Position numbers and translations under genes: made by a program
Notes under the pieces: generated by a model
The model's database searches: none
What the model was told of the DNA's origin: nothing
The model's input: the letters and a program-made list of their open reading frames with translations, nothing else
Assembly: GCA_017435645.1 (NCBI GenBank)
Contig: JAFSER010000040.1
Coordinates: forward strand, 1 to 50,485
Length of the DNA: 50,485 bases
Direction: 5' to 3'
Source: Clostridium sp.
Lineage (GTDB): Bacteria; Bacillota; Clostridia; Clostridiales; Clostridiaceae
Shown: piece by piece, positions 1-50,485 of the stretch
Layout of the letters: every line of letters starts with the position of its first letter
Numbering within the stretch: position 1 is the first letter of the stretch

Positions 1-39
1 ATTTTTCTTTGAATTTGTGATATTCTTTTTAGTATCCAT
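1..39 (-). CDS. 5' end of a gene cut by the window edge, possibly a transposase
   Basis: Reading leftward from an ATG at 39, thirteen codons remain before the window ends, giving a Lys/Asn-rich start (MDTKKNITNSKKN). A GAAAGGA ribosome site lies eight bases upstream, so a real start is likely. The product cannot be identified from 13 residues. The idea of a transposase is inferred from the leader, which folds over the ribosome site as in several insertion sequences. Confidence 0.4.
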   Translation of the reverse strand, partial: MDTKKNITNSKKN

Positions 40-100
40 AGTGATTTCCTTTCGTGAATTGTTCTGCAAATTCAATTTTAACACGAAAATCGCTATGGAT
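34..100 (-). promoter_or_regulatory. Hairpin covering the ribosome site and start codon of the leftward gene
   Basis: Bases 82-100 are complementary to 34-56 over 19 pairs, interrupted only by a two-base bulge and one mismatch or wobble. In the leftward transcript the upstream arm would pair with the GAAAGGA ribosome site and the ATG. A transcript started far upstream would contain both arms and be poorly translated. One started inside the leader would escape. This design is known from IS10 and IS50. Confidence 0.6.
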
Positions 101-183
101 TTTTTATTAGTTCAATTTAATTTTACAACTAGCCTTTATAAAAAATTATAATTGTATATTAAAATAAATACATTAATAAGAAA

Positions 184-226
184 ACCTAGAATTATATAGT
201 TTTAACTAATAAGTTCTAGGCTTTTT
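184..226. terminator. Terminator-like hairpin downstream of the exonuclease gene
   Basis: CCTAGAA (185-191) pairs with TTCTAGG (214-220) across a 22-base AT-rich loop. A T-run follows on the plus strand (CTTTTTT) and a shorter one on the minus strand, so it could stop transcription from both sides. It lies about 55 bases past the stop of the leftward exonuclease gene. Confidence 0.5.
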
Positions 227-282
227 TGTTTGTATTATAATATCTGAAAGTAAACAATATATTATTTTCTTTAGTAAGTTTA

Positions 283-915
283 TTAATTATTTTTTAATAG
301 ATTTGAAAAATATCCAGCAGGAATAAGTCCTTTTTTCATACCTTGAATTACTGTTAAATATGTAGCAGCTGTATCAAATCTTGCATCGTGGTAGTTTCCA
401 CTACCTTCAAAAAGTTCATTTGCTTTTTTAGTAATTTGATCTTCTGTTATTCCTAAAAAGTCTATCACTTCTGAAAGCTTTGGATTTTTTATTGTTCCCG
501 ATGGACTAGGAATATTGCATATAGGTTTATAGTATGCCATTGTACAGAATTTATTTTTTGCATCCCATGTTGTATCTATAAGCCCTGCTTCCCATAATTG
601 TTGTAATTCATGTTTTAAGAATTTTATATCAAATTGAACATTATGACCAATAATAAAATCTGCATCAAAAAAGTCAGGCATAAATTCATGTACAAATTCT
701 AAAAATTCTCTTCCATCTGATAATTCATATAGCTTTTCTAGAGAAAAACCATGAATAGCTTCAGCACCTTCATCCATACTATCTACAGTGAAAAAGAAAT
801 TTTTACCTGTAGTTTTTTGTGGTTTGCTAGAAGCATCTATTAATATATAGCTTAATTGGCAAATGTTACCTGGTTTTATACTTGTAGTTTCTGTATCAAA
901 GAATAATAGCTTCAT
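283..915 (-). CDS. DEDDh 3'-5' exonuclease, DnaQ / Pol III epsilon-like
   Basis: This 210-aa protein is a single RNase H-fold 3'-5' exonuclease domain of the DnaQ family. Exo I is FDTET (D7, E9), Exo II is GHNVQFD (N92, D96) and Exo III is HDARFD (H176, D181), so all metal and catalytic positions are present. There is no polymerase or helicase part, so it resembles stand-alone clostridial exonucleases used in repair or nucleic-acid turnover rather than PolC. The start at 915 has GGAGG ten bases upstream. It appears to be transcribed alone, between hairpins at 184-226 and 985-1021. The substrate (DNA or RNA) cannot be read from the sequence. Confidence 0.85.
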   Translation of the reverse strand: MKLLFFDTETTSIKPGNICQLSYILIDASSKPQKTTGKNFFFTVDSMDEGAEAIHGFSLEKLYELSDGREFLEFVHEFMPDFFDADFIIGHNVQFDIKFLKHELQQLWEAGLIDTTWDAKNKFCTMAYYKPICNIPSPSGTIKNPKLSEVIDFLGITEDQITKKANELFEGSGNYHDARFDTAATYLTVIQGMKKGLIPAGYFSNLLKNN

Positions 916-984
916 TATATCCTCCTAATGTTAGTTTATTAATATATAATAACATAAAATATAAATAAAAAGTCATATTAAAAT

Positions 985-1021
985 AAAATTAATGGCTATC
1001 TTAGAGATAGCCATTAATTTT
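985..1021. terminator. Bidirectional terminator after arginase
   Basis: ATTAATGGCTATCT (988-1001) and AGATAGCCATTAAT (1005-1018) form a perfect 14-pair stem with a three-base loop and T-rich flanks on both sides. The leftward arginase gene ends at its edge (stop at 1020). Confidence 0.85.
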
Positions 1022-1925
1022 ATTTTTCTTCAAAAGCTTTAGAAGTTAATTTTAATAATTCAATACATGTTTCCAAAGTCTTATTATTGTTATCTAGCAT
1101 AGGATTAAATTCTACAAAATCCATTGATTTGACTAAAGAAGTACCTATAACAGTTTCAATTATATCTTTTGCTTCTGAAAAAGATAAACCATCTTCTACA
1201 GGAGTACCAGTTCCAGGAACATATGTAGGATCTAAGCTATCAATATCAAAACTAAAGTGTATATTTTTAATGTTACTTTTTCTAAGCTTATCTAGTAATT
1301 CAGATAATACAGCCTTTATACCATTTATTTTTATATATTTCATAGTCCATACATTTAAATTATATTTTTCTATTAACTCAAGTTCGCCTAAATCTAAATC
1401 TCTACATCCTAATAAAAATACATTTTCAGGTTTAACCTTAATATTTGAAGAATATAAATTAATTAAATCTTCACATCCTACTCCAATTGAACTTGCTAAT
1501 GGCATTCCGTGAATGTTACCAGAAGGTGAACTTTCAGGAGTATTTATATCTCCATGAGCATCAACCCAGATAACTGCAAGCTCTCCATTGAAAAATTTAC
1601 TTGAACCAGCAATACTTCCAATTGCTAAGGAATGGTCACCACCTATAGTTAATGGGAGAAATGAATTTTTTAAAGATTCATATACTTTATCAGCTAGTCC
1701 GATATTTGCTTTTACAACTTCATCTAAATACTTCATTTTCGCGTTGGCTGCGTATTTATCATTTGAAGAAACATTTTCTACATGAACTTCGCCCATATCA
1801 CAGACTTTATGGCTTCTATTAAAGATATCTAGAAGGTTGTTCTCTCTTAAAATTTTAGGACCTTTCTCTACTCCAGGATTATCACATCCGTAGAATATAG
1901 GCATATCAATTATACTAATATTCAT
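1020..1925 (-). CDS. rocF: Arginase
   Basis: A 301-aa ureohydrolase expected to hydrolyse arginine to ornithine and urea with two Mn ions. Metal-binding motifs are in order: GGDHS (95-99), DAHGD (122-126) and SFDIDSLDP near residue 225, which also has the PGTGTP substrate loop. The residues after DAHGDINT (SPSGNIHGMPLA) follow the arginase pattern rather than that of agmatinase. I place the start at the ATG at 1925, ten bases after GGAGG. An in-frame TTG at 1934 is too close to that ribosome site. No other arginine-catabolic gene is adjacent, and the downstream terminator suggests a single-gene unit. No clear ArgR box was seen upstream. Confidence 0.88.
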   Translation of the reverse strand: MNISIIDMPIFYGCDNPGVEKGPKILRENNLLDIFNRSHKVCDMGEVHVENVSSNDKYAANAKMKYLDEVVKANIGLADKVYESLKNSFLPLTIGGDHSLAIGSIAGSSKFFNGELAVIWVDAHGDINTPESSPSGNIHGMPLASSIGVGCEDLINLYSSNIKVKPENVFLLGCRDLDLGELELIEKYNLNVWTMKYIKINGIKAVLSELLDKLRKSNIKNIHFSFDIDSLDPTYVPGTGTPVEDGLSFSEAKDIIETVIGTSLVKSMDFVEFNPMLDNNNKTLETCIELLKLTSKAFEEK

Positions 1926-2204
1926 ATAAAACAAACCTCCAAAATTTTTTATATTTATTAGGGCAATAAATATATATTAATGTTATAAAGTGATTATGTA
2001 AATAAAAAATTAAATTTATATAAAAATTTTAATTTTTTTATAAATGCATAATAATTTTAATAAAGATTTTTTGTCTAAAAATAAGGAAATTTAGAAATAG
2101 TAATTACTAATCATAGTAAAAGGTATAGTTTGAAAATATTTATGAGTTTTTTATAAGTATCTTAAATATAATAAGGTTTTCTATAATTATTAAAATTAAA
2201 AAAT
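1926..2204. other. Intergenic stretch without a recognised gene
   Basis: Very AT-rich DNA between the arginase start and the next terminator. It must hold the leftward arginase promoter, but I could not pick convincing -35 and -10 elements from the AT background. No ORF or strong hairpin stands out. Confidence 0.5.
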
Positions 2205-2240
2205 CTTAGATTAAGGCACTTAGCCTTAATCTAAGAAATC
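2205..2240 (-). terminator. Terminator of the leftward membrane-anchored protein
   Basis: CTTAGATTAAGGC (2205-2217) pairs perfectly with GCCTTAATCTAAG (2223-2235) around a five-base loop. Read leftward it is followed by a T-rich tract. Its upstream arm overlaps the stop codon of the gene at 2231. Confidence 0.8.
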
Positions 2241-2860
2241 ATTTCACTTAATTTTTGTAATATATCATCCTTGTTATCGGAGTAGAATTTATATTCTCTT
2301 ATATAGTTTTGATCTACTTCAGGTAAATTGCTTATTGGCTTAGAATCAGTATATACTTTTTTTTCAGATTCTATTATATTACCATTTTCATCAGTTTTAA
2401 ATATGGCTATATAGCCGTTTTCTTCTCCTAGATAATATTTATTTGCTTCAAATTTATCACTATTTATTTCTTCATTTCTAATATATGTGAATTTTTGTTG
2501 GTTTTTTTCATATAATTTGTATCCATCTTTTGAAAGAGCTTCAGATAATTCTTCTTCTGTTATATTATCCTTTAATTTAAATTTTGACTTAATATTTGAT
2601 AAAGTATCTACCATGTCCACATTATCATTTGTCTTTAGTGTAATATAGATATCATCACTTAAGTAGTTATTATTAGAAAAAACATCTTTCTTATTTTCTT
2701 CTAGATTGGAATTATTTCTATTGGAATTAGTAAAATAGTCAGTAATATAGTAAGTTGAACCAAAGCATATAAGTAAAAATAAAAAAACAGAAAGTGAAAT
2801 TACTAATTTTTTCTTTTTATTTAATATTTCCTTATAGGAATTATTATTTATATTATTCAT
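2231..2860 (-). CDS. Membrane-anchored protein of unknown function
   Basis: A 209-aa protein with a short Asn-rich cytoplasmic start, one hydrophobic segment at about residues 16-37, and a charged Asn/Lys/Asp-rich outer part of about 165 residues. There is no lipobox and I recognise no domain. The ATG at 2860 is chosen because AAGGAG lies eight bases upstream. A GTG at 2869 would place the ribosome site inside the gene. It is divergent from the LCP envelope gene at 3068, so a surface role is possible, but that is inferred from position only. Confidence 0.65.
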   Translation of the reverse strand: MNNINNNSYKEILNKKKKLVISLSVFLFLLICFGSTYYITDYFTNSNRNNSNLEENKKDVFSNNNYLSDDIYITLKTNDNVDMVDTLSNIKSKFKLKDNITEEELSEALSKDGYKLYEKNQQKFTYIRNEEINSDKFEANKYYLGEENGYIAIFKTDENGNIIESEKKVYTDSKPISNLPEVDQNYIREYKFYSDNKDDILQKLSEMIS

Positions 2861-3067
2861 ATATATCACTCCTTACCTTGATTATTGACAATTCAGAAAA
2901 AAATAATCATAAATACTAAAAAAATATTTTAAATTGGGTATTATATTATTTAGATAGCTTTATTTAGTAAATTGTTATTTTTTTGTAATGAAAAAATCTA
3001 TTTAATCTTGTATAATTAAATAGATGCTATTTAGCTGAAGTAATAGGCAGATGAAGGAGGACTAATA

Positions 3068-4675
3068 ATGAGTGAAAATCAGTCATTTAGGAACGATAGG
3101 AGAAAGAAAAAAAATAATAAGAAAAAAAAGATAATTATATCATCAGTTTTAGGTGTATTAGCTTTATTTATACTTTGGGGAATTTGGTATTATAATCATA
3201 TAAGTAATCAAATACATATTGAATCAGAAAATACAAAAACAAGAGAAGTTAACTATGAAGAAGTTGAAGGAATTACAAATATTTTGTTAATTGGAACTGA
3301 TGGTAGAGATGAAGATGAAGCTGCAAGAGCAGATTCTATAATTATAGCTACTTTAGATAATAACAGTAAGAAAGTTAAGTTGACTTCTATATTAAGAGAT
3401 ACGTTAGTAAATATACCTGAATATGGTGAAGATAAGATAAATTCAGCATTTTTCTATGGATCTATTGAAAAAAATGATAATGGAGAGCTTAGAGGCTTTG
3501 AAGGTGGAGCAAGTTTACTTATGGATACTATAGAAGAAAATTTTCATATAGATTTAGATAAATATGTCATAGTAAATTTCTGGGGCTTTGAAGAAATAAT
3601 AGATGAGATAGGTGGAATAGAAGCAGATATTAAAGATTATGAAATAGACGAAATAAATAAATATATTGGAGAATCTACAGGAGTAAAATCACCTCCAATA
3701 ACTGAAACAGGTTTACAAACATTAAATGGTCAGCAAGCATTAGCCTATGCTAGAATAAGATATGTTGGAAATGGTGGATTTGAAAGAAGTGAGAGACAAA
3801 GTAAAGTATTATTCCAAGTTGCAACAAAGTTAAAGGAAGTAAATCCTATAAGGTATGTTAGTCTTGCTAATACTTTAGCAAAGCAAGTAAAAACAAATAT
3901 ATCTATTCCAGATGCATTAGATTTAGCATATACAATATACAAATTGCCTTCTTTAGATTTTGAGCAAATACAAATACCTCAAACAGAGCTTATTGCTAGA
4001 GATAATTTATATAAAGATAGAGGTTGGTGTTTACTTATTGATATAGAGCAAAATGCAAAAATAATGAATGATTTTATATTTGAGGATAAAGTTCCAAATT
4101 CAGAAGAGTTTGATTTACAGTCTGTTTATAATGTTGCAGCGGCTTATGATGCTGAAGAAGCAAGATACAACTCATTATATAACATAAATCCTTCAGATTA
4201 TTATAGTGAAGATGGGGAAGATATAACACCTACACCTCCAAAGGTAGAAAGACCTGAATATAATCAACAAGAGGAGCCAAGTAATAATACAAACAGTAAT
4301 AGTGGAAATAATTCTTCTAATACTAATGGAAATACAAATAATAATAGCGGAAATAACTCTTCTAATACTAATGAAAATACAAATAGTAATGCTGGAAATA
4401 ATTCTTCAAACACTAATGAAAATACAAATAGTAATAGTGGAAATAATTCTTCAAACACTAATGAAAATACAAATAATAATTCTAATAATAGTGGCACAGG
4501 AAATAATGCAGGAAGTGGAAATACAGATAATTCTGGAACAGATAAAAAGCCAAGTGAAGGTGCTGAAGGTAATAATACTACAGAAAGTAATACTAATAAT
4601 GGAACAGAAGGAAATACTAATACAAGTCAAGAAAAACCTTTATCAGAAGAAGCAAAACCAAATAGTACAAATTAA
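3068..4675 (+). CDS. LytR-CpsA-Psr (LCP) family cell-envelope protein with Asn-rich tail
   Basis: A 535-aa protein: a Lys-rich cytoplasmic start, one membrane segment at about residues 22-44, then an LCP domain over roughly residues 75-300. The domain shows NILLIGTDGR, the RADSI segment, the SILRDTLV segment and the NSAFFYGG-type region with Arg and Asp residues used for polyprenyl-phosphate binding. LCP enzymes transfer lipid-linked glycopolymers to peptidoglycan outside the cell. The last 130 residues or so are low-complexity Asn/Ser/Thr/Gly/Glu with four near-identical 15-residue repeats. The start has GAAGGAGG upstream, and a hairpin terminator follows at 4706. It appears to be a single-gene unit. 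Confidence 0.87.
   Translation: MSENQSFRNDRRKKKNNKKKKIIISSVLGVLALFILWGIWYYNHISNQIHIESENTKTREVNYEEVEGITNILLIGTDGRDEDEAARADSIIIATLDNNSKKVKLTSILRDTLVNIPEYGEDKINSAFFYGSIEKNDNGELRGFEGGASLLMDTIEENFHIDLDKYVIVNFWGFEEIIDEIGGIEADIKDYEIDEINKYIGESTGVKSPPITETGLQTLNGQQALAYARIRYVGNGGFERSERQSKVLFQVATKLKEVNPIRYVSLANTLAKQVKTNISIPDALDLAYTIYKLPSLDFEQIQIPQTELIARDNLYKDRGWCLLIDIEQNAKIMNDFIFEDKVPNSEEFDLQSVYNVAAAYDAEEARYNSLYNINPSDYYSEDGEDITPTPPKVERPEYNQQEEPSNNTNSNSGNNSSNTNGNTNNNSGNNSSNTNENTNSNAGNNSSNTNENTNSNSGNNSSNTNENTNNNSNNSGTGNNAGSGNTDNSGTDKKPSEGAEGNNTTESNTNNGTEGNTNTSQEKPLSEEAKPNSTN
4289..4495 (+). repeat. In-frame 45-bp tandem repeats in the LCP tail
   Basis: Four complete units begin at 4289, 4334, 4379 and 4424, with a partial fifth at 4469. 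Each encodes about TNSNSGNNSSNTNEN. Differences are mostly single residues (Ser/Ala, Asn/Ser, Gly/Glu). The unit length is a multiple of three, so copy-number changes would keep the reading frame. Confidence 0.9.
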
Positions 4676-4705
4676 AGAGTTATATATTAGTAAATATGAA
4701 ATATT

Positions 4706-4737
4706 AGACTGTGGCAAAATGTCACAGTCTTTATTAT
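4706..4737 (+). terminator. Terminator after the LCP gene
   Basis: AGACTGTG (4706-4713) pairs with CACAGTCT (4723-4730), followed by TTATTAT. It lies 31 bases past the LCP stop. Confidence 0.75.
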
Positions 4738-4879
4738 AAAAATAAATTAGTTTAAATAGTTTTCTAGAATAATTAATATAAGTAGCTTTTTATTTAATAA
4801 TTAAATGATAAATAAACTTAATAATATATTATAAGTTTTTTCTATGATATAATAAAAGAAAAACGAAAGGAGATAGTAA

Positions 4880-5521
4880 ATGGAGTATCTTTTAAGTAAA
4901 ATAGTAATGATTCCAGCTATATTAATTGCATTTGTTGCACAAGGATATGCAAGAGCGAAGGTTGCAGATTATCTAGGAGATAAGACACCTAGATTTCAAG
5001 GAAGATTAAGTTTAAATCCATTAGCACATATAGATTTATATGGATTTTTAATGATAATAATAACTGGATTTGGATGGACAAAACCAGTTATAACTAATCC
5101 AGCAGCTTATAAAAGAGGATATAAGGATGAATTTAAGGTTAGTATAGCAGCACCTATAGCAAATTTAATTGTAGCTTTTGTAGGAATGTTTATATATATG
5201 TTTTGGATATATGTAGTACAAAACTTTGTACCAACATCAATATACGGTGTTGGATATTATATGTTATATTATATTATTTTAATTAATATAAACTTAGCTA
5301 TTTTTACATTAATACCATTACCAGGACTTGTTGGTTTTGATTTATTTAAAAAAATTAGTCCAAAGAATTTTTATAAATATAGTGAAGTAATATATAGATA
5401 CCAATTAGTGTTACTTGTAGCTGTTGTATTATTTGGTCAATATATATTGATATATCCAGTTGCATTAATTTATAATTTATTTTATGAAGTAGTATCAATA
5501 TTCTTTGGCATTTTTATTTAA
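4880..5521 (+). CDS. Site-2 protease (M50) homologue lacking the zinc motif
   Basis: A 213-aa protein with five or six membrane segments and the M50-B layout. It includes the conserved GRLSLNPLAHID stretch (41-52) and the GWTKPV loop (65-70). In active members the first helix carries HExxH just before the YLGD segment. Here that position reads QGYAR (21-25), with His, Glu and second His all replaced. The C-terminal NPLPPLDG-like motif reads IPLPGLVGFD (145-154), which also loses the usual metal-binding Asp position. It keeps the fold signature but should not bind catalytic zinc in the standard way. The start has AAAGGAG upstream. It stands alone, convergent with the Ppx gene. Confidence 0.8.
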   Translation: MEYLLSKIVMIPAILIAFVAQGYARAKVADYLGDKTPRFQGRLSLNPLAHIDLYGFLMIIITGFGWTKPVITNPAAYKRGYKDEFKVSIAAPIANLIVAFVGMFIYMFWIYVVQNFVPTSIYGVGYYMLYYIILININLAIFTLIPLPGLVGFDLFKKISPKNFYKYSEVIYRYQLVLLVAVVLFGQYILIYPVALIYNLFYEVVSIFFGIFI

Positions 5522-5542
5522 GTATAATTTACATAAAGTGAA

Positions 5543-5583
5543 AAATGAGATGTATATGAAAAATAATCATATATATCTCATTT
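5543..5583. terminator. Bidirectional terminator between convergent genes
   Basis: Bases 5543-5559 and 5567-5583 form a 17-position stem with one wobble and a seven-base loop, in the 66-base gap between the stops at 5521 and 5588. Both sides are A- or T-rich, as expected for a shared terminator. Confidence 0.75.
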
Positions 5584-5587
5584 CTGT

Positions 5588-7096
5588 TTAATAAGATTTT
5601 ATTATTAAATTTTTATTATATATTTCTTTGAAGCTTTCACTAGCCCTTAAAGCCTGCCTTACTTCAAAAGATACATCGATATCAGAATAAACTTTAATTA
5701 TTACATTTTCATCATCAAAGGAAATATTAAGATCTTTAACTGCTCCAACTAAGCTTCTATCTAGACCTTCAGCTATTTTTACAAGAACTCCTATGTATTT
5801 TATAACTTTAAAATCAAGCTGGTTAATTATAGAAGCAAATGGTGAAATAGGTGGATGATATCCATTAAATCTATGAGAAGCAGCAATACAAGCACTCATT
5901 AAAAGCTCCTTATGAGTTAATCCATTTATATGTGAATTTAAAATTATATAAAAGGAGTGCTTATGATGTCCATAATAATTAATACTTATTCCACAATCAT
6001 GAAGCATAGATGAGGTTTTTATAATGTTAAAAAATTCATCTCCTAAATGATGAAGAGGTTTTAAGGAATTATATAAATTATAAGTAATATTAAATACATT
6101 TTTAGCGTGATTTTTATCACAATTTAATGTATCTAATATTCCGTATAAGCTGAAATCTAAAATATCATTAGAAACAGGATAATTTTTAATTAAATGTTCA
6201 TATAACACACCTTCACGTAAACCTCTACTAGAAACAATAATCTTATTACATTGTACTGCATCAACTATATTCTTGAATATAGCAGTACCACCAACTATAA
6301 TATCAGATAATTCAGGATCTATTCCTTCAAGTTTTTTTCGTTGTTTAAAATCCTTGCATTTTAGTAAATTAAAAATTTCTTTAATATCAAAATCAGAAAG
6401 CTCATAGTTATGTGGTATATCAAAAGGATATCTTTTTCTAGCTCTATCTATTTTTCCAATATTTCTAATAATGGCTGCAACTCCTATTATAGAATCAAAT
6501 TTAGTTTCTTTTAGCCAAGGAATAGTGTTTATTAAATTAATTAAAGCTTCTTTAGTATCTATTAAGCTTTGAGGCAAGACTCTATCTTTTAAGTCATATT
6601 TATAGCTTAAATTAACACTACCTACAGGTAAGGTTTCTTTATTTATTATTTTATTATCTTTAACCCAAATTAAGTGAGTATCTGTACTTGCAACTTCAAC
6701 TAATAAAGAGTTTTTTATGTACATACTTCTTTTTATACCTAGAAAATTATAATATATTTCTTCTTCACAGGTTAGAATTTTTATATCTATACCAAGTTCT
6801 TTTTTTATTAAAGATAGAAGATTATCTTTATTATTTGCATCTCTCAAGGATTCAGTAGCAACGGCAAAAATCTTACTAGCTCCAGATACTGTACATAGTG
6901 ACTTGTATGCCTTTAATGTAGAAATTATAACAGAAAAGTTATCATTACATATGCTATAATCAGTAACTAAATCATGACATAATCTAATTGAAGTTTTTAA
7001 TTCATCAATAATTTTAAAATAACCATTTTTATCGACTTCAGATAACATAAGTCTAAGAGAACTTGGACCTATATCTATAATACCTATCCTATCCAT
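5588..7096 (-). CDS. Ppx/GppA phosphatase-family protein with HD domain
   Basis: A 502-aa protein. Residues 1 to about 300 form the actin-like Ppx/GppA domain that acts on polyphosphate or pppGpp. Its first strand is IGIIDIGPSSLRL, where most relatives have D-[IL]-G-S-N-S or T. The remaining part is an HD-type module with LHDCG and HHKHSFYII. Ppx proteins with C-terminal HD domains are typical of clostridia and proteobacteria. It should degrade polyphosphate or pppGpp in the cytoplasm, and which one cannot be decided here. The ATG at 7096 has AAGGAG upstream. It appears monocistronic. Confidence 0.82.
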   Translation of the reverse strand: MDRIGIIDIGPSSLRLMLSEVDKNGYFKIIDELKTSIRLCHDLVTDYSICNDNFSVIISTLKAYKSLCTVSGASKIFAVATESLRDANNKDNLLSLIKKELGIDIKILTCEEEIYYNFLGIKRSMYIKNSLLVEVASTDTHLIWVKDNKIINKETLPVGSVNLSYKYDLKDRVLPQSLIDTKEALINLINTIPWLKETKFDSIIGVAAIIRNIGKIDRARKRYPFDIPHNYELSDFDIKEIFNLLKCKDFKQRKKLEGIDPELSDIIVGGTAIFKNIVDAVQCNKIIVSSRGLREGVLYEHLIKNYPVSNDILDFSLYGILDTLNCDKNHAKNVFNITYNLYNSLKPLHHLGDEFFNIIKTSSMLHDCGISINYYGHHKHSFYIILNSHINGLTHKELLMSACIAASHRFNGYHPPISPFASIINQLDFKVIKYIGVLVKIAEGLDRSLVGAVKDLNISFDDENVIIKVYSDIDVSFEVRQALRASESFKEIYNKNLIIKSY

Positions 7097-7185
7097 AAAA
7101 TAACTCCTTAAAAATTGTAAAATTATAATATAAATATTATATCATTTATAGTAATAAAGTATAGTTAAGAATTAAATAAATTATA

Positions 7186-7215
7186 TTGACAATAAAACTT
7201 GAGTTTATGTATAAT
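7186..7215 (+). promoter_or_regulatory. Promoter of the argS T-box transcript
   Basis: TTGACA (7186-7191) and TATAAT (7210-7215) match sigma-A consensus exactly, with an 18-base spacer. They lie just upstream of the T-box leader. Confidence 0.85.
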
Positions 7216-7235
7216 GTTGATATTAAAAAAGAATA

Positions 7236-7468
7236 AATAAATATCTATGAAAAGAAGAGTACTATATTTAAAACTTTTAGCGAGTAGGGGATGGTGTAAG
7301 CCTTATAAGAAAAGATATAGGAAAAGAGCCTTGGAGATAACTACTGAAAAGAAAAGTAGGCTAGTTCGTTTGCTGCGTTAAAGCATTGAGTGGCATTGAT
7401 ATTGCAAACAGAGTGGTACCGCGGATTTATTCGTCTCTTATTTATTAAAGAGGCGTTTTTTTTATGTT
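7236..7468 (+). promoter_or_regulatory. T-box leader controlling argS
   Basis: A leader of roughly 230 nt with the diagnostic T-box sequence GTGGTACCGCGG around 7413-7424, followed by a terminator stem (about 7432-7454) and a run of nine T. Upstream, AGTA near 7259 and GAA near 7309 resemble the stem I specifier-loop signature, and GGTG at 7293 fits the apical loop. The most likely specifier triplet is AGA (7313-7315), an arginine codon, in agreement with the downstream enzyme. Uncharged tRNA-Arg would favour the antiterminator and switch argS on. The T-box identity is firm. The exact specifier is inferred. Confidence 0.92.
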
Positions 7469-7565
7469 TATTTTATGCTTAATATAATATATTTTAAATT
7501 TACTTTTATTAAAAAGAGGCTTTATTATTAGATATAAATTTTGATGAAAATTAAGGAGGATAAAG

Positions 7566-9257
7566 ATGGATTATAAAAAGAAAGTTGCTGAAGCTATAAA
7601 AAATTATGTAGATATGGATATTGAAAGTATTGAAAAATTAATTGAAATACCACCTAAAAGTGAAATGGGTGATTATGCTTTTCCTTGCTTTCAATTAGCA
7701 AAGGCTTTTAGAAAAGCTCCAAACATGATTTCAGAAGAATTAAAAGAAAAGATAGATGTTGAAGGCTTTGAAAAAATAATAAACATAGGACCATATGTAA
7801 ACTTCTTTGTTGATAAAAATCAATTTACAAAGACAACTATAGATAAGATATTAACTCAAGGAGATAATTATGGTGAAAGTAATATAGGCGAAGGGAAAAC
7901 AGTATGTGTTGAATATTCATCACCAAATATTGCAAAACCTTTCCATGTTGGACATTTATTTACTACAGCTATAGGTAATTCTTTATATAAATTATTTAAA
8001 AAAGAAGGATATACAGTTGAAGGTATAAATCATTTAGGTGATTGGGGAACTCAATTTGGTAAATTAATTTCTGCATATAAGAGATGGGGAAATGAAGAGG
8101 CATTAGAAGAAAATGCTATAAATGAGTTATTAAGAATATATGTTAAATTTCATGATGAAGCAGAGAAAAATCCAGAGCTTGAAGATGAAGGAAGAGCTTA
8201 TTTTAAAGCTTTAGAGGATGGAGAAAAAGATGTTGAAGCTTTATGGAAGAGATTTAAAGATTTAAGCTTAAAAGAGTTTGAAAGAATATACAATATATTT
8301 GATGTTAAATTTGATTCATATGCAGGAGAAGCATTCTATAATGATAAAATGGATGTAGTAGTAGATGAATTAAAAGAAAAGAACCTTTTAGTTGAAAGTA
8401 ATGGTGCACAAGTAGTTATGTTAGATGAATATAACATGCCACCTTGTATAGTATTAAAGGGTGATGGAGCATCAATATATGCTACAAGAGATTTAGCAGC
8501 AGCTATGTACAGAAAGAAAAATTATGATTTCTATAAGAGCATATATGTAGTTGGAACACCACAAGCATTACATTTTAAACAAGTATTTAAGGTGTTAGAG
8601 CTTGCAGGTCATGAATGGGCTAAGGATTGTATTCATGTAGGTTTTGGATTAGTTAAATTTGCAGATAGAAAGCTTTCTACTAGAAAAGGAGAAGTTATTT
8701 TACTAGATGATTTAATAAAGGAATCAGTAGATAAGACTTTAGAAATAATAAATGAAAAAAATCCTAATTTAGAAAATAAAGAAGAAGTTGCTAAGAAAAT
8801 AGGAGTAGGGGCAATAGTATTTACTTATCTTAAAAATTCAAGAGAAAAAGATATTGTATTTGATTGGAAGGAAATGCTTTCTTTTGAGGGGGAAACAGGT
8901 CCATATGTTCAATATTCTTATGCAAGAGCAAATAGTATATTAGCTAGGGCTGGAGAATTAAAAGGCTTAGCTGATTATTCTAAGCTAAATACTAAAGAGG
9001 AATTTGAGTTAATAAAAGCGTTAGAAAGCTTTGGAAAACAAATTCATCAAGCAATAGAAAAATTAGAGCCATCTATAATAACAAGATATACAATAGAAAT
9101 TGCAAAATTATTTAATAAGTTCTATAATGCACATTCTGTATTAAATGTTGAAGATGAGGGATTAAAGGAAGCAAGACTAAATTTAGTTAAAGCTACATGC
9201 CAAGTTATAAAGAATTCTTTAGCATTATTAGGAATAGACGTAGTAGAAAAAATGTAA
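7566..9257 (+). CDS. argS: Arginyl-tRNA synthetase
   Basis: A 563-aa class I synthetase that charges tRNA-Arg. The order is as expected: an N-terminal additional domain (about 1-110), the catalytic fold with the HIGH-type motif [26 protein letters not shown], the KMSKS-like loop KLSTRKG, and a DALR anticodon-binding domain ending in [10 protein letters not shown]. The length is normal. The start has AAGGAGG upstream. Expression is controlled by the T-box leader, and a terminator follows. It is a single-gene unit. Confidence 0.97.
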
Positions 9258-9275
9258 TTTATGATATTTTAAAGG

Positions 9276-9314
9276 CTGATTTTAAGTTTTATTTAAGCTT
9301 AAAGTCAGTTTTTT
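9276..9314 (+). terminator. Terminator after argS
   Basis: CTGATTTTAAG (9276-9286) pairs with CTTAAAGTCAG (9298-9308) with one wobble, followed by six T. It starts 19 bases past the argS stop. Confidence 0.75.
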
Positions 9315-9446
9315 ATGTAATAAATTATAATATTTATTTTATCATGAGAATAAATTGTTAAATATGTTAAATAATAATGAATGAATGAAAAATTATATAT
9401 TTAAAATATGGTATATTAACTCCAAAAGTTAAAGGGGAGTGGTAAT

Positions 9447-10562
9447 ATTTTAAAAAATAATAAGTATAAAGATTTATTTATAGTAATTGTTTTTACAATT
9501 ATAATAACAGTAGTTGGATTTAAACTTATAGAAAACTACTCATATTTTTGGAATTTTATTATAAAGTTATTTGGATTATTAGTACCAGTATTATATGGTT
9601 TTATAATTGCCTATATTTTAAATCCATTAGTAAAGCTTATAAAGAAAAGATTTAAAATAAAAGAAGGATTTGCTATTTTATTATCTTATTTATTATTAAC
9701 ATTACTAATAATTGCAATTAGTATTTTCTTTTTACCTAATATGATAAATAGCGCAGCAGACATGACACATAAGATTCCGGATTATATTAAAGAAATTCAA
9801 TCTTGGATAGATAATATTCTAAAAGATGACAAACTACATAATATATTATCTGATTCAGAGACTTTAAATAATTTGAATAATATTTTATCTAGTTTAGGAA
9901 CAATGGCTGTATCTTTATTTGAAGGAATAGCATTAGGTTTATTTACAATATCTTCACAGATTATAAAGATATTTTTAGGCTTATTAATATCAATTTATGT
10001 TTTAATTGATAAAGAAAGAATAATTTTAGAAGTTAAAAAAATATGTTATTTAATTTTAAAAGAGAAGAAATCAAATAAATTAATTGAGGCAGTTAGAATA
10101 TATAATAGTATGATAGGTGCTTATATCGGAATAAAGGCAATTGACTCCGTTATAATAGGAGTAATGGCATTGATTTTATTAACAATTGTAAAATCAGAGT
10201 ATCCGTTACTATTAGCAGTTATAGTAGGAGTAACGAATATGATACCATATTTTGGACCTCTTATAGGTGAAATAGTTGGATTTATATTTAATATATTTGT
10301 ATCACCAACGAAGGCAGTTGCTGTATTTTTAACATTATTGGCACTTCAACAATTTGATGGGTGGTATTTAGATCCTAAGCTTATAGGAAACAAGGTTGGT
10401 GTTAGACCTTTATATATAATAATATCAGTTATTGTTGCAGGAGGATTTTTTGGTCCTATAGGAATGATATTGGCATCTCCAACAGTAGCTACATTAAAGA
10501 TATATTATGATAGATTAATGGATAAAAATGCTGAAAAAATAAAAAATGTAGAGAAATATTAA
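9447..10562 (+). CDS. AI-2E family (UPF0118/PerM) membrane transporter, apparent ATT start
   Basis: The reading frame is open from about 9420. It encodes KNNKYKDLFIV, several membrane segments, a soluble middle part (about residues 95-150) and the GVTNMIPYFGPLIG and DPKLIGNKVGVRP motifs typical of the AI-2E/PerM exporter family. From 9447 the length is 371 aa, normal for the family. Starting at the first ATG (9741) would remove about 98 residues, including two or three membrane helices and the conserved N-terminus. The only well-placed initiation codon is ATT at 9447, seven bases after a strong AAAGGGGAG site. No ATG, GTG or TTG occurs in frame between the upstream stop and 9741. Family members export small molecules or act as antiporters. 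The substrate is unknown here. Confidence 0.8.
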   Translation: MLKNNKYKDLFIVIVFTIIITVVGFKLIENYSYFWNFIIKLFGLLVPVLYGFIIAYILNPLVKLIKKRFKIKEGFAILLSYLLLTLLIIAISIFFLPNMINSAADMTHKIPDYIKEIQSWIDNILKDDKLHNILSDSETLNNLNNILSSLGTMAVSLFEGIALGLFTISSQIIKIFLGLLISIYVLIDKERIILEVKKICYLILKEKKSNKLIEAVRIYNSMIGAYIGIKAIDSVIIGVMALILLTIVKSEYPLLLAVIVGVTNMIPYFGPLIGEIVGFIFNIFVSPTKAVAVFLTLLALQQFDGWYLDPKLIGNKVGVRPLYIIISVIVAGGFFGPIGMILASPTVATLKIYYDRLMDKNAEKIKNVEKY

Positions 10563-10585
10563 AAAATTTAAAGGTTATATAAAAT

Positions 10586-10630
10586 AATAGGGCTATAACT
10601 ATTTTTTCATGTTATAGCCCTATTATTATT
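10586..10630. terminator. Bidirectional terminator between the transporter and the Cys-rich gene
   Basis: AATAGGGCTATAAC (10586-10599) pairs perfectly with GTTATAGCCCTATT (10611-10624). The loop contains TTTTTT, and T-rich sequence follows. Two convergent genes end on either side. Confidence 0.85.
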
Positions 10631-10793
10631 TCTCATTTTTATCTATCTTTAGTGTATTACATTTATTTTTATTAGCTGGACAATTGTCAGAACAACCAGT
10701 ACATTTACATCCACCTTTAGAAGATTTTTTGAAGGAGTTAAATAATATGTATATAGCTAATACAATAAAAATTACAGTAATGAATATTTCCAT
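10626..10793 (-). CDS. Small FeoB-associated-type Cys-rich membrane protein
   Basis: A 55-aa protein starting MEIFITVIFIVLAIYILFNS: one membrane helix, then a basic stretch and a cluster of five cysteines (CKCTGCSDNC, then C45) near the C-terminus. This matches the small Cys-rich membrane proteins often encoded after feoB (FeoB-associated type), thought to help iron handling. Here no feo gene is adjacent, so the assignment rests on the protein pattern. AAGGTG precedes the ATG at 10793. Metal or iron-sulphur binding by the cysteines is inferred. Confidence 0.75.
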   Translation of the reverse strand: MEIFITVIFIVLAIYILFNSFKKSSKGGCKCTGCSDNCPANKNKCNTLKIDKNEK

Positions 10794-11099
10794 AAATTCA
10801 CCTTCTTTAAAAATAAATTAATTAGCCTTTATTGAAAATCATTATCATATATTAAATATAACAAAATATTTTTCAACAGTCAAATATACAATAAAAATAC
10901 AGTATTGAAATAATAATACTATTAATATTAGTTTTAAAATATATAATATATTAAGTGCTTAATAAAAGTAATTAAAAATTTTTTATTATGAACATAATAA
11001 AAATTACATAATATTATAAAAGTAGGTAGTAATATAATTTTATTCTATATTTTTATAAAAGATGCTATAATATTATAAGATAAAATAAGAAAATAAAAG
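10794..11099. other. Intergenic stretch without a recognised gene
   Basis: AT-rich DNA between the divergent small Cys-rich gene and the RNase H-like gene. It should hold both promoters. Weak -10-like TATAAT variants occur (for example around 11066), but no pair is convincing. Confidence 0.4.
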
Positions 11100-11918
11100 G
11101 TGATAGGAAGAAAGAGTGGTAATGTGATTATTAGGGAGAATATAATAGATATAGATTCTAATAATAGAGAATTTATGCTAAAAACAAATGAAATTAATAG
11201 AAAACCAGAAGAACTTATTTTTTTTGATTTAGAACATTATGTATATAAAAAACCAAAATGCATAGGTGTATTTGGTGCTTGTATATATGAAAAAAGTAAA
11301 CTATATGTAACTCAATATATGATTGAAAATAAATATGAAGTAAGACATATATTAGATTTAGCTAAAAGATATTTTTTATCTATGAAGAGAAGAGGTAAAA
11401 AAGCAATAGTAACTTTTTCAGGGAATAATGATTATACAGTTATTAATTATTTATTTCAGAAATATGGGATACACTTTGACTTTTCTAAAGAATTTCAAGA
11501 TATAGATATTCAAAGAGAATATGAAAAAGAAATGAGCCATTCTATTGGATTAAAGAATTTAGAAAAAGAATTTGATATTTATAGAGAAGGAGAAGTAATT
11601 AGTGGGTCAAATTTGGCTAAAACCTTTAATAAGGTTTTAAAAGATAGAGACTATATATCTAGAATGCCTAGGGAGAAAATAGATGCTATTTTATTGTACA
11701 ATGAACAAGATGTGACAAATTTATATAATATATATATGTTATGGAATGCATATGTAAAAAAAATAGATGAGACTGAAGAAAAAATTGAAGATAGTATAGA
11801 TAATAAAAATAAAGAAGATATTTCAGATGAAGAAATTAAATTATCATCAGAAAAAAGTAAGAGTAATGAACAGAAAGAAGAAGTATTAGCAGAAATAGAA
11901 AATGCTATAGGAGAATAA
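11100..11918 (+). CDS. YprB-like RNase H-fold exonuclease domain protein
   Basis: Up to 272 aa. The core (about residues 35-220) fits the RNase H-like domain seen in YprB-type proteins. FFDLEHYV gives the DxE pair, VTFSGNNDYTVI the second acidic motif, and YNEQDVTNL the final Y..xxD motif. The last 45 residues are a Lys/Glu/Ser-rich tail that looks disordered. Nuclease activity on DNA or RNA is likely but unproven. The start is uncertain: GTG at 11100 has no good ribosome site, while GTG at 11124 has only a weak AAAGAG site. Transcription probably ends at the hairpin lying within the 3' end of the next, convergent gene. Confidence 0.7.
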   Translation: MIGRKSGNVIIRENIIDIDSNNREFMLKTNEINRKPEELIFFDLEHYVYKKPKCIGVFGACIYEKSKLYVTQYMIENKYEVRHILDLAKRYFLSMKRRGKKAIVTFSGNNDYTVINYLFQKYGIHFDFSKEFQDIDIQREYEKEMSHSIGLKNLEKEFDIYREGEVISGSNLAKTFNKVLKDRDYISRMPREKIDAILLYNEQDVTNLYNIYMLWNAYVKKIDETEEKIEDSIDNKNKEDISDEEIKLSSEKSKSNEQKEEVLAEIENAIGE

Positions 11919-11946
11919 AATTATATATTAATTTAAGAATTATTTC

Positions 11947-12855
11947 TTAAACGATAGATGCTCCTAAATATTTAGGAGCATCTATCGTTTTTAAATAAGT
12001 TTTTATAGAGTTACCATCTGAAGTAATTATTATAGAGCCATTTAAGTCAGTTCTATAAGTTGTAGTAGCTTTTAATTTTTCTAAGGTAGATTTTGCAGGA
12101 TGATTATAAGTATTATCTTCTCCAACTGAAATTATTGCTATTTTAGGTTCTACTTCTTTTAAAAATTTTTCAGATGTAGAAGTTGAAGAACCGTGATGGC
12201 CAATTTTTAGTACATCGCTTTTTATATTGTATGGAGAAGCTAGAACTTCAGCTTCAATAACTTCTTCAGCATCACCAGTAAATAAAAATGAAGTATTACC
12301 GTAAGTTATTTTTATTATTGGAGAATAATTATTTAAATTATCATAGCTATCTAAATTAGGAGATAAAACATTAACAGTTGTATTTTTACCTAAGGAAATA
12401 GTATTTGTATTTGAATTTAGTATATTTATTTTATTATTAGTTCTAGATAGGGCTTCAGCCATATTTTCAAAAGCAGTAATATTTGCTTGTACTTTAGGAG
12501 CATAAAAGTTTATAACTTTATAATTATTAATAATATAGTCCATATTACCTATATGATCCTCATGGGGATGAGTAGCTATTACATAATCAAATTGAGGAAT
12601 ATTTATAGAATCTAGATATTTAACTAACTTATCTTTTTCAGTTTTTGATCCAGAATCTATTATCATATTTTTATTATTAACTTGTATAAGAATAGCATCT
12701 CCTTGCCCAACATCTATAAAATGAACAACAATTTCATTAGGATTATAATTAACTTTATTATTTGTTAAGTTTTTAAATAGGAATATACTTAAAATTATTA
12801 GTATAATAATAGATATATTTTGTAATTTTTTTATTGTTTTTCTTTTAAATATCAT
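11947..12855 (-). CDS. Membrane-anchored MBL-fold hydrolase, ComEC/Rec2 C-domain type
   Basis: About 302 aa. After a basic start comes one membrane segment (about residues 13-30). The metallo-beta-lactamase fold follows, beginning IVVHFIDVGQGDAILIQ, the signature of ComEC-like beta-lactamase domains. The metal motif is THPHEDHIGN, with further ligands in FTGDAE and KIGHHGSS. There is no ComEC channel domain, so it is not itself the DNA uptake pore. An extracellular phosphodiesterase or nuclease role is likely by family. ATG at 12855 is my choice. A TTG at 12870 is possible, and neither has a strong ribosome site. Confidence 0.82.
   Translation of the reverse strand: MIFKRKTIKKLQNISIIILIILSIFLFKNLTNNKVNYNPNEIVVHFIDVGQGDAILIQVNNKNMIIDSGSKTEKDKLVKYLDSINIPQFDYVIATHPHEDHIGNMDYIINNYKVINFYAPKVQANITAFENMAEALSRTNNKINILNSNTNTISLGKNTTVNVLSPNLDSYDNLNNYSPIIKITYGNTSFLFTGDAEEVIEAEVLASPYNIKSDVLKIGHHGSSTSTSEKFLKEVEPKIAIISVGEDNTYNHPAKSTLEKLKATTTYRTDLNGSIIITSDGNSIKTYLKTIDAPKYLGASIV
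11949..11992. terminator. Long hairpin terminator inside the 3' end of the convergent gene
   Basis: A near-perfect 40-base palindrome (arms 11949-11968 and 11971-11990) ends in a T-run on the plus strand, so it suits the rightward gene ending at 11918. It is also the coding sequence for the last 14 residues of the leftward metallohydrolase. Confidence 0.8.
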
Positions 12856-12995
12856 ATAATTTTCAACCAATCTATAAATTATTTTTTATTAAGATATTTT
12901 AAGTATGAACATAATAAGTTGAAATTATAATTGATGAAAGAAAAATTACCAAGTATAATATGATAGAATACTAAATAATATAGGTGGTGAAGTTG

Positions 12996-13709
12996 GTGAA
13001 ATTTTATAAAGTTATTCATTATGGATTTTATATGTTATTTATGAGATGTAAGGCAATTAAATATTGGTATATTAAAAAGCTTAAAGGAGAAAAAGAAGCT
13101 ATTGAGTATAGTGGAAAAGTTGGAGAAGACTGGGCTAGATATACTTTACATAAAGCTATAAATATGAATATTAAGATAGTAGGAAAAGAAAATATACCTC
13201 ATGAACCATGTTGCTATATAGGGAATCATACAAGTATATTAGATATTCCTATATTAATTGACTCAGTGGGAAAGTGTGTAGGATTTGTTGCTAAAAAAGA
13301 AATGGTTAAGGTACCTATTTTAGGATATTGGATGGGGAAATATAATTGTGTGCCTTTAGATAGAGAAAATGCAAGAGAAGCCATTAAAGCTATTAGAAAA
13401 GGTGCAAATAATATTAAGAATGGATATAGTATGGCTATTTTTCCAGAAGGAACTAGAAGTAAAGATGGTAAGCTTAAGGAATTTAAAAAAGGAAGTTTAA
13501 AGCTTGCAACTATGGCAAAAGCTCCAGTTGTTCCAGTTTCAATAGATGGAGCTTACAGGGCATATGAAATAGATGGTAAATTTAAGCCTATCGATATTAC
13601 AGTTACTTTTGGGAAGCCTATTTATACAGATAAGTTAAGTAGAGAAGAAGAAAAAGAATTAATGAATAAAGTAAGAGAGGTAATTTCTCAAAATTTATCT
13701 ATTAAATAA
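12996..13709 (+). CDS. plsC: 1-acyl-sn-glycerol-3-phosphate acyltransferase (PlsC)
   Basis: About 237 aa. It transfers an acyl chain to lysophosphatidic acid to make phosphatidic acid at the membrane. The acyltransferase motifs are NHTSILD (the H-x4-D catalytic pair), the PLDRENAREA substrate segment and FPEGTRS, followed by APVVPVSI. The N-terminal region is hydrophobic and basic, as in membrane-bound PlsC. Several starts are in frame (GTG 12984, TTG 12993, GTG 12996). AGGTGG at 12982-12987 fits the last one best. It stands alone and is followed by a hairpin. Confidence 0.88.
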   Translation: MKFYKVIHYGFYMLFMRCKAIKYWYIKKLKGEKEAIEYSGKVGEDWARYTLHKAINMNIKIVGKENIPHEPCCYIGNHTSILDIPILIDSVGKCVGFVAKKEMVKVPILGYWMGKYNCVPLDRENAREAIKAIRKGANNIKNGYSMAIFPEGTRSKDGKLKEFKKGSLKLATMAKAPVVPVSIDGAYRAYEIDGKFKPIDITVTFGKPIYTDKLSREEEKELMNKVREVISQNLSIK

Positions 13710-13722
13710 TATAAATATATGA

Positions 13723-13757
13723 AAAGAGACTATCTATTAAAACGATAGTTCTTTTTT
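13723..13757 (+). terminator. Terminator after plsC
   Basis: An imperfect stem (GACTATC with GATAGTT, plus flanking A/T pairs) is followed by CTTTTTT, 13 bases after the plsC stop. Confidence 0.65.
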
Positions 13758-14119
13758 ATTATATTGAAATAGTTAATTTTTATAAATAACATAAATAAGA
13801 AAAGATGCTAGTATTTATTTTTTTATTTGGAGCTCTATCTATAATTTTTGTAAGTTATAGGTTTAAGATAAATCTTTTTATTTTTAAATTTAACAGCATA
13901 AAAAAAATATATAGGATAAATGTAAGTTGTTTACAAATTATAAAGGGTAATATTTTAGTAGTTATTTAGTTAGAATTAAATAAAAACTATAAAAAACGAG
14001 AATTTTTATAAAATTGAAAAGTATTTAGTACCAATCTTGCAAAAAGTGTGTTATAATATATAAAAAAATAGGGTAAATGAAATTTGGCGAAAAATACATT
14101 TCAAAAGAGGGGGAAGATT
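13758..14119 (+). promoter_or_regulatory. Gene-free 360 bases with an extended -10 promoter
   Basis: No ORF of note. Near the right end TG-T-TATAAT (14049-14057) is an extended -10 element about 65 bases before the next start, with a poor -35 region. The rest is AT-rich without obvious hairpins. Confidence 0.5.
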
Positions 14120-15868
14120 ATGCGTAAGGAATTTGCAATAAGCAATGATAAAGTATTAATTAATTTTACTGCTAAGTATTGTAGTACATTTGAAGCATTA
14201 GTAGAAAGTCAAGGTTTCACTAGGGTAATAGAAGATTACTTATTAAAATCAAAAAGAAAATTAACATTAAGTTGGAGATTTTTATCAGATAATTTAAAAA
14301 CAGATGATGTTAATGAAATAGCTTCAGATTTGATAAAAGTATTTAAATATTTTACTGTATTAAATGTTGAGGAGATTGTCAAGAATAATCCTAAGTATAC
14401 TGATTTATTTGAAGATAAGGACAAGTTTATAGCATTAATTGAAGACTTATATTTATTTTGGAGAAGATTAGAAAGATATACAATAATCCATAGCAATAAG
14501 CTACAAGATGGATTATCGGCAGTAAGTTTCACTCAAGCTAATTCAGCATTATCTACTCTAATTTTAAAATTATATAGAAAAATTGAAAAAAATGTATTAG
14601 GATATATACCTAAAGTGTTTAGGCAAATTCCAGTTGGGGGAAATGCTTCTATTGTAGTAAATAAGGTTTTATGGCCATTACCAAATGGATATGAAGTGTT
14701 AGAGGATGTTGAGTTTATAGACAATATATTATTAGAAACACCTTTTATAACATATCCTAAGAAAAATACAAGAAGTGGAATGTTTACTGAAGTATATACT
14801 AACCCATTAGAGGAAGCATATTTAAATAAAGATCACTGGTTCTGTTATCCTGCTAAGGTAGGAGAATTACTTGCTTTTATATATTTTCATAGAGATTACA
14901 TGCAACATGGAATAACTTTATGTAATTTATTTGAAATGGCTAGAGTTGAAGAATATAGGGGTAAAAAACCAGATTTAGTTTATGTATTTGGAGTGAATGA
15001 TCATAATGATAAAAAGACTACAGTCTTCTATGATGATAAAGAAAATGACATTATGGTTGGATATATAAATCATTCTGAAGAAATAGATTATTTTGGATAT
15101 ATTAAAAAAATGACATTAACGCTTCATAATTTAGTAATGATAAAAAGAGGATATTTACCAATTCATGGAGCAATGGTTAATATAGAATTAAAAGATGGAA
15201 AAACTGCTAATGTAGTAATTATGGGAGATAGCGGTGCAGGAAAATCAGAAAGCCTAGAAGCATTTAGAACTTTAAGTGAAGAATATATTAGTAATATGAC
15301 TGTTATATTTGATGATATGGGAACTTTTAAAGAAATAGATGGAAAGATAATTGGATATGGAACAGAAATTGGAGCTTTTATAAGGTTAGATGATTTGGAC
15401 CAAGGATATGCCTTTAAAGAAATAGATAGAAGTATATTTATGAATCCAGATAAAATTAATGCGAGATTAGTAATGCCAGTTTCACCATATAATGAAATTG
15501 TTAAAGGATATGAAGTAGATTTATTCCTTTATGCAAATAATTATACTGAAGTTAAAGAAGGAGAAAAATCTATAGAATATTTTGCAACTCCTGAAGATGC
15601 AATTAAAGTATTTAAAGCTGGAGCGAGAATGGCAAAGGGAACTACATCAGAAAAAGGTTTAGTTGAAAGTTATTTTGCAAATCCATTTGGACCAGCTCAA
15701 AAGCAAGAGGAAACAAATGTTTTAATAGAAAAATATTTTAATGATATGTTTAATGGAACTGTAAAAGTTGGACAAATTAAAACTTGTTTAGGATTAGATG
15801 GAAAAGAAAAAATAGGGCCTAAGAATGCTGCTATAGAATTATTTGAAATTATTAGAGGACTTAATTAG
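14120..15868 (+). CDS. PEP carboxykinase-like / HPr-kinase-type P-loop protein
   Basis: 582 aa. The C-terminal third has the nucleotide-binding signature of PEP carboxykinase (ATP) and HPr kinase folds: PIHGAMVNI, the P-loop GDSGAGKSES, and FDDMGTF as a possible metal-binding acidic motif. The N-terminal 250 residues are helical and unlike classical PckA. Clostridial proteins of this length are commonly labelled PEP carboxykinase-like, but the oxaloacetate/PEP substrate residues are not recognisable to me, so a kinase-type role is equally possible. ATG 14120 is chosen for its GAGGGGGAA site. An in-frame upstream start at 14084 has none. The gene ends at the left edge of the acquired island. 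Confidence 0.7.
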   Translation: MRKEFAISNDKVLINFTAKYCSTFEALVESQGFTRVIEDYLLKSKRKLTLSWRFLSDNLKTDDVNEIASDLIKVFKYFTVLNVEEIVKNNPKYTDLFEDKDKFIALIEDLYLFWRRLERYTIIHSNKLQDGLSAVSFTQANSALSTLILKLYRKIEKNVLGYIPKVFRQIPVGGNASIVVNKVLWPLPNGYEVLEDVEFIDNILLETPFITYPKKNTRSGMFTEVYTNPLEEAYLNKDHWFCYPAKVGELLAFIYFHRDYMQHGITLCNLFEMARVEEYRGKKPDLVYVFGVNDHNDKKTTVFYDDKENDIMVGYINHSEEIDYFGYIKKMTLTLHNLVMIKRGYLPIHGAMVNIELKDGKTANVVIMGDSGAGKSESLEAFRTLSEEYISNMTVIFDDMGTFKEIDGKIIGYGTEIGAFIRLDDLDQGYAFKEIDRSIFMNPDKINARLVMPVSPYNEIVKGYEVDLFLYANNYTEVKEGEKSIEYFATPEDAIKVFKAGARMAKGTTSEKGLVESYFANPFGPAQKQEETNVLIEKYFNDMFNGTVKVGQIKTCLGLDGKEKIGPKNAAIELFEIIRGLN

Positions 15869-15870
15869 AT

Positions 15871-15917
15871 AAAAAAAGAGATTGTTTTTTTGGGGGATAG
15901 CCCAATAAGGAAGTAAT
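15871..15917 (+). repeat. Left inverted-repeat block at the island edge
   Basis: AAAAAAAGAGATTGTT (15871-15886) is complementary to 23589-23604 (15 pairs plus one wobble). ATAAGGAAGTAAT (15905-15917) is the exact reverse complement of 23561-23573. The outer block looks like one arm of a terminator for the gene ending at 15868. A local alternative stem (AGAGATT with AATCTCT, enclosing GGG and CCC) also exists here. Confidence 0.65.
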
Positions 15918-15930
15918 CTCTATGTAGGTG

Positions 15931-15958
15931 CGGTGTAACCCGGTAAGGGGTTGCACCG
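15931..15958 (+). terminator. GC-rich hairpin at the left end of the island
   Basis: CGGTGTAACCC (15931-15941) pairs with GGGTTGCACCG (15948-15958) with one wobble, followed by TTTCCTCGTTTTT. Its base composition is foreign to the local chromosome and it probably came with the island. Confidence 0.55.
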
Positions 15959-15969
15959 TTTCCTCGTTT

Positions 15970-16360
15970 TTACAACACATAGCGGAATTGTTGGTGATTT
16001 TTCTTAATTTCATCTATCACAGCAGGGATTTCTTCTTCGATAAGAATACAAATTATTTCTAGTTCTGAGAAGTAAATATCAACTTTCACATAACAATGAA
16101 AACTTGATTTATCGTTGTTGTGAATTTCAATGATATCAATTAGAGAATTAATGATTGTAGGGGTAAGCTCATTTATATTGCTAATCTCTCGTAAGGTGCG
16201 AAGTAAAAAAGGTAAATCATAACCGTTTAGTCGGTGCTTTCTAAGGTTTATTTTATCTCCGCAATGGAAGTGATAAGTTCTCTTGCTCTTTTGTATAACC
16301 TACAATTATAGCAATATAGTGTTCTTCTTCCGTACCACTGATAACTGATCTTATGTCAAT
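15970..16360 (-). pseudogene. C-terminal remnant of a mobile-element gene, possibly a large serine recombinase
   Basis: From a stop at 15970 the leftward frame is open to a stop at 16300 (110 codons). It includes INELTPTIINSLIDIIEIHN and YVKVDIYFSELEI. A run of the form xxLTPxIIxxLIDxIEIH...VDIYF resembles the C-terminal DUF4368 region of large serine recombinases. Upstream, another frame continues (GTEEEHYIAIIVGYTKEQ), suggesting a frameshift, and no start or catalytic domain remains. The family call is from pattern memory and is tentative. That it is a truncated gene is much safer. Confidence 0.45.
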
Positions 16361-16379
16361 ATTTTGAAGACAAAATTTT

Positions 16380-17235
16380 TTACGTTATATTTCTAGCTAA
16401 TAATTCACATTGATTTGGAGTCATGTAATTAATAGAAGAATGTAGCTTTTTTCTGTTATAGCAATCTTCAATATATTTAAATATTGCTATATTAGTTTCT
16501 TACTTTTATCAGGGGAGTTACTATAATAGTCATTTTTTCTCGAAAACTTAGCAAATTATTTTCTTAGAATATAAGTCAAAAACTGAAAGTAAATAGTACT
16601 AATAATCTTTGATAGTATGAATATATGTAATATTTTTACCAATTTTTTATTAATAGAAGTAGTAGTAAAATCTATTTTTAAAGAATTCTTAAAGCCTTTT
16701 CTAGCAAGTATATAATGGCTCCTAGGGTCACTATATATACAATTATTAGCTTTATATATTCTTATAATAGCTGATTTTAAATCCTCATTTTCTATTTATC
16801 TTAAAGATTTGGCTATATCCAATGATTTGCAATATGTGCTTTGGCTATTTCTAGAATGATACACATAGTATTAATATCATGGTTAGTTTTATTTCTATAT
16901 ATAAACTCTATTACTTCATTTAATTTTTTTGTTGCAAATATGGATATATCTTTTTTTATATTTAATTTTCCTTTTTAATTCTTTATATTTCTTTTTTTAG
17001 TTATTTCACTTCCTTTAAAGTCATAACTTCATTTTCATCAACTTTCATTTCTTTTACATCTTTAATCCATCCCTTTATTGTTAATTTTACAATGACATAT
17101 TAGCTACTTAGCTCTACTAAGCTCATTCTTGACTTAAATAAGTCTACTATCATATTTTTATCTTCTACCTTTCCAATAATAGATACATTCTTTCTTAAGT
17201 AAATATTATTTTACTTAGTTCTATTTAATGTATCC
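16380..17235 (-). pseudogene. Decayed IS3-family insertion sequence (OrfA and OrfB remnants)
   Basis: Read leftward, the end of OrfB is clear: YIEDCYNRKKLHSSINYMTP just before the stop at 16380, the hallmark C-terminus of IS3/IS150-type transposases. Further upstream are YKANNCIYSDPRSHYILARK, matching the OrfB N-terminal region, and a DYYSNSPDKSK relic of the YDNAxxES motif. Around 17010-17130 an OrfA-like stretch (IKGWIKDVKEMKVDENEV, LKEVK) appears. Frameshifts, stops and deletions are frequent and most of the DDE core is missing, so it cannot make an active enzyme. I could not define its terminal inverted repeats. Confidence 0.8.
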
Positions 17236-17285
17236 ACTACTTTATACTAACACCAGGTTTCACTTTCAAATGTTCTGTCCGATAT

Positions 17286-17311
17286 TTGTGAGAACTTATT
17301 ACTTCTCACAA
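17286..17311. other. Perfect inverted repeat upstream of the ABC operon
   Basis: TTGTGAGAA (17286-17294) and TTCTCACAA (17303-17311) are perfect arms around an eight-base spacer. No T-run follows, so an operator is as likely as a terminator. It is about 175 bases before the substrate-binding gene. Confidence 0.5.
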
Positions 17312-17375
17312 AATAATATCCCCCTACCTAGCTTCTAGGCAAGTATCTGATTTAATAGAATATACAAGTAAAAAT

Positions 17376-17404
17376 GCCTCGGATAGCTGGCACCAAACCG
17401 AGGC
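17376..17404 (+). other. GC-rich hairpin in the leader of the ABC operon
   Basis: GCCTCGG (17376-17382) pairs perfectly with CCGAGGC (17398-17404) around a 15-base loop. It stands out in AT-rich surroundings and marks the point where island composition begins. No T-run follows. I could not match it to a known riboswitch. Confidence 0.5.
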
Positions 17405-17436
17405 TGACACGCCCAAAATCACAACAAAAACAGGCG

Positions 17437-17460
17437 AACATTTATATTATAGTAAATGTT
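17437..17460 (+). promoter_or_regulatory. Palindrome just before the ABC operon, possible operator
   Basis: AACATTTA (17437-17444) and TAAATGTT (17453-17460) are perfect arms around TATTATAG, which contains a -10-like TATTAT. If transcription starts near 17458, a repressor bound here would block it. The ribosome site begins 11 bases downstream. No good -35 was found. Confidence 0.45.
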
Positions 17461-17485
17461 GCCGGAAAATAGAAGGAGTATTACT

Positions 17486-19072
17486 ATGAGAATCACAAAA
17501 AAACTGATTGTACTGCTTTTGGCTTCGCTTATGTGCATGAGCCTTGTAGCCTGCGGAAAGAGATCCGCAGAAACTAAAGACAGCGTAGTTATCGCTATCG
17601 GATCTGAACCGGAAACCCTCGACCCGACTCAGGGATGGGGACACGGAAATGCACCTATAGTGCAGAGTACTCTTATCAGATATAATTCTGACTTGACTTT
17701 CGAGAACGATCTAGCAACTGGATATGAACTTTCATCCGATGGTCTGACTTGGACTTTTACCATTCGTGAGGATGTTAAGTTTACCGATGGCGAAAAGCTG
17801 ACCGCATCTGACGTTGCATTCACTCTGGAAACCGCAAAAGCCGCACAGGGTTCTGTTGACCTCACATATATGGAAAGTGCTGTGGCAAAAGATGATACTA
17901 CCGTTGTTATTACTCTGTCCAAGCCTACATCTATATTCCTTAACACCCTCGCTTCAGTTGGTATCGTTCCGAAGCATGCTTACAGCGATGATTACGGAAA
18001 GAATCCAATTGGCTCTGGGCCTTACAAGTTTGTTGAGTGGAAAGCACAGGAACAGATCATGTTTACAGCAAATGAAGATTATTATAACGGCGTTCCTGCT
18101 ATTAAAGATGTAACCGTAGTCTTTATGTCTGAGGACGCTGCTCTGGCTGCAGTACAGGCCGGTCAGGTAGATGTTGCATACTCTACCGCTAGCCTCGGCA
18201 CCACAGAAGTGGAAGGATATCATGTAGAAGCGATTACATCTGCAGATAACCGCGGTTTTACACTTCCTGTTCTGTCTGATGAGGGCAAGACTACGGAAAA
18301 TGGAGCTCCGATTGGCAACGATGTAACATGTAATATAGAGGTCCGTCAAGCCATTGCTTATGCTATTGACCGTCAGCAGGTTGCTGATGTTGTTCTGAAT
18401 GGTTTTGGCAGACCTGCTTATTCCGAAAATGACGGTATGCCTTGGAATAACCCCGAAGTTGTCATCAAAACCGATGTTGAATATGCCAAGAAACTGCTTG
18501 CTAATGCAGGGTGGAAGGACAGTGATGGTGACGGTATTATTGAAAAGGACGGCCTGAAAGCCGAGTTTGACTGTGTATATCCTTCCGGGGACTCTGTTCG
18601 TCAGGCGGTCGGCATGGCTGCTGCTGAACAGTTACTAGAGATTGGTATCAAAGTGAATATTACTGGTATGAGCTGGGATGAGATTATGAATGTTATGTTC
18701 TCTGAAGCTGTACTGATGGGATGGGGGTCAGCCATTCCGAATGAAACTTACTATCTGTATCGTTCCGAAGGAGCGCTGTTGGATGATTTCTATAATCCAG
18801 AAGGCTACATGAACGAAGTAACTGACGGTTATCTGAATGCAGCTATGGAAGCTCTGACTGTTGAAGAAGCAAATAAAAATTGGAAGAAAGCACAGTGGGA
18901 CGGCACTACCGGTACTGCTATGAAGGGAGAATGCCCTTGGGTATGGATCGTCAACCTCGATCACGTTACCTATGTTCGTAATGGTCTATCCATCGGTGAT
19001 CAGCCGATCCACGGCCATGGTCACGGTCTGCCTTTGATCCAGAATCTGCAGGATTGGGCTTGGGAAGAATAA
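17486..19072 (+). CDS. Family 5 substrate-binding lipoprotein of a nickel/peptide ABC importer
   Basis: 528 aa. A basic start and hydrophobic signal end in the lipobox SLVAC, so the mature protein is a lipid-anchored binding protein outside the membrane. The mature part has the SBP family 5 signatures: EPETLDPTQGW, LATGYELSSDGLTWTFTIREDVKFTDGEKLTASDV and PIGSGPYKFVEW. The C-terminal GDQPIHGHGHGLPL stretch is His-rich. The first gene of five in SBP-permease-permease-ATPase-ATPase order, it resembles NikABCDE and related metallophore or peptide importers. ATG 17486 is chosen because AGAAGGAG precedes it. Base composition and codon use are strikingly unlike the neighbouring clostridial genes, which indicates transfer. 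The ligand (nickel complex or peptide) is inferred. Confidence 0.88.
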   Translation: MRITKKLIVLLLASLMCMSLVACGKRSAETKDSVVIAIGSEPETLDPTQGWGHGNAPIVQSTLIRYNSDLTFENDLATGYELSSDGLTWTFTIREDVKFTDGEKLTASDVAFTLETAKAAQGSVDLTYMESAVAKDDTTVVITLSKPTSIFLNTLASVGIVPKHAYSDDYGKNPIGSGPYKFVEWKAQEQIMFTANEDYYNGVPAIKDVTVVFMSEDAALAAVQAGQVDVAYSTASLGTTEVEGYHVEAITSADNRGFTLPVLSDEGKTTENGAPIGNDVTCNIEVRQAIAYAIDRQQVADVVLNGFGRPAYSENDGMPWNNPEVVIKTDVEYAKKLLANAGWKDSDGDGIIEKDGLKAEFDCVYPSGDSVRQAVGMAAAEQLLEIGIKVNITGMSWDEIMNVMFSEAVLMGWGSAIPNETYYLYRSEGALLDDFYNPEGYMNEVTDGYLNAAMEALTVEEANKNWKKAQWDGTTGTAMKGECPWVWIVNLDHVTYVRNGLSIGDQPIHGHGHGLPLIQNLQDWAWEE

Positions 19073-19144
19073 TTTAATAAGTACATTAGACAGTATGCTG
19101 CATTTCAATCGGTGTGGCAGCTGCTCTAAATTGTTTATATAGGC

Positions 19145-19180
19145 TTTTACAAGGAAATAAAGTTTAATTTCCTTGTAAAA
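19145..19180 (+). other. Intercistronic hairpin after the binding-protein gene
   Basis: TTTTACAAGGAAAT (19145-19158) pairs perfectly with ATTTCCTTGTAAAA (19167-19180), loop of eight. It sits between binding-protein and permease genes without a T-run. Such hairpins often protect the upstream message so that more binding protein than permease is made. Confidence 0.65.
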
Positions 19181-19204
19181 ATCAATAGAGAGTGAGGTGT
19201 TTTT

Positions 19205-20200
19205 ATGAAAGTAAGTTTGAAGCAGATCATCCATATTTTCTTTACATATAGCATTAAGATAATAACGCTATTGTTAGCTGTCACTACAATTTCCTTTACA
19301 CTGGTCAGTACTTCGCCGATAGATCCGGTTCAACAGTATATTATTGGATTGGGAACAGCGGTCTCTCCAGAGCAAAGGGAAGAAATTGAAGATTATTGGG
19401 GCGTGAATGAGACACCGGCAGAACGATATTTCAGTTGGCTTTCTGAATTACTGCAGGGGAATCTTGGAGAGTCGGCAATCTACCGTAGACCTGTTGCTGA
19501 TATTATTGGGGAACGATTTATTAATTCTCTTGCGTTGATGCTGTGCTCCTGGGTTTTATCTGCGGTTATAGGATTCGGAGTTGCCTGTATCATGGGAGTG
19601 TACAAGGATAAATTACCCGACCGCATCTTGAAAAAGATATGTTATACTCTTAGTTCCGTTCCGACATTTTGGCTGGGACTTATATTTCTATTGATTTTTG
19701 CTATGGGGCTAAAATGGTTTCCCATTGGTTTCTCAAGTCCTATTGGTGTACTAAGTGAAGATGTTACCATTTGGCAGAAGCTGTATCATCTGATTTTGCC
19801 AGCGTTTACATTAAGCCTGATGTCCTTTTCCAACATAGCACTGCACACATATCAAAAACTGCTAGATGTACTGAATAGTGAGTATGTGCTGTTTGCAAAA
19901 GCACGAGGTGAAAGCAAATGGACGATACTGCGACGTCACGGTTTACGGAATATCCTGATTCCTGCACTGACCTTACAGTTCGCCTCTTTTGCAGAGTTAT
20001 TCGGTGGCTCGGTTATGGCAGAAAATGTATTCAGTTATCCGGGGCTTGGAAGTGCGCTTTCAGTGGCCGGACTTAGTTTGGATGTACCATTGCTTTTGGG
20101 TATTACTTTATTTTCTGCATTGTTTGTTTGTGTTGGCAATATGATTGCAAACCTACTTTATAGTGTTATAGATCCGCAGATTAGGGAGGTGGGCGAATGA
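19205..20200 (+). CDS. ABC importer permease, NikB/OppB/DppB type
   Basis: 331 aa and about six membrane segments. The N-terminal part (TISFTLVSTSPIDPVQQY, then WGVNETPAERYFSWLSELLQGNLG) is typical of the NikB/DppB subunit. The EAA-type coupling loop is KARGESKWTILRRHGLRNILIPALT. It forms the translocation pore with the next protein. GTGAGGTG precedes the ATG. Its stop overlaps the next start by four bases (ATGA), so the two are translationally coupled. GC content is raised, as in the rest of the operon. Confidence 0.9.
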   Translation: MKVSLKQIIHIFFTYSIKIITLLLAVTTISFTLVSTSPIDPVQQYIIGLGTAVSPEQREEIEDYWGVNETPAERYFSWLSELLQGNLGESAIYRRPVADIIGERFINSLALMLCSWVLSAVIGFGVACIMGVYKDKLPDRILKKICYTLSSVPTFWLGLIFLLIFAMGLKWFPIGFSSPIGVLSEDVTIWQKLYHLILPAFTLSLMSFSNIALHTYQKLLDVLNSEYVLFAKARGESKWTILRRHGLRNILIPALTLQFASFAELFGGSVMAENVFSYPGLGSALSVAGLSLDVPLLLGITLFSALFVCVGNMIANLLYSVIDPQIREVGE

Positions 20201-21021
20201 GAAAAATGAATCGGCGAACTAAGCTTTTGATTTTGACTATCATCATAGCTGTTGCTTTGGTGGCTATCTATCTTCTTGGAATTTTTATTCCCGATGAAGC
20301 AGTAGCAGGAAGCTTTTTGAATGCGAAGAAATCACCTTCATTGAAGCATCCTTTTGGTACAGATGCTTTTGGGCGTAATCTGCTGATGAGGACACTGAAA
20401 GGACTGTCTGTCAGTATGACAGTAGGGATTTCTACCTCCGTTATCAGTGCCGTAATTGCTGTTTTTGTTGGTATTGCAGCTGCTACAGGCTCAAAGCGGT
20501 TCGATGCCTTTATTAATTGGTGTATTGATATTGTTATGAGTGTTCCGCACACTATTTTGGTTATCCTCATCTCTTTTTCCATGGGTAGAGGATTAAAAGG
20601 TCTTCTCATTGGAATTGCTGCTACTCATTGGTGCAGCCTTGCAAGGCTGATTCGTGGAGAAGTTCTGCAGTTACGGTCTCAACAGTATGTTTCTGTGTCC
20701 CGTCAATTGGGAAAATCTAGTAGTTGGATTTTGATACATCACTTGCTGCCGCACCTTGTACCGCAATTCTTCGTTGGTTTAGTTTTGTTATTCCCTCATG
20801 CCATTCTTCACGAGGCATCAGTATCATTTCTCGGATTTGGTTTGCCTCCGGAGCAACCGGCCATCGGAATTATTTTATCCGAGAGTATTCGTTATATCTC
20901 CACAGGAATGTGGTGGCAGGCTGTATTGCCGGGACTGACATTGGTGCTGATCGTTCTGTTAGTTGATAAACTAGGGAACAATTTGCGTATGATTTTAGAC
21001 CCTTATAGTGCGCAGGAATAG
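20197..21021 (+). CDS. ABC importer permease, NikC/OppC/DppC type
   Basis: 274 aa and about six membrane segments. KHPFGTDAFGRNLLMRTLKG is the usual NikC/DppC entry sequence, and the coupling loop is VSRQLGKSSSWILIHHLLPHLVPQ. FLGFGLPPEQPAIGIILSES near the C-terminus is also family-typical. It partners the upstream permease. Start and upstream stop overlap. The following ATPase start lies ten bases past its stop. Confidence 0.9.
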   Translation: MRKMNRRTKLLILTIIIAVALVAIYLLGIFIPDEAVAGSFLNAKKSPSLKHPFGTDAFGRNLLMRTLKGLSVSMTVGISTSVISAVIAVFVGIAAATGSKRFDAFINWCIDIVMSVPHTILVILISFSMGRGLKGLLIGIAATHWCSLARLIRGEVLQLRSQQYVSVSRQLGKSSSWILIHHLLPHLVPQFFVGLVLLFPHAILHEASVSFLGFGLPPEQPAIGIILSESIRYISTGMWWQAVLPGLTLVLIVLLVDKLGNNLRMILDPYSAQE

Positions 21022-21031
21022 GAGGTGGCGT

Positions 21032-21967
21032 ATGATTCAGAAAAAAGAAACTTTACTTGAAATACATGATCTGTCTGTATCCTTCCTTATGTACGATCAC
21101 GGTCTTGAGCAAACAGACTTAAAAGTTATTTCTGATTTGCACCTGACTGTTTATCCAGGTGAGATTGTGGCTATCGCAGGTTCTTCTGGTTCCGGTAAAA
21201 GCTTGCTTGCATCAGCAATTCTAGGAATACTTCCGGGCAACGCAACAGTACGTGGTCACATCAATTATAAAGGTAAGGAACTGTCCGTCCAGCGGCAGAA
21301 GCAGCTTCGTGGAACTGAAATAGCACTGGTGCCCCAATCGGTTTCTTATCTTGATCCGCTAATGAAGGTGGGATCACAAGTAGATGGACATAAAAAACCA
21401 TATACAAGAGAAAAAAGACGAAGCCTGTTTAAGCGTCTTGGATTGCCGGATAAGACAGAGCAGCTTTATCCATTCCAACTGTCAGGTGGTATGGCAAGGC
21501 GTGTATTGGTATCTACAGCATTGATTACGGATGCTGAACTGATAATTGCAGATGAGCCGACACCGGGTATGAGCTTAGATCAGGCTATGGAGGCACTTAA
21601 AATGTTTCGTGAAATGGCAAATGAAGACAAAGCTGTTATTCTGATTACCCACGATATCGACCTAGCCTTTGAGTTTGCTGATCGAGTTGCTGTCTTTTAT
21701 GCCGGTACTACTGTGGAAATAGCACCTGCTAATGATTTCAAACAGGGATCTGATGCGCTGCGTCATCCGTATTCCAAGGCGCTATGGAGAGCGCTTCCTC
21801 AGAATGGATTTCAGCCAATCAAAGGCTTCCAACCTTATGCCGGTAATTTACCAAGTGGATGTTTGTTTGCGCCACGATGTCCCTATAAGACAGAAGAATG
21901 TGAAAAAAGCATACCATCGGTGACGGAAGTGCGTGGTGGAGAAGTGAGGTGTCATCATGTCACTTGA
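21032..21967 (+). CDS. ABC importer ATPase, NikD/OppD type
   Basis: 311 aa. Walker A is GSSGSGKS, the signature is LSGGMARR and Walker B is LIIADEP, followed by the H-loop ITHD. The signature has Met where most have Q (LSGGMxQR). Its C-terminal oligopeptide-transporter extension carries GCLFAPRCPYKTEECEK plus a later cysteine, the Cys cluster common in OppD/DppD. ATG 21032 is preceded by AGGAGGTGG, better placed than an upstream GTG-type start at 21008. The gene overlaps the next by 11 bases. Confidence 0.9.
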   Translation: MIQKKETLLEIHDLSVSFLMYDHGLEQTDLKVISDLHLTVYPGEIVAIAGSSGSGKSLLASAILGILPGNATVRGHINYKGKELSVQRQKQLRGTEIALVPQSVSYLDPLMKVGSQVDGHKKPYTREKRRSLFKRLGLPDKTEQLYPFQLSGGMARRVLVSTALITDAELIIADEPTPGMSLDQAMEALKMFREMANEDKAVILITHDIDLAFEFADRVAVFYAGTTVEIAPANDFKQGSDALRHPYSKALWRALPQNGFQPIKGFQPYAGNLPSGCLFAPRCPYKTEECEKSIPSVTEVRGGEVRCHHVT

Positions 21968-22568
21968 AGCAAGAAACATTTATTTTCGCTATGATAAAAA
22001 ATTACCGTGGGTTTTTGAAAACAGAAGTCTTACTATTAACAAAGGAGAGCGCCTTGCACTGTTCGCTCCAAGTGGTTACGGAAAAACTACCCTTGCCATG
22101 CTTCTGGCAGGCTATTTACAGCCAACCAAGGGACAGATATTGCTGGACGGCAAAAGGCTTCCGTCAAAAGGTGTCTGTCCTGTACAGTTGATTTATCAAC
22201 ACCCGGAAAAGGCAATTAATCCTCGCTGGCATCTACGGAAAGTTTTAGAAGAGAGCGGAAAACTGCAGGAAGATATGCTGGATGCTTTCGGTATTGAAAA
22301 TGCTTGGCTTGATCGTTTTCCAAAAGAACTTTCTGGAGGAGAGCTTCAAAGGTTTTGTGTGGCAAGAGCACTTCTCAGCGGAGCAGATTATTTGATCTGT
22401 GATGAGATTAGCACAATGCTTGATGTCATCACACAGGCTCAAATCTGGAATATCGTTCTAGAGGAAGCTGAAAAGCAAAATATGGGTATCATAACCGTTA
22501 CCCATAACCGACATTTGGCTCAGAGAATCGCTACAAGAATTATAGACCTGTCCGATGGCCTGTACTGA
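21957..22568 (+). CDS. ABC importer ATPase, NikE/OppF type, short form
   Basis: 203 aa. Walker A reads APSGYGKTT, the signature LSGGELQRF, and the Walker B region LICDEIS, with ITVTHN as the H-loop. It lacks the C-terminal Opp extension found in its partner, as in short NikE-like subunits. It should pair with the 311-aa ATPase as a heterodimer. It is the last gene of the operon; degraded DNA follows at once. ATG 21957 overlaps the previous gene in another frame. Confidence 0.88.
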   Translation: MSLEARNIYFRYDKKLPWVFENRSLTINKGERLALFAPSGYGKTTLAMLLAGYLQPTKGQILLDGKRLPSKGVCPVQLIYQHPEKAINPRWHLRKVLEESGKLQEDMLDAFGIENAWLDRFPKELSGGELQRFCVARALLSGADYLICDEISTMLDVITQAQIWNIVLEEAEKQNMGIITVTHNRHLAQRIATRIIDLSDGLY

Positions 22569-22574
22569 TATGGG

Positions 22575-22672
22575 GTTAAAATTCTATTTGAGTATCTTTC
22601 TACTATTGGATTAAATACTTTAAGGGATAAGAAAGTAAGGTTGAAATTCTATTTAAGTAGCTTTTTGCTATT
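22575..22672 (+). repeat. Two 33-bp imperfect direct repeats, 65-bp period
   Basis: The copies at 22575-22607 and 22640-22672 (GTTxAAATTCTATTTxAGTA...) agree at 28 of 33 positions. Spacing gives a 32-base interval. There is no third copy 65 bases on either side. Confidence 0.6.
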
Positions 22673-22714
22673 TAGAAAAAGCTCATTATAAAATGCTATC
22701 TTCTCAGCAAAAGG

Positions 22715-22933
22715 GTAATAATCGCAACTAGAAATACTTGAATCTATAATTACAATCCAAGGCCAGCAAGAGCAGGAATTTCAGATATACTTAATGATGT
22801 TTAGGATGGTACAAGTGACATAATTCTATCTGGAGAAATAACGGCGGGTAAATATCACGTCAGAGCCGTTGAAACAATAGCTAAAATTTTAGAAACCACC
22901 GAAAGTAATATTCATTATAAAAAAATTTTATAA
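22715..22933 (+). pseudogene. Pyruvate kinase gene fragment
   Basis: VIIATR then, after a small frameshift, LESIITNPRPARAGISDILNDV, an in-frame TAG, and DGTSDIILSGEITAGKYHVRAVETIAKILE. This matches the pyruvate kinase core (IIATQMLESM, NPRPTRAEVSD, DGTDAxMLSGETAxGKYPxEAVxxM). Only about 70 residues of some 470 remain, with a stop and at least two frameshifts, so it is non-functional. It is an odd passenger between the ABC operon and a transposase wreck. Confidence 0.85.
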
Positions 22934-23024
22934 TGCCGAATTCAAGATAAAAAACTCAGTGGATCTAACTTACGGACAGTTAATAACCATATAATTGGTA
23001 ATATAAAATTTATTTTGAAAATAT

Positions 23025-23092
23025 AAAAAACCACCTTTTTCTAGTCTAAAATTAGTTTGCATACAAAATTCACAAAAGAAAGGTGGTTTTTA
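23025..23092 (+). promoter_or_regulatory. Hairpin covering the ribosome site of a decayed transposase gene
   Basis: TAAAAAACCACCTTT (23024-23038) can pair with AAAGGTGGTTTTTA (23079-23092), which includes the ribosome site AAAGGTGG and ends at the ATG (23092). The arrangement is the same in principle as the one at 34-100. Confidence 0.6.
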
Positions 23093-23420
23093 TGATTAAC
23101 TATTAAGAATATATTAATACAGAATTGAAAAAACACTGGAAAAATGATATTTTATCGTCTCCTTGCTTAAATAATTTAATAGCAATGATTATTGGAATAA
23201 TATCTTCACAATCCGTCATCTTATCTAAAATATCTCAAGAGTTAAAAGAGTGTTCTTATTTTTTTAGGAACTGAAGAAAGTAAAATAAAGAGGTTATAAA
23301 GATTTTTAAGTAATAAAACTATTAATCCTGAAAAACTTTATGAGTTTTTCAGGATTAATTTTTACAGAAATACAAATTTACATCAAAATAAATTTATATA
23401 ATATTTGATAATACAACAAT
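23092..23420 (+). pseudogene. N-terminal remnant of a DDE transposase (IS4-type)
   Basis: Starts MINY-stop, then EYINTELKKHWKNDILSSPC, LNNLIAMIIGIISSQSVILS and KISQELKEC. After a frameshift come GTEESKIKRL and LSNKTINPEKLYEFF. Such an N-terminus (defence of a helix bundle followed by RFLSNxxINPEKLYxF) is that of IS4-type DDE transposases in clostridia. Stops at codon 5 and later plus frameshifts kill it. The DDE catalytic domain is absent. Confidence 0.7.
23321..23364 (+). terminator. Strong hairpin within the transposase remnant
   Basis: ATTAATCCTGAAAAACT (23321-23337) and AGTTTTTCAGGATTAAT (23343-23359) are perfect 17-base arms with a five-base loop, followed by TTTT. It may terminate rightward transcription from the remnant. 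Confidence 0.6.
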
Positions 23421-23464
23421 AAAGGAAGTCATATAGTCGAATGTACCGCTATAAAAACAGAAAA

Positions 23465-23500
23465 ATACCGGGAAAAACTTTTTATAGTTCTTCTCGGTAT
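23465..23500 (-). terminator. Hairpin near the right end of the island
   Basis: ATACCGGGAAAAAC (23465-23478) pairs with GTTCTTCTCGGTAT (23487-23500) with one wobble and one mismatch. Read leftward it is followed by TTTTTCTGTTTTT, so it would stop leftward transcription. Confidence 0.6.
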
Positions 23501-23560
23501 TCATCTTTTGGTTGCCTTTGTCAATACCGGATAATTCAGCACATTAGATATAGTTTCTAA

Positions 23561-23604
23561 ATTACTTCCTTATCAGGTGTTGATATTTAACAGTCTCTTT
23601 TTTT
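23561..23604 (-). repeat. Right inverted-repeat block at the island edge
   Basis: AACAGTCTCTTTTTTT (23589-23604) is complementary to 15871-15886, and ATTACTTCCTTAT (23561-23573) to 15905-15917. The outer block has no local partner to complete a stem, although it sits where the terminator of the DUF378 gene should be. Confidence 0.65.
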
Positions 23605-23611
23605 GAACATA

Positions 23612-23821
23612 TTATTCATTTGAATTTGAATATTGGCTTTTTCCAAAGAAAGAAAGTGAGTATAAACCTGCAATACCAACTAAGGCATATATTACTCTTT
23701 CTAAAGCGGGCATAAAGCCAAACAAACTATTTACTAGATTATATTGGAAGAATCCTATTAATCCCCAATTAACAGCTCCTATAATAACTAAAATAAGAAC
23801 TATTGAATCCAATATTTTCAT
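23612..23821 (-). CDS. DUF378 family small membrane protein (YuzA-like)
   Basis: 69 aa, two membrane segments. KILDSIVLILVIIGAVNWGLIGFF and VERVIYALVGIAGLY-type sequence are the DUF378 signatures. Function is unknown in the family. ATG 23821 has AAAGGG nine bases upstream. In-frame starts at 23830 and 23839 overlap or precede the ribosome site. It lies directly outside the acquired island and is convergent with the gene ending at 15868 if the island is removed. Confidence 0.85.
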   Translation of the reverse strand: MKILDSIVLILVIIGAVNWGLIGFFQYNLVNSLFGFMPALERVIYALVGIAGLYSLSFFGKSQYSNSNE

Positions 23822-23881
23822 AACAATCATCCCTTTCATTGATTATACAAATAGTTTAACCAAGAAAAAAGGATTTATTCT

Positions 23882-24349
23882 TTAAAGAGTTATATTTCTA
23901 TCTATAGGTTGATTTAATGAAATTATAGTATCAGTTCTTTGAATACCATTTATAGGATTAATTTTATTAAGCAATATATTTTGAAGATCTGATATATTTT
24001 TACATATTACTTTAGCAAAAACACTGTATGTACCAGTAGTAAGATGTAATTCTACAACTTCATTTATCTTTGATAATTCATTAAATACTGAATCATAAGA
24101 TGATGTTTTATCTATATATATACCAACAAAACAGCAGACATCATAACCAAGTTTAGGTAAATCTAATAAAATTCTTGTACCTTTTATTATTCCAAGCTCC
24201 TCCATTTTTTTCATTCTAACATGTATAGTTCCACCACTAACATGACAGATTCTAGCTATTTCTAAATAAGGAGTTCTACAATCTTTTATCAATAAATCTA
24301 ATATTTGCAAATCCAATTCATCTAGTTGGTTAGTTAAATTAAAACTCAC
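23882..24349 (-). CDS. Lrp/AsnC family transcription regulator
   Basis: 155 aa. The N-terminal winged helix-turn-helix is LDELDLQILDLLIKDCRTPYLEIARICHVSGGTIHVRMKKMEELGII, and a RAM ligand-binding domain follows (VEL HLTTGTYSVFAKVICKN). Such proteins form dimers or octamers and respond to amino acids. The GTG at 24349 is chosen since AAGAGGTGG lies upstream. An ATG at 24370 would place that site within the gene. Targets are unknown. It is close to the DUF378 gene on the same strand. Confidence 0.88.
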   Translation of the reverse strand: MSFNLTNQLDELDLQILDLLIKDCRTPYLEIARICHVSGGTIHVRMKKMEELGIIKGTRILLDLPKLGYDVCCFVGIYIDKTSSYDSVFNELSKINEVVELHLTTGTYSVFAKVICKNISDLQNILLNKINPINGIQRTDTIISLNQPIDRNITL

Positions 24350-24597
24350 AAAACCACCTCTTTTTAACATTTTATAACTACTTAATATATTTTATCAAAT
24401 AATTTATTAAAATAGAAGGAAATTTTAATAAAATTAATAAAAAAAATAAATAAAATATATTATTTTGTTAAAAATTTACTAATAATAAAAAGTTATGAAA
24501 AAATTATTTTAATTTAAAATATAAATTCATATATCTTGAAAATATTAAAAGTTTCTTTTAATATAATATGTATAAGCTTATAAAGGAGGCATTATTT

Positions 24598-24936
24598 ATG
24601 GGTAGCATATTAATAATGATAGCTTATTTTGCAGTTCTAATTTTATTAACACTTTTATTATTTAATCTTGGGAAAAAATATGTTTTTTCAAAAGTAAAAA
24701 TAAATAAATGGATACCATTAGCTATAGCTGTAGTATTATTTTTATTACAAGTTTTTGTTAAATCAAGTAATATATTTGTTACTGCAGGATTTGTTTTATC
24801 AGTAGTTTGGTTCTTTATGTGGTTTATGGATATTCAAGTTTCTGGTGGTCCTAAGCAAAAGGAAAAGAAAATTGAAATTAGACCTAAAGCTAAACCAAAT
24901 AGAGCAAAACATATTCAAAAACAAAATAAAAAATAA
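24598..24936 (+). CDS. Small three-helix membrane protein, function unknown
   Basis: 112 aa. Three hydrophobic segments (about 4-22, 36-52, 58-78) precede a Lys/Gln-rich cytoplasmic tail. No family recognised. ATG 24598 has AAAGGAGG upstream, much better than an ATG at 24568. It appears to stand alone. Confidence 0.7.
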   Translation: MGSILIMIAYFAVLILLTLLLFNLGKKYVFSKVKINKWIPLAIAVVLFLLQVFVKSSNIFVTAGFVLSVVWFFMWFMDIQVSGGPKQKEKKIEIRPKAKPNRAKHIQKQNKK

Positions 24937-24946
24937 GTTTAAATTT

Positions 24947-25023
24947 AAAATGTAAAATGAAGAAAGTATAATTATTTTAAAGGTTTAATTAAGTAATATA
25001 TTTATATTATCATTTTACATTTT
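24947..25023. terminator. Long-loop inverted repeat between convergent genes
   Basis: AAAATGTAAAATGA (24947-24960) is complementary to TCATTTTACATTTT (25010-25023), with a 49-base AT-rich interval. It lies between the stops at 24936 and 25027, so it may serve both genes as terminator. Confidence 0.5.
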
Positions 25024-25026
25024 CTT

Positions 25027-26028
25027 TTAAACTATAAATATTGGAGAGCTATAGGCTGTTTTATCTTCATTTTCTAAAATTTTTATAATATACCAATCTT
25101 CATTATCTTTCCTTGTATGTTCATAGAGATATTTAATAGTATTTAAATTTATGTTTTCGATCTTTCTAATAATAATTCCATTATTACTGATAATTTGTAT
25201 TTCTCTAATTTTAAATTTTATATCTTCAGCAAATATCATAAATCTTAATTTTTTTGAGGTATAAGGAAGTTCTTCACCCATAAAAATATCATTTATAGTA
25301 AAATAAAATTTTAGGTATCTAGATTCTGTTGAATAAGTTCGTCTCTCCTTAAAGGAAGATATAATATTATTACTTGATAAATTATTACATATACAAGCAG
25401 TTAAATTTTCAGAATTTCTTATATTAAGCGTATAATTATTTTCAGTATTAATAGCTCCTAATTTCCAACCTCTATCTAATAGATTAAAATAATATTTCTC
25501 ATAGTTAATCAATTTATTGTTTGATCTTTTGTTACTAACCTCAACAGAAGTAATTAGTTTATTTAATATATTATTATGGGGAAGTAGATTAGTGGAATTA
25601 TTATTAATAGTAATAAAAGAATCTGGATTATTTAACATCCATAAAGCTAATATTTTAAAGTCGCGTATAATACCAGTAAAATAATTATTTGGATTTATTA
25701 TACTTATATTTCCGTAATTGCTTGTACTACAATTAAAGCCTACTATTGGTATAAAATTATCATATTTTTTCTTAATCTTATGTGCAGATAATTTATTTAC
25801 TTGAAACTTAGAATATATACTATCTTTAAAATATATTTCTTCAGAAATATAAAGGTTATGATCAGTTAAAAACAGAAAATTTAATCCTATTCTATATGCA
25901 TACTCAAAGGCTTCTAAAGGAGAAAACTTACTATTAAAATACTGAGTACTATAATTTGTTATACCATAATAATATTTAATATTTGATTTATCAAAGGTAC
26001 TTAAAGCTTTGCTATTTCTTTTTCCCAT
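25027..26028 (-). CDS. Degenerate PHP-domain protein
   Basis: 333 aa. KFSPLEAFEYAYRIGLNFLFLTDHN resembles the PHP metallophosphoesterase pattern (TPEEALEYAKExGLDFLAITDHN), and later sections (PIVGFNCST, GWKLGAINTENN) fit the order of the fold. In active PHP proteins an HxH motif lies some 15-20 residues before that block. Here the place reads YYGITNYST with no His. TDHN is kept, but later His ligands are not obvious (GAINTENN in place of GxSDxH). The C-terminal 80 residues form a beta-rich domain. It is probably inactive or altered in metal binding. AAAGGAG precedes ATG 26028. Confidence 0.6.
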   Translation of the reverse strand: MGKRNSKALSTFDKSNIKYYYGITNYSTQYFNSKFSPLEAFEYAYRIGLNFLFLTDHNLYISEEIYFKDSIYSKFQVNKLSAHKIKKKYDNFIPIVGFNCSTSNYGNISIINPNNYFTGIIRDFKILALWMLNNPDSFITINNNSTNLLPHNNILNKLITSVEVSNKRSNNKLINYEKYYFNLLDRGWKLGAINTENNYTLNIRNSENLTACICNNLSSNNIISSFKERRTYSTESRYLKFYFTINDIFMGEELPYTSKKLRFMIFAEDIKFKIREIQIISNNGIIIRKIENINLNTIKYLYEHTRKDNEDWYIIKILENEDKTAYSSPIFIV

Positions 26029-26143
26029 TATAAACTCCTTTAATTAATTGATATATATATATATTATTTATTTAGGAGAAATAATGACAATAATATTAAC
26101 AAGTGATAAAATAACTTTAAATAAAGAATTGGGAGGGTATATT

Positions 26144-26644
26144 ATGATTTTAGAATTTAACGGAATTAAACCAGTAATAGATGAGAGTTGCTATATATCA
26201 GAAAGCGTTGATATAATAGGAGATGTTGTAATAAAAAAGGATGCTAATATTTGGTTTGGTACAACTATAAGAGGAGACATGAATAAAATTTTTATTGGAG
26301 AAAATACAAATATACAAGAAAATTCAGTTGTACATGTAGATACTCCTTATGAAACTTATATTGGTAATAATGTTACTATAGGACATAGAGCTATTATTCA
26401 TGGATGTATTATTGATGATAATGTATTGATTGGTATGGGTTCAATAATTTTAAATGGAGCTAAAATTGGGAAAAATAGCATAGTGGGAGCAGGTTCCTTA
26501 GTTACTCAAAATAAGGAGTTTGAAGAAGGTGTTCTTATAATGGGAAGTCCAGCAAAGGTTATTAGAAAACTTACAGAAGATGAGATAAAGAGTATAGAAA
26601 AATCTGCCAAGAACTATGTGGAGATTAGCAAGAAATACTTATAA
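26144..26644 (+). CDS. Gamma-carbonic anhydrase family hexapeptide protein
   Basis: 166 aa. A left-handed beta-helix of hexapeptide repeats, with the three zinc His positions in VVHVD, GHRAIIHG and nearby turns (residue order H, H, H as in the YrdA/CaiE-like group). The C-terminal helix KLTEDEIKSIEKSAKNYVE is normal. Physiological function of bacterial members without the acidic loop is often unclear. ATG 26144 follows GGGAGGG and gives the usual length. ATG 26084 also has a ribosome site (TAGGAG) and would add 20 residues. The next gene starts 14 bases downstream. Confidence 0.85.
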   Translation: MILEFNGIKPVIDESCYISESVDIIGDVVIKKDANIWFGTTIRGDMNKIFIGENTNIQENSVVHVDTPYETYIGNNVTIGHRAIIHGCIIDDNVLIGMGSIILNGAKIGKNSIVGAGSLVTQNKEFEEGVLIMGSPAKVIRKLTEDEIKSIEKSAKNYVEISKKYL

Positions 26645-26658
26645 ACTTAGGAGGCAAA

Positions 26659-27501
26659 ATGATAAATATCGGTGAATATAACTTATTAGAAGTTAAAAGA
26701 GAAAAGGATTTTGGTTATTATTTAGGAGATGAAGGAAAGCTTGATGTATTACTACCTAAATCTATGACTGAAGGTAAAGAAATTAATATAGGAGATAAAT
26801 TAGAAGTCTTTGTATATAGAGACTCAAAGGATAGACCTATTGCAACCTTTAAAAAACCTTTAGTAAAAGTAGGAGATGTAGGATATTTAAAAGTAGTATT
26901 CCAAACAGAATTTGGTGCTTTTATAGACTTTGGTTTAGATAGAGATATCTTTGTTCCATTAAAAGAACAAAGATATAAGCTTCATACTGGGAGCAAATAC
27001 TTATTCTATATATACTTAGATAAAACAGGAAGATTAGCTGCAACTACTGATGTTGAAAATTATATATTAAATGCTGTTGATGAAGGTATTGAATATAAAG
27101 TTGGAGATGAAGTTATAGGGCAAGTTTATGCTAAAACTCAAGGTGGTACAGTACATATTGCTATCGATTCTAAATATAGAGGATTAATTTTACCAAATGA
27201 ATATTATACTGAGATTTATCCAGGGACTGAAATGAAGCTTAGAGTTAAGAGAGTATATGAAGATGGTGTAATTGGCTTAACTCCTAGAAAAACTAGACTA
27301 AATGAAAGAGAAAAAATACAAGAGGATATATTAAAATATTTAAAGAAAAATGGCGGATTTATGCACTTTAATGATAAATCTAAGCCAGAAGATATTAAAG
27401 CTACTTTTAATACAAGTAAGAATTACTTCAAAATGGCTCTTGGTGGATTAATGAAGTCAGGAAAAATAGTTCAAGAAAAAGAGGGTACCAGATTAAAGTA
27501 A
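26659..27501 (+). CDS. cvfB: S1-domain RNA-binding protein CvfB
   Basis: 280 aa. The layout is that of CvfB: N-terminal S1-like domain (VLLPKSM...GDKLEVFVYRDSKDRPIAT), a second S1 domain with VGDVGYLKVVFQTEFGAFIDFGLDRDIFVPLKEQ, a third (GDEVIGQVYAKTQGGTVHIAID), and a C-terminal winged helix (ILKYLKKNGGFMHFNDKSKPEDIKATF). It binds RNA and affects virulence or translation in Staphylococcus and Bacillus. AGGAGG precedes the start. It is likely in an operon with the upstream hexapeptide gene. Confidence 0.92.
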   Translation: MINIGEYNLLEVKREKDFGYYLGDEGKLDVLLPKSMTEGKEINIGDKLEVFVYRDSKDRPIATFKKPLVKVGDVGYLKVVFQTEFGAFIDFGLDRDIFVPLKEQRYKLHTGSKYLFYIYLDKTGRLAATTDVENYILNAVDEGIEYKVGDEVIGQVYAKTQGGTVHIAIDSKYRGLILPNEYYTEIYPGTEMKLRVKRVYEDGVIGLTPRKTRLNEREKIQEDILKYLKKNGGFMHFNDKSKPEDIKATFNTSKNYFKMALGGLMKSGKIVQEKEGTRLK

Positions 27502-27516
27502 TATTTAATATTTAAA

Positions 27517-27557
27517 TAAAAGGAGAAGCTTCATTATATATGGAGTTTTTCTTTTTA
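27517..27557 (+). terminator. Terminator after cvfB
   Basis: An imperfect stem of about 15 pairs with wobbles joins 27518-27533 and 27541-27555, followed by T-rich sequence. Confidence 0.6.
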
Positions 27558-27649
27558 TAAAATATTAAGTGAAAAAATAATTTTTTTAATATAAATAGAA
27601 AACCATTATAAATTTACATGCTAAAATATCAGAATATTTAAAAATAATG

Positions 27650-27678
27650 TTGACTGTGTCGCTTTAGTGTGTTAAAGT
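27650..27678 (+). promoter_or_regulatory. Promoter of the amino-acid ABC operon
   Basis: TTGACT (27650-27655) and TAAAGT (27673-27678) with a 17-base spacer, about 50 bases before the start of the binding protein. Confidence 0.6.
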
Positions 27679-27726
27679 ATTAAATAAGAAAAAGCAATAA
27701 GCATTAAATTAGAGGGGGATTTAAAT

Positions 27727-28527
27727 ATGAGTTTGAAAAAAAGATTAATGGTATTATTATTAATAGTAATATCATCAATTTCATTAATATCTTGTGGAAC
27801 AAAGGAAAGTGGAAATACTTTAGATAAGGAAACTTTAGTACTTGGCTTTGATGATACTTTTGTACCAATGGGATTTAAGGATGAAAATGGAGAATATACG
27901 GGCTTTGATATTGATTTAGCAAAAGAAATTGCTAAAAAGCTTGATAAGGAAATAGAATTTCAACCAATTGATTGGAGTATGAAAGAAACTGAACTTAACA
28001 ATGGGAATATAGATTTTATTTGGAATGGATATAGTATTACAGATGAAAGAAAAGAAAAGGTTGCATTCTCAAATACTTATTTAAATAACAGACAAGTTAT
28101 TATAACTTTAGCAGATTCATCTATTAATTCTAAAGCAGATTTAGCAGGAGCTGTAGTAGGGGCACAAAATCAGTCAAGTGCTGTTGATGCAATAGAATCT
28201 GATGGAGATATAGTATCTACATTTAAAGATGGGACTATAGTAACTTTTGATACTAATAATGATGCTTTTATGGATTTAGAAGCAGGAAGATTAGATGCTG
28301 TAGTAGCTGATGAAATATTAGCTAAATACTATATTAATCAAAGAGGAGCAGAAAAGTATAAGATTATTGATGAGGATTTTGGACATGAGGATTATGCTGT
28401 AGGTATGAGAAAAGATGATACTGAATTAGTAGAAGCATTTAATGCTGCTTTTAAAGAGTTAATTGATGAAGGTATAGCAGGAGAAATATCTGAAAAGTGG
28501 TTTGGAGAAGACATTATAGTTAAATAA
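27727..28527 (+). CDS. Polar amino-acid ABC importer, substrate-binding lipoprotein
   Basis: 266 aa. A signal sequence ends in SLISCG, the lipobox cysteine, so it is a lipid-anchored binding protein. The SBP family 3 core is seen in VLGFDDTFVPMGFKDENGEYTGFDIDLAKEIAKKL, then WNGYSITDERKEKVAFSNTYL and AGRLDAVVADE. Cystine, glutamine or histidine-type amino acids are typical ligands, and the sequence alone does not decide. AGAGGGGG precedes the ATG. First of three genes. Confidence 0.93.
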   Translation: MSLKKRLMVLLLIVISSISLISCGTKESGNTLDKETLVLGFDDTFVPMGFKDENGEYTGFDIDLAKEIAKKLDKEIEFQPIDWSMKETELNNGNIDFIWNGYSITDERKEKVAFSNTYLNNRQVIITLADSSINSKADLAGAVVGAQNQSSAVDAIESDGDIVSTFKDGTIVTFDTNNDAFMDLEAGRLDAVVADEILAKYYINQRGAEKYKIIDEDFGHEDYAVGMRKDDTELVEAFNAAFKELIDEGIAGEISEKWFGEDIIVK

Positions 28528-28547
28528 TTATATAGGAGGCGTTTACT

Positions 28548-29198
28548 TTGGAATTAATAAATGAAATAATAACTTTTATTCCTGAAGCATTACAGGGACT
28601 AAAGGTAACTATAGAAATATTTGCAATAACATTAGTATTATCAATACCTTTAGGAGTAATAATAGCATTAGGAAGAATATCTAAAATAAAGGTAATTAAT
28701 TCATTAACTGGGGCATATGTATTAGTTTTAAGAGGAACGCCTTTATTACTTCAAATTTTATTTATATTTTTTGGTTTACCTTTATTAGGAATAGCATTAC
28801 CAAGATTCCCAGCAGCAATATTAGCAATGGTATTAAATTATGGAGCTTATTTTGGAGAAATATTTAGAGCAGGTATTTTATCTATAGATAAGGGACAATT
28901 TGAAGGAGCTGAAGTTTTAGGATTAACTAAAAAGGATACTTTTTTTAGAATAATAATGCCACAAGCTTTAAAAAGAATATTTCCACCAGTGGCTAATGAA
29001 ATAATTACTTTAGTAAAGGATACGTCATTAATATATGTTGTTGGGTTAGAGGAAATATTGAAAATAGCAAAAATAGCTGCAAATAGAATATCGTCAATAA
29101 TGCCTTTTGTTGTAGTAGCTATATTTTATTTGGTGTTTAATGGAATAATAACAAAGGTATTAGAGAGGGTAGAAAAGAAGTTTAATTATTATGAATAG
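28548..29198 (+). CDS. Polar amino-acid ABC importer, permease
   Basis: 216 aa, five membrane segments. GLKVTIEIFAITLVLSIPLG, YVLVLRGTPLLLQILFIFFG and the coupling loop GAEVLGLTKKDTFFRIIMPQALKRIFPP are typical of the HisM/GlnP family. The start is a TTG, seven bases after AGGAGG. It overlaps the next gene's ribosome site. It likely forms a homodimeric pore. Confidence 0.93.
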   Translation: MELINEIITFIPEALQGLKVTIEIFAITLVLSIPLGVIIALGRISKIKVINSLTGAYVLVLRGTPLLLQILFIFFGLPLLGIALPRFPAAILAMVLNYGAYFGEIFRAGILSIDKGQFEGAEVLGLTKKDTFFRIIMPQALKRIFPPVANEIITLVKDTSLIYVVGLEEILKIAKIAANRISSIMPFVVVAIFYLVFNGIITKVLERVEKKFNYYE

Positions 29199-29208
29199 GA
29201 GGAAAGCT

Positions 29209-29898
29209 ATGCTTAAAATTCAAGGATTAAAAAAGAAATTTAATAATAATGAAGTTTTAAAAGGAGTAGATTTAGAAATAAATTCTGGTGAAGTAGTAGT
29301 AATAGTGGGTCCTTCTGGTAGTGGTAAAACTACCTTACTAAGATGTGTTAATGGCTTAGAAATTTGTGATAATGGAACTATTGAAATTAATGAAAAATTT
29401 TTATGTAAAGATGGAGTTTATGTAGATAAGCTTAAATTTAATGAAGTTAGAAGAGATATAGGATTAGTTTTTCAAAATTTTAACCTTTTTCCTCATATGA
29501 GTGTGTTGGAGAATTTAATAGAAGCGCCAAAAAGAGTTTTAGGAAAAACTAAAGAGGAAGCTGAAAAAAATGCTAAGGATATATTAGAATTTTTAGCACT
29601 TGGTGATAAGTTAGAAGTTTATCCATATCAATTATCTGGTGGTCAAAAGCAAAGAGTTGCAATAGGAAGAGCTTTAGCTTTAAATCCTAAACTTATGTGT
29701 TTTGATGAGCCAACTTCAGCATTGGATCCAGGCTTAACAGGAGAAGTTTCAGATTTAATAAGATCTTTGGCGAAAGATGGAATGAGCATGCTTATTATTA
29801 CTCATGATATTGGATTTGCTAAGAAAGTAGCTGATAAAATTTACTCTATGAATAATGGAATATTGACAAGTGGAAATTTATATGAAACAACAACATAA
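29209..29898 (+). CDS. Polar amino-acid ABC importer, ATPase
   Basis: 229 aa. Walker A GPSGSGKTT, Q-loop VFQNFNLFPH, signature LSGGQKQRVA, Walker B LMCFDEPTSALDP, H-loop ITHD: complete GlnQ/HisP type. ATG 29209 follows AGGAGGAAA, better than the ATG at 29191. Last gene of the operon. Confidence 0.95.
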   Translation: MLKIQGLKKKFNNNEVLKGVDLEINSGEVVVIVGPSGSGKTTLLRCVNGLEICDNGTIEINEKFLCKDGVYVDKLKFNEVRRDIGLVFQNFNLFPHMSVLENLIEAPKRVLGKTKEEAEKNAKDILEFLALGDKLEVYPYQLSGGQKQRVAIGRALALNPKLMCFDEPTSALDPGLTGEVSDLIRSLAKDGMSMLIITHDIGFAKKVADKIYSMNNGILTSGNLYETTT

Positions 29899-30049
29899 AT
29901 TCATTAAATTTCATTTAAAGCAACCTTATTTAAAGAGCATATTATTAAAAAATGTACAGTCTTAAATGATAGGATTATTTTTATTAGCTTTATATTTAGA
30001 GATGTTTATAAAATATAAATAGAGTTGTATATAAATTAAATAAAATATA

Positions 30050-30088
30050 AAACCAGTAGAAGTATTAAATATCTACTGGTTTTTTTAA
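30050..30088. terminator. Bidirectional terminator between convergent units
   Basis: AAACCAGTAGA (30050-30060) pairs perfectly with TCTACTGGTTT (30072-30082), followed by TTTT. It lies between the importer operon and the leftward ATPase. Confidence 0.75.
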
Positions 30089-30132
30089 ATTGTAAATTTT
30101 TTCACTGTATTTATAATATATCTTTTTTATAT

Positions 30133-32766
30133 TTAAATATTAGATTTCTTTTTATCATTAAAATTAAAGAAAACTTTTAAAATCTCATTGACTATAAAAG
30201 GAATTAAAGAGATTAATATAACTATTCCCCAATCTTTAAAGCTTAATGGATATACTTTGAATACTTTAGCTGTGAATGGAATGGTTATTACCATAAATTG
30301 CAATAGTATACCAAAGGTAATAGAAGCTATTAGCCATTTATTCTTAAATAGTCCTATTTGTAATAATGATTTAGTTTCGTTTCTCATAGCTAGAGAGTAG
30401 AAAAGTTGAGAAATACTAAGAACTACAAAAGCCATAGTTTGAGCATGAATTAGTGAATTTGAATAAAACTTTTCTCCAAGAGTAAAGGCAAATAATGTTG
30501 TTGCACCTATTAATATACCATTTATAATTAATAAAATTCCTGTTCTTCCAGCAAACAAGCTTTCTTTTGGATTTCTAGGAGGAAGATTCATTACACCCTT
30601 ATCCCCAGGATCTATACCTAGAGATAAAGCAGGAAAGCTATCTGTAATTAAATTTATCCATAATATATGAATAGGTAAAAGTGGAGAAGGCCAATTTAAA
30701 AGTATTGCAACAAATAAAGAAATTAGCTCTCCTAAGTTACAACTTAATAAGAAGATAATAGATTTCTTTATATTGTTAAAAATATTCCTACCTTCTTCTA
30801 CAGCTTTTATTATTGTAGTAAAATTATCATCTGTTAAAACCATATCTGCAGCTCCTTTTGCTACATCAGTTCCTGTAATACCCATAGCAACTCCAATGTC
30901 AGCAGATTTTAATGAAGGAGCATCATTTACACCATCTCCAGTCATAGAAACAATGTTTCCATAGGATTTAAAAGCTTTAACTATCTTTACTTTATGCTCA
31001 GGAGATACCCTTGCAAAGACTTTATAATTATTAATGATTTTAGTAAACTCTTCATCAGAATAGCTATCTATCTCACTACCAGACATTGCTTCTGAAATAT
31101 TATTTGCTATTCCAAGCTCCTTAGCTATAGCAACAGCAGTGTTTTTATGATCTCCAGTTATCATAATAGTACGAATACCTGCTTTTTTACTGATTTCTAT
31201 TGAGTCTTTCACCTCTTCTCTAGGAGGATCAATCATTCCCATAAATCCAATAAAGATTAAGTTGTTTTCAAGGTTATCTATTGGAACGTGATTATTGTCA
31301 ATAGTTTTATAGGCTAAAGCCAATACTCTTAAAGCATCATCTGACATAGAATTAGATGCATTTAGAATTGTATTTTTTAATGATTCAGTTAACTCGTTAA
31401 TTTCACCATTTATTAATATTTTATTAGAGATTTTTAAAATACTATCTATAGCACCTTTAGTAAATACGTTAAAAGTATCTTTATAACTATTAACTGTAGT
31501 CATAAGCTTTCTATCGGAATCAAAAGGTATTTCATTAACTCTTTGATAAGTCTTATTTAAATCATCTTTTAATATATTTATTTTATTGCCAACATCTATC
31601 AAAGCTATTTCAGTAGGATCTCCAGTTACAACGCCATCTTTAGAAGTAGCATCGTTACATAAAATCATACCATTAACTAAAAGTTCTGTTTCTTGATTAT
31701 TTATATCAATATCTTCTAAATTAATTATTTTACCATTAACATAATATTTTTTTACAGTCATTTTATTTATAGTTAATGTACCAGTTTTATCAGAGCAGAT
31801 AATATTAACAGAACCTAATGTTTCAACTGAAGGAAGCTTTCTGATTATTGCATTTTCTTTTATCATTCTTTGAACACCAATAGCAAGAACTATTGCAACT
31901 ATAGCAGGTAAACCTTCTGGTATTACAGCAACAGCTAGACTTATAGAAGTCATAAACATCTCTAAAAGATTTCTACCTTGAAAAATTGATACTATAAACA
32001 TTAAGATAGAGATACCAACAGCTACAAAGCCTAGTATTTTCCCAAGCTGAGCTAATTTTTTTTGAAGAGGAGTAGTATTATCTTCTTCAGAATCAAGCAT
32101 CTTAGCAATTTTACCGATTTCTGTATTCATCCCAGTATTAACAACAATTCCTGTACCTCTACCATAAGTAACTAATGTAGACATAAAGGCCATATTATGT
32201 TGATCACCAATAGATAAATCATTAGAATCTGTAATAACGTTTGAAGTTTTTTCAGCAGGTACAGACTCTCCTGTAAAGGCAGACTCTTCAATTTTTAGGT
32301 TAGCAGATTCTATTATTCTTAAATCAGCAGGAATATATCTACCAGCATCTATAATTACAATATCTCCAACAACTATTTCTTCAGAGGGGATTTCAATAAT
32401 ATTTCCATCTCTTTTGATTATGGCTTTTGGGGTAGAGAGATTTTTCAATGCTTCTAAAGCTTTTTCAGCTTTAGCCTCTTGAATCATACCTACTATAGAA
32501 TTAATAAATATAACAATTAATATAATTGCTGAGTCACTACCTTCACCAAGAAAAAAAGAAATAATAGCTGCAATTAAAAGAATATATATCATTACATCAT
32601 TAATTTGTGATAAGAAGAGTTGAAATAAAGATTTTTTCTTTTTTCCTTGAAGTTTGTTTAAGCCATTTTTATTCAATCTTGCTTTTGCTTCAGATGAAGA
32701 TAATCCATTTATTAAATTACTAGATAATTCATCAATAATTTCTTTAAATTCTTTTTTATACCACAT
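30133..32766 (-). CDS. P-type (IIA) calcium-type cation ATPase
   Basis: 877 aa. It is a SERCA/PMCA-like P-type ATPase: an N-terminal cation-ATPase segment (LSSSEAKARLNKNGLNKL), actuator loop with TGES, membrane helix M4 with VIPEGLP, phosphorylation motif CSDKTGTLT, KGA, and hinge MTGDGVNDAPSLKSADIGVAMG. M5-M6 has NLGELISLFVAILLNWPSPLLPIHILWINLITDSFPALSLG, as in calcium pumps. It would export Ca2+ (or Mn2+) from the cytoplasm. The start has GGAGGT upstream. Divergent from the following ABC transporter. Confidence 0.93.
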   Translation of the reverse strand: MWYKKEFKEIIDELSSNLINGLSSSEAKARLNKNGLNKLQGKKKKSLFQLFLSQINDVMIYILLIAAIISFFLGEGSDSAIILIVIFINSIVGMIQEAKAEKALEALKNLSTPKAIIKRDGNIIEIPSEEIVVGDIVIIDAGRYIPADLRIIESANLKIEESAFTGESVPAEKTSNVITDSNDLSIGDQHNMAFMSTLVTYGRGTGIVVNTGMNTEIGKIAKMLDSEEDNTTPLQKKLAQLGKILGFVAVGISILMFIVSIFQGRNLLEMFMTSISLAVAVIPEGLPAIVAIVLAIGVQRMIKENAIIRKLPSVETLGSVNIICSDKTGTLTINKMTVKKYYVNGKIINLEDIDINNQETELLVNGMILCNDATSKDGVVTGDPTEIALIDVGNKINILKDDLNKTYQRVNEIPFDSDRKLMTTVNSYKDTFNVFTKGAIDSILKISNKILINGEINELTESLKNTILNASNSMSDDALRVLALAYKTIDNNHVPIDNLENNLIFIGFMGMIDPPREEVKDSIEISKKAGIRTIMITGDHKNTAVAIAKELGIANNISEAMSGSEIDSYSDEEFTKIINNYKVFARVSPEHKVKIVKAFKSYGNIVSMTGDGVNDAPSLKSADIGVAMGITGTDVAKGAADMVLTDDNFTTIIKAVEEGRNIFNNIKKSIIFLLSCNLGELISLFVAILLNWPSPLLPIHILWINLITDSFPALSLGIDPGDKGVMNLPPRNPKESLFAGRTGILLIINGILIGATTLFAFTLGEKFYSNSLIHAQTMAFVVLSISQLFYSLAMRNETKSLLQIGLFKNKWLIASITFGILLQFMVITIPFTAKVFKVYPLSFKDWGIVILISLIPFIVNEILKVFFNFNDKKKSNI

Positions 32767-32976
32767 ACTAATACCTCCAGAATTATAAATTTAAAGATAA
32801 ATTACATATAGATATATTTTAGTTAATTTTATTAATATTAATACATAGAAAAAAAGTAAATAAGTTATAGAGAGTTTTATTTAAAGAGAATGAGAATTAG
32901 TGATAATGCTTGAATTAAGTATTTATCGGAGTTAATATTATATAGAAATTGAAATTTATATAAAGGAGGGTATTAA

Positions 32977-34677
32977 ATGGTTAAAAGATTTATTAGCTAT
33001 TATAAACCATATAAAGTTTTATTTTTCTTTGATATGTTTGTAGCACTTATAGCAGCGGCATGTGATTTAGTGTATCCTATGATGACTAGAACACTAGTTA
33101 ATGATAGTATCCCTAATAAGAATATTAAAATGATAATTATATTTTCCGTTATTTTAATATTAATATATTTAATTAAAGCATTATGTACTTATTTTATGCA
33201 ATATTATGGACATGTTATGGGAGTGAATATGCAAGGAGATATGAGAAAAGATATGTTTTTTCATTTTCAAAAGCTTCCTAATAAATATTTTGATAATAAT
33301 AAAACTGGAGATTTAATGAGTAGAATGATAAATGATCTTATGGAAGTTTCAGAGCTTGCGCATCATGGTCCAGAAGATTTATTTATATCTATAGTAATGA
33401 TTTTAGGTTCTTTTATAGTTTTATGTACAATAAATATTCCATTAACAATAATTATATTTGCATTTATTCCATTTATAGTTATTTTTACATGGAAAAAGAG
33501 AAGTAAGATGTTAGATACCTTTATGAAAACTAGAGTAGAAACATCTAAGGTTAATTCAAATTTAGAAAATTCCCTTTCAGGTATTAGAACTACTAAAGCT
33601 TTTGCAGCTCATAAATATGAGATTAATAAATTTAGTAAGGGAAATGATAAGTTCAAAGAAGCTAGGTCTAAAGCTTATAAAGTAATGGGCGAATATTCTT
33701 CAGGAGTAGGTTTTGCAATAGATATTTTAGATTATATATCATTAATTGCTGGGGGAATATTTACTTATATAGAATTAATTAATATAGGAGATTTTTTTGC
33801 TTATCTTTTATATATAAAATTATTTACTCAACCAATAAAAAAGCTTGTAAGCTTTATGGAACAATATCAAAATGGAATGACAGGATTTAAGAGATTTATA
33901 GATATACTAGATGAAGATGTAGAACAAGATGGGAAAGTAGAGCTTAAAAATATTGAAGGTTGTATTGAGTTTAAAGATGTTAATTTTAAATATGATAAAA
34001 AGAATATATTAAATAGGATGAACTTAACTATAGAAGCTGGTAAGATGCTTGCTTTAGTAGGACCATCAGGTGGAGGTAAAACAACTATTTGTAATTTGAT
34101 ACCGAGATTTTATAATATAGATAGTGGAAATATATATATTGATAATGTAAGTATTTATGATTTAACACTGAAATCCTTGAGAGAAAATATAGGAATAGTT
34201 CAACAAGATATATTTTTATTTACAGGTACAATAAAAGAAAATATTTTATATGGAAATCATCAGGCTACAGATGAAGAGGTAATTATGGCAGCTAAAAGAG
34301 CTAATCTACACGAATTTATAATGACTTTACCAAAAGCATATGATACTTATATAGGAGAGAGAGGAGTTAAACTTTCAGGAGGACAAAAACAGAGAATATC
34401 TATAGCTAGAGTATTTTTGAAAAATCCAGCTATTTTAATATTAGATGAAGCAACATCAGCACTAGATAATACAACAGAGTATTTAATTCAAGAATCCTTA
34501 GAAGAATTATGTAAGGGAAGAACTACTATAGTAGTTGCACATAGGTTATCTACTATAAAAAATGCGGATGAAATATTAGTTATGTCTGAAAATGGAATTG
34601 AAGAAAGAGGAACACATGATGAATTATTAAATAGAAATGGAATTTACAGTGAGCTGTATGAAGCACAATTTTCTTAA
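32977..34677 (+). CDS. ABC exporter (fused permease and ATPase)
   Basis: 566 aa. Six-helix exporter domain (about 1-310) followed by the ATPase: Walker A GPSGGGKTT, signature LSGGQKQRIS, Walker B ILILDEATSALD and H-loop VVAHRLS. It should work as a homodimer exporting lipids, drugs or peptides. The substrate is not predictable. AAAGGAGGG precedes the ATG. It is probably monocistronic, as the next gene has its own promoter. Confidence 0.93.
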   Translation: MVKRFISYYKPYKVLFFFDMFVALIAAACDLVYPMMTRTLVNDSIPNKNIKMIIIFSVILILIYLIKALCTYFMQYYGHVMGVNMQGDMRKDMFFHFQKLPNKYFDNNKTGDLMSRMINDLMEVSELAHHGPEDLFISIVMILGSFIVLCTINIPLTIIIFAFIPFIVIFTWKKRSKMLDTFMKTRVETSKVNSNLENSLSGIRTTKAFAAHKYEINKFSKGNDKFKEARSKAYKVMGEYSSGVGFAIDILDYISLIAGGIFTYIELINIGDFFAYLLYIKLFTQPIKKLVSFMEQYQNGMTGFKRFIDILDEDVEQDGKVELKNIEGCIEFKDVNFKYDKKNILNRMNLTIEAGKMLALVGPSGGGKTTICNLIPRFYNIDSGNIYIDNVSIYDLTLKSLRENIGIVQQDIFLFTGTIKENILYGNHQATDEEVIMAAKRANLHEFIMTLPKAYDTYIGERGVKLSGGQKQRISIARVFLKNPAILILDEATSALDNTTEYLIQESLEELCKGRTTIVVAHRLSTIKNADEILVMSENGIEERGTHDELLNRNGIYSELYEAQFS

Positions 34678-34722
34678 ATATAATAAAAGAAAAAATATTG
34701 GATATAATATTTTTAGATAATA

Positions 34723-34752
34723 TTGACTTGATAAATATTAATATAGTATAGT
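34723..34752 (+). promoter_or_regulatory. Promoter of the thioredoxin operon
   Basis: TTGACT (34723-34728), 18-base spacer, TATAGT (34747-34752). Transcription would begin near 34759. Confidence 0.7.
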
Positions 34753-34766
34753 AAAATCAAAAATAA

Positions 34767-34783
34767 ATACCCTAATAGGGTAT
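34767..34783 (+). promoter_or_regulatory. CsoR/CstR-like operator before trxA
   Basis: ATACCCTA-A-TAGGGTAT is a perfect palindrome between the predicted start point and the ribosome site (34784-34791). CsoR and CstR family repressors (copper or persulphide sensing) bind ATACCC...GGGTAT palindromes. No regulator gene is nearby. Confidence 0.6.
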
Positions 34784-34798
34784 AGAGGAGGTTTTAAT

Positions 34799-35113
34799 AT
34801 GGTTCAGCATGTATCTGAATTAGATTTTAATGAAGTAGTATTAAATTATAATGGAGTTGTATTAGTGGATTTTTGGGCAACTTGGTGTGCGCCGTGTAAG
34901 ATGATTGCACCAATAATAGAAGATGTAGCAAAGGAAGTTACTGATGTAAGAGTTGTAAAAGTTGATGTTGATCAAAATGCTAAGTTAGCAGATAAATATC
35001 AAATAACAAATATCCCAACTTTAATAATATTTAAGAATGGTGAACCAATAGATACTTTTATGGGCTTTAAAACAAAAGATTTTATAAAGTCTGCTTTAGC
35101 TAAGCACATATAA
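34799..35113 (+). CDS. trxA: Thioredoxin
   Basis: 104 aa, a complete thioredoxin. The active site is FWATWCAPCKM (C30, C33). The cis-Pro loop NIPTL is present. It reduces protein disulphides with electrons from the reductase encoded 14 bases downstream. AGAGGAGG precedes the start. The CsoR/CstR-like palindrome sits in its leader. Confidence 0.95.
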   Translation: MVQHVSELDFNEVVLNYNGVVLVDFWATWCAPCKMIAPIIEDVAKEVTDVRVVKVDVDQNAKLADKYQITNIPTLIIFKNGEPIDTFMGFKTKDFIKSALAKHI

Positions 35114-35127
35114 GGTGGGATGTCAAA

Positions 35128-36003
35128 TTGGATAAAAGATATGATATTGCCATAATTGGTAGTGGTCCAGCAGGAATATCAGCTGCATTAAATGCAAGAA
35201 TAAGAAATAAGAATTTTATTATTTTTGGTAGTAAAAATCTATCTAATAAATTAACAAAAGCAGCAAAAATTAATAACTTTTTAGGCTTTTATAACATTAC
35301 TGGAGAAAATCTTAAAAATCACTTTGAAGAACATTTATCTTTAATGAATATTGAAATTACAGAAGAAAGAATAAATAGCATATATGCTATGGGAGATTAT
35401 TTTGCTTTAATGGCAAATAATAAAAATTTTGAAGCAAAAACAGTTATAATAGCAACAGGAATTGAATATACAAGGCCTATAAAAGGTGAGGAAGAGTATT
35501 TAGGTAAAGGAGTAGGTTATTGTGCAACCTGTGATGCTCCTTTATATAAAAATAAAATAGTTACTATTATAGGACATAATAAAGAAGCAGAAGATGAAGC
35601 AAATTATGTTTCAGAAATTGCTAATAAGGTATACTATATTCCAATGTATAAAGGTAATTATGATATTAATAAAGATATTACTTTAGTAGAAGATAAACCT
35701 ATAGAAGTAGTAGGAGATTCAAAGGTAAAAAAATTAATTTTAAATAATAGTGAAATAGAAACAGATGGTATATTTATATTAAAAGATTCAATTTCACCAG
35801 GGCAGTTAGTACCTGGACTAGAAATTAAGGAAGATCATATCAATGTTGATAGATTAATGAAAACTAATATACCAGGTTGTTTTGCTGCGGGAGATTGTAT
35901 AGGAAAGCCTTATCAATATATAAAAGCAGCAGGCGAAGGTAATATTGCAGCTTTAAGTGCAGTAAAGTATTTAGATGATTTAGCTAAACTTGAATCCAAA
36001 TAA
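35128..36003 (+). CDS. Thioredoxin reductase of the NADPH-independent (ferredoxin-linked FFTR) type
   Basis: 291 aa flavoprotein. FAD-binding GSGPAG (11-16), TGIEY at the end of the FAD domain, redox CATC (C132, C135), and the C-terminal FAD motif GCFAAGDCIGKPYQYIKAAGEG are intact. The second nucleotide domain, however, reads IIGHNKEAEDEA (147-158) where NADPH-dependent enzymes have VVGGGNxAxEEA. The HRRxxFR phosphate-binding motif is replaced by YIPMYKG. This is the pattern of the clostridial ferredoxin-dependent flavin thioredoxin reductase described in C. acetobutylicum, which also lies beside a thioredoxin. Electrons would come from ferredoxin rather than NADPH. GGTGGG precedes a TTG start at 35128. 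Confidence 0.8.
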   Translation: MDKRYDIAIIGSGPAGISAALNARIRNKNFIIFGSKNLSNKLTKAAKINNFLGFYNITGENLKNHFEEHLSLMNIEITEERINSIYAMGDYFALMANNKNFEAKTVIIATGIEYTRPIKGEEEYLGKGVGYCATCDAPLYKNKIVTIIGHNKEAEDEANYVSEIANKVYYIPMYKGNYDINKDITLVEDKPIEVVGDSKVKKLILNNSEIETDGIFILKDSISPGQLVPGLEIKEDHINVDRLMKTNIPGCFAAGDCIGKPYQYIKAAGEGNIAALSAVKYLDDLAKLESK

Positions 36004-36142
36004 AGATATTTCATTTAATAAGTATATATTATTAGTAATGATAATATTATAAAATTACAAATAAAAATAATAATTAAAAAATTTTAAGGAATTTAATTAA
36101 TTATGATTTGAAAATTTATAAAAAGAATTCCAAATAAAATAG

Positions 36143-36180
36143 AACCAATAGAGATTTAGTATTTCTACTGGTTTTATTTT
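36143..36180 (+). terminator. Terminator after the thioredoxin reductase
   Basis: AACCAATAG (36143-36151) and CTACTGGTT (36165-36173) form a stem with one mismatch, followed by TTATTTTT. It closely resembles the terminator at 30050. Confidence 0.6.
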
Positions 36181-36453
36181 TATATAATTTAATAATATAT
36201 AAGTAAATTAAATGTGGATTATTTTTTAAGAGTTAATTTATATTTATTATCAAAATATAATTATAAGTTTAAGTAGTTAAATGCTTGTAGATATATGGAT
36301 TTAATGATATTCTCATAATATAAGTATTATTTTAAATAATAAAAATATAGGTATTTCTTTACAATTATTAATAAATTTTAAAATAGAATCTTTTAAATAA
36401 TAATTTATAATATTATTATAAAAACATATATATAAAGTGAAGGGATGATGATA
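36181..36453. other. AT-rich leader of oleate hydratase
   Basis: Together with 36004-36142, this gives about 440 bases with no gene. TATAAT-like elements are abundant (for example near 36407), so the ohyA promoter cannot be placed with confidence. No structured RNA recognised. Confidence 0.4.
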
Positions 36454-38184
36454 GTGAATAAAAAGCAAAAAAATAGCAAAATTAATCCTTTATTAGTTGT
36501 TGGAGCTATTGCAGGTGCAGCAGCTATTGCAGCAACTGCAAAAAAAATGAAAGATAATAAGGAAAAAAAGGAATCATTTATAAGATTTAATGAAAATTTT
36601 GAAGAATTTAAAGAGAAACAAGTTTATTTTATTGGAGGAGGTTTATCATCATTAGCTGGAGCAGCATATCTTATTAGAGATTGTAATTTTAAAGGTGAAA
36701 ATATTCATATTATAGAATCTAAAAATAGTATTGAACAAAATACACTTGGTAATAATGAAAATGGATTTATTAATCCAAGAGATATAGTATTAAATAAAGA
36801 GAATTGTAAAAATTTTTGGGAGCTATTTAATGATATACCTTCAATAAATATGCCAGAAATGAGTGTTACAGAAGAAATATTTAATTTTGATAAGATACAT
36901 CCTACATATGCTAAGGCGCGTTTAATAGATCAATTTGGCAATAAAATTGATGTAAAGACTATGGGATTTAAAAATGCAGACCGTATTGCATTAATTAAGT
37001 TGATGATGATACCAGAAGATAAAATTGAAGACTTAACTATAGAAGATTGGTTTAGAGAGACACCAAACTTTTTTAATACAAATTTCTGGTATATGTGGCA
37101 AACTACCTTTGCATTTGAAAAGTGGTCTAGCTTATATGAATTTAAAAGATATATGGAGCGTATAGTATTTGAAATTTCACATATAGACACATTAGAGGAA
37201 TCAATAAACTCAACTTTTAATAAATATGAATCTATTATTATACCATTAAGAAAATATTTACTTTCTAAGGATGTAGATTTTTCTATAAATGCTGAGGTTA
37301 TAGATATAGATTTTAATCAAAGTGAAGAAATAACAGCAACTGCAATTTATATATTAGATGAGGAAGGCGAAAAAGTAATAAAATTAAATGAAGGTGATTT
37401 ATGTTTTATGAGTAATGGATCTTCAGAAGATAATATTACTTTAGGTGATCTAAATAATGCACCTGAATTTAAGGTTGAAAAACCAAAAACCTTAGGAATT
37501 TGGGAGAAGGTAGCTAAAAAGAAAATTGGTTTAGGTAATCCAGGAACATTCTTTGATAATGCAGATAATAGTAGTTATGAAAAGTTTACAATAACTTGTA
37601 AAGGAAATAAGTTAATAAAATTAATAGAACAATTTTCAGGAAATATATCTGGAAGTGGTGGGATTATGACGTTTAGAGATTCAAATTGGCTAATTAGCAT
37701 AGAAGTTCCAACACAACCATATTTTAAAAATCAATTAATGGACACTACTATTATCACAGGATATGGTTTATATATAGATAGAGTAGGAAACTTTATAAAT
37801 AAGAAGATGAAGGATTGTACAGGGAAAGAAATATTAATAGAATTACTTCATCATCTTCATTTAGAGGAAAATATAGATGAAGTTTTAGAAACAGTAGTTA
37901 ATGTAATACCATGTATGATGCCATATGGTAATGCTCATTTACAGCCAAGAAAGGTAACAGATAGACCTAAGGTTATTCCAGAAGGTTCAACTAATTTTGC
38001 TATGATAAGTGAATTTGTAGAAGTACCGGGAGAAATGGTATTTACAGGAGAATATTTAGTTCGTGCAGCAAAAATAGCAGTATATAATTTATTGGGTGTT
38101 AAGCATAAAGAAATAATTCCAGTAAAATCATATAAAAAGGATATGAAAGTAATAATGAAAGCTATTAAAAAGATATATAGTTAA
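36454..38184 (+). CDS. ohyA: Oleate hydratase (myosin-cross-reactive antigen family)
   Basis: About 576 aa. It adds water to the cis-9 double bond of oleic acid, giving 10-hydroxystearate, with FAD as a structural cofactor. YFIGGGLSSLAGAAYLIRD is the FAD-binding motif. ENGFINPRD, FWYMWQTTFAFEKWSSLYEFKRYMER and FAMISEFVEVPGEMVFTGEYLVRAA are hallmark OhyA blocks. The N-terminal 35 residues include a hydrophobic AIAGAAAIAATA stretch, which could anchor or associate the protein with membrane. GTG 36454 is nine bases after GAAGGG; ATGs at 36445 and 36448 lie too close to it, though they are possible. It may detoxify host unsaturated fatty acids. Confidence 0.92.
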   Translation: MNKKQKNSKINPLLVVGAIAGAAAIAATAKKMKDNKEKKESFIRFNENFEEFKEKQVYFIGGGLSSLAGAAYLIRDCNFKGENIHIIESKNSIEQNTLGNNENGFINPRDIVLNKENCKNFWELFNDIPSINMPEMSVTEEIFNFDKIHPTYAKARLIDQFGNKIDVKTMGFKNADRIALIKLMMIPEDKIEDLTIEDWFRETPNFFNTNFWYMWQTTFAFEKWSSLYEFKRYMERIVFEISHIDTLEESINSTFNKYESIIIPLRKYLLSKDVDFSINAEVIDIDFNQSEEITATAIYILDEEGEKVIKLNEGDLCFMSNGSSEDNITLGDLNNAPEFKVEKPKTLGIWEKVAKKKIGLGNPGTFFDNADNSSYEKFTITCKGNKLIKLIEQFSGNISGSGGIMTFRDSNWLISIEVPTQPYFKNQLMDTTIITGYGLYIDRVGNFINKKMKDCTGKEILIELLHHLHLEENIDEVLETVVNVIPCMMPYGNAHLQPRKVTDRPKVIPEGSTNFAMISEFVEVPGEMVFTGEYLVRAAKIAVYNLLGVKHKEIIPVKSYKKDMKVIMKAIKKIYS

Positions 38185-38187
38185 GAT

Positions 38188-38233
38188 AAAAAAGAGTTGT
38201 TACACTAAAAATTAGTGTGCAGCTCTTTTTTGA
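38188..38233. terminator. Bidirectional terminator after ohyA
   Basis: AAAAAAGAGTTG...ACACTAA and TTAGTGT...CAGCTCTTTTTT form a long stem (38188-38231) with small interruptions. It can also serve the leftward gene ending at 38285. Confidence 0.75.
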
Positions 38234-38284
38234 TAAAAAATAAATCCTAAACTCAAAGTTCATAGAATTTTAATATTATTTATT

Positions 38285-39343
38285 TTATAAATTATTGATT
38301 AATTTATCAATAACATCCTTAACAGAAGAGAGTTTATTAATTTTATAGGCGTTGTGTCCACAGAAGACTAATCCATTTTCTACATCCCCTTTAACTGCAC
38401 TAATTAATGCTGAGCTTATGCAATAAGGAGTTTTAGAAGGAGTACAAGGAATCAAGCAATTATAGCATTTAGAAATAGGAAGTTTTTCTTTTTTTAGTCT
38501 TTCAGTTAAGTTGTTTTTTATAGCTCTACCAGGCATTCCAACAGGACTTATAGTAAGCTCTATATCTTCTTTTGTACAATTAACATAAGCATTTTTGAAA
38601 TTTTCATGAGCATCACATTCATAAGTAGCTACAAATGGAGTGGCTACTTGAACACCGCTAGCTCCAAGTTCTAAATATTTTTTAATATCTGAGCTTTCAA
38701 AAATTCCACCAGCAACTATTACTGGAATATCTTTATTATAATAACTTTCAAAGTTTTTTACTTCTTTTATTATATTTTTTATATTATCATCAAAATTAAT
38801 AACTTCTTCTTTAATAAAATCCTTTTTAAATCCTAGATGCCCACCAGCTAATGGACCTTCTACTATTATTGCATCTGCAGTTTTATTAAAATGTTTTTTC
38901 CAATAGTTTAAAATAATTTTACTAGCTTTAGCTGAGGAAACTATAGGGGCAATTTTAATAGAGCTACCTTTTATAATTTCAGGTAAATTTAAAGGAAGGC
39001 CAGCTCCAGATATTATTAAATCAGCTCCTGCTTCTATAGTTGTTTTAACATATTCTACATAGTTGTTCATAGCAACCATAATATTAACACCTATAATTCC
39101 ATTATTGCTAATTTCTTTAGCTTTTTTTATATGATTACGTAAAGCTCTTATGTTTGCAGCTAAAGTATTTTTTTCAAAATCATCTTCTAAATAACCAGGA
39201 TGAGCCGAAGATATAACGCCTATAGCACCAAGTTTAGCAACATTTCCAGCTAAGTTAGACAATGAAACTCCGATACCCATACCTCCTTGAATTATTGGTA
39301 TTTTCGCAATTAAATCTCCTATTTTTAGTGGTTTTAAATTCAT
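38285..39343 (-). CDS. FMN-dependent nitronate monooxygenase / FabK-like flavoprotein
   Basis: 352 aa TIM-barrel FMN protein of the NMO/FabK family. PIIQGGMGIGVS, the NGIIGVNIMVAM segment, GADLIISGAGLP, EGPLAGGHLGF (His as catalytic or flavin-near residue) and VIVAGGIFESSDIKKYLELGASGVQVATPF follow the family order. The C-terminal Cys-rich region (CYNCLIPCTPSKTPYC) is typical of one NMO subclass. It is divergent from fabH and has a FabT-like box in its promoter region, suggesting a lipid-linked role such as a second enoyl reductase, though nitronate oxidation is the default family call. AAGGAG precedes ATG 39343. Confidence 0.8.
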   Translation of the reverse strand: MNLKPLKIGDLIAKIPIIQGGMGIGVSLSNLAGNVAKLGAIGVISSAHPGYLEDDFEKNTLAANIRALRNHIKKAKEISNNGIIGVNIMVAMNNYVEYVKTTIEAGADLIISGAGLPLNLPEIIKGSSIKIAPIVSSAKASKIILNYWKKHFNKTADAIIVEGPLAGGHLGFKKDFIKEEVINFDDNIKNIIKEVKNFESYYNKDIPVIVAGGIFESSDIKKYLELGASGVQVATPFVATYECDAHENFKNAYVNCTKEDIELTISPVGMPGRAIKNNLTERLKKEKLPISKCYNCLIPCTPSKTPYCISSALISAVKGDVENGLVFCGHNAYKINKLSSVKDVIDKLINNL

Positions 39344-39448
39344 AAATAGTATCTCCTTTTAATAAAAATATTAAAAATAATAGTAAAAAATATAGAAATA
39401 TAAATATTAATTTAGCTATATATTTAATAATATTTAAAAATAAAAATA

Positions 39449-39461
39449 TTTGATTATCAAA
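39449..39461. promoter_or_regulatory. FabT-like operator on the side of the leftward gene
   Basis: TTTGATTATCAAA is a perfect palindrome around one central base. It matches the TTTGAxxxTCAAA box of MarR-family FabT regulators. It lies about 106 bases before the leftward NMO/FabK-like start. Confidence 0.65.
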
Positions 39462-39527
39462 CAATGAAAATAGTATAATATAAAAAAAAATAAAAGACAA
39501 TACAAAAAAATATAAAAATTTTGAATA

Positions 39528-39556
39528 TTGACAAAATTATTTATTATGATTATTAT
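39528..39556 (+). promoter_or_regulatory. fabH: Promoter of the fab-acc operon
   Basis: TTGACA (39528-39533), 17-base spacer, TATTAT (39551-39556). Transcription would start near 39563, just before the FabT-like boxes. Confidence 0.75.
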
Positions 39557-39568
39557 GGAAAAGTAATA

Positions 39569-39598
39569 TTTGATAATCAAAATATTTGAGTGATCAAA
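39569..39598 (+). promoter_or_regulatory. Two adjacent FabT-like operators before fabH
   Basis: TTTGATAATCAAA (39569-39581) is a perfect box. TTTGA-GTGA-TCAAA (39585-39598) is a second with a spacer one base longer. Both lie directly downstream of the promoter, where a bound repressor would block transcription. The fabT regulator gene itself is not in this window. Confidence 0.7.
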
Positions 39599-39629
39599 CC
39601 TAAAAGATTATTTAGAAAGAGGGGATGAG

Positions 39630-40607
39630 ATGAAAGGAGTAAAAATACTTGGTTTTGGTCATTATTGTCCTGAAAATATAGTTACAAATAAAGATATTGA
39701 AAATTTAGTTGATACTACAGACGAATGGATAATAAAGAGGACAGGAATAAAAGAGAGAAAAATATCAACAGGTGAAGGAACTGTAGAATTAGCTTATAAA
39801 GCAGCTCTCAATGCTATTAAAAATAGTAAATGTAATAAGGAAAATATAGATCTTATAGTAGTTGCAACAACTACCCCAGATAATCTAATGCCATCAACTG
39901 CTTGTAATATTCAAAGGTTACTTGGATGTAAAAAAGCAGCAGCTTTTGATATATCAGCGGCTTGTTCAGGATTTGTTTACTCATTAATAGTTGCTTCTAG
40001 TCTTATAAAGTCTACGGATAAAAAGAAAGCTTTAGTGATAGGATCAGAGGTTTTATCTAAAATTGTTGATTGGTCTGAAAGAGAAACCTGTGTATTGTTT
40101 GGAGATGGGGCTGGAGCTGCAGTGATAGAATTGACAGAAGAGTCAGATTCGATTTTGAGTACTTATTTTTTAGCTGATGGAGTATTAGGTGAAAAAACTT
40201 TAAAAGCGGTAGAGTTAAAATTAGATACCCCTTTTTATAATAATAATACAGAAGAAAAAAGATATATACAAATGTTGGGTGGAGATGTATTTAAATTTGC
40301 AGTAAAGGTATTACCTGACATAATACATGAATTGTTAGAAAAATCTAATGAAAGTATAGAAAATATAAAATATATAATTCCTCATCAAGCGAATTTAAGA
40401 ATAATTGATGAGGCAGCAAGAAGATTAAAAATAGATAGAGATAAGTTTTATACTAATATTGATAAGTATGGAAATACATCAGCAGCAAGTATTCCAATAG
40501 CTTTAAGTGAATTATTAGAAAAAGATAGAATACAAAAAGGCGATAAGTTAATATTAGCAGCCTTTGGCGGTGGATTAACTTGTGCTGGGATTTTAATAAA
40601 TTTTTAG
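39630..40607 (+). CDS. fabH: 3-oxoacyl-ACP synthase III
   Basis: 325 aa. It starts fatty-acid synthesis by condensing acetyl-CoA (or a branched starter) with malonyl-ACP. Catalytic triad: C112 in SAACSGF, His in IPHQANLR, Asn in YGNTSAAS. GAGGGG precedes the ATG. First gene of an eleven-gene operon whose members lie a few bases apart or overlap. Confidence 0.96.
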   Translation: MKGVKILGFGHYCPENIVTNKDIENLVDTTDEWIIKRTGIKERKISTGEGTVELAYKAALNAIKNSKCNKENIDLIVVATTTPDNLMPSTACNIQRLLGCKKAAAFDISAACSGFVYSLIVASSLIKSTDKKKALVIGSEVLSKIVDWSERETCVLFGDGAGAAVIELTEESDSILSTYFLADGVLGEKTLKAVELKLDTPFYNNNTEEKRYIQMLGGDVFKFAVKVLPDIIHELLEKSNESIENIKYIIPHQANLRIIDEAARRLKIDRDKFYTNIDKYGNTSAASIPIALSELLEKDRIQKGDKLILAAFGGGLTCAGILINF

Positions 40608-40619
40608 GAGGAAGTTAAA

Positions 40620-40841
40620 ATGATATTTGAAAAGATAAGAGAAATAGTTGTAGATCAATTAGGAGTAAGTGAGGAAGAGGTAAAGTTAGAAACTAGCTTT
40701 ATAGATGATTTAGGAGCAGACTCACTAGATTTATTCCAAGTAGTTATGGAATTAGAAGATGAATTTAATATAAAGGTAGAAAATGTAGAAAATATTAAAA
40801 CAGTTGGCGATGCAGTTAATTATATCGAAAGTTTATCATAG
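40620..40841 (+). CDS. acpP: Acyl carrier protein
   Basis: 73 aa acidic four-helix protein. The phosphopantetheine site is Ser35 in [15 protein letters not shown] precedes the start, 12 bases after fabH. It carries the growing acyl chain. Confidence 0.96.
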
Positions 40842-40867
40842 TTAAAAATATATTTAGGAGGTAAATT

Positions 40868-41794
40868 ATGATAAATACTATATGCGATTTATTGAATATT
40901 AAATACCCAATTTTTCAAGGGGGAATGGCGTGGGTTTCAGATAGTTCTTTAGCAGCTGCTGTTTCTAATGCTGGTGGGTTAGGAATAATCGCAGGAGCTA
41001 ATGCTCCTGCAAGTTTAATTAGAGATGAAATAAAAAAAACTAAGGAATTAACTGATAAGCCTTTTGGAGTAAATATAATGTTATTATCTGAAAATGCAGA
41101 TGAGTTATCAGATATTGTTATTGAAGAAGGAGTAAGGGTTGTTACAACTGGAGCTGGAAATCCAGGTAAGTATATGGATAAATGGAAAAAGGCGGGTATA
41201 AAGGTTATTCCCGTTGTGGCATCTGTAGCTTTAGCAAAAAGAATGGAAAAGGCAGGAGCTGATGCTATAATAGCTGAAGGTTGTGAATCAGGTGGACATA
41301 TTGGGAAATTAACAACATTTGTACTTTTACCACAGGTAATTGATGCTGTTAATATTCCAGTTATAGCAGCAGGTGGAATTGGAGATGGAAGAGGTTTAGC
41401 AGCTGCACTTATATTTGGAGCTAAGGGAGTTCAAGTAGGTACTAGGTTCTTAGTAGCTAATGAATGTACTATACATGAAAATTATAAAGATGCAGTAATA
41501 AAAGCTAAGGATATAGATACAGTTGTAACAGGAAGAGCAACAGGACATCCAGTTCAAGTTATAAAAAATAAATTAGCGAGAGAGTATATTAAACTAGAAA
41601 AAGAAGATGCTTCTTTAGAAAAGTTTGAAGAATTAGGAAGAGGAGCGTTAAAAAAAGCTATAAAGGATGGAGATATGGAAAATGGATCAATTATGGCTGG
41701 ACAAATTTCAGGTTTAATTAATAAAAGACAAAGTGCACAAGAAATAATTGAAGAGATATTTTCTGAATATGAGAAAATTAAAAATAATCTTTAA
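40868..41794 (+). CDS. fabK: Enoyl-ACP reductase II (FabK)
   Basis: 308 aa FMN-dependent TIM barrel that performs the last reduction of each cycle. PIFQGGMAWVS, EGCESGGHIGKLTTF, PVIAAGGIGDGRGLAAALIFGAKGVQVGTRF and the C-terminal GQISGLI segment are diagnostic. TTAGGAGG precedes the ATG. No fabI is present here, so FabK is the likely main enoyl reductase, relevant to triclosan resistance. Confidence 0.95.
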   Translation: MINTICDLLNIKYPIFQGGMAWVSDSSLAAAVSNAGGLGIIAGANAPASLIRDEIKKTKELTDKPFGVNIMLLSENADELSDIVIEEGVRVVTTGAGNPGKYMDKWKKAGIKVIPVVASVALAKRMEKAGADAIIAEGCESGGHIGKLTTFVLLPQVIDAVNIPVIAAGGIGDGRGLAAALIFGAKGVQVGTRFLVANECTIHENYKDAVIKAKDIDTVVTGRATGHPVQVIKNKLAREYIKLEKEDASLEKFEELGRGALKKAIKDGDMENGSIMAGQISGLINKRQSAQEIIEEIFSEYEKIKNNL

Positions 41795-41807
41795 GGAGAG
41801 GGAAGTA

Positions 41808-42761
41808 ATGAAAATAGCCTTTGTTTTTTCAGGGCAAGGTTCTCAGTATATAGGAATGGCAAAAGAATTATATGATAATGTTTTATCATCTAAAGAAGTA
41901 TTAGATAAAGCTGAGAAACTATTAGACTTTGATATAAAAGAATTAATGTTTAATGGAGAAAAGGAAAAGCTAAATATTACAGAGTTTACTCAACCAGCTG
42001 TACTAATAACATCTATTATGGCATTAAAAGCAATAGAAGAAAAGGATATAAAAGCAGAGATAGTAGCTGGATTAAGTTTAGGAGAATATTCAGCCTTAAT
42101 AGCTTCAGGTGCAATGACATTAGAAGATGGGGTCAAACTAATAAGGAAAAGAGGAAGGCTTATGCAAGAAGCAGTTCCATTAGGTATAGGTTCAATGGCA
42201 GCAATTATAGGTTTATCTATAGATAAGATAAAAGAGGCAATAAGCGAAGCGAAAAACTTAGGGGTAGTAGAAATAGCTAATTATAATACTAATAAGCAAA
42301 TTGTAATTGCTGGAGAAAAGCTTGCAGTTGAAAAAGCAAAAGAAATATGTATGGAGTTAGGAGCAAGAAGGGCAATAGATATTAATGTATCAGGACCATT
42401 TCATACATCATTATTAAATCAAGCTTCAAACAAATTAAGAGAAGAATTAAATAATGTTAGTTTTGAAACTCCCCAAATTAAAATAATATCTAATGTAAAT
42501 GCTGATTTTATAACCGACAAAGAAAATATAAAGAATATTCTTTGTAGGCAAATTAAATCTTCGGTAAGATGGAGTGAAAGTATAGAAAAGATGATTGATT
42601 CAGGAATAGATACTTTTATAGAATTAGGGCCAGGAAAAGTATTAAGTGGGTTTATTAGGGAAATAATTAGAGAAAAAGGGATAAAAGCAAATATATATAA
42701 CGTAGAAGATATTAAATCTCTAGAGAAGACAATAGAAGGGATTGAAAAATTAAATGATTAG
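41808..42761 (+). CDS. fabD: Malonyl-CoA:ACP transacylase
   Basis: 317 aa. GQGSQY (oxyanion loop), active-site Ser90 in GLSLGEYSA, and His in GPFHTSLL. ATG 41808 follows GGAGAGGGAAG; an upstream in-frame start would overlap fabK. It ends overlapping fabG by eight bases. Confidence 0.95.
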   Translation: MKIAFVFSGQGSQYIGMAKELYDNVLSSKEVLDKAEKLLDFDIKELMFNGEKEKLNITEFTQPAVLITSIMALKAIEEKDIKAEIVAGLSLGEYSALIASGAMTLEDGVKLIRKRGRLMQEAVPLGIGSMAAIIGLSIDKIKEAISEAKNLGVVEIANYNTNKQIVIAGEKLAVEKAKEICMELGARRAIDINVSGPFHTSLLNQASNKLREELNNVSFETPQIKIISNVNADFITDKENIKNILCRQIKSSVRWSESIEKMIDSGIDTFIELGPGKVLSGFIREIIREKGIKANIYNVEDIKSLEKTIEGIEKLND

Positions 42762-43497
42762 TAATAAAAATGCAATAATAACAGGTGGATCAAGGGGAAT
42801 TGGTAAAGAGATAGCGAGAACTTTAGCAAAAAATGGAGCTAATATTGCAATTAATTATAGAAATTACACAGAGGAACTAGAAATCTTTATAAATGAATTA
42901 AAAAGTTATGGCGTAGAAGTATTAGTAGCAAAGTGTGATGTTAGCAATTTAGAGGAAGTTAATGAATTTGTAAAGAAAGTAAAAAATAAGTTTAATACTA
43001 TAGATATATTAATAAATAATGCTGGAATTACAAAAGATGGACTATTACTTAGAATGACTGAAAAAGACTTTGGTGATGTTATAGATGTAAATTTAAAAGG
43101 AACTTTCAATATGACTAAAGCAACTTCAGCTATAATGATTAAACAAAGATATGGAAAGATAATTAATATTTCATCAGTAGTAGGAATAGTGGGAAATGCA
43201 GGACAGAGTAATTATGCTGCATCTAAGGCAGGAGTTATTGGATTTTCTAAATCAATAGCTAGAGAGCTTGCTTCAAGAAATATTAATGTAAATGTAATAG
43301 CACCAGGATATATTAATACTGAAATGACTAGTATTTTACCAGATAGAATTAAAGAAGAAATTTTAAAGAGTATTCCGTTAAAAAGAATAGGAGAAGCTAC
43401 TGAAATAGCTAATTTAGCTTTATTTTTATCATCAGATTTATCAAATTATATAACAGGTGAAGTGATAAATGTTGATGGCGGAATGGTTATGAATTAA
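42754..43497 (+). CDS. fabG: 3-oxoacyl-ACP reductase
   Basis: 247 aa short-chain dehydrogenase. GGSRGIG nucleotide motif (11-17), NNAG, catalytic Ser in ISSVVG and the YAASK pair. Reduces 3-oxoacyl-ACP with NADPH. Start overlaps the fabD end, suggesting coupling. Confidence 0.95.
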   Translation: MISNKNAIITGGSRGIGKEIARTLAKNGANIAINYRNYTEELEIFINELKSYGVEVLVAKCDVSNLEEVNEFVKKVKNKFNTIDILINNAGITKDGLLLRMTEKDFGDVIDVNLKGTFNMTKATSAIMIKQRYGKIINISSVVGIVGNAGQSNYAASKAGVIGFSKSIARELASRNINVNVIAPGYINTEMTSILPDRIKEEILKSIPLKRIGEATEIANLALFLSSDLSNYITGEVINVDGGMVMN

Positions 43498-43510
43498 GGA
43501 GAGAAGGAGT

Positions 43511-44752
43511 ATGAGAAGAAGAGTTGTAGTAACTGGATTAGGTGCCATAACACCAATTGGTAATTCTGTTAATAGTTTTTGGAATTCTATTAAAGAAGGA
43601 AAAAATGGAATAGATAAAATTACTACTTTTGATACAACAGATTTTAAAGTGAAATTAGCAGCAGAAGTTAAAAATTTTAATCCTGAGGAATATTTAGGGA
43701 AAAAAGATGCAAGAAGACTGGATAGATTTTTACAATTTGCCTTAATAAGCGCTAAGGAATGTATCAAGGATAGTAATATTGATTTAGATTCAGTAGATAG
43801 AGAAAGAATTGGAGTAATATATAGCTCAGGAATTGGCGGAATTAAGACTTTAGAAACTCAGATGACTAATTTAATACACAAAGGACCTAGTAGAGTATCT
43901 CCTTTAGCTATACCTACATTAATTTCTAATATGGCAGCAGGTAGTATTGCAATAGAATTTGGAATTTTAGGAAGTTGTTTAAGTATAACTACTGCTTGTG
44001 CATCATCAACTCATGCCATTGGTGAAGCATATAGAAGTATAAAAGATGGATATTTAGATAGAGCTATAGTTGGAGGTTCAGAGGCATCTATATGTAGATT
44101 TGCTATTGCTGGATTTCAGTCAATGACAGCTTTAAGTAAAAGTGAAGAAGTAAATAGAGCATCAATTCCATTTGATAAGGATAGAAATGGATTTGTAATG
44201 GGAGAAGGTGCAGGAGCTTTATTAATTGAAGATTTAGAAAATGCAATTGCAAGAGGGGCTAAAATATATGGAGAAATTATAGGATATGGAACAACTTGTG
44301 ATGCTTATCATATTACATCTCCTAAATTAGATGGTGATGGTGCATATAGATGTATGAAGAACGCGATAAATGATGCTAAAATTTCACTAGATAAAATTGA
44401 CTATATTAATGCTCATGGGACTTCAACAGAGTTAAATGATAAAATAGAAACAATAGCAATAAAAAATACTTTTGGAGATGAAAATAAGAATATATACGTT
44501 AGTTCTACTAAATCAATGACAGGGCATCTGCTAGGAGCTGCTGGAGCAATTGAAGCGATAGTTTCAATAAAAGCATTAGAAGAGGGATTTGTACCAGCTA
44601 CTATTAATTATGTTAATTATGATGAAGAATGTGATTTAAATTTAGTAGTTAATAAAGGAAAGAAAGCTGAAATTAAATATGTTATGTCTAATTCATTAGG
44701 CTTTGGAGGGCATAATGGAGCCTTAATATTTAAAAAATGGGAAGGAAAATAA
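43511..44752 (+). CDS. fabF: 3-oxoacyl-ACP synthase II
   Basis: 413 aa elongating condensing enzyme. Cys163 in TTACASS, His in NAHGTST and His in GHLLGAAG form the C-H-H site. Length is standard. GGAGAAGGAG precedes the ATG. The next gene starts one base past its stop. Confidence 0.96.
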   Translation: MRRRVVVTGLGAITPIGNSVNSFWNSIKEGKNGIDKITTFDTTDFKVKLAAEVKNFNPEEYLGKKDARRLDRFLQFALISAKECIKDSNIDLDSVDRERIGVIYSSGIGGIKTLETQMTNLIHKGPSRVSPLAIPTLISNMAAGSIAIEFGILGSCLSITTACASSTHAIGEAYRSIKDGYLDRAIVGGSEASICRFAIAGFQSMTALSKSEEVNRASIPFDKDRNGFVMGEGAGALLIEDLENAIARGAKIYGEIIGYGTTCDAYHITSPKLDGDGAYRCMKNAINDAKISLDKIDYINAHGTSTELNDKIETIAIKNTFGDENKNIYVSSTKSMTGHLLGAAGAIEAIVSIKALEEGFVPATINYVNYDEECDLNLVVNKGKKAEIKYVMSNSLGFGGHNGALIFKKWEGK

Positions 44753-44753
44753 A

Positions 44754-45239
44754 ATGTTAAATTATGAGCAAATTAAAAGTTTAATTCAAACAATTGATTC
44801 TTCTTCTTTAAGAATATTTGAACTAGAAGATAAAGACTTTAAATTAAAGTTAAGTAAAAATAATGAAGGTATTAGAGAAAATGTTAATCAAGTATTAAAT
44901 AATACTAAGGTTGAAGAAACTTTTATAGAAGAAAGCGAAATAATAGTTAATAAAGGGAATATAAATAATAATACGAATATAGAAGTTAATAATAAAGAAG
45001 AACATTCTAATATAATTAAATCACCATTAGTTGGAACTTATTATTCAGCAGGTAGTCCAGGGGCAGAACCTTACGTAAAAAAAGGTGATTATGTAAAAAA
45101 AGGTGATACTCTTTGTATAATAGAAGCTATGAAGATAATGAATGAGATAACATCAGATTTTGATGGTAAAATTGTAGAAATATTAAGAAATGATGAAGAT
45201 ATTGTAGAGTACGGTATGGAATTATTTGTAATAAAGTAG
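44754..45239 (+). CDS. accB: Biotin carboxyl carrier protein of acetyl-CoA carboxylase
   Basis: 161 aa. C-terminal biotinyl domain with EAMKIMN; Lys127 is the biotin site. The middle (about 45-85) is a flexible Asn/Glu-rich linker. BirA, encoded about 3.6 kb downstream, would attach biotin. Starts one base after fabF. Confidence 0.94.
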   Translation: MLNYEQIKSLIQTIDSSSLRIFELEDKDFKLKLSKNNEGIRENVNQVLNNTKVEETFIEESEIIVNKGNINNNTNIEVNNKEEHSNIIKSPLVGTYYSAGSPGAEPYVKKGDYVKKGDTLCIIEAMKIMNEITSDFDGKIVEILRNDEDIVEYGMELFVIK

Positions 45240-45248
45240 GTGATGATT

Positions 45249-45665
45249 TTGGATATAAAAGAAATAATGGAAATAATACCACATAGATATCCATTTTTAT
45301 TAATAGATAAAATTGAATATTTAGAAGGAAATAAGATTATTGCAATAAAAAATGTTACTATTAATGAATACTTTTTTCAAGGACACTTTCCAGTAGAGCC
45401 AGTTATGCCAGGAGTATTGATAGTTGAAGCTTTAGCTCAAGCTGGAGCAGTTGCTTTGTTAAAAAGAGAGGAATTTAAAGGGAAAATAGCTTATTTTGGA
45501 GGAATAAATAAAGCTAAATTTAGAAAGAAAGTTGTTCCTGGAGATACTCTAAGGTTGGAAGTAGAATTAATAAAAATAAGAGGTTCGGCAGGTATAGGGA
45601 AAGGGATTGCTTATGTAGGTGATAAGAAGGTGTGTGAGGCAGAATTAACCTTTATGGTTGGATAA
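45249..45665 (+). CDS. fabZ: 3-hydroxyacyl-ACP dehydratase
   Basis: 138 aa hot-dog protein. Catalytic His46 in [12 protein letters not shown] and Glu60. I place the start at a TTG (45249), five bases after AGGTGA. GTG 45240 and ATG 45243 overlap that ribosome site and would add two or three residues. It dehydrates 3-hydroxyacyl-ACP. In this genome layout the source of unsaturated acids is not visible. Confidence 0.92.
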
Positions 45666-45683
45666 GATAAAAGAGGTGTTTAA

Positions 45684-47027
45684 ATGATTAGAAAGGTATT
45701 AATAGCTAATAGAGGAGAAATAGCAGTAAGGATAATAAGAGCTTGTAAGGAACTTGGAATAGAAACAGTGGCTATTTACTCAGAAGTTGACAAGGAGGCT
45801 ATGCATACACAATTAGCAGATGAAGCTATATGTGTAGGAAAACCTAAATCTAAGGAATCATATTTAAATGAAAGTAATATATTAAGTGCCGCAGTAATAA
45901 CAAAATGTAATGCAGTACATCCAGGATTTGGGTTTTTATCTGAAAATGCTGAATTTGCTGGAATGTGTGAAGAATGTAATATTAAATTTATAGGCCCATC
46001 TAGTGAAACAATTGCTATAATGGGAAATAAATCTAAAGCAAGAGAAATAATGAAGGAAGCTGGAGTACCTATAATACCAGGAAGTAATGGGATAATAGAT
46101 AATTTAGATAATGCATATAAAGAAGCAGAAATAATTGGATATCCAGTTATAATTAAAGCAGCTCTAGGGGGTGGTGGTAAAGGGATAAGGATAGTATACG
46201 AAAAGAGTGACCTAGAAAATGCTTACTATACAGCTAAGACAGAAGCAAAAATAAATTTTGGTGATGATACTATATATATTGAGAAATTTATAGAGAATCC
46301 AAGGCATATTGAATTTCAAATTTTAGGCGATGAAAAAGGAAATGTTGTACATTTAGGAGAGAGAGATTGTACTATTCAAAGGAAAAATCAAAAGATAATA
46401 GAGGAATCACCATCTATTATTTTGAATAAGGATCTTAGAGAAAAAATGGGAGAAGCTGCTGTAATGGCAGCAAAGGCAGTAAATTATATAAATGCAGGAA
46501 CAATAGAGTTTCTTGTTGATAAATATGGAAATTTTTATTTTATGGAAATGAATACAAGAATACAGGTGGAACATCCTATAACTGAAATGGTTACATCTGT
46601 TGATATAGTTAAAGAACAAATTAAAATAGCAAGTGGAGAAGAATTAAATATTTCTCAAGAAAATATAAAAATACAAGGTCATGCTATTGAATGTAGAATA
46701 AATGCTGAAAATCCAAGGAAAGGATTTATACCTTCACCAGGGAAAATAGAATTTTTAAATTTGCCAGGAGGTAATGGAATTAGAGTAGATACAGGAGTAT
46801 TTTCAGGATATACTATACCATCTACGTATGATTCCATGATAGCAAAGGTAATAGCATATGGGAATAATAGAGAAGAAGCAATTAATAAAATGTTAAGAGC
46901 TTTAGATGAGTTTGTAATTGAAGGAATTGACAATAATATAGAATTTCATATAGATATATTAAATAATAAAAAATTTCGTTTAGGAAACTACGATACTAGT
47001 TTTATAAAGGAAGAATATAATTTATAG
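45684..47027 (+). CDS. accC: Biotin carboxylase subunit of acetyl-CoA carboxylase
   Basis: 447 aa ATP-grasp enzyme. KVLIANRGEIAVRIIRACKELG, the ATP-binding loop GGGGKGIR, HLGERDCTIQRKNQK and EMNTRIQVEHP (catalytic Glu/Arg) are all present. Carboxylates biotin on AccB. The length is normal. Confidence 0.97.
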   Translation: MIRKVLIANRGEIAVRIIRACKELGIETVAIYSEVDKEAMHTQLADEAICVGKPKSKESYLNESNILSAAVITKCNAVHPGFGFLSENAEFAGMCEECNIKFIGPSSETIAIMGNKSKAREIMKEAGVPIIPGSNGIIDNLDNAYKEAEIIGYPVIIKAALGGGGKGIRIVYEKSDLENAYYTAKTEAKINFGDDTIYIEKFIENPRHIEFQILGDEKGNVVHLGERDCTIQRKNQKIIEESPSIILNKDLREKMGEAAVMAAKAVNYINAGTIEFLVDKYGNFYFMEMNTRIQVEHPITEMVTSVDIVKEQIKIASGEELNISQENIKIQGHAIECRINAENPRKGFIPSPGKIEFLNLPGGNGIRVDTGVFSGYTIPSTYDSMIAKVIAYGNNREEAINKMLRALDEFVIEGIDNNIEFHIDILNNKKFRLGNYDTSFIKEEYNL

Positions 47028-47039
47028 TTGGTGAAAAAT

Positions 47040-47897
47040 ATGGGTATTTTTAAAAAGAGAAAATATGGAGTATTAAATATAACTAATTCAGAAGAACAAG
47101 ATTTACCTATAGTGCCTGATGGTGCTTGGATAAAGTGTAATAATTGTGGGAAAATATTATATAAAAAAATATTAGAAGATAATTATAGTATTTGTAGTAA
47201 TTGTGATTATAGCTTTAGAATTGGAAGTTATAAAAGAATAGATTTAACTATTGATAATGGAACATTTAAAGAGTTCAATAAATATATGAAGTCTAGAAAT
47301 CCAATGAATTTTCCAAACTATGAAGAAAAATTAAGAGTTAATGAAGAAAGTAGTAATGTTAATGAAGCAGTTATTACAGGAGAAGGAGAAATTAATGGTA
47401 TTAGAACTATAATTGCTGTAATGGATTCACATTTTTTAATGGGAAGTATGGGGATGGTAGTAGGAGAAAAAATTACAAGTGCCATTGAAGAAGCAACCAA
47501 AAGAAAATTGCCAATAATTATTTTTACAGCTTCTGGAGGAGCTAGAATGCAAGAAGGAATATTATCACTTATGCAAATGGCAAAAATAAGCAGTGCTTTA
47601 GCTAAGCATGATAAAGAAGGTTTATTATATATTACTGTTTTAACAGACCCTACTACAGGAGGAGTTACAGCTAGTTTTGCAATGTTAGGAGATATAATAA
47701 TAGCAGAACCAAAAGCATTAGTAGGTTTTGCAGGAAGAAGGGTAATAGAAGGAACTATAAAAGAAAAGTTACCTGATAACTTTCAAAGTTCAGAATTTTT
47801 ATTAGAACATGGGTTTGTAGATAAAATAGTAAAAAGAGAAGATATGAAAAAAACTTTATATGATTTGTTAAGATTTCATATAGATAGTGAGGTGTAG
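47040..47897 (+). CDS. accD: Acetyl-CoA carboxylase carboxyltransferase, beta subunit
   Basis: 285 aa. Zinc ribbon with C33, C36, C52 and C55 at the N-terminus, then the crotonase-type carboxyltransferase domain ([25 protein letters not shown]). ATG 47040 is six bases after GGTG; a TTG at 47028 is in frame but immediately follows the accC stop. Partner of AccA. Confidence 0.95.
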
Positions 47898-47899
47898 TT

Positions 47900-48688
47900 G
47901 TGAAAAAAATAAAAGCTTATGAAAGATTACAAATTGCAAGAATGATAGAAAGACCAACTACACTAGATTATATTGATAAAATTTTTAGTAATTTCGTTGA
48001 ACTTCATGGAGATAGAGTATTTAAAGATGATAAATCTATAATTGGAGGAATCGGGTTTTTAAATAAAAGTGCAGTAACAATAATAGGAATACAAAAAGGG
48101 AAAAATTTAAAAGAAAATATGTATAGGAACTTTGGATGTCCTAATCCAGAAGGATATAGAAAGGCTTTAAGATTAATGAAACAAGCAGAAAAGTTTAATA
48201 GACCTATAGTCTGTTTCATTAATACATCTGGTGCATATTGTGGAATTGAAGCAGAAGAAAGAGGGCAAGGAGAAGCCATTGCTAGAAATTTAATGGAAAT
48301 TTCTAAAATAAGTGTACCTATTATTTCTATAATAATAGGTGAAGGAGGTAGTGGTGGTGCTATTGCTTTAGCATGTGGAGATAGAGTATGGATTTTAGAA
48401 AATTCAATATACTCGATATTATCTCCTGAAGGATTTGCATCTATATTATTTAAAGATTCTTCTAAATCAAAAGAAGTAGCAGAAATAATGGGAATTACTT
48501 CTTATGAATTATTAAATCATGGAGTAGTAGAAAAAGTAATAAAGGAACCATCGGGTGGGGCACATAAAAATTTAGATTTAGTTGCATCATCAATAAAACT
48601 TGAATTAATTAAGGAATTTAAAATATTATGTAAAAAATCTAAAGAAACATTATTAGAAGAAAGATATAAAAGATTCAGAAAATTTTAA
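47900..48688 (+). CDS. accA: Acetyl-CoA carboxylase carboxyltransferase, alpha subunit
   Basis: 262 aa. RPTTLDYID, ELHGDR, NTSGAYCGIEAEERGQGEAIARNL and IIGEGGSGGAIALACGD are AccA motifs. It is shorter than the E. coli form, lacking part of the N-terminal helix, as in other clostridia. GTG start, with GAGGTG upstream, two bases after accD. Last gene of the operon. Confidence 0.95.
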   Translation: MKKIKAYERLQIARMIERPTTLDYIDKIFSNFVELHGDRVFKDDKSIIGGIGFLNKSAVTIIGIQKGKNLKENMYRNFGCPNPEGYRKALRLMKQAEKFNRPIVCFINTSGAYCGIEAEERGQGEAIARNLMEISKISVPIISIIIGEGGSGGAIALACGDRVWILENSIYSILSPEGFASILFKDSSKSKEVAEIMGITSYELLNHGVVEKVIKEPSGGAHKNLDLVASSIKLELIKEFKILCKKSKETLLEERYKRFRKF

Positions 48689-48704
48689 CATATATAATAA
48701 ACAT

Positions 48705-48736
48705 AGGACTATCTTTAAAAATGCTAGTCCTTTTTT
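48705..48736 (+). terminator. Terminator of the fab-acc operon
   Basis: AGGACTA (48705-48711) pairs with TAGTCCT (48725-48731), followed by TTTTT. It begins 16 bases after the accA stop. Confidence 0.75.
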
Positions 48737-48879
48737 ATTAGATTATATGATAATAATTATAAAAAATTATGAAAATAATAGGAAGAGAATCAATAATATT
48801 AAATATCTACTAGTTAATTTTATTTAAATATCTATTTATAAATTTTCTAAATTATAGTTCTGAAAAATTTTATATAGAT

Positions 48880-49644
48880 TTACAATATAATACTTATTTC
48901 TCCAGCAATGATATTTTCTAAAATATCATTTTTATTTTTAACTAATAAAGATCCATCCTTTAAAATATCAATTGGAATAATGATTTTATTACTATTTTTA
49001 TAAAATAAAGTAACTTCTTTATTAAAAATAAGAGAATTACTTTTATATTTTTCTAAAATATAGTCTTTATTTCCAAGTAGAAATTCGTTTAGATATTTAT
49101 AGAAATATTCTAAAAAAAACTCTAAAATTTTCATACTATTAAATTTTTTACCTGTTGATAAGTATAAGGAGGTTGCTTTATTTTTTAGTTCGTCGTTAAA
49201 ATCGTCTAATTCTAAATTTACATTTAAACCTATTCCAACAATAATATATTTCACTCTATTGTTATCAATTTTTGCTTCTGTTAAAATACCAGATAATTTT
49301 TTATTGTCTAAATATAAATCATTTGGCCATTTAATTTTTGTGTTAATATTAAAATTTAATAGAGCAGAATGTAGAGCTGTAGAGGATAAAATGGTTAAAA
49401 AGTTAATATCATTAGTAGAAATTGAAGGCTTTAATAATATTGAAAACCATAATCCATTATTTGTACTTGACATCCAAGGCCTACCCTTAGTACCTTTTCC
49501 TTGAGTTTGTATATCACTTATAACTAAGATATCTTTATGAAAATCATTTTCAGCTATTTTCTTACAGTATGTATTAGTTGAATTTACTTCTTTCAAATGA
49601 ATAATATCTATGTTTTTATATTTATTATTTAATAAATTAATCAT
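48880..49644 (-). CDS. birA: Biotin-[acetyl-CoA carboxylase] ligase, no DNA-binding domain
   Basis: 254 aa. STNTYCK, the biotinyl-adenylate loop GKGTKGRPWMS (usual GRGRxGRxW), KWPNDLYLDNKKLSGILTEA and GIGLNVN identify BirA. The protein starts directly with the catalytic domain, so it is a class I ligase without the helix-turn-helix of the repressor type and cannot regulate biotin genes itself. It follows the acc genes, convergent, and supplies biotin to AccB. The ribosome site upstream is AAAGAGAG, moderate. Confidence 0.92.
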   Translation of the reverse strand: MINLLNNKYKNIDIIHLKEVNSTNTYCKKIAENDFHKDILVISDIQTQGKGTKGRPWMSSTNNGLWFSILLKPSISTNDINFLTILSSTALHSALLNFNINTKIKWPNDLYLDNKKLSGILTEAKIDNNRVKYIIVGIGLNVNLELDDFNDELKNKATSLYLSTGKKFNSMKILEFFLEYFYKYLNEFLLGNKDYILEKYKSNSLIFNKEVTLFYKNSNKIIIPIDILKDGSLLVKNKNDILENIIAGEISIIL

Positions 49645-49736
49645 AAAAAGCTCTCTTTCTTTTAATAAATTAGTATATATAAGGATTATTATATATGTTG
49701 GGATGTTGGATAAAAGGTGCTATATTAAATTCATAT

Positions 49737-49765
49737 ATCTAGTAATTATTATATACTTACTAGAT
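49737..49765. other. Inverted repeat between birA and the deaminase
   Basis: ATCTAGTAA (49737-49745) and TTACTAGAT (49757-49765) are perfect arms around an 11-base AT spacer. It lies in the divergent promoter region, 107 bases before the deaminase. No T-run follows. Operator or chance palindrome. Confidence 0.4.
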
Positions 49766-49871
49766 AGTTTATAAAAGAAATTATTTAATAAATAAATATT
49801 AAATGAATTTTCTTTATTGTATAATAAAATAAATACGTTAAGAATTTTTATAGCAAAAGGAGGAATATTTA

Positions 49872-50366
49872 GTGAAAAGAAGTGATTATATTTCATGGGA
49901 TGAATACTTTATGGGAGTTGCTATTTTAGCTGGTATGAGAAGTAAGGATCCTAATACTCAAGTAGGAGCATGTATAGTTGACCATGATAATAAAATTTTA
50001 AGTCAGGGTTATAATGGATTACCTAAGGGATGTTCAGATGATGAATTTCCATGGGATAGAGAGGGAAGTACTCTTAATACTAAGTATCCATATGTAGTAC
50101 ATGCTGAACTTAATGCTATATTAAATTGTAGAGATAGAAATTTAGTTGGAGCAAAAATATATGTAGCTTTATTTCCCTGTAATGAGTGTGCAAAGGCTAT
50201 TATTCAGTGTGGTATAAAGGAAGTTGTATATCTATCAGACAAGTACTCAAATACTGATATTGTAAAAGCATCAAAAAGAATGTTTAATGCTGCTGGAATA
50301 ACATTAACTAAATTAGACTCCAAAAATAAGAATATAATGCTTTCATTTGATATTAGCAAGATTTAA
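49872..50366 (+). CDS. dCMP deaminase (ComEB-like)
   Basis: 164 aa zinc deaminase. HAE (77-79) gives the zinc His and catalytic Glu; PCNEC (102-106) gives the two zinc cysteines. RSKDPNTQVGACIV and NGLPKGCSDDEFPWDRE match deoxycytidylate deaminases, which make dUMP for thymidylate synthesis. GTG start with AAAGGAGG upstream. No competence genes are nearby, so a nucleotide-metabolism role is more likely than a DNA-uptake one. Confidence 0.9.
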   Translation: MKRSDYISWDEYFMGVAILAGMRSKDPNTQVGACIVDHDNKILSQGYNGLPKGCSDDEFPWDREGSTLNTKYPYVVHAELNAILNCRDRNLVGAKIYVALFPCNECAKAIIQCGIKEVVYLSDKYSNTDIVKASKRMFNAAGITLTKLDSKNKNIMLSFDISKI

Positions 50367-50485
50367 TAAATTACTATATTTTAACATATAGGCAATAATA
50401 TAGTAAATACATATATAATTAAGGTAAGTATATTTTAAAAATTATAAAATATTTTTATAGTTTATCAATATAGTAAATAAGTATA

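Follow-up and report, generated by a model that had tools for sequence, protein, structure and literature searches.

Organisation of the locus

The window, which is the whole 50,485-nucleotide stretch of Clostridium sp. DNA analysed here (contig JAFSER010000040.1), carries a PEPCK-like gene and a convergent DUF378-type gene separated by an island whose anatomy is read directly from the sequence (Table 1). The PEPCK-like gene matches phosphoenolpyruvate carboxykinase only weakly in NCBIfam (27 bits, cut-off 369). The product of the DUF378-type gene has no NCBIfam match, and the gene itself was matched in 52 of 59 genomes, a set that includes the window's own. Among the proteins and pieces of the window tested against Pfam and NCBIfam, the island matches were the ABC transporter, the recombinase end and pyruvate kinase; two translated pieces of the decayed region next to the recombinase gave no Pfam match. 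The transporter cargo has a GC content of 43.4% against 24.8-25.6% in the flanks, and its nearest relative found in the 391 genomes searched (G140, 79% identity) has no P-arm pair in the 30 kb around it and appears to lie outside such an element. No Rfam match reached the gathering threshold in 15000-24600, so that the RNA expected of a group IIC intron is not found there.

The large serine recombinase (LSR) of the window lacks the catalytic domain and is reduced to a 109-codon open frame of its C-terminus; as it is a fragment and not an intact enzyme, no activity can be claimed for the window copy. The fragment has 61% identity to a related recombinase (L036) and one match in its own genome (79% complete), and the recombinase end region shows approximately 80% nucleotide identity to three related loci (L100, 320/399; L106; L115). 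The Resolvase, Recombinase, zinc-ribbon and DUF4368 domains are all present in the intact relatives L085 and L153. Relatives of the recombinase also occur among matches in plasmid and phage collections.

Table 1. Features of the island and its flanks, in window coordinates
Feature	Position	Strand	Basis or remark
PEPCK-like host gene	14084..15868	+	ORF; 3' end abuts the left terminator half
Left host-terminator half (attB left half), A-run and 5' stem arm	15871..15889	+	Complementary to 23588-23604
Likely 2-bp crossover core TT, left copy	15890..15891		Spacing in relatives; set by hand
attP half-site, recombinase end: CTTCCTTAT and spacer; inner repeat ATAAGGAAGTAAT at 15905-15917	15892..15917	-	
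Hairpin immediately 3' of the recombinase stop codon, of the type GGTGCAACC...GGTTACACC	15930..15959	-	Fold; similar hairpin 3' of the recombinase gene in many relatives
LSR C-terminal fragment, DUF4368	15973..16299	-	PF14287, E=2.6e-12
Decayed DNA with transposase-like scraps (judged by eye)	16300..17455		No ORF of 60 aa listed to 17446
Cargo: five-gene nickel/oligopeptide-type ABC transporter	17456..22568	+	Pfam and NCBIfam
Decayed DNA	22569..23560		Pyruvate kinase fragment 22754-22930, PF00224, E=1.3e-8
attP half-site, far end: ATTACTTCCTTAT and 12-nt spacer CAGGTGTTGATA	23561..23585	+	Weight matrix, 30.6 bits
2-bp crossover core TT, right copy	23586..23587		12-nt spacing
Right host-terminator half (attB right half), 3' stem arm and T-run	23588..23604	+	Complementarity to left half; joined fold
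DUF378-type host gene, convergent with the PEPCK-like gene	23612..23839	-	Label DUF378 from the initial annotation

Sequence blocks at the island edges

The two outer blocks, AAAAAAAGAGATTGTT (15871-15886) and AACAGTCTCTTTTTTT (23589-23604), are complementary at 15 of 16 positions, with one G-T pair, and a direct check confirmed the coordinates and the pairing given for them in the initial annotation. The match by itself exceeds chance expectation only moderately, since an alignment at least as good as the best local one between the island-end regions (160 and 180 nt) arose in 9 of 2000 dinucleotide shuffles, and it was therefore not accepted as proof alone. The pair is one (I15) among 47 inverted pairs reported for 15600-24400. 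When the two host flanks of the island are joined, they fold as a single hairpin (-17.9 kcal/mol), which supports the earlier proposal that the blocks form a shared terminator of the two convergent genes.

The left outer block also has a nearby partner, AATCTCT (15915-15921), and the plus strand of 15860-15965 folds strongly (-43.3 kcal/mol, z = -6.45). A self-contained terminator at the left end was nevertheless rejected, as the inner arm AATCTCT belongs to the element; the local pairing looks coincidental, since ATAAGGAAGTAATCTCT recurs at a related end (L051), where the host arm next to it is another one. An inner inverted repeat that had gone unremarked, formed by ATAAGGAAGTAAT and ATTACTTCCTTAT (23561-23573), is the element's own pair of attP arms. 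A DNA search with the left end in 68 genomes of the genus, the window's own included, returned three short weak matches besides itself.

The same gene pair in relatives

Loci around the DUF378-type gene were obtained from 29 relatives, in 19 of which, all of the same genus, the PEPCK-like gene is also present. In 7 of these 19 a single hairpin separates the convergent genes, whose stop codons lie 31-61 bp apart; in another (L022) the 126 bp between them hold a main hairpin and a further one that is AT-rich, and in the remaining 11 the spacer measures 339-1182 bp. The intergenic hairpin of L025 is AAAAAAGAGATTTGCT...AGCAAATCTCTTTTTTT. The nearest relative by PEPCK identity is L006 (87%), in which the 339-bp spacer contains two hairpins. 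The initial annotation had looked to related genomes for an empty site; a single hairpin between the same genes is indeed present in the seven, but because the exact uninterrupted terminator of the window was found in none of the 19 same-genus relatives, the empty site is recovered only in kind.

The longer spacers in 11 relatives, with two hairpins in at least one, and the shuffles that equal the 16-nt match are what would be expected if the blocks were two unrelated terminators, one per gene, alike by chance, and the island had arrived in another way. The ends of the related elements bear on this explanation.

Ends of the related elements

Of 80 related loci, 78 have the P arm no more than 260 nt past the recombinase match; 50 of these arms are exact, 25 carry one mismatch and 3 carry two. 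A TTTT starts within 20 nt past the core at 68 of the 76 recombinase-side ends from the 80 named loci, against 2362 of 15,200 control windows (15.5%), and at 6-14 nt past it in 59 of the 76 against 6.4% of the controls; the eight ends without a nearby TTTT count against a terminator rule. Host arms differ among the 76 ends and among the 20 two-ended elements described below, so that the family has many targets, counted here across its elements and not per single enzyme. Five loci (L153-L157) have the P arm and spacer in common and five different outer arms. More distant recombinase loci lack such an end in 8 of 21 cases (L053, L055, L057-L059, L061, L063 and L064), and L043 probably lacks it too.

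Searching the 80 loci for far ends through the complementarity of the arms gave noisy results, and a weight matrix was used instead; it was derived from five other elements, with element-internal sequence only, and was blind to the host arms. A pattern search in 18 genomes had a match rate near that of the control in most. The matrix places the right end of the island at position 23585, where the score is 30.6 bits; elsewhere in the whole window, on either strand, no score is higher than 13.6. The matrix was applied to 81 element ends, of which 74 were scored; L103, L141, L142, L143 and L147 (no P arm under the stricter match) and L087 and L151 (short upstream DNA) were left out. Sufficient DNA was available for 25 of the 81, and a far end was found in 20 of these at 22.6 bits or more (next candidate 16.3) and in none of the other five (G121, L133, L129, L160, L163). 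Among the remaining 56 ends no far end scored above 20 bits; for 55 of them the contig breaks off less than 10 kb upstream.

The core is identical at both ends, each with a 12-nt spacer, in 19 of the 20 two-ended relatives, the exception being L125 (AA/AG). The window has a 12-nt spacer on the right and a 13-nt spacer on the left, one base off the 12-nt rule, so that the position of the left core, set by hand, is uncertain by about 1 nt. These data leave the chance resemblance of two terminators highly improbable: the far end is the best matrix match of the window by 17 bits, the right core is spaced as expected, the left core deviates by no more than one base, and the bases beside the core are the halves predicted by the rule.

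The fit between paired flanks was assessed for the 20 elements and the window. The true partner flank ranks first in stem complementarity, without ties, in 14 of 21 cases, with a mean of 12.2 for true pairs against 7.0 for mismatched ones, and none of 100,000 permutations reached the total. Without the five training elements the true partner ranks first in 10 of 16 (again 0 of 100,000 permutations), and in 7 of 13 when all pairs noticed partly by their arms are omitted, namely the five training pairs, L117, L130 and the window's own, which came from the initial annotation. Five of the 21 pairs (L093, L107, L096, L164, L162) have no good stem, which counts against the rule, and a score of 9 is also reached by 77 of 420 mismatched pairs, since A- and T-runs pair with each other. 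A split terminator is observed directly to recur in other elements of the family, with different stems. At the 20 insertion sites flanked on each side by a called gene, the gene orientation is convergent in 9, ++ in 6, -- in 5 and divergent in none.

Uninterrupted sites

For two related elements an uninterrupted hairpin is seen directly, in each case with one of the two flanks in common only. G510, of the same genus as the element-bearing G466, has the whole hairpin and the right flank, identical at 76 of 76 bases over the aligned stretch, with the outer blocks of G466 joined and no element between them. G330, of the genus of G380, has the left flank and an intact hairpin with the same stem.

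These sites also bear on the alternative raised in the initial annotation, by which the outer blocks would be the outer part of the element's own long terminal inverted repeats, with no host terminator split. The inner repeat is indeed common to both ends at nearly equal spacing, and part of the repeat is the element's; the outer blocks, however, vary with the host site where the relatives keep their inner arms (as in L153-L157), the arms fit their own partners far better than those of others, and G510 has the G466 blocks joined without the element. The alternative is contradicted by these observations and can hardly be entertained.

Probable insertion into a terminator hairpin

The island is best explained, with a probability of roughly 0.9, as a decayed and probably immobile element, inserted by a DUF4368-type LSR in the loop of a bidirectional intrinsic terminator that two convergent genes share. 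The earlier view that one such terminator was split by an acquired element has good support, both from the split stems of related elements and from the two uninterrupted same-genus hairpins. In the proposed mechanism, the LSR would recombine the attP of the element, consisting of two inverted arms (CTTCCTTAT, 12 nt and the 2-bp core), with a terminator hairpin acting as attB, in the order A-run, stem arm, AA/TT core, stem arm and T-run; after crossover, one end would keep the A-run with the 5' stem arm, and the other would keep the 3' stem arm with the T-run. This reading implies an ancestral site of the form A-run-GAGATTGTT-T-rich loop-AACAGTCTC-T-run, with one TT core, between the PEPCK-like and DUF378-type genes. 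Split terminators with attP arms just inside them would also provide a way to locate the ends of such elements.

Possible target recognition by the recombinase

The recombinase itself appears to select these sites, guided by A/T tracts and probably also by dyad symmetry, and terminators would serve as gene-sparing insertion points. We tentatively propose, at somewhat less than even odds, that the DUF4368 LSRs are structure-guided integrases for which attB is a dyad-symmetric hairpin of any stem sequence between an A-tract and a T-tract, terminators being targeted as a class. There is an even chance that the rule is narrower, the recombinase reading only the spacing of A-tract, AA or TT core and T-tract, with terminators hit only because they often provide it between genes, and in-gene hits lost by selection. 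Information content is highest at the A/T tracts (approximately 13-19 nt from the core) and at the core, with stem positions 3-7 nearly free, and in human cells Cp36 is reported to have an A-rich/AA/T-rich motif (Durrant et al. 2022, PMC10083194), both of which favour the narrower rule. A matching stem, on the other hand, is present in 13 of 15 insertions with that spacing against 29 of 86 intergenic sites spaced in the same way (p=0.0003), and in 9 of 11 insertions without the training set (p=0.003), a comparison of small numbers that relies on crude ORF calling. Structure-guided choice, if true, would account for the A-rich/AA/T-rich motif of the multi-targeting LSRs and would represent a general gene-sparing insertion strategy for a large family of mobile elements in the Clostridia.

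Comparison with known systems

DUF4368 "multi-targeting" LSRs with A-rich/AA/T-rich targets, described as relaxed and AT-rich, are already known from the work that covers Cp36, Pc01 and Enc9 (Durrant et al. 2022, PMC10083194). The elements studied here resemble them in the DUF4368 domain present in most of the clade, the TT/AA core, the many targets (per enzyme in the published systems) and the target flanks, A-rich on the 5' side and T-rich on the 3' side. They differ from that published description in that most of the sites they occupy in nature are intrinsic terminators whose stems pair, the comparison with Cp36 being one of published properties. The words "terminator", "hairpin" and "palindrom" do not occur in the main text of that paper (PMC10083194), and intrinsic terminators were not found stated to be natural LSR targets in the titles and abstracts retrieved from an open-licence library. 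The pattern, found in many Clostridia, suggests a simple landing rule for this class of integrases. It would turn a vague property, "multi-targeting, relaxed, AT-rich", into a concrete and testable target rule for a clade already used in genome engineering.

TnpX of Tn4451 and TndX of Tn5397 are recombinases of mobilizable and conjugative transposons, with GA-core sites as their published targets; they are not known to target terminators. For the intact relative L085, a recombinase of the commensal Merdimmobilis hominis, the closest match among solved structures is the TnpX catalytic domain (2mhc_A, E=1.5e-30); the targets here, unlike the published ones of TnpX and TndX, are mostly terminators. 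Group IIC introns insert at the intrinsic terminators of many different genes, and share this choice of site with the present elements, but do so by RNA-based retrohoming beside the hairpin. Tn7 at attTn7 lands in the glmS terminator and so spares genes, as is proposed here, but it moves by DDE transposition into a fixed, protein-read site with target duplication, unlike the 2-bp core and the many sites of the present family. The comparison suggests that insertion at terminators, as in Tn7 and the group IIC introns, arose in the serine recombinases too.

Ends of the island

The two complementary blocks reported in the initial annotation are both present at the island's outer limits, and the score of their alignment was equalled in 9 of 2000 dinucleotide shuffles; taken alone, this complementarity is modest evidence for a split terminator. 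An inner inverted repeat lies just inside the blocks, and a fragment of a large serine recombinase (LSR) adjoins one end. The right end was placed at 23585 by a weight matrix (30.6 bits; runner-up 13.6 in the whole window, both strands). Folding of the joined flanks yielded a single hairpin of -17.9 kcal/mol in which the A-run is paired with the T-run. The left end region has about 80% nucleotide identity to the related loci L100 (320/399), L106 and L115. A hairpin directly 3' of the recombinase stop occurs in the window, in loci L036-L042 and in many family members.

Features of the island in the window
Feature	Position	Strand	Remarks
Left outer block	15871-15886		AAAAAAAGAGATTGTT
Left core TT	15890-15891		spacer 13 nt, because of which the core, set by hand, is good only to ~1 base
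Left inner repeat	15905-15917		ATAAGGAAGTAAT
Hairpin	15930-15959		GGTGCAACC...GGTTACACC type
C-terminal LSR fragment		-	adjoins left end; PF14287 DUF4368, E = 2.6e-12
Five-gene ABC transporter	17456-22568		cargo; nickel/oligopeptide type
Pyruvate kinase gene	22754-22930		decayed fragment inside element; PF00224, E = 1.3e-8
Right inner repeat	23561-23573		ATTACTTCCTTAT
Right core TT	23586-23587		12 nt from arm
Right outer block	23589-23604		AACAGTCTCTTTTTTT

Recombinase relatives and their ends

Matches to the LSR fragment were found in 48 of 391 searched genomes of the class, the window's genome counted. Downstream of the recombinase, an arm similar to CTTCCTTAT, often preceded by a hairpin, is followed by a spacer and, in most cases, by a variable arm and then a T-run; this layout recurs in the nearer relatives (loci L036-L042) and, in a variant form, in L044, L046-L050, L054, L056, L060 and L062; among the same matches, no such end follows the more distant recombinases of L053, L055, L057-L059, L061, L063, L064 and probably L043. 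When a collection of named genomes was scanned with a profile built on the C-terminus of the recombinase, 133 relatives were recognised and 80 loci were retained. Judged by title, these are mostly from Clostridia (Lachnospiraceae, Oscillospiraceae and unclassified; taxonomy was looked up for one) and many derive from animal gut samples. The inner arm (P arm) is present in 78 of the 80 loci, exactly in 50, with one mismatch in 25 and with two in 3. All four domains of the type were present in the two intact relatives tested, and for one of them, L085, TnpX was the best match among solved structures. An annotated recombinase of an Enterococcus faecalis plasmid (NZ_KY303941.1, 5248-6894) is 60% identical to that of L085.

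Flank statistics were based on the 76 loci with at least 45 nt of flank. A TTTT begins no more than 20 nt from the core at 68 of the 76 ends, as compared to 2362 of 15,200 random windows of the same host DNA, and at 6-14 nt from it at 59, as compared to 6.4% of the control windows. Information in the base composition is concentrated at the core and at positions roughly 13-19 nt away from it, where T prevails on one side and A on the other; the preference at 8-12 nt is weaker, and stem positions 3-7 contribute hardly any. On the recombinase side, the closest host open frame has its 3' end toward the site in 57/76 loci; the other 19 comprise 13 frames starting beyond the site and six that end or begin within 3 nt of the core. 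Where a gene was called on either side of the site (20 cases, window included), nine pairs are convergent, 11 same-strand and none divergent, which agrees with terminators as the targets.

Pairing of the flanks

A matching 5' half was recognised at the other end in longer stretches of five elements (those of genomes G380, G096, G246, G250 and G466, used for training); in G380, AAAACAGGACGAAGCG precedes TT at one end and TGCTTCGTCCTGTTTTTT follows TT at the other, 11.6 kb apart. No other end was found in the longer stretch examined for a sixth element, G121. When the spacer between CTTCCTTAT and the core is taken as 12 nt, the dinucleotides of the two ends agree in all five elements and in 19/20 overall. 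The weight matrix was built from the element-internal far ends of the five (32 nt, no host bases) and applied to 81 element ends, of which 74 were scorable; far ends of 20 elements scored at least 22.6 bits, the next candidate scoring 16.3.

These 20 elements and the window gave 21 flank pairs. Mean complementarity was 12.2 for true pairs and 7.0 for mismatched ones, the true partner ranking first without ties in 14 pairs and second in two, and the observed total was reached by none of 100,000 permutations. With the training elements removed, 10/16 ranked first and again none of 100,000 permutations was as high; three of these 16 (the window, L117 and L130) had been noticed beforehand by their arms, and seven of the remaining 13 ranked first. 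A score of at least 9 was attained by 16/21 true pairs (missed by L093, L107, L096, L164 and L162) and also by 77/420 mismatched pairs, because the A-run and T-run of any two flanks can pair.

Sites with this spacing of A-tract, core and T-tract are common: 246 were counted in the 657 kb of host DNA, including 86 that lie outside 100-codon open frames. A matching stem is present at 29 of these 86 intergenic sites versus 13 of the 15 insertions with that spacing (p = 0.0003), or 9 of 11 when the training set is left out (p = 0.003). These small numbers, obtained with crude ORF calling, favour a recombinase that reads the symmetry to some degree beyond the tracts.

Uninterrupted sites

Among 29 relatives' loci around DUF378, 19 same-genus ones also carry the PEPCK-like gene, and in seven of these the genes are convergent with one hairpin and 31-61 bp from stop to stop; none of the 19 has the window's exact terminator uninterrupted. 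One further same-genus locus has a 126-bp spacer containing a main hairpin and an AT-rich one, and the spacer in the other 11 (L006, L013, L015, L020 and others) is 339-1182 bp; therefore, this intergenic region changes often. The terminator sequence varies from species to species, that of L025 being nearest to the window's; in L006, whose PEPCK-like gene shows the highest identity among the 19, two hairpins lie in a longer spacer. An empty site of the window's own kind is therefore likely, without an exact counterpart among these loci.

The joined flanks of G466 match same-genus G510 over the whole hairpin and right flank (76/76 bases in the aligned stretch; 89% over query positions 313-662), and the join shows neither gain nor loss of bases other than the two-base core common to both ends; on the left, the two genomes differ beyond the A-run. 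For G380, the match of the joined flanks in same-genus G330 covers the left flank and the hairpin, which has the same stem and a different loop, at 79% over positions 1-354; it does not include the right flank. G510 and G330 thus each have the entire hairpin unbroken, next to one neighbour out of two. Short hairpin matches of a similar kind were also obtained at other places in G509, G510 and G551.

Cargo and decay

The window's recombinase lacks the catalytic part and this copy is probably immobile. Such loss is not rare: among the 56 related loci for which 2 kb or more of upstream DNA was available, 17 (L088, L110, L132, L133, L134 and others) have a recombinase frame shorter than 500 codons beside a family-type end; such loci may be non-autonomous carriers moved in trans, or remnants. 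The nearest relative found of the ABC transporter is in G140 (79% identity), just downstream of larE/larB/larC-like genes (nickel-dependent lactate racemase; judged by eye). Two inverted repeats in the decayed right part, one of 17 bp and perfect (23321-23359), the other of 20 nt with 85% matching (23026-23091), may be the ends of small insertion sequences.

Proposed targeting of terminators

Durrant et al. 2022 (PMC10083194) described a multi-targeting recombinase clade of which 63% carry DUF4368; one example has a TT core, and in human cells Cp36 showed a target motif of the form A-rich / AA / T-rich. Their main text uses none of 'terminator', 'hairpin' and 'palindrom', and the first two are likewise missing from the available text of a 2026 multi-targeting paper (PMC13137831). 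Both belong to the three papers with DUF4368 that were found in an open-licence literature collection. No title or abstract found in that collection states a terminator targeting rule; the rule is likely, not proven, to be new.

The initial proposal, in which the island's arrival divided a single terminator shared by convergent genes, is well supported by the family-wide end layout, the flank pairing and the uninterrupted hairpins. The island is, with a probability of roughly nine in ten, a decayed element inserted by a DUF4368-type LSR into a bidirectional terminator, the confidence being slightly tempered by the finding of only one shared flank at either uninterrupted site. Terminators are presumably abundant, and insertion there would spare genes. 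Tn7 and group IIC introns likewise achieve gene-sparing insertion at terminators, by other means.
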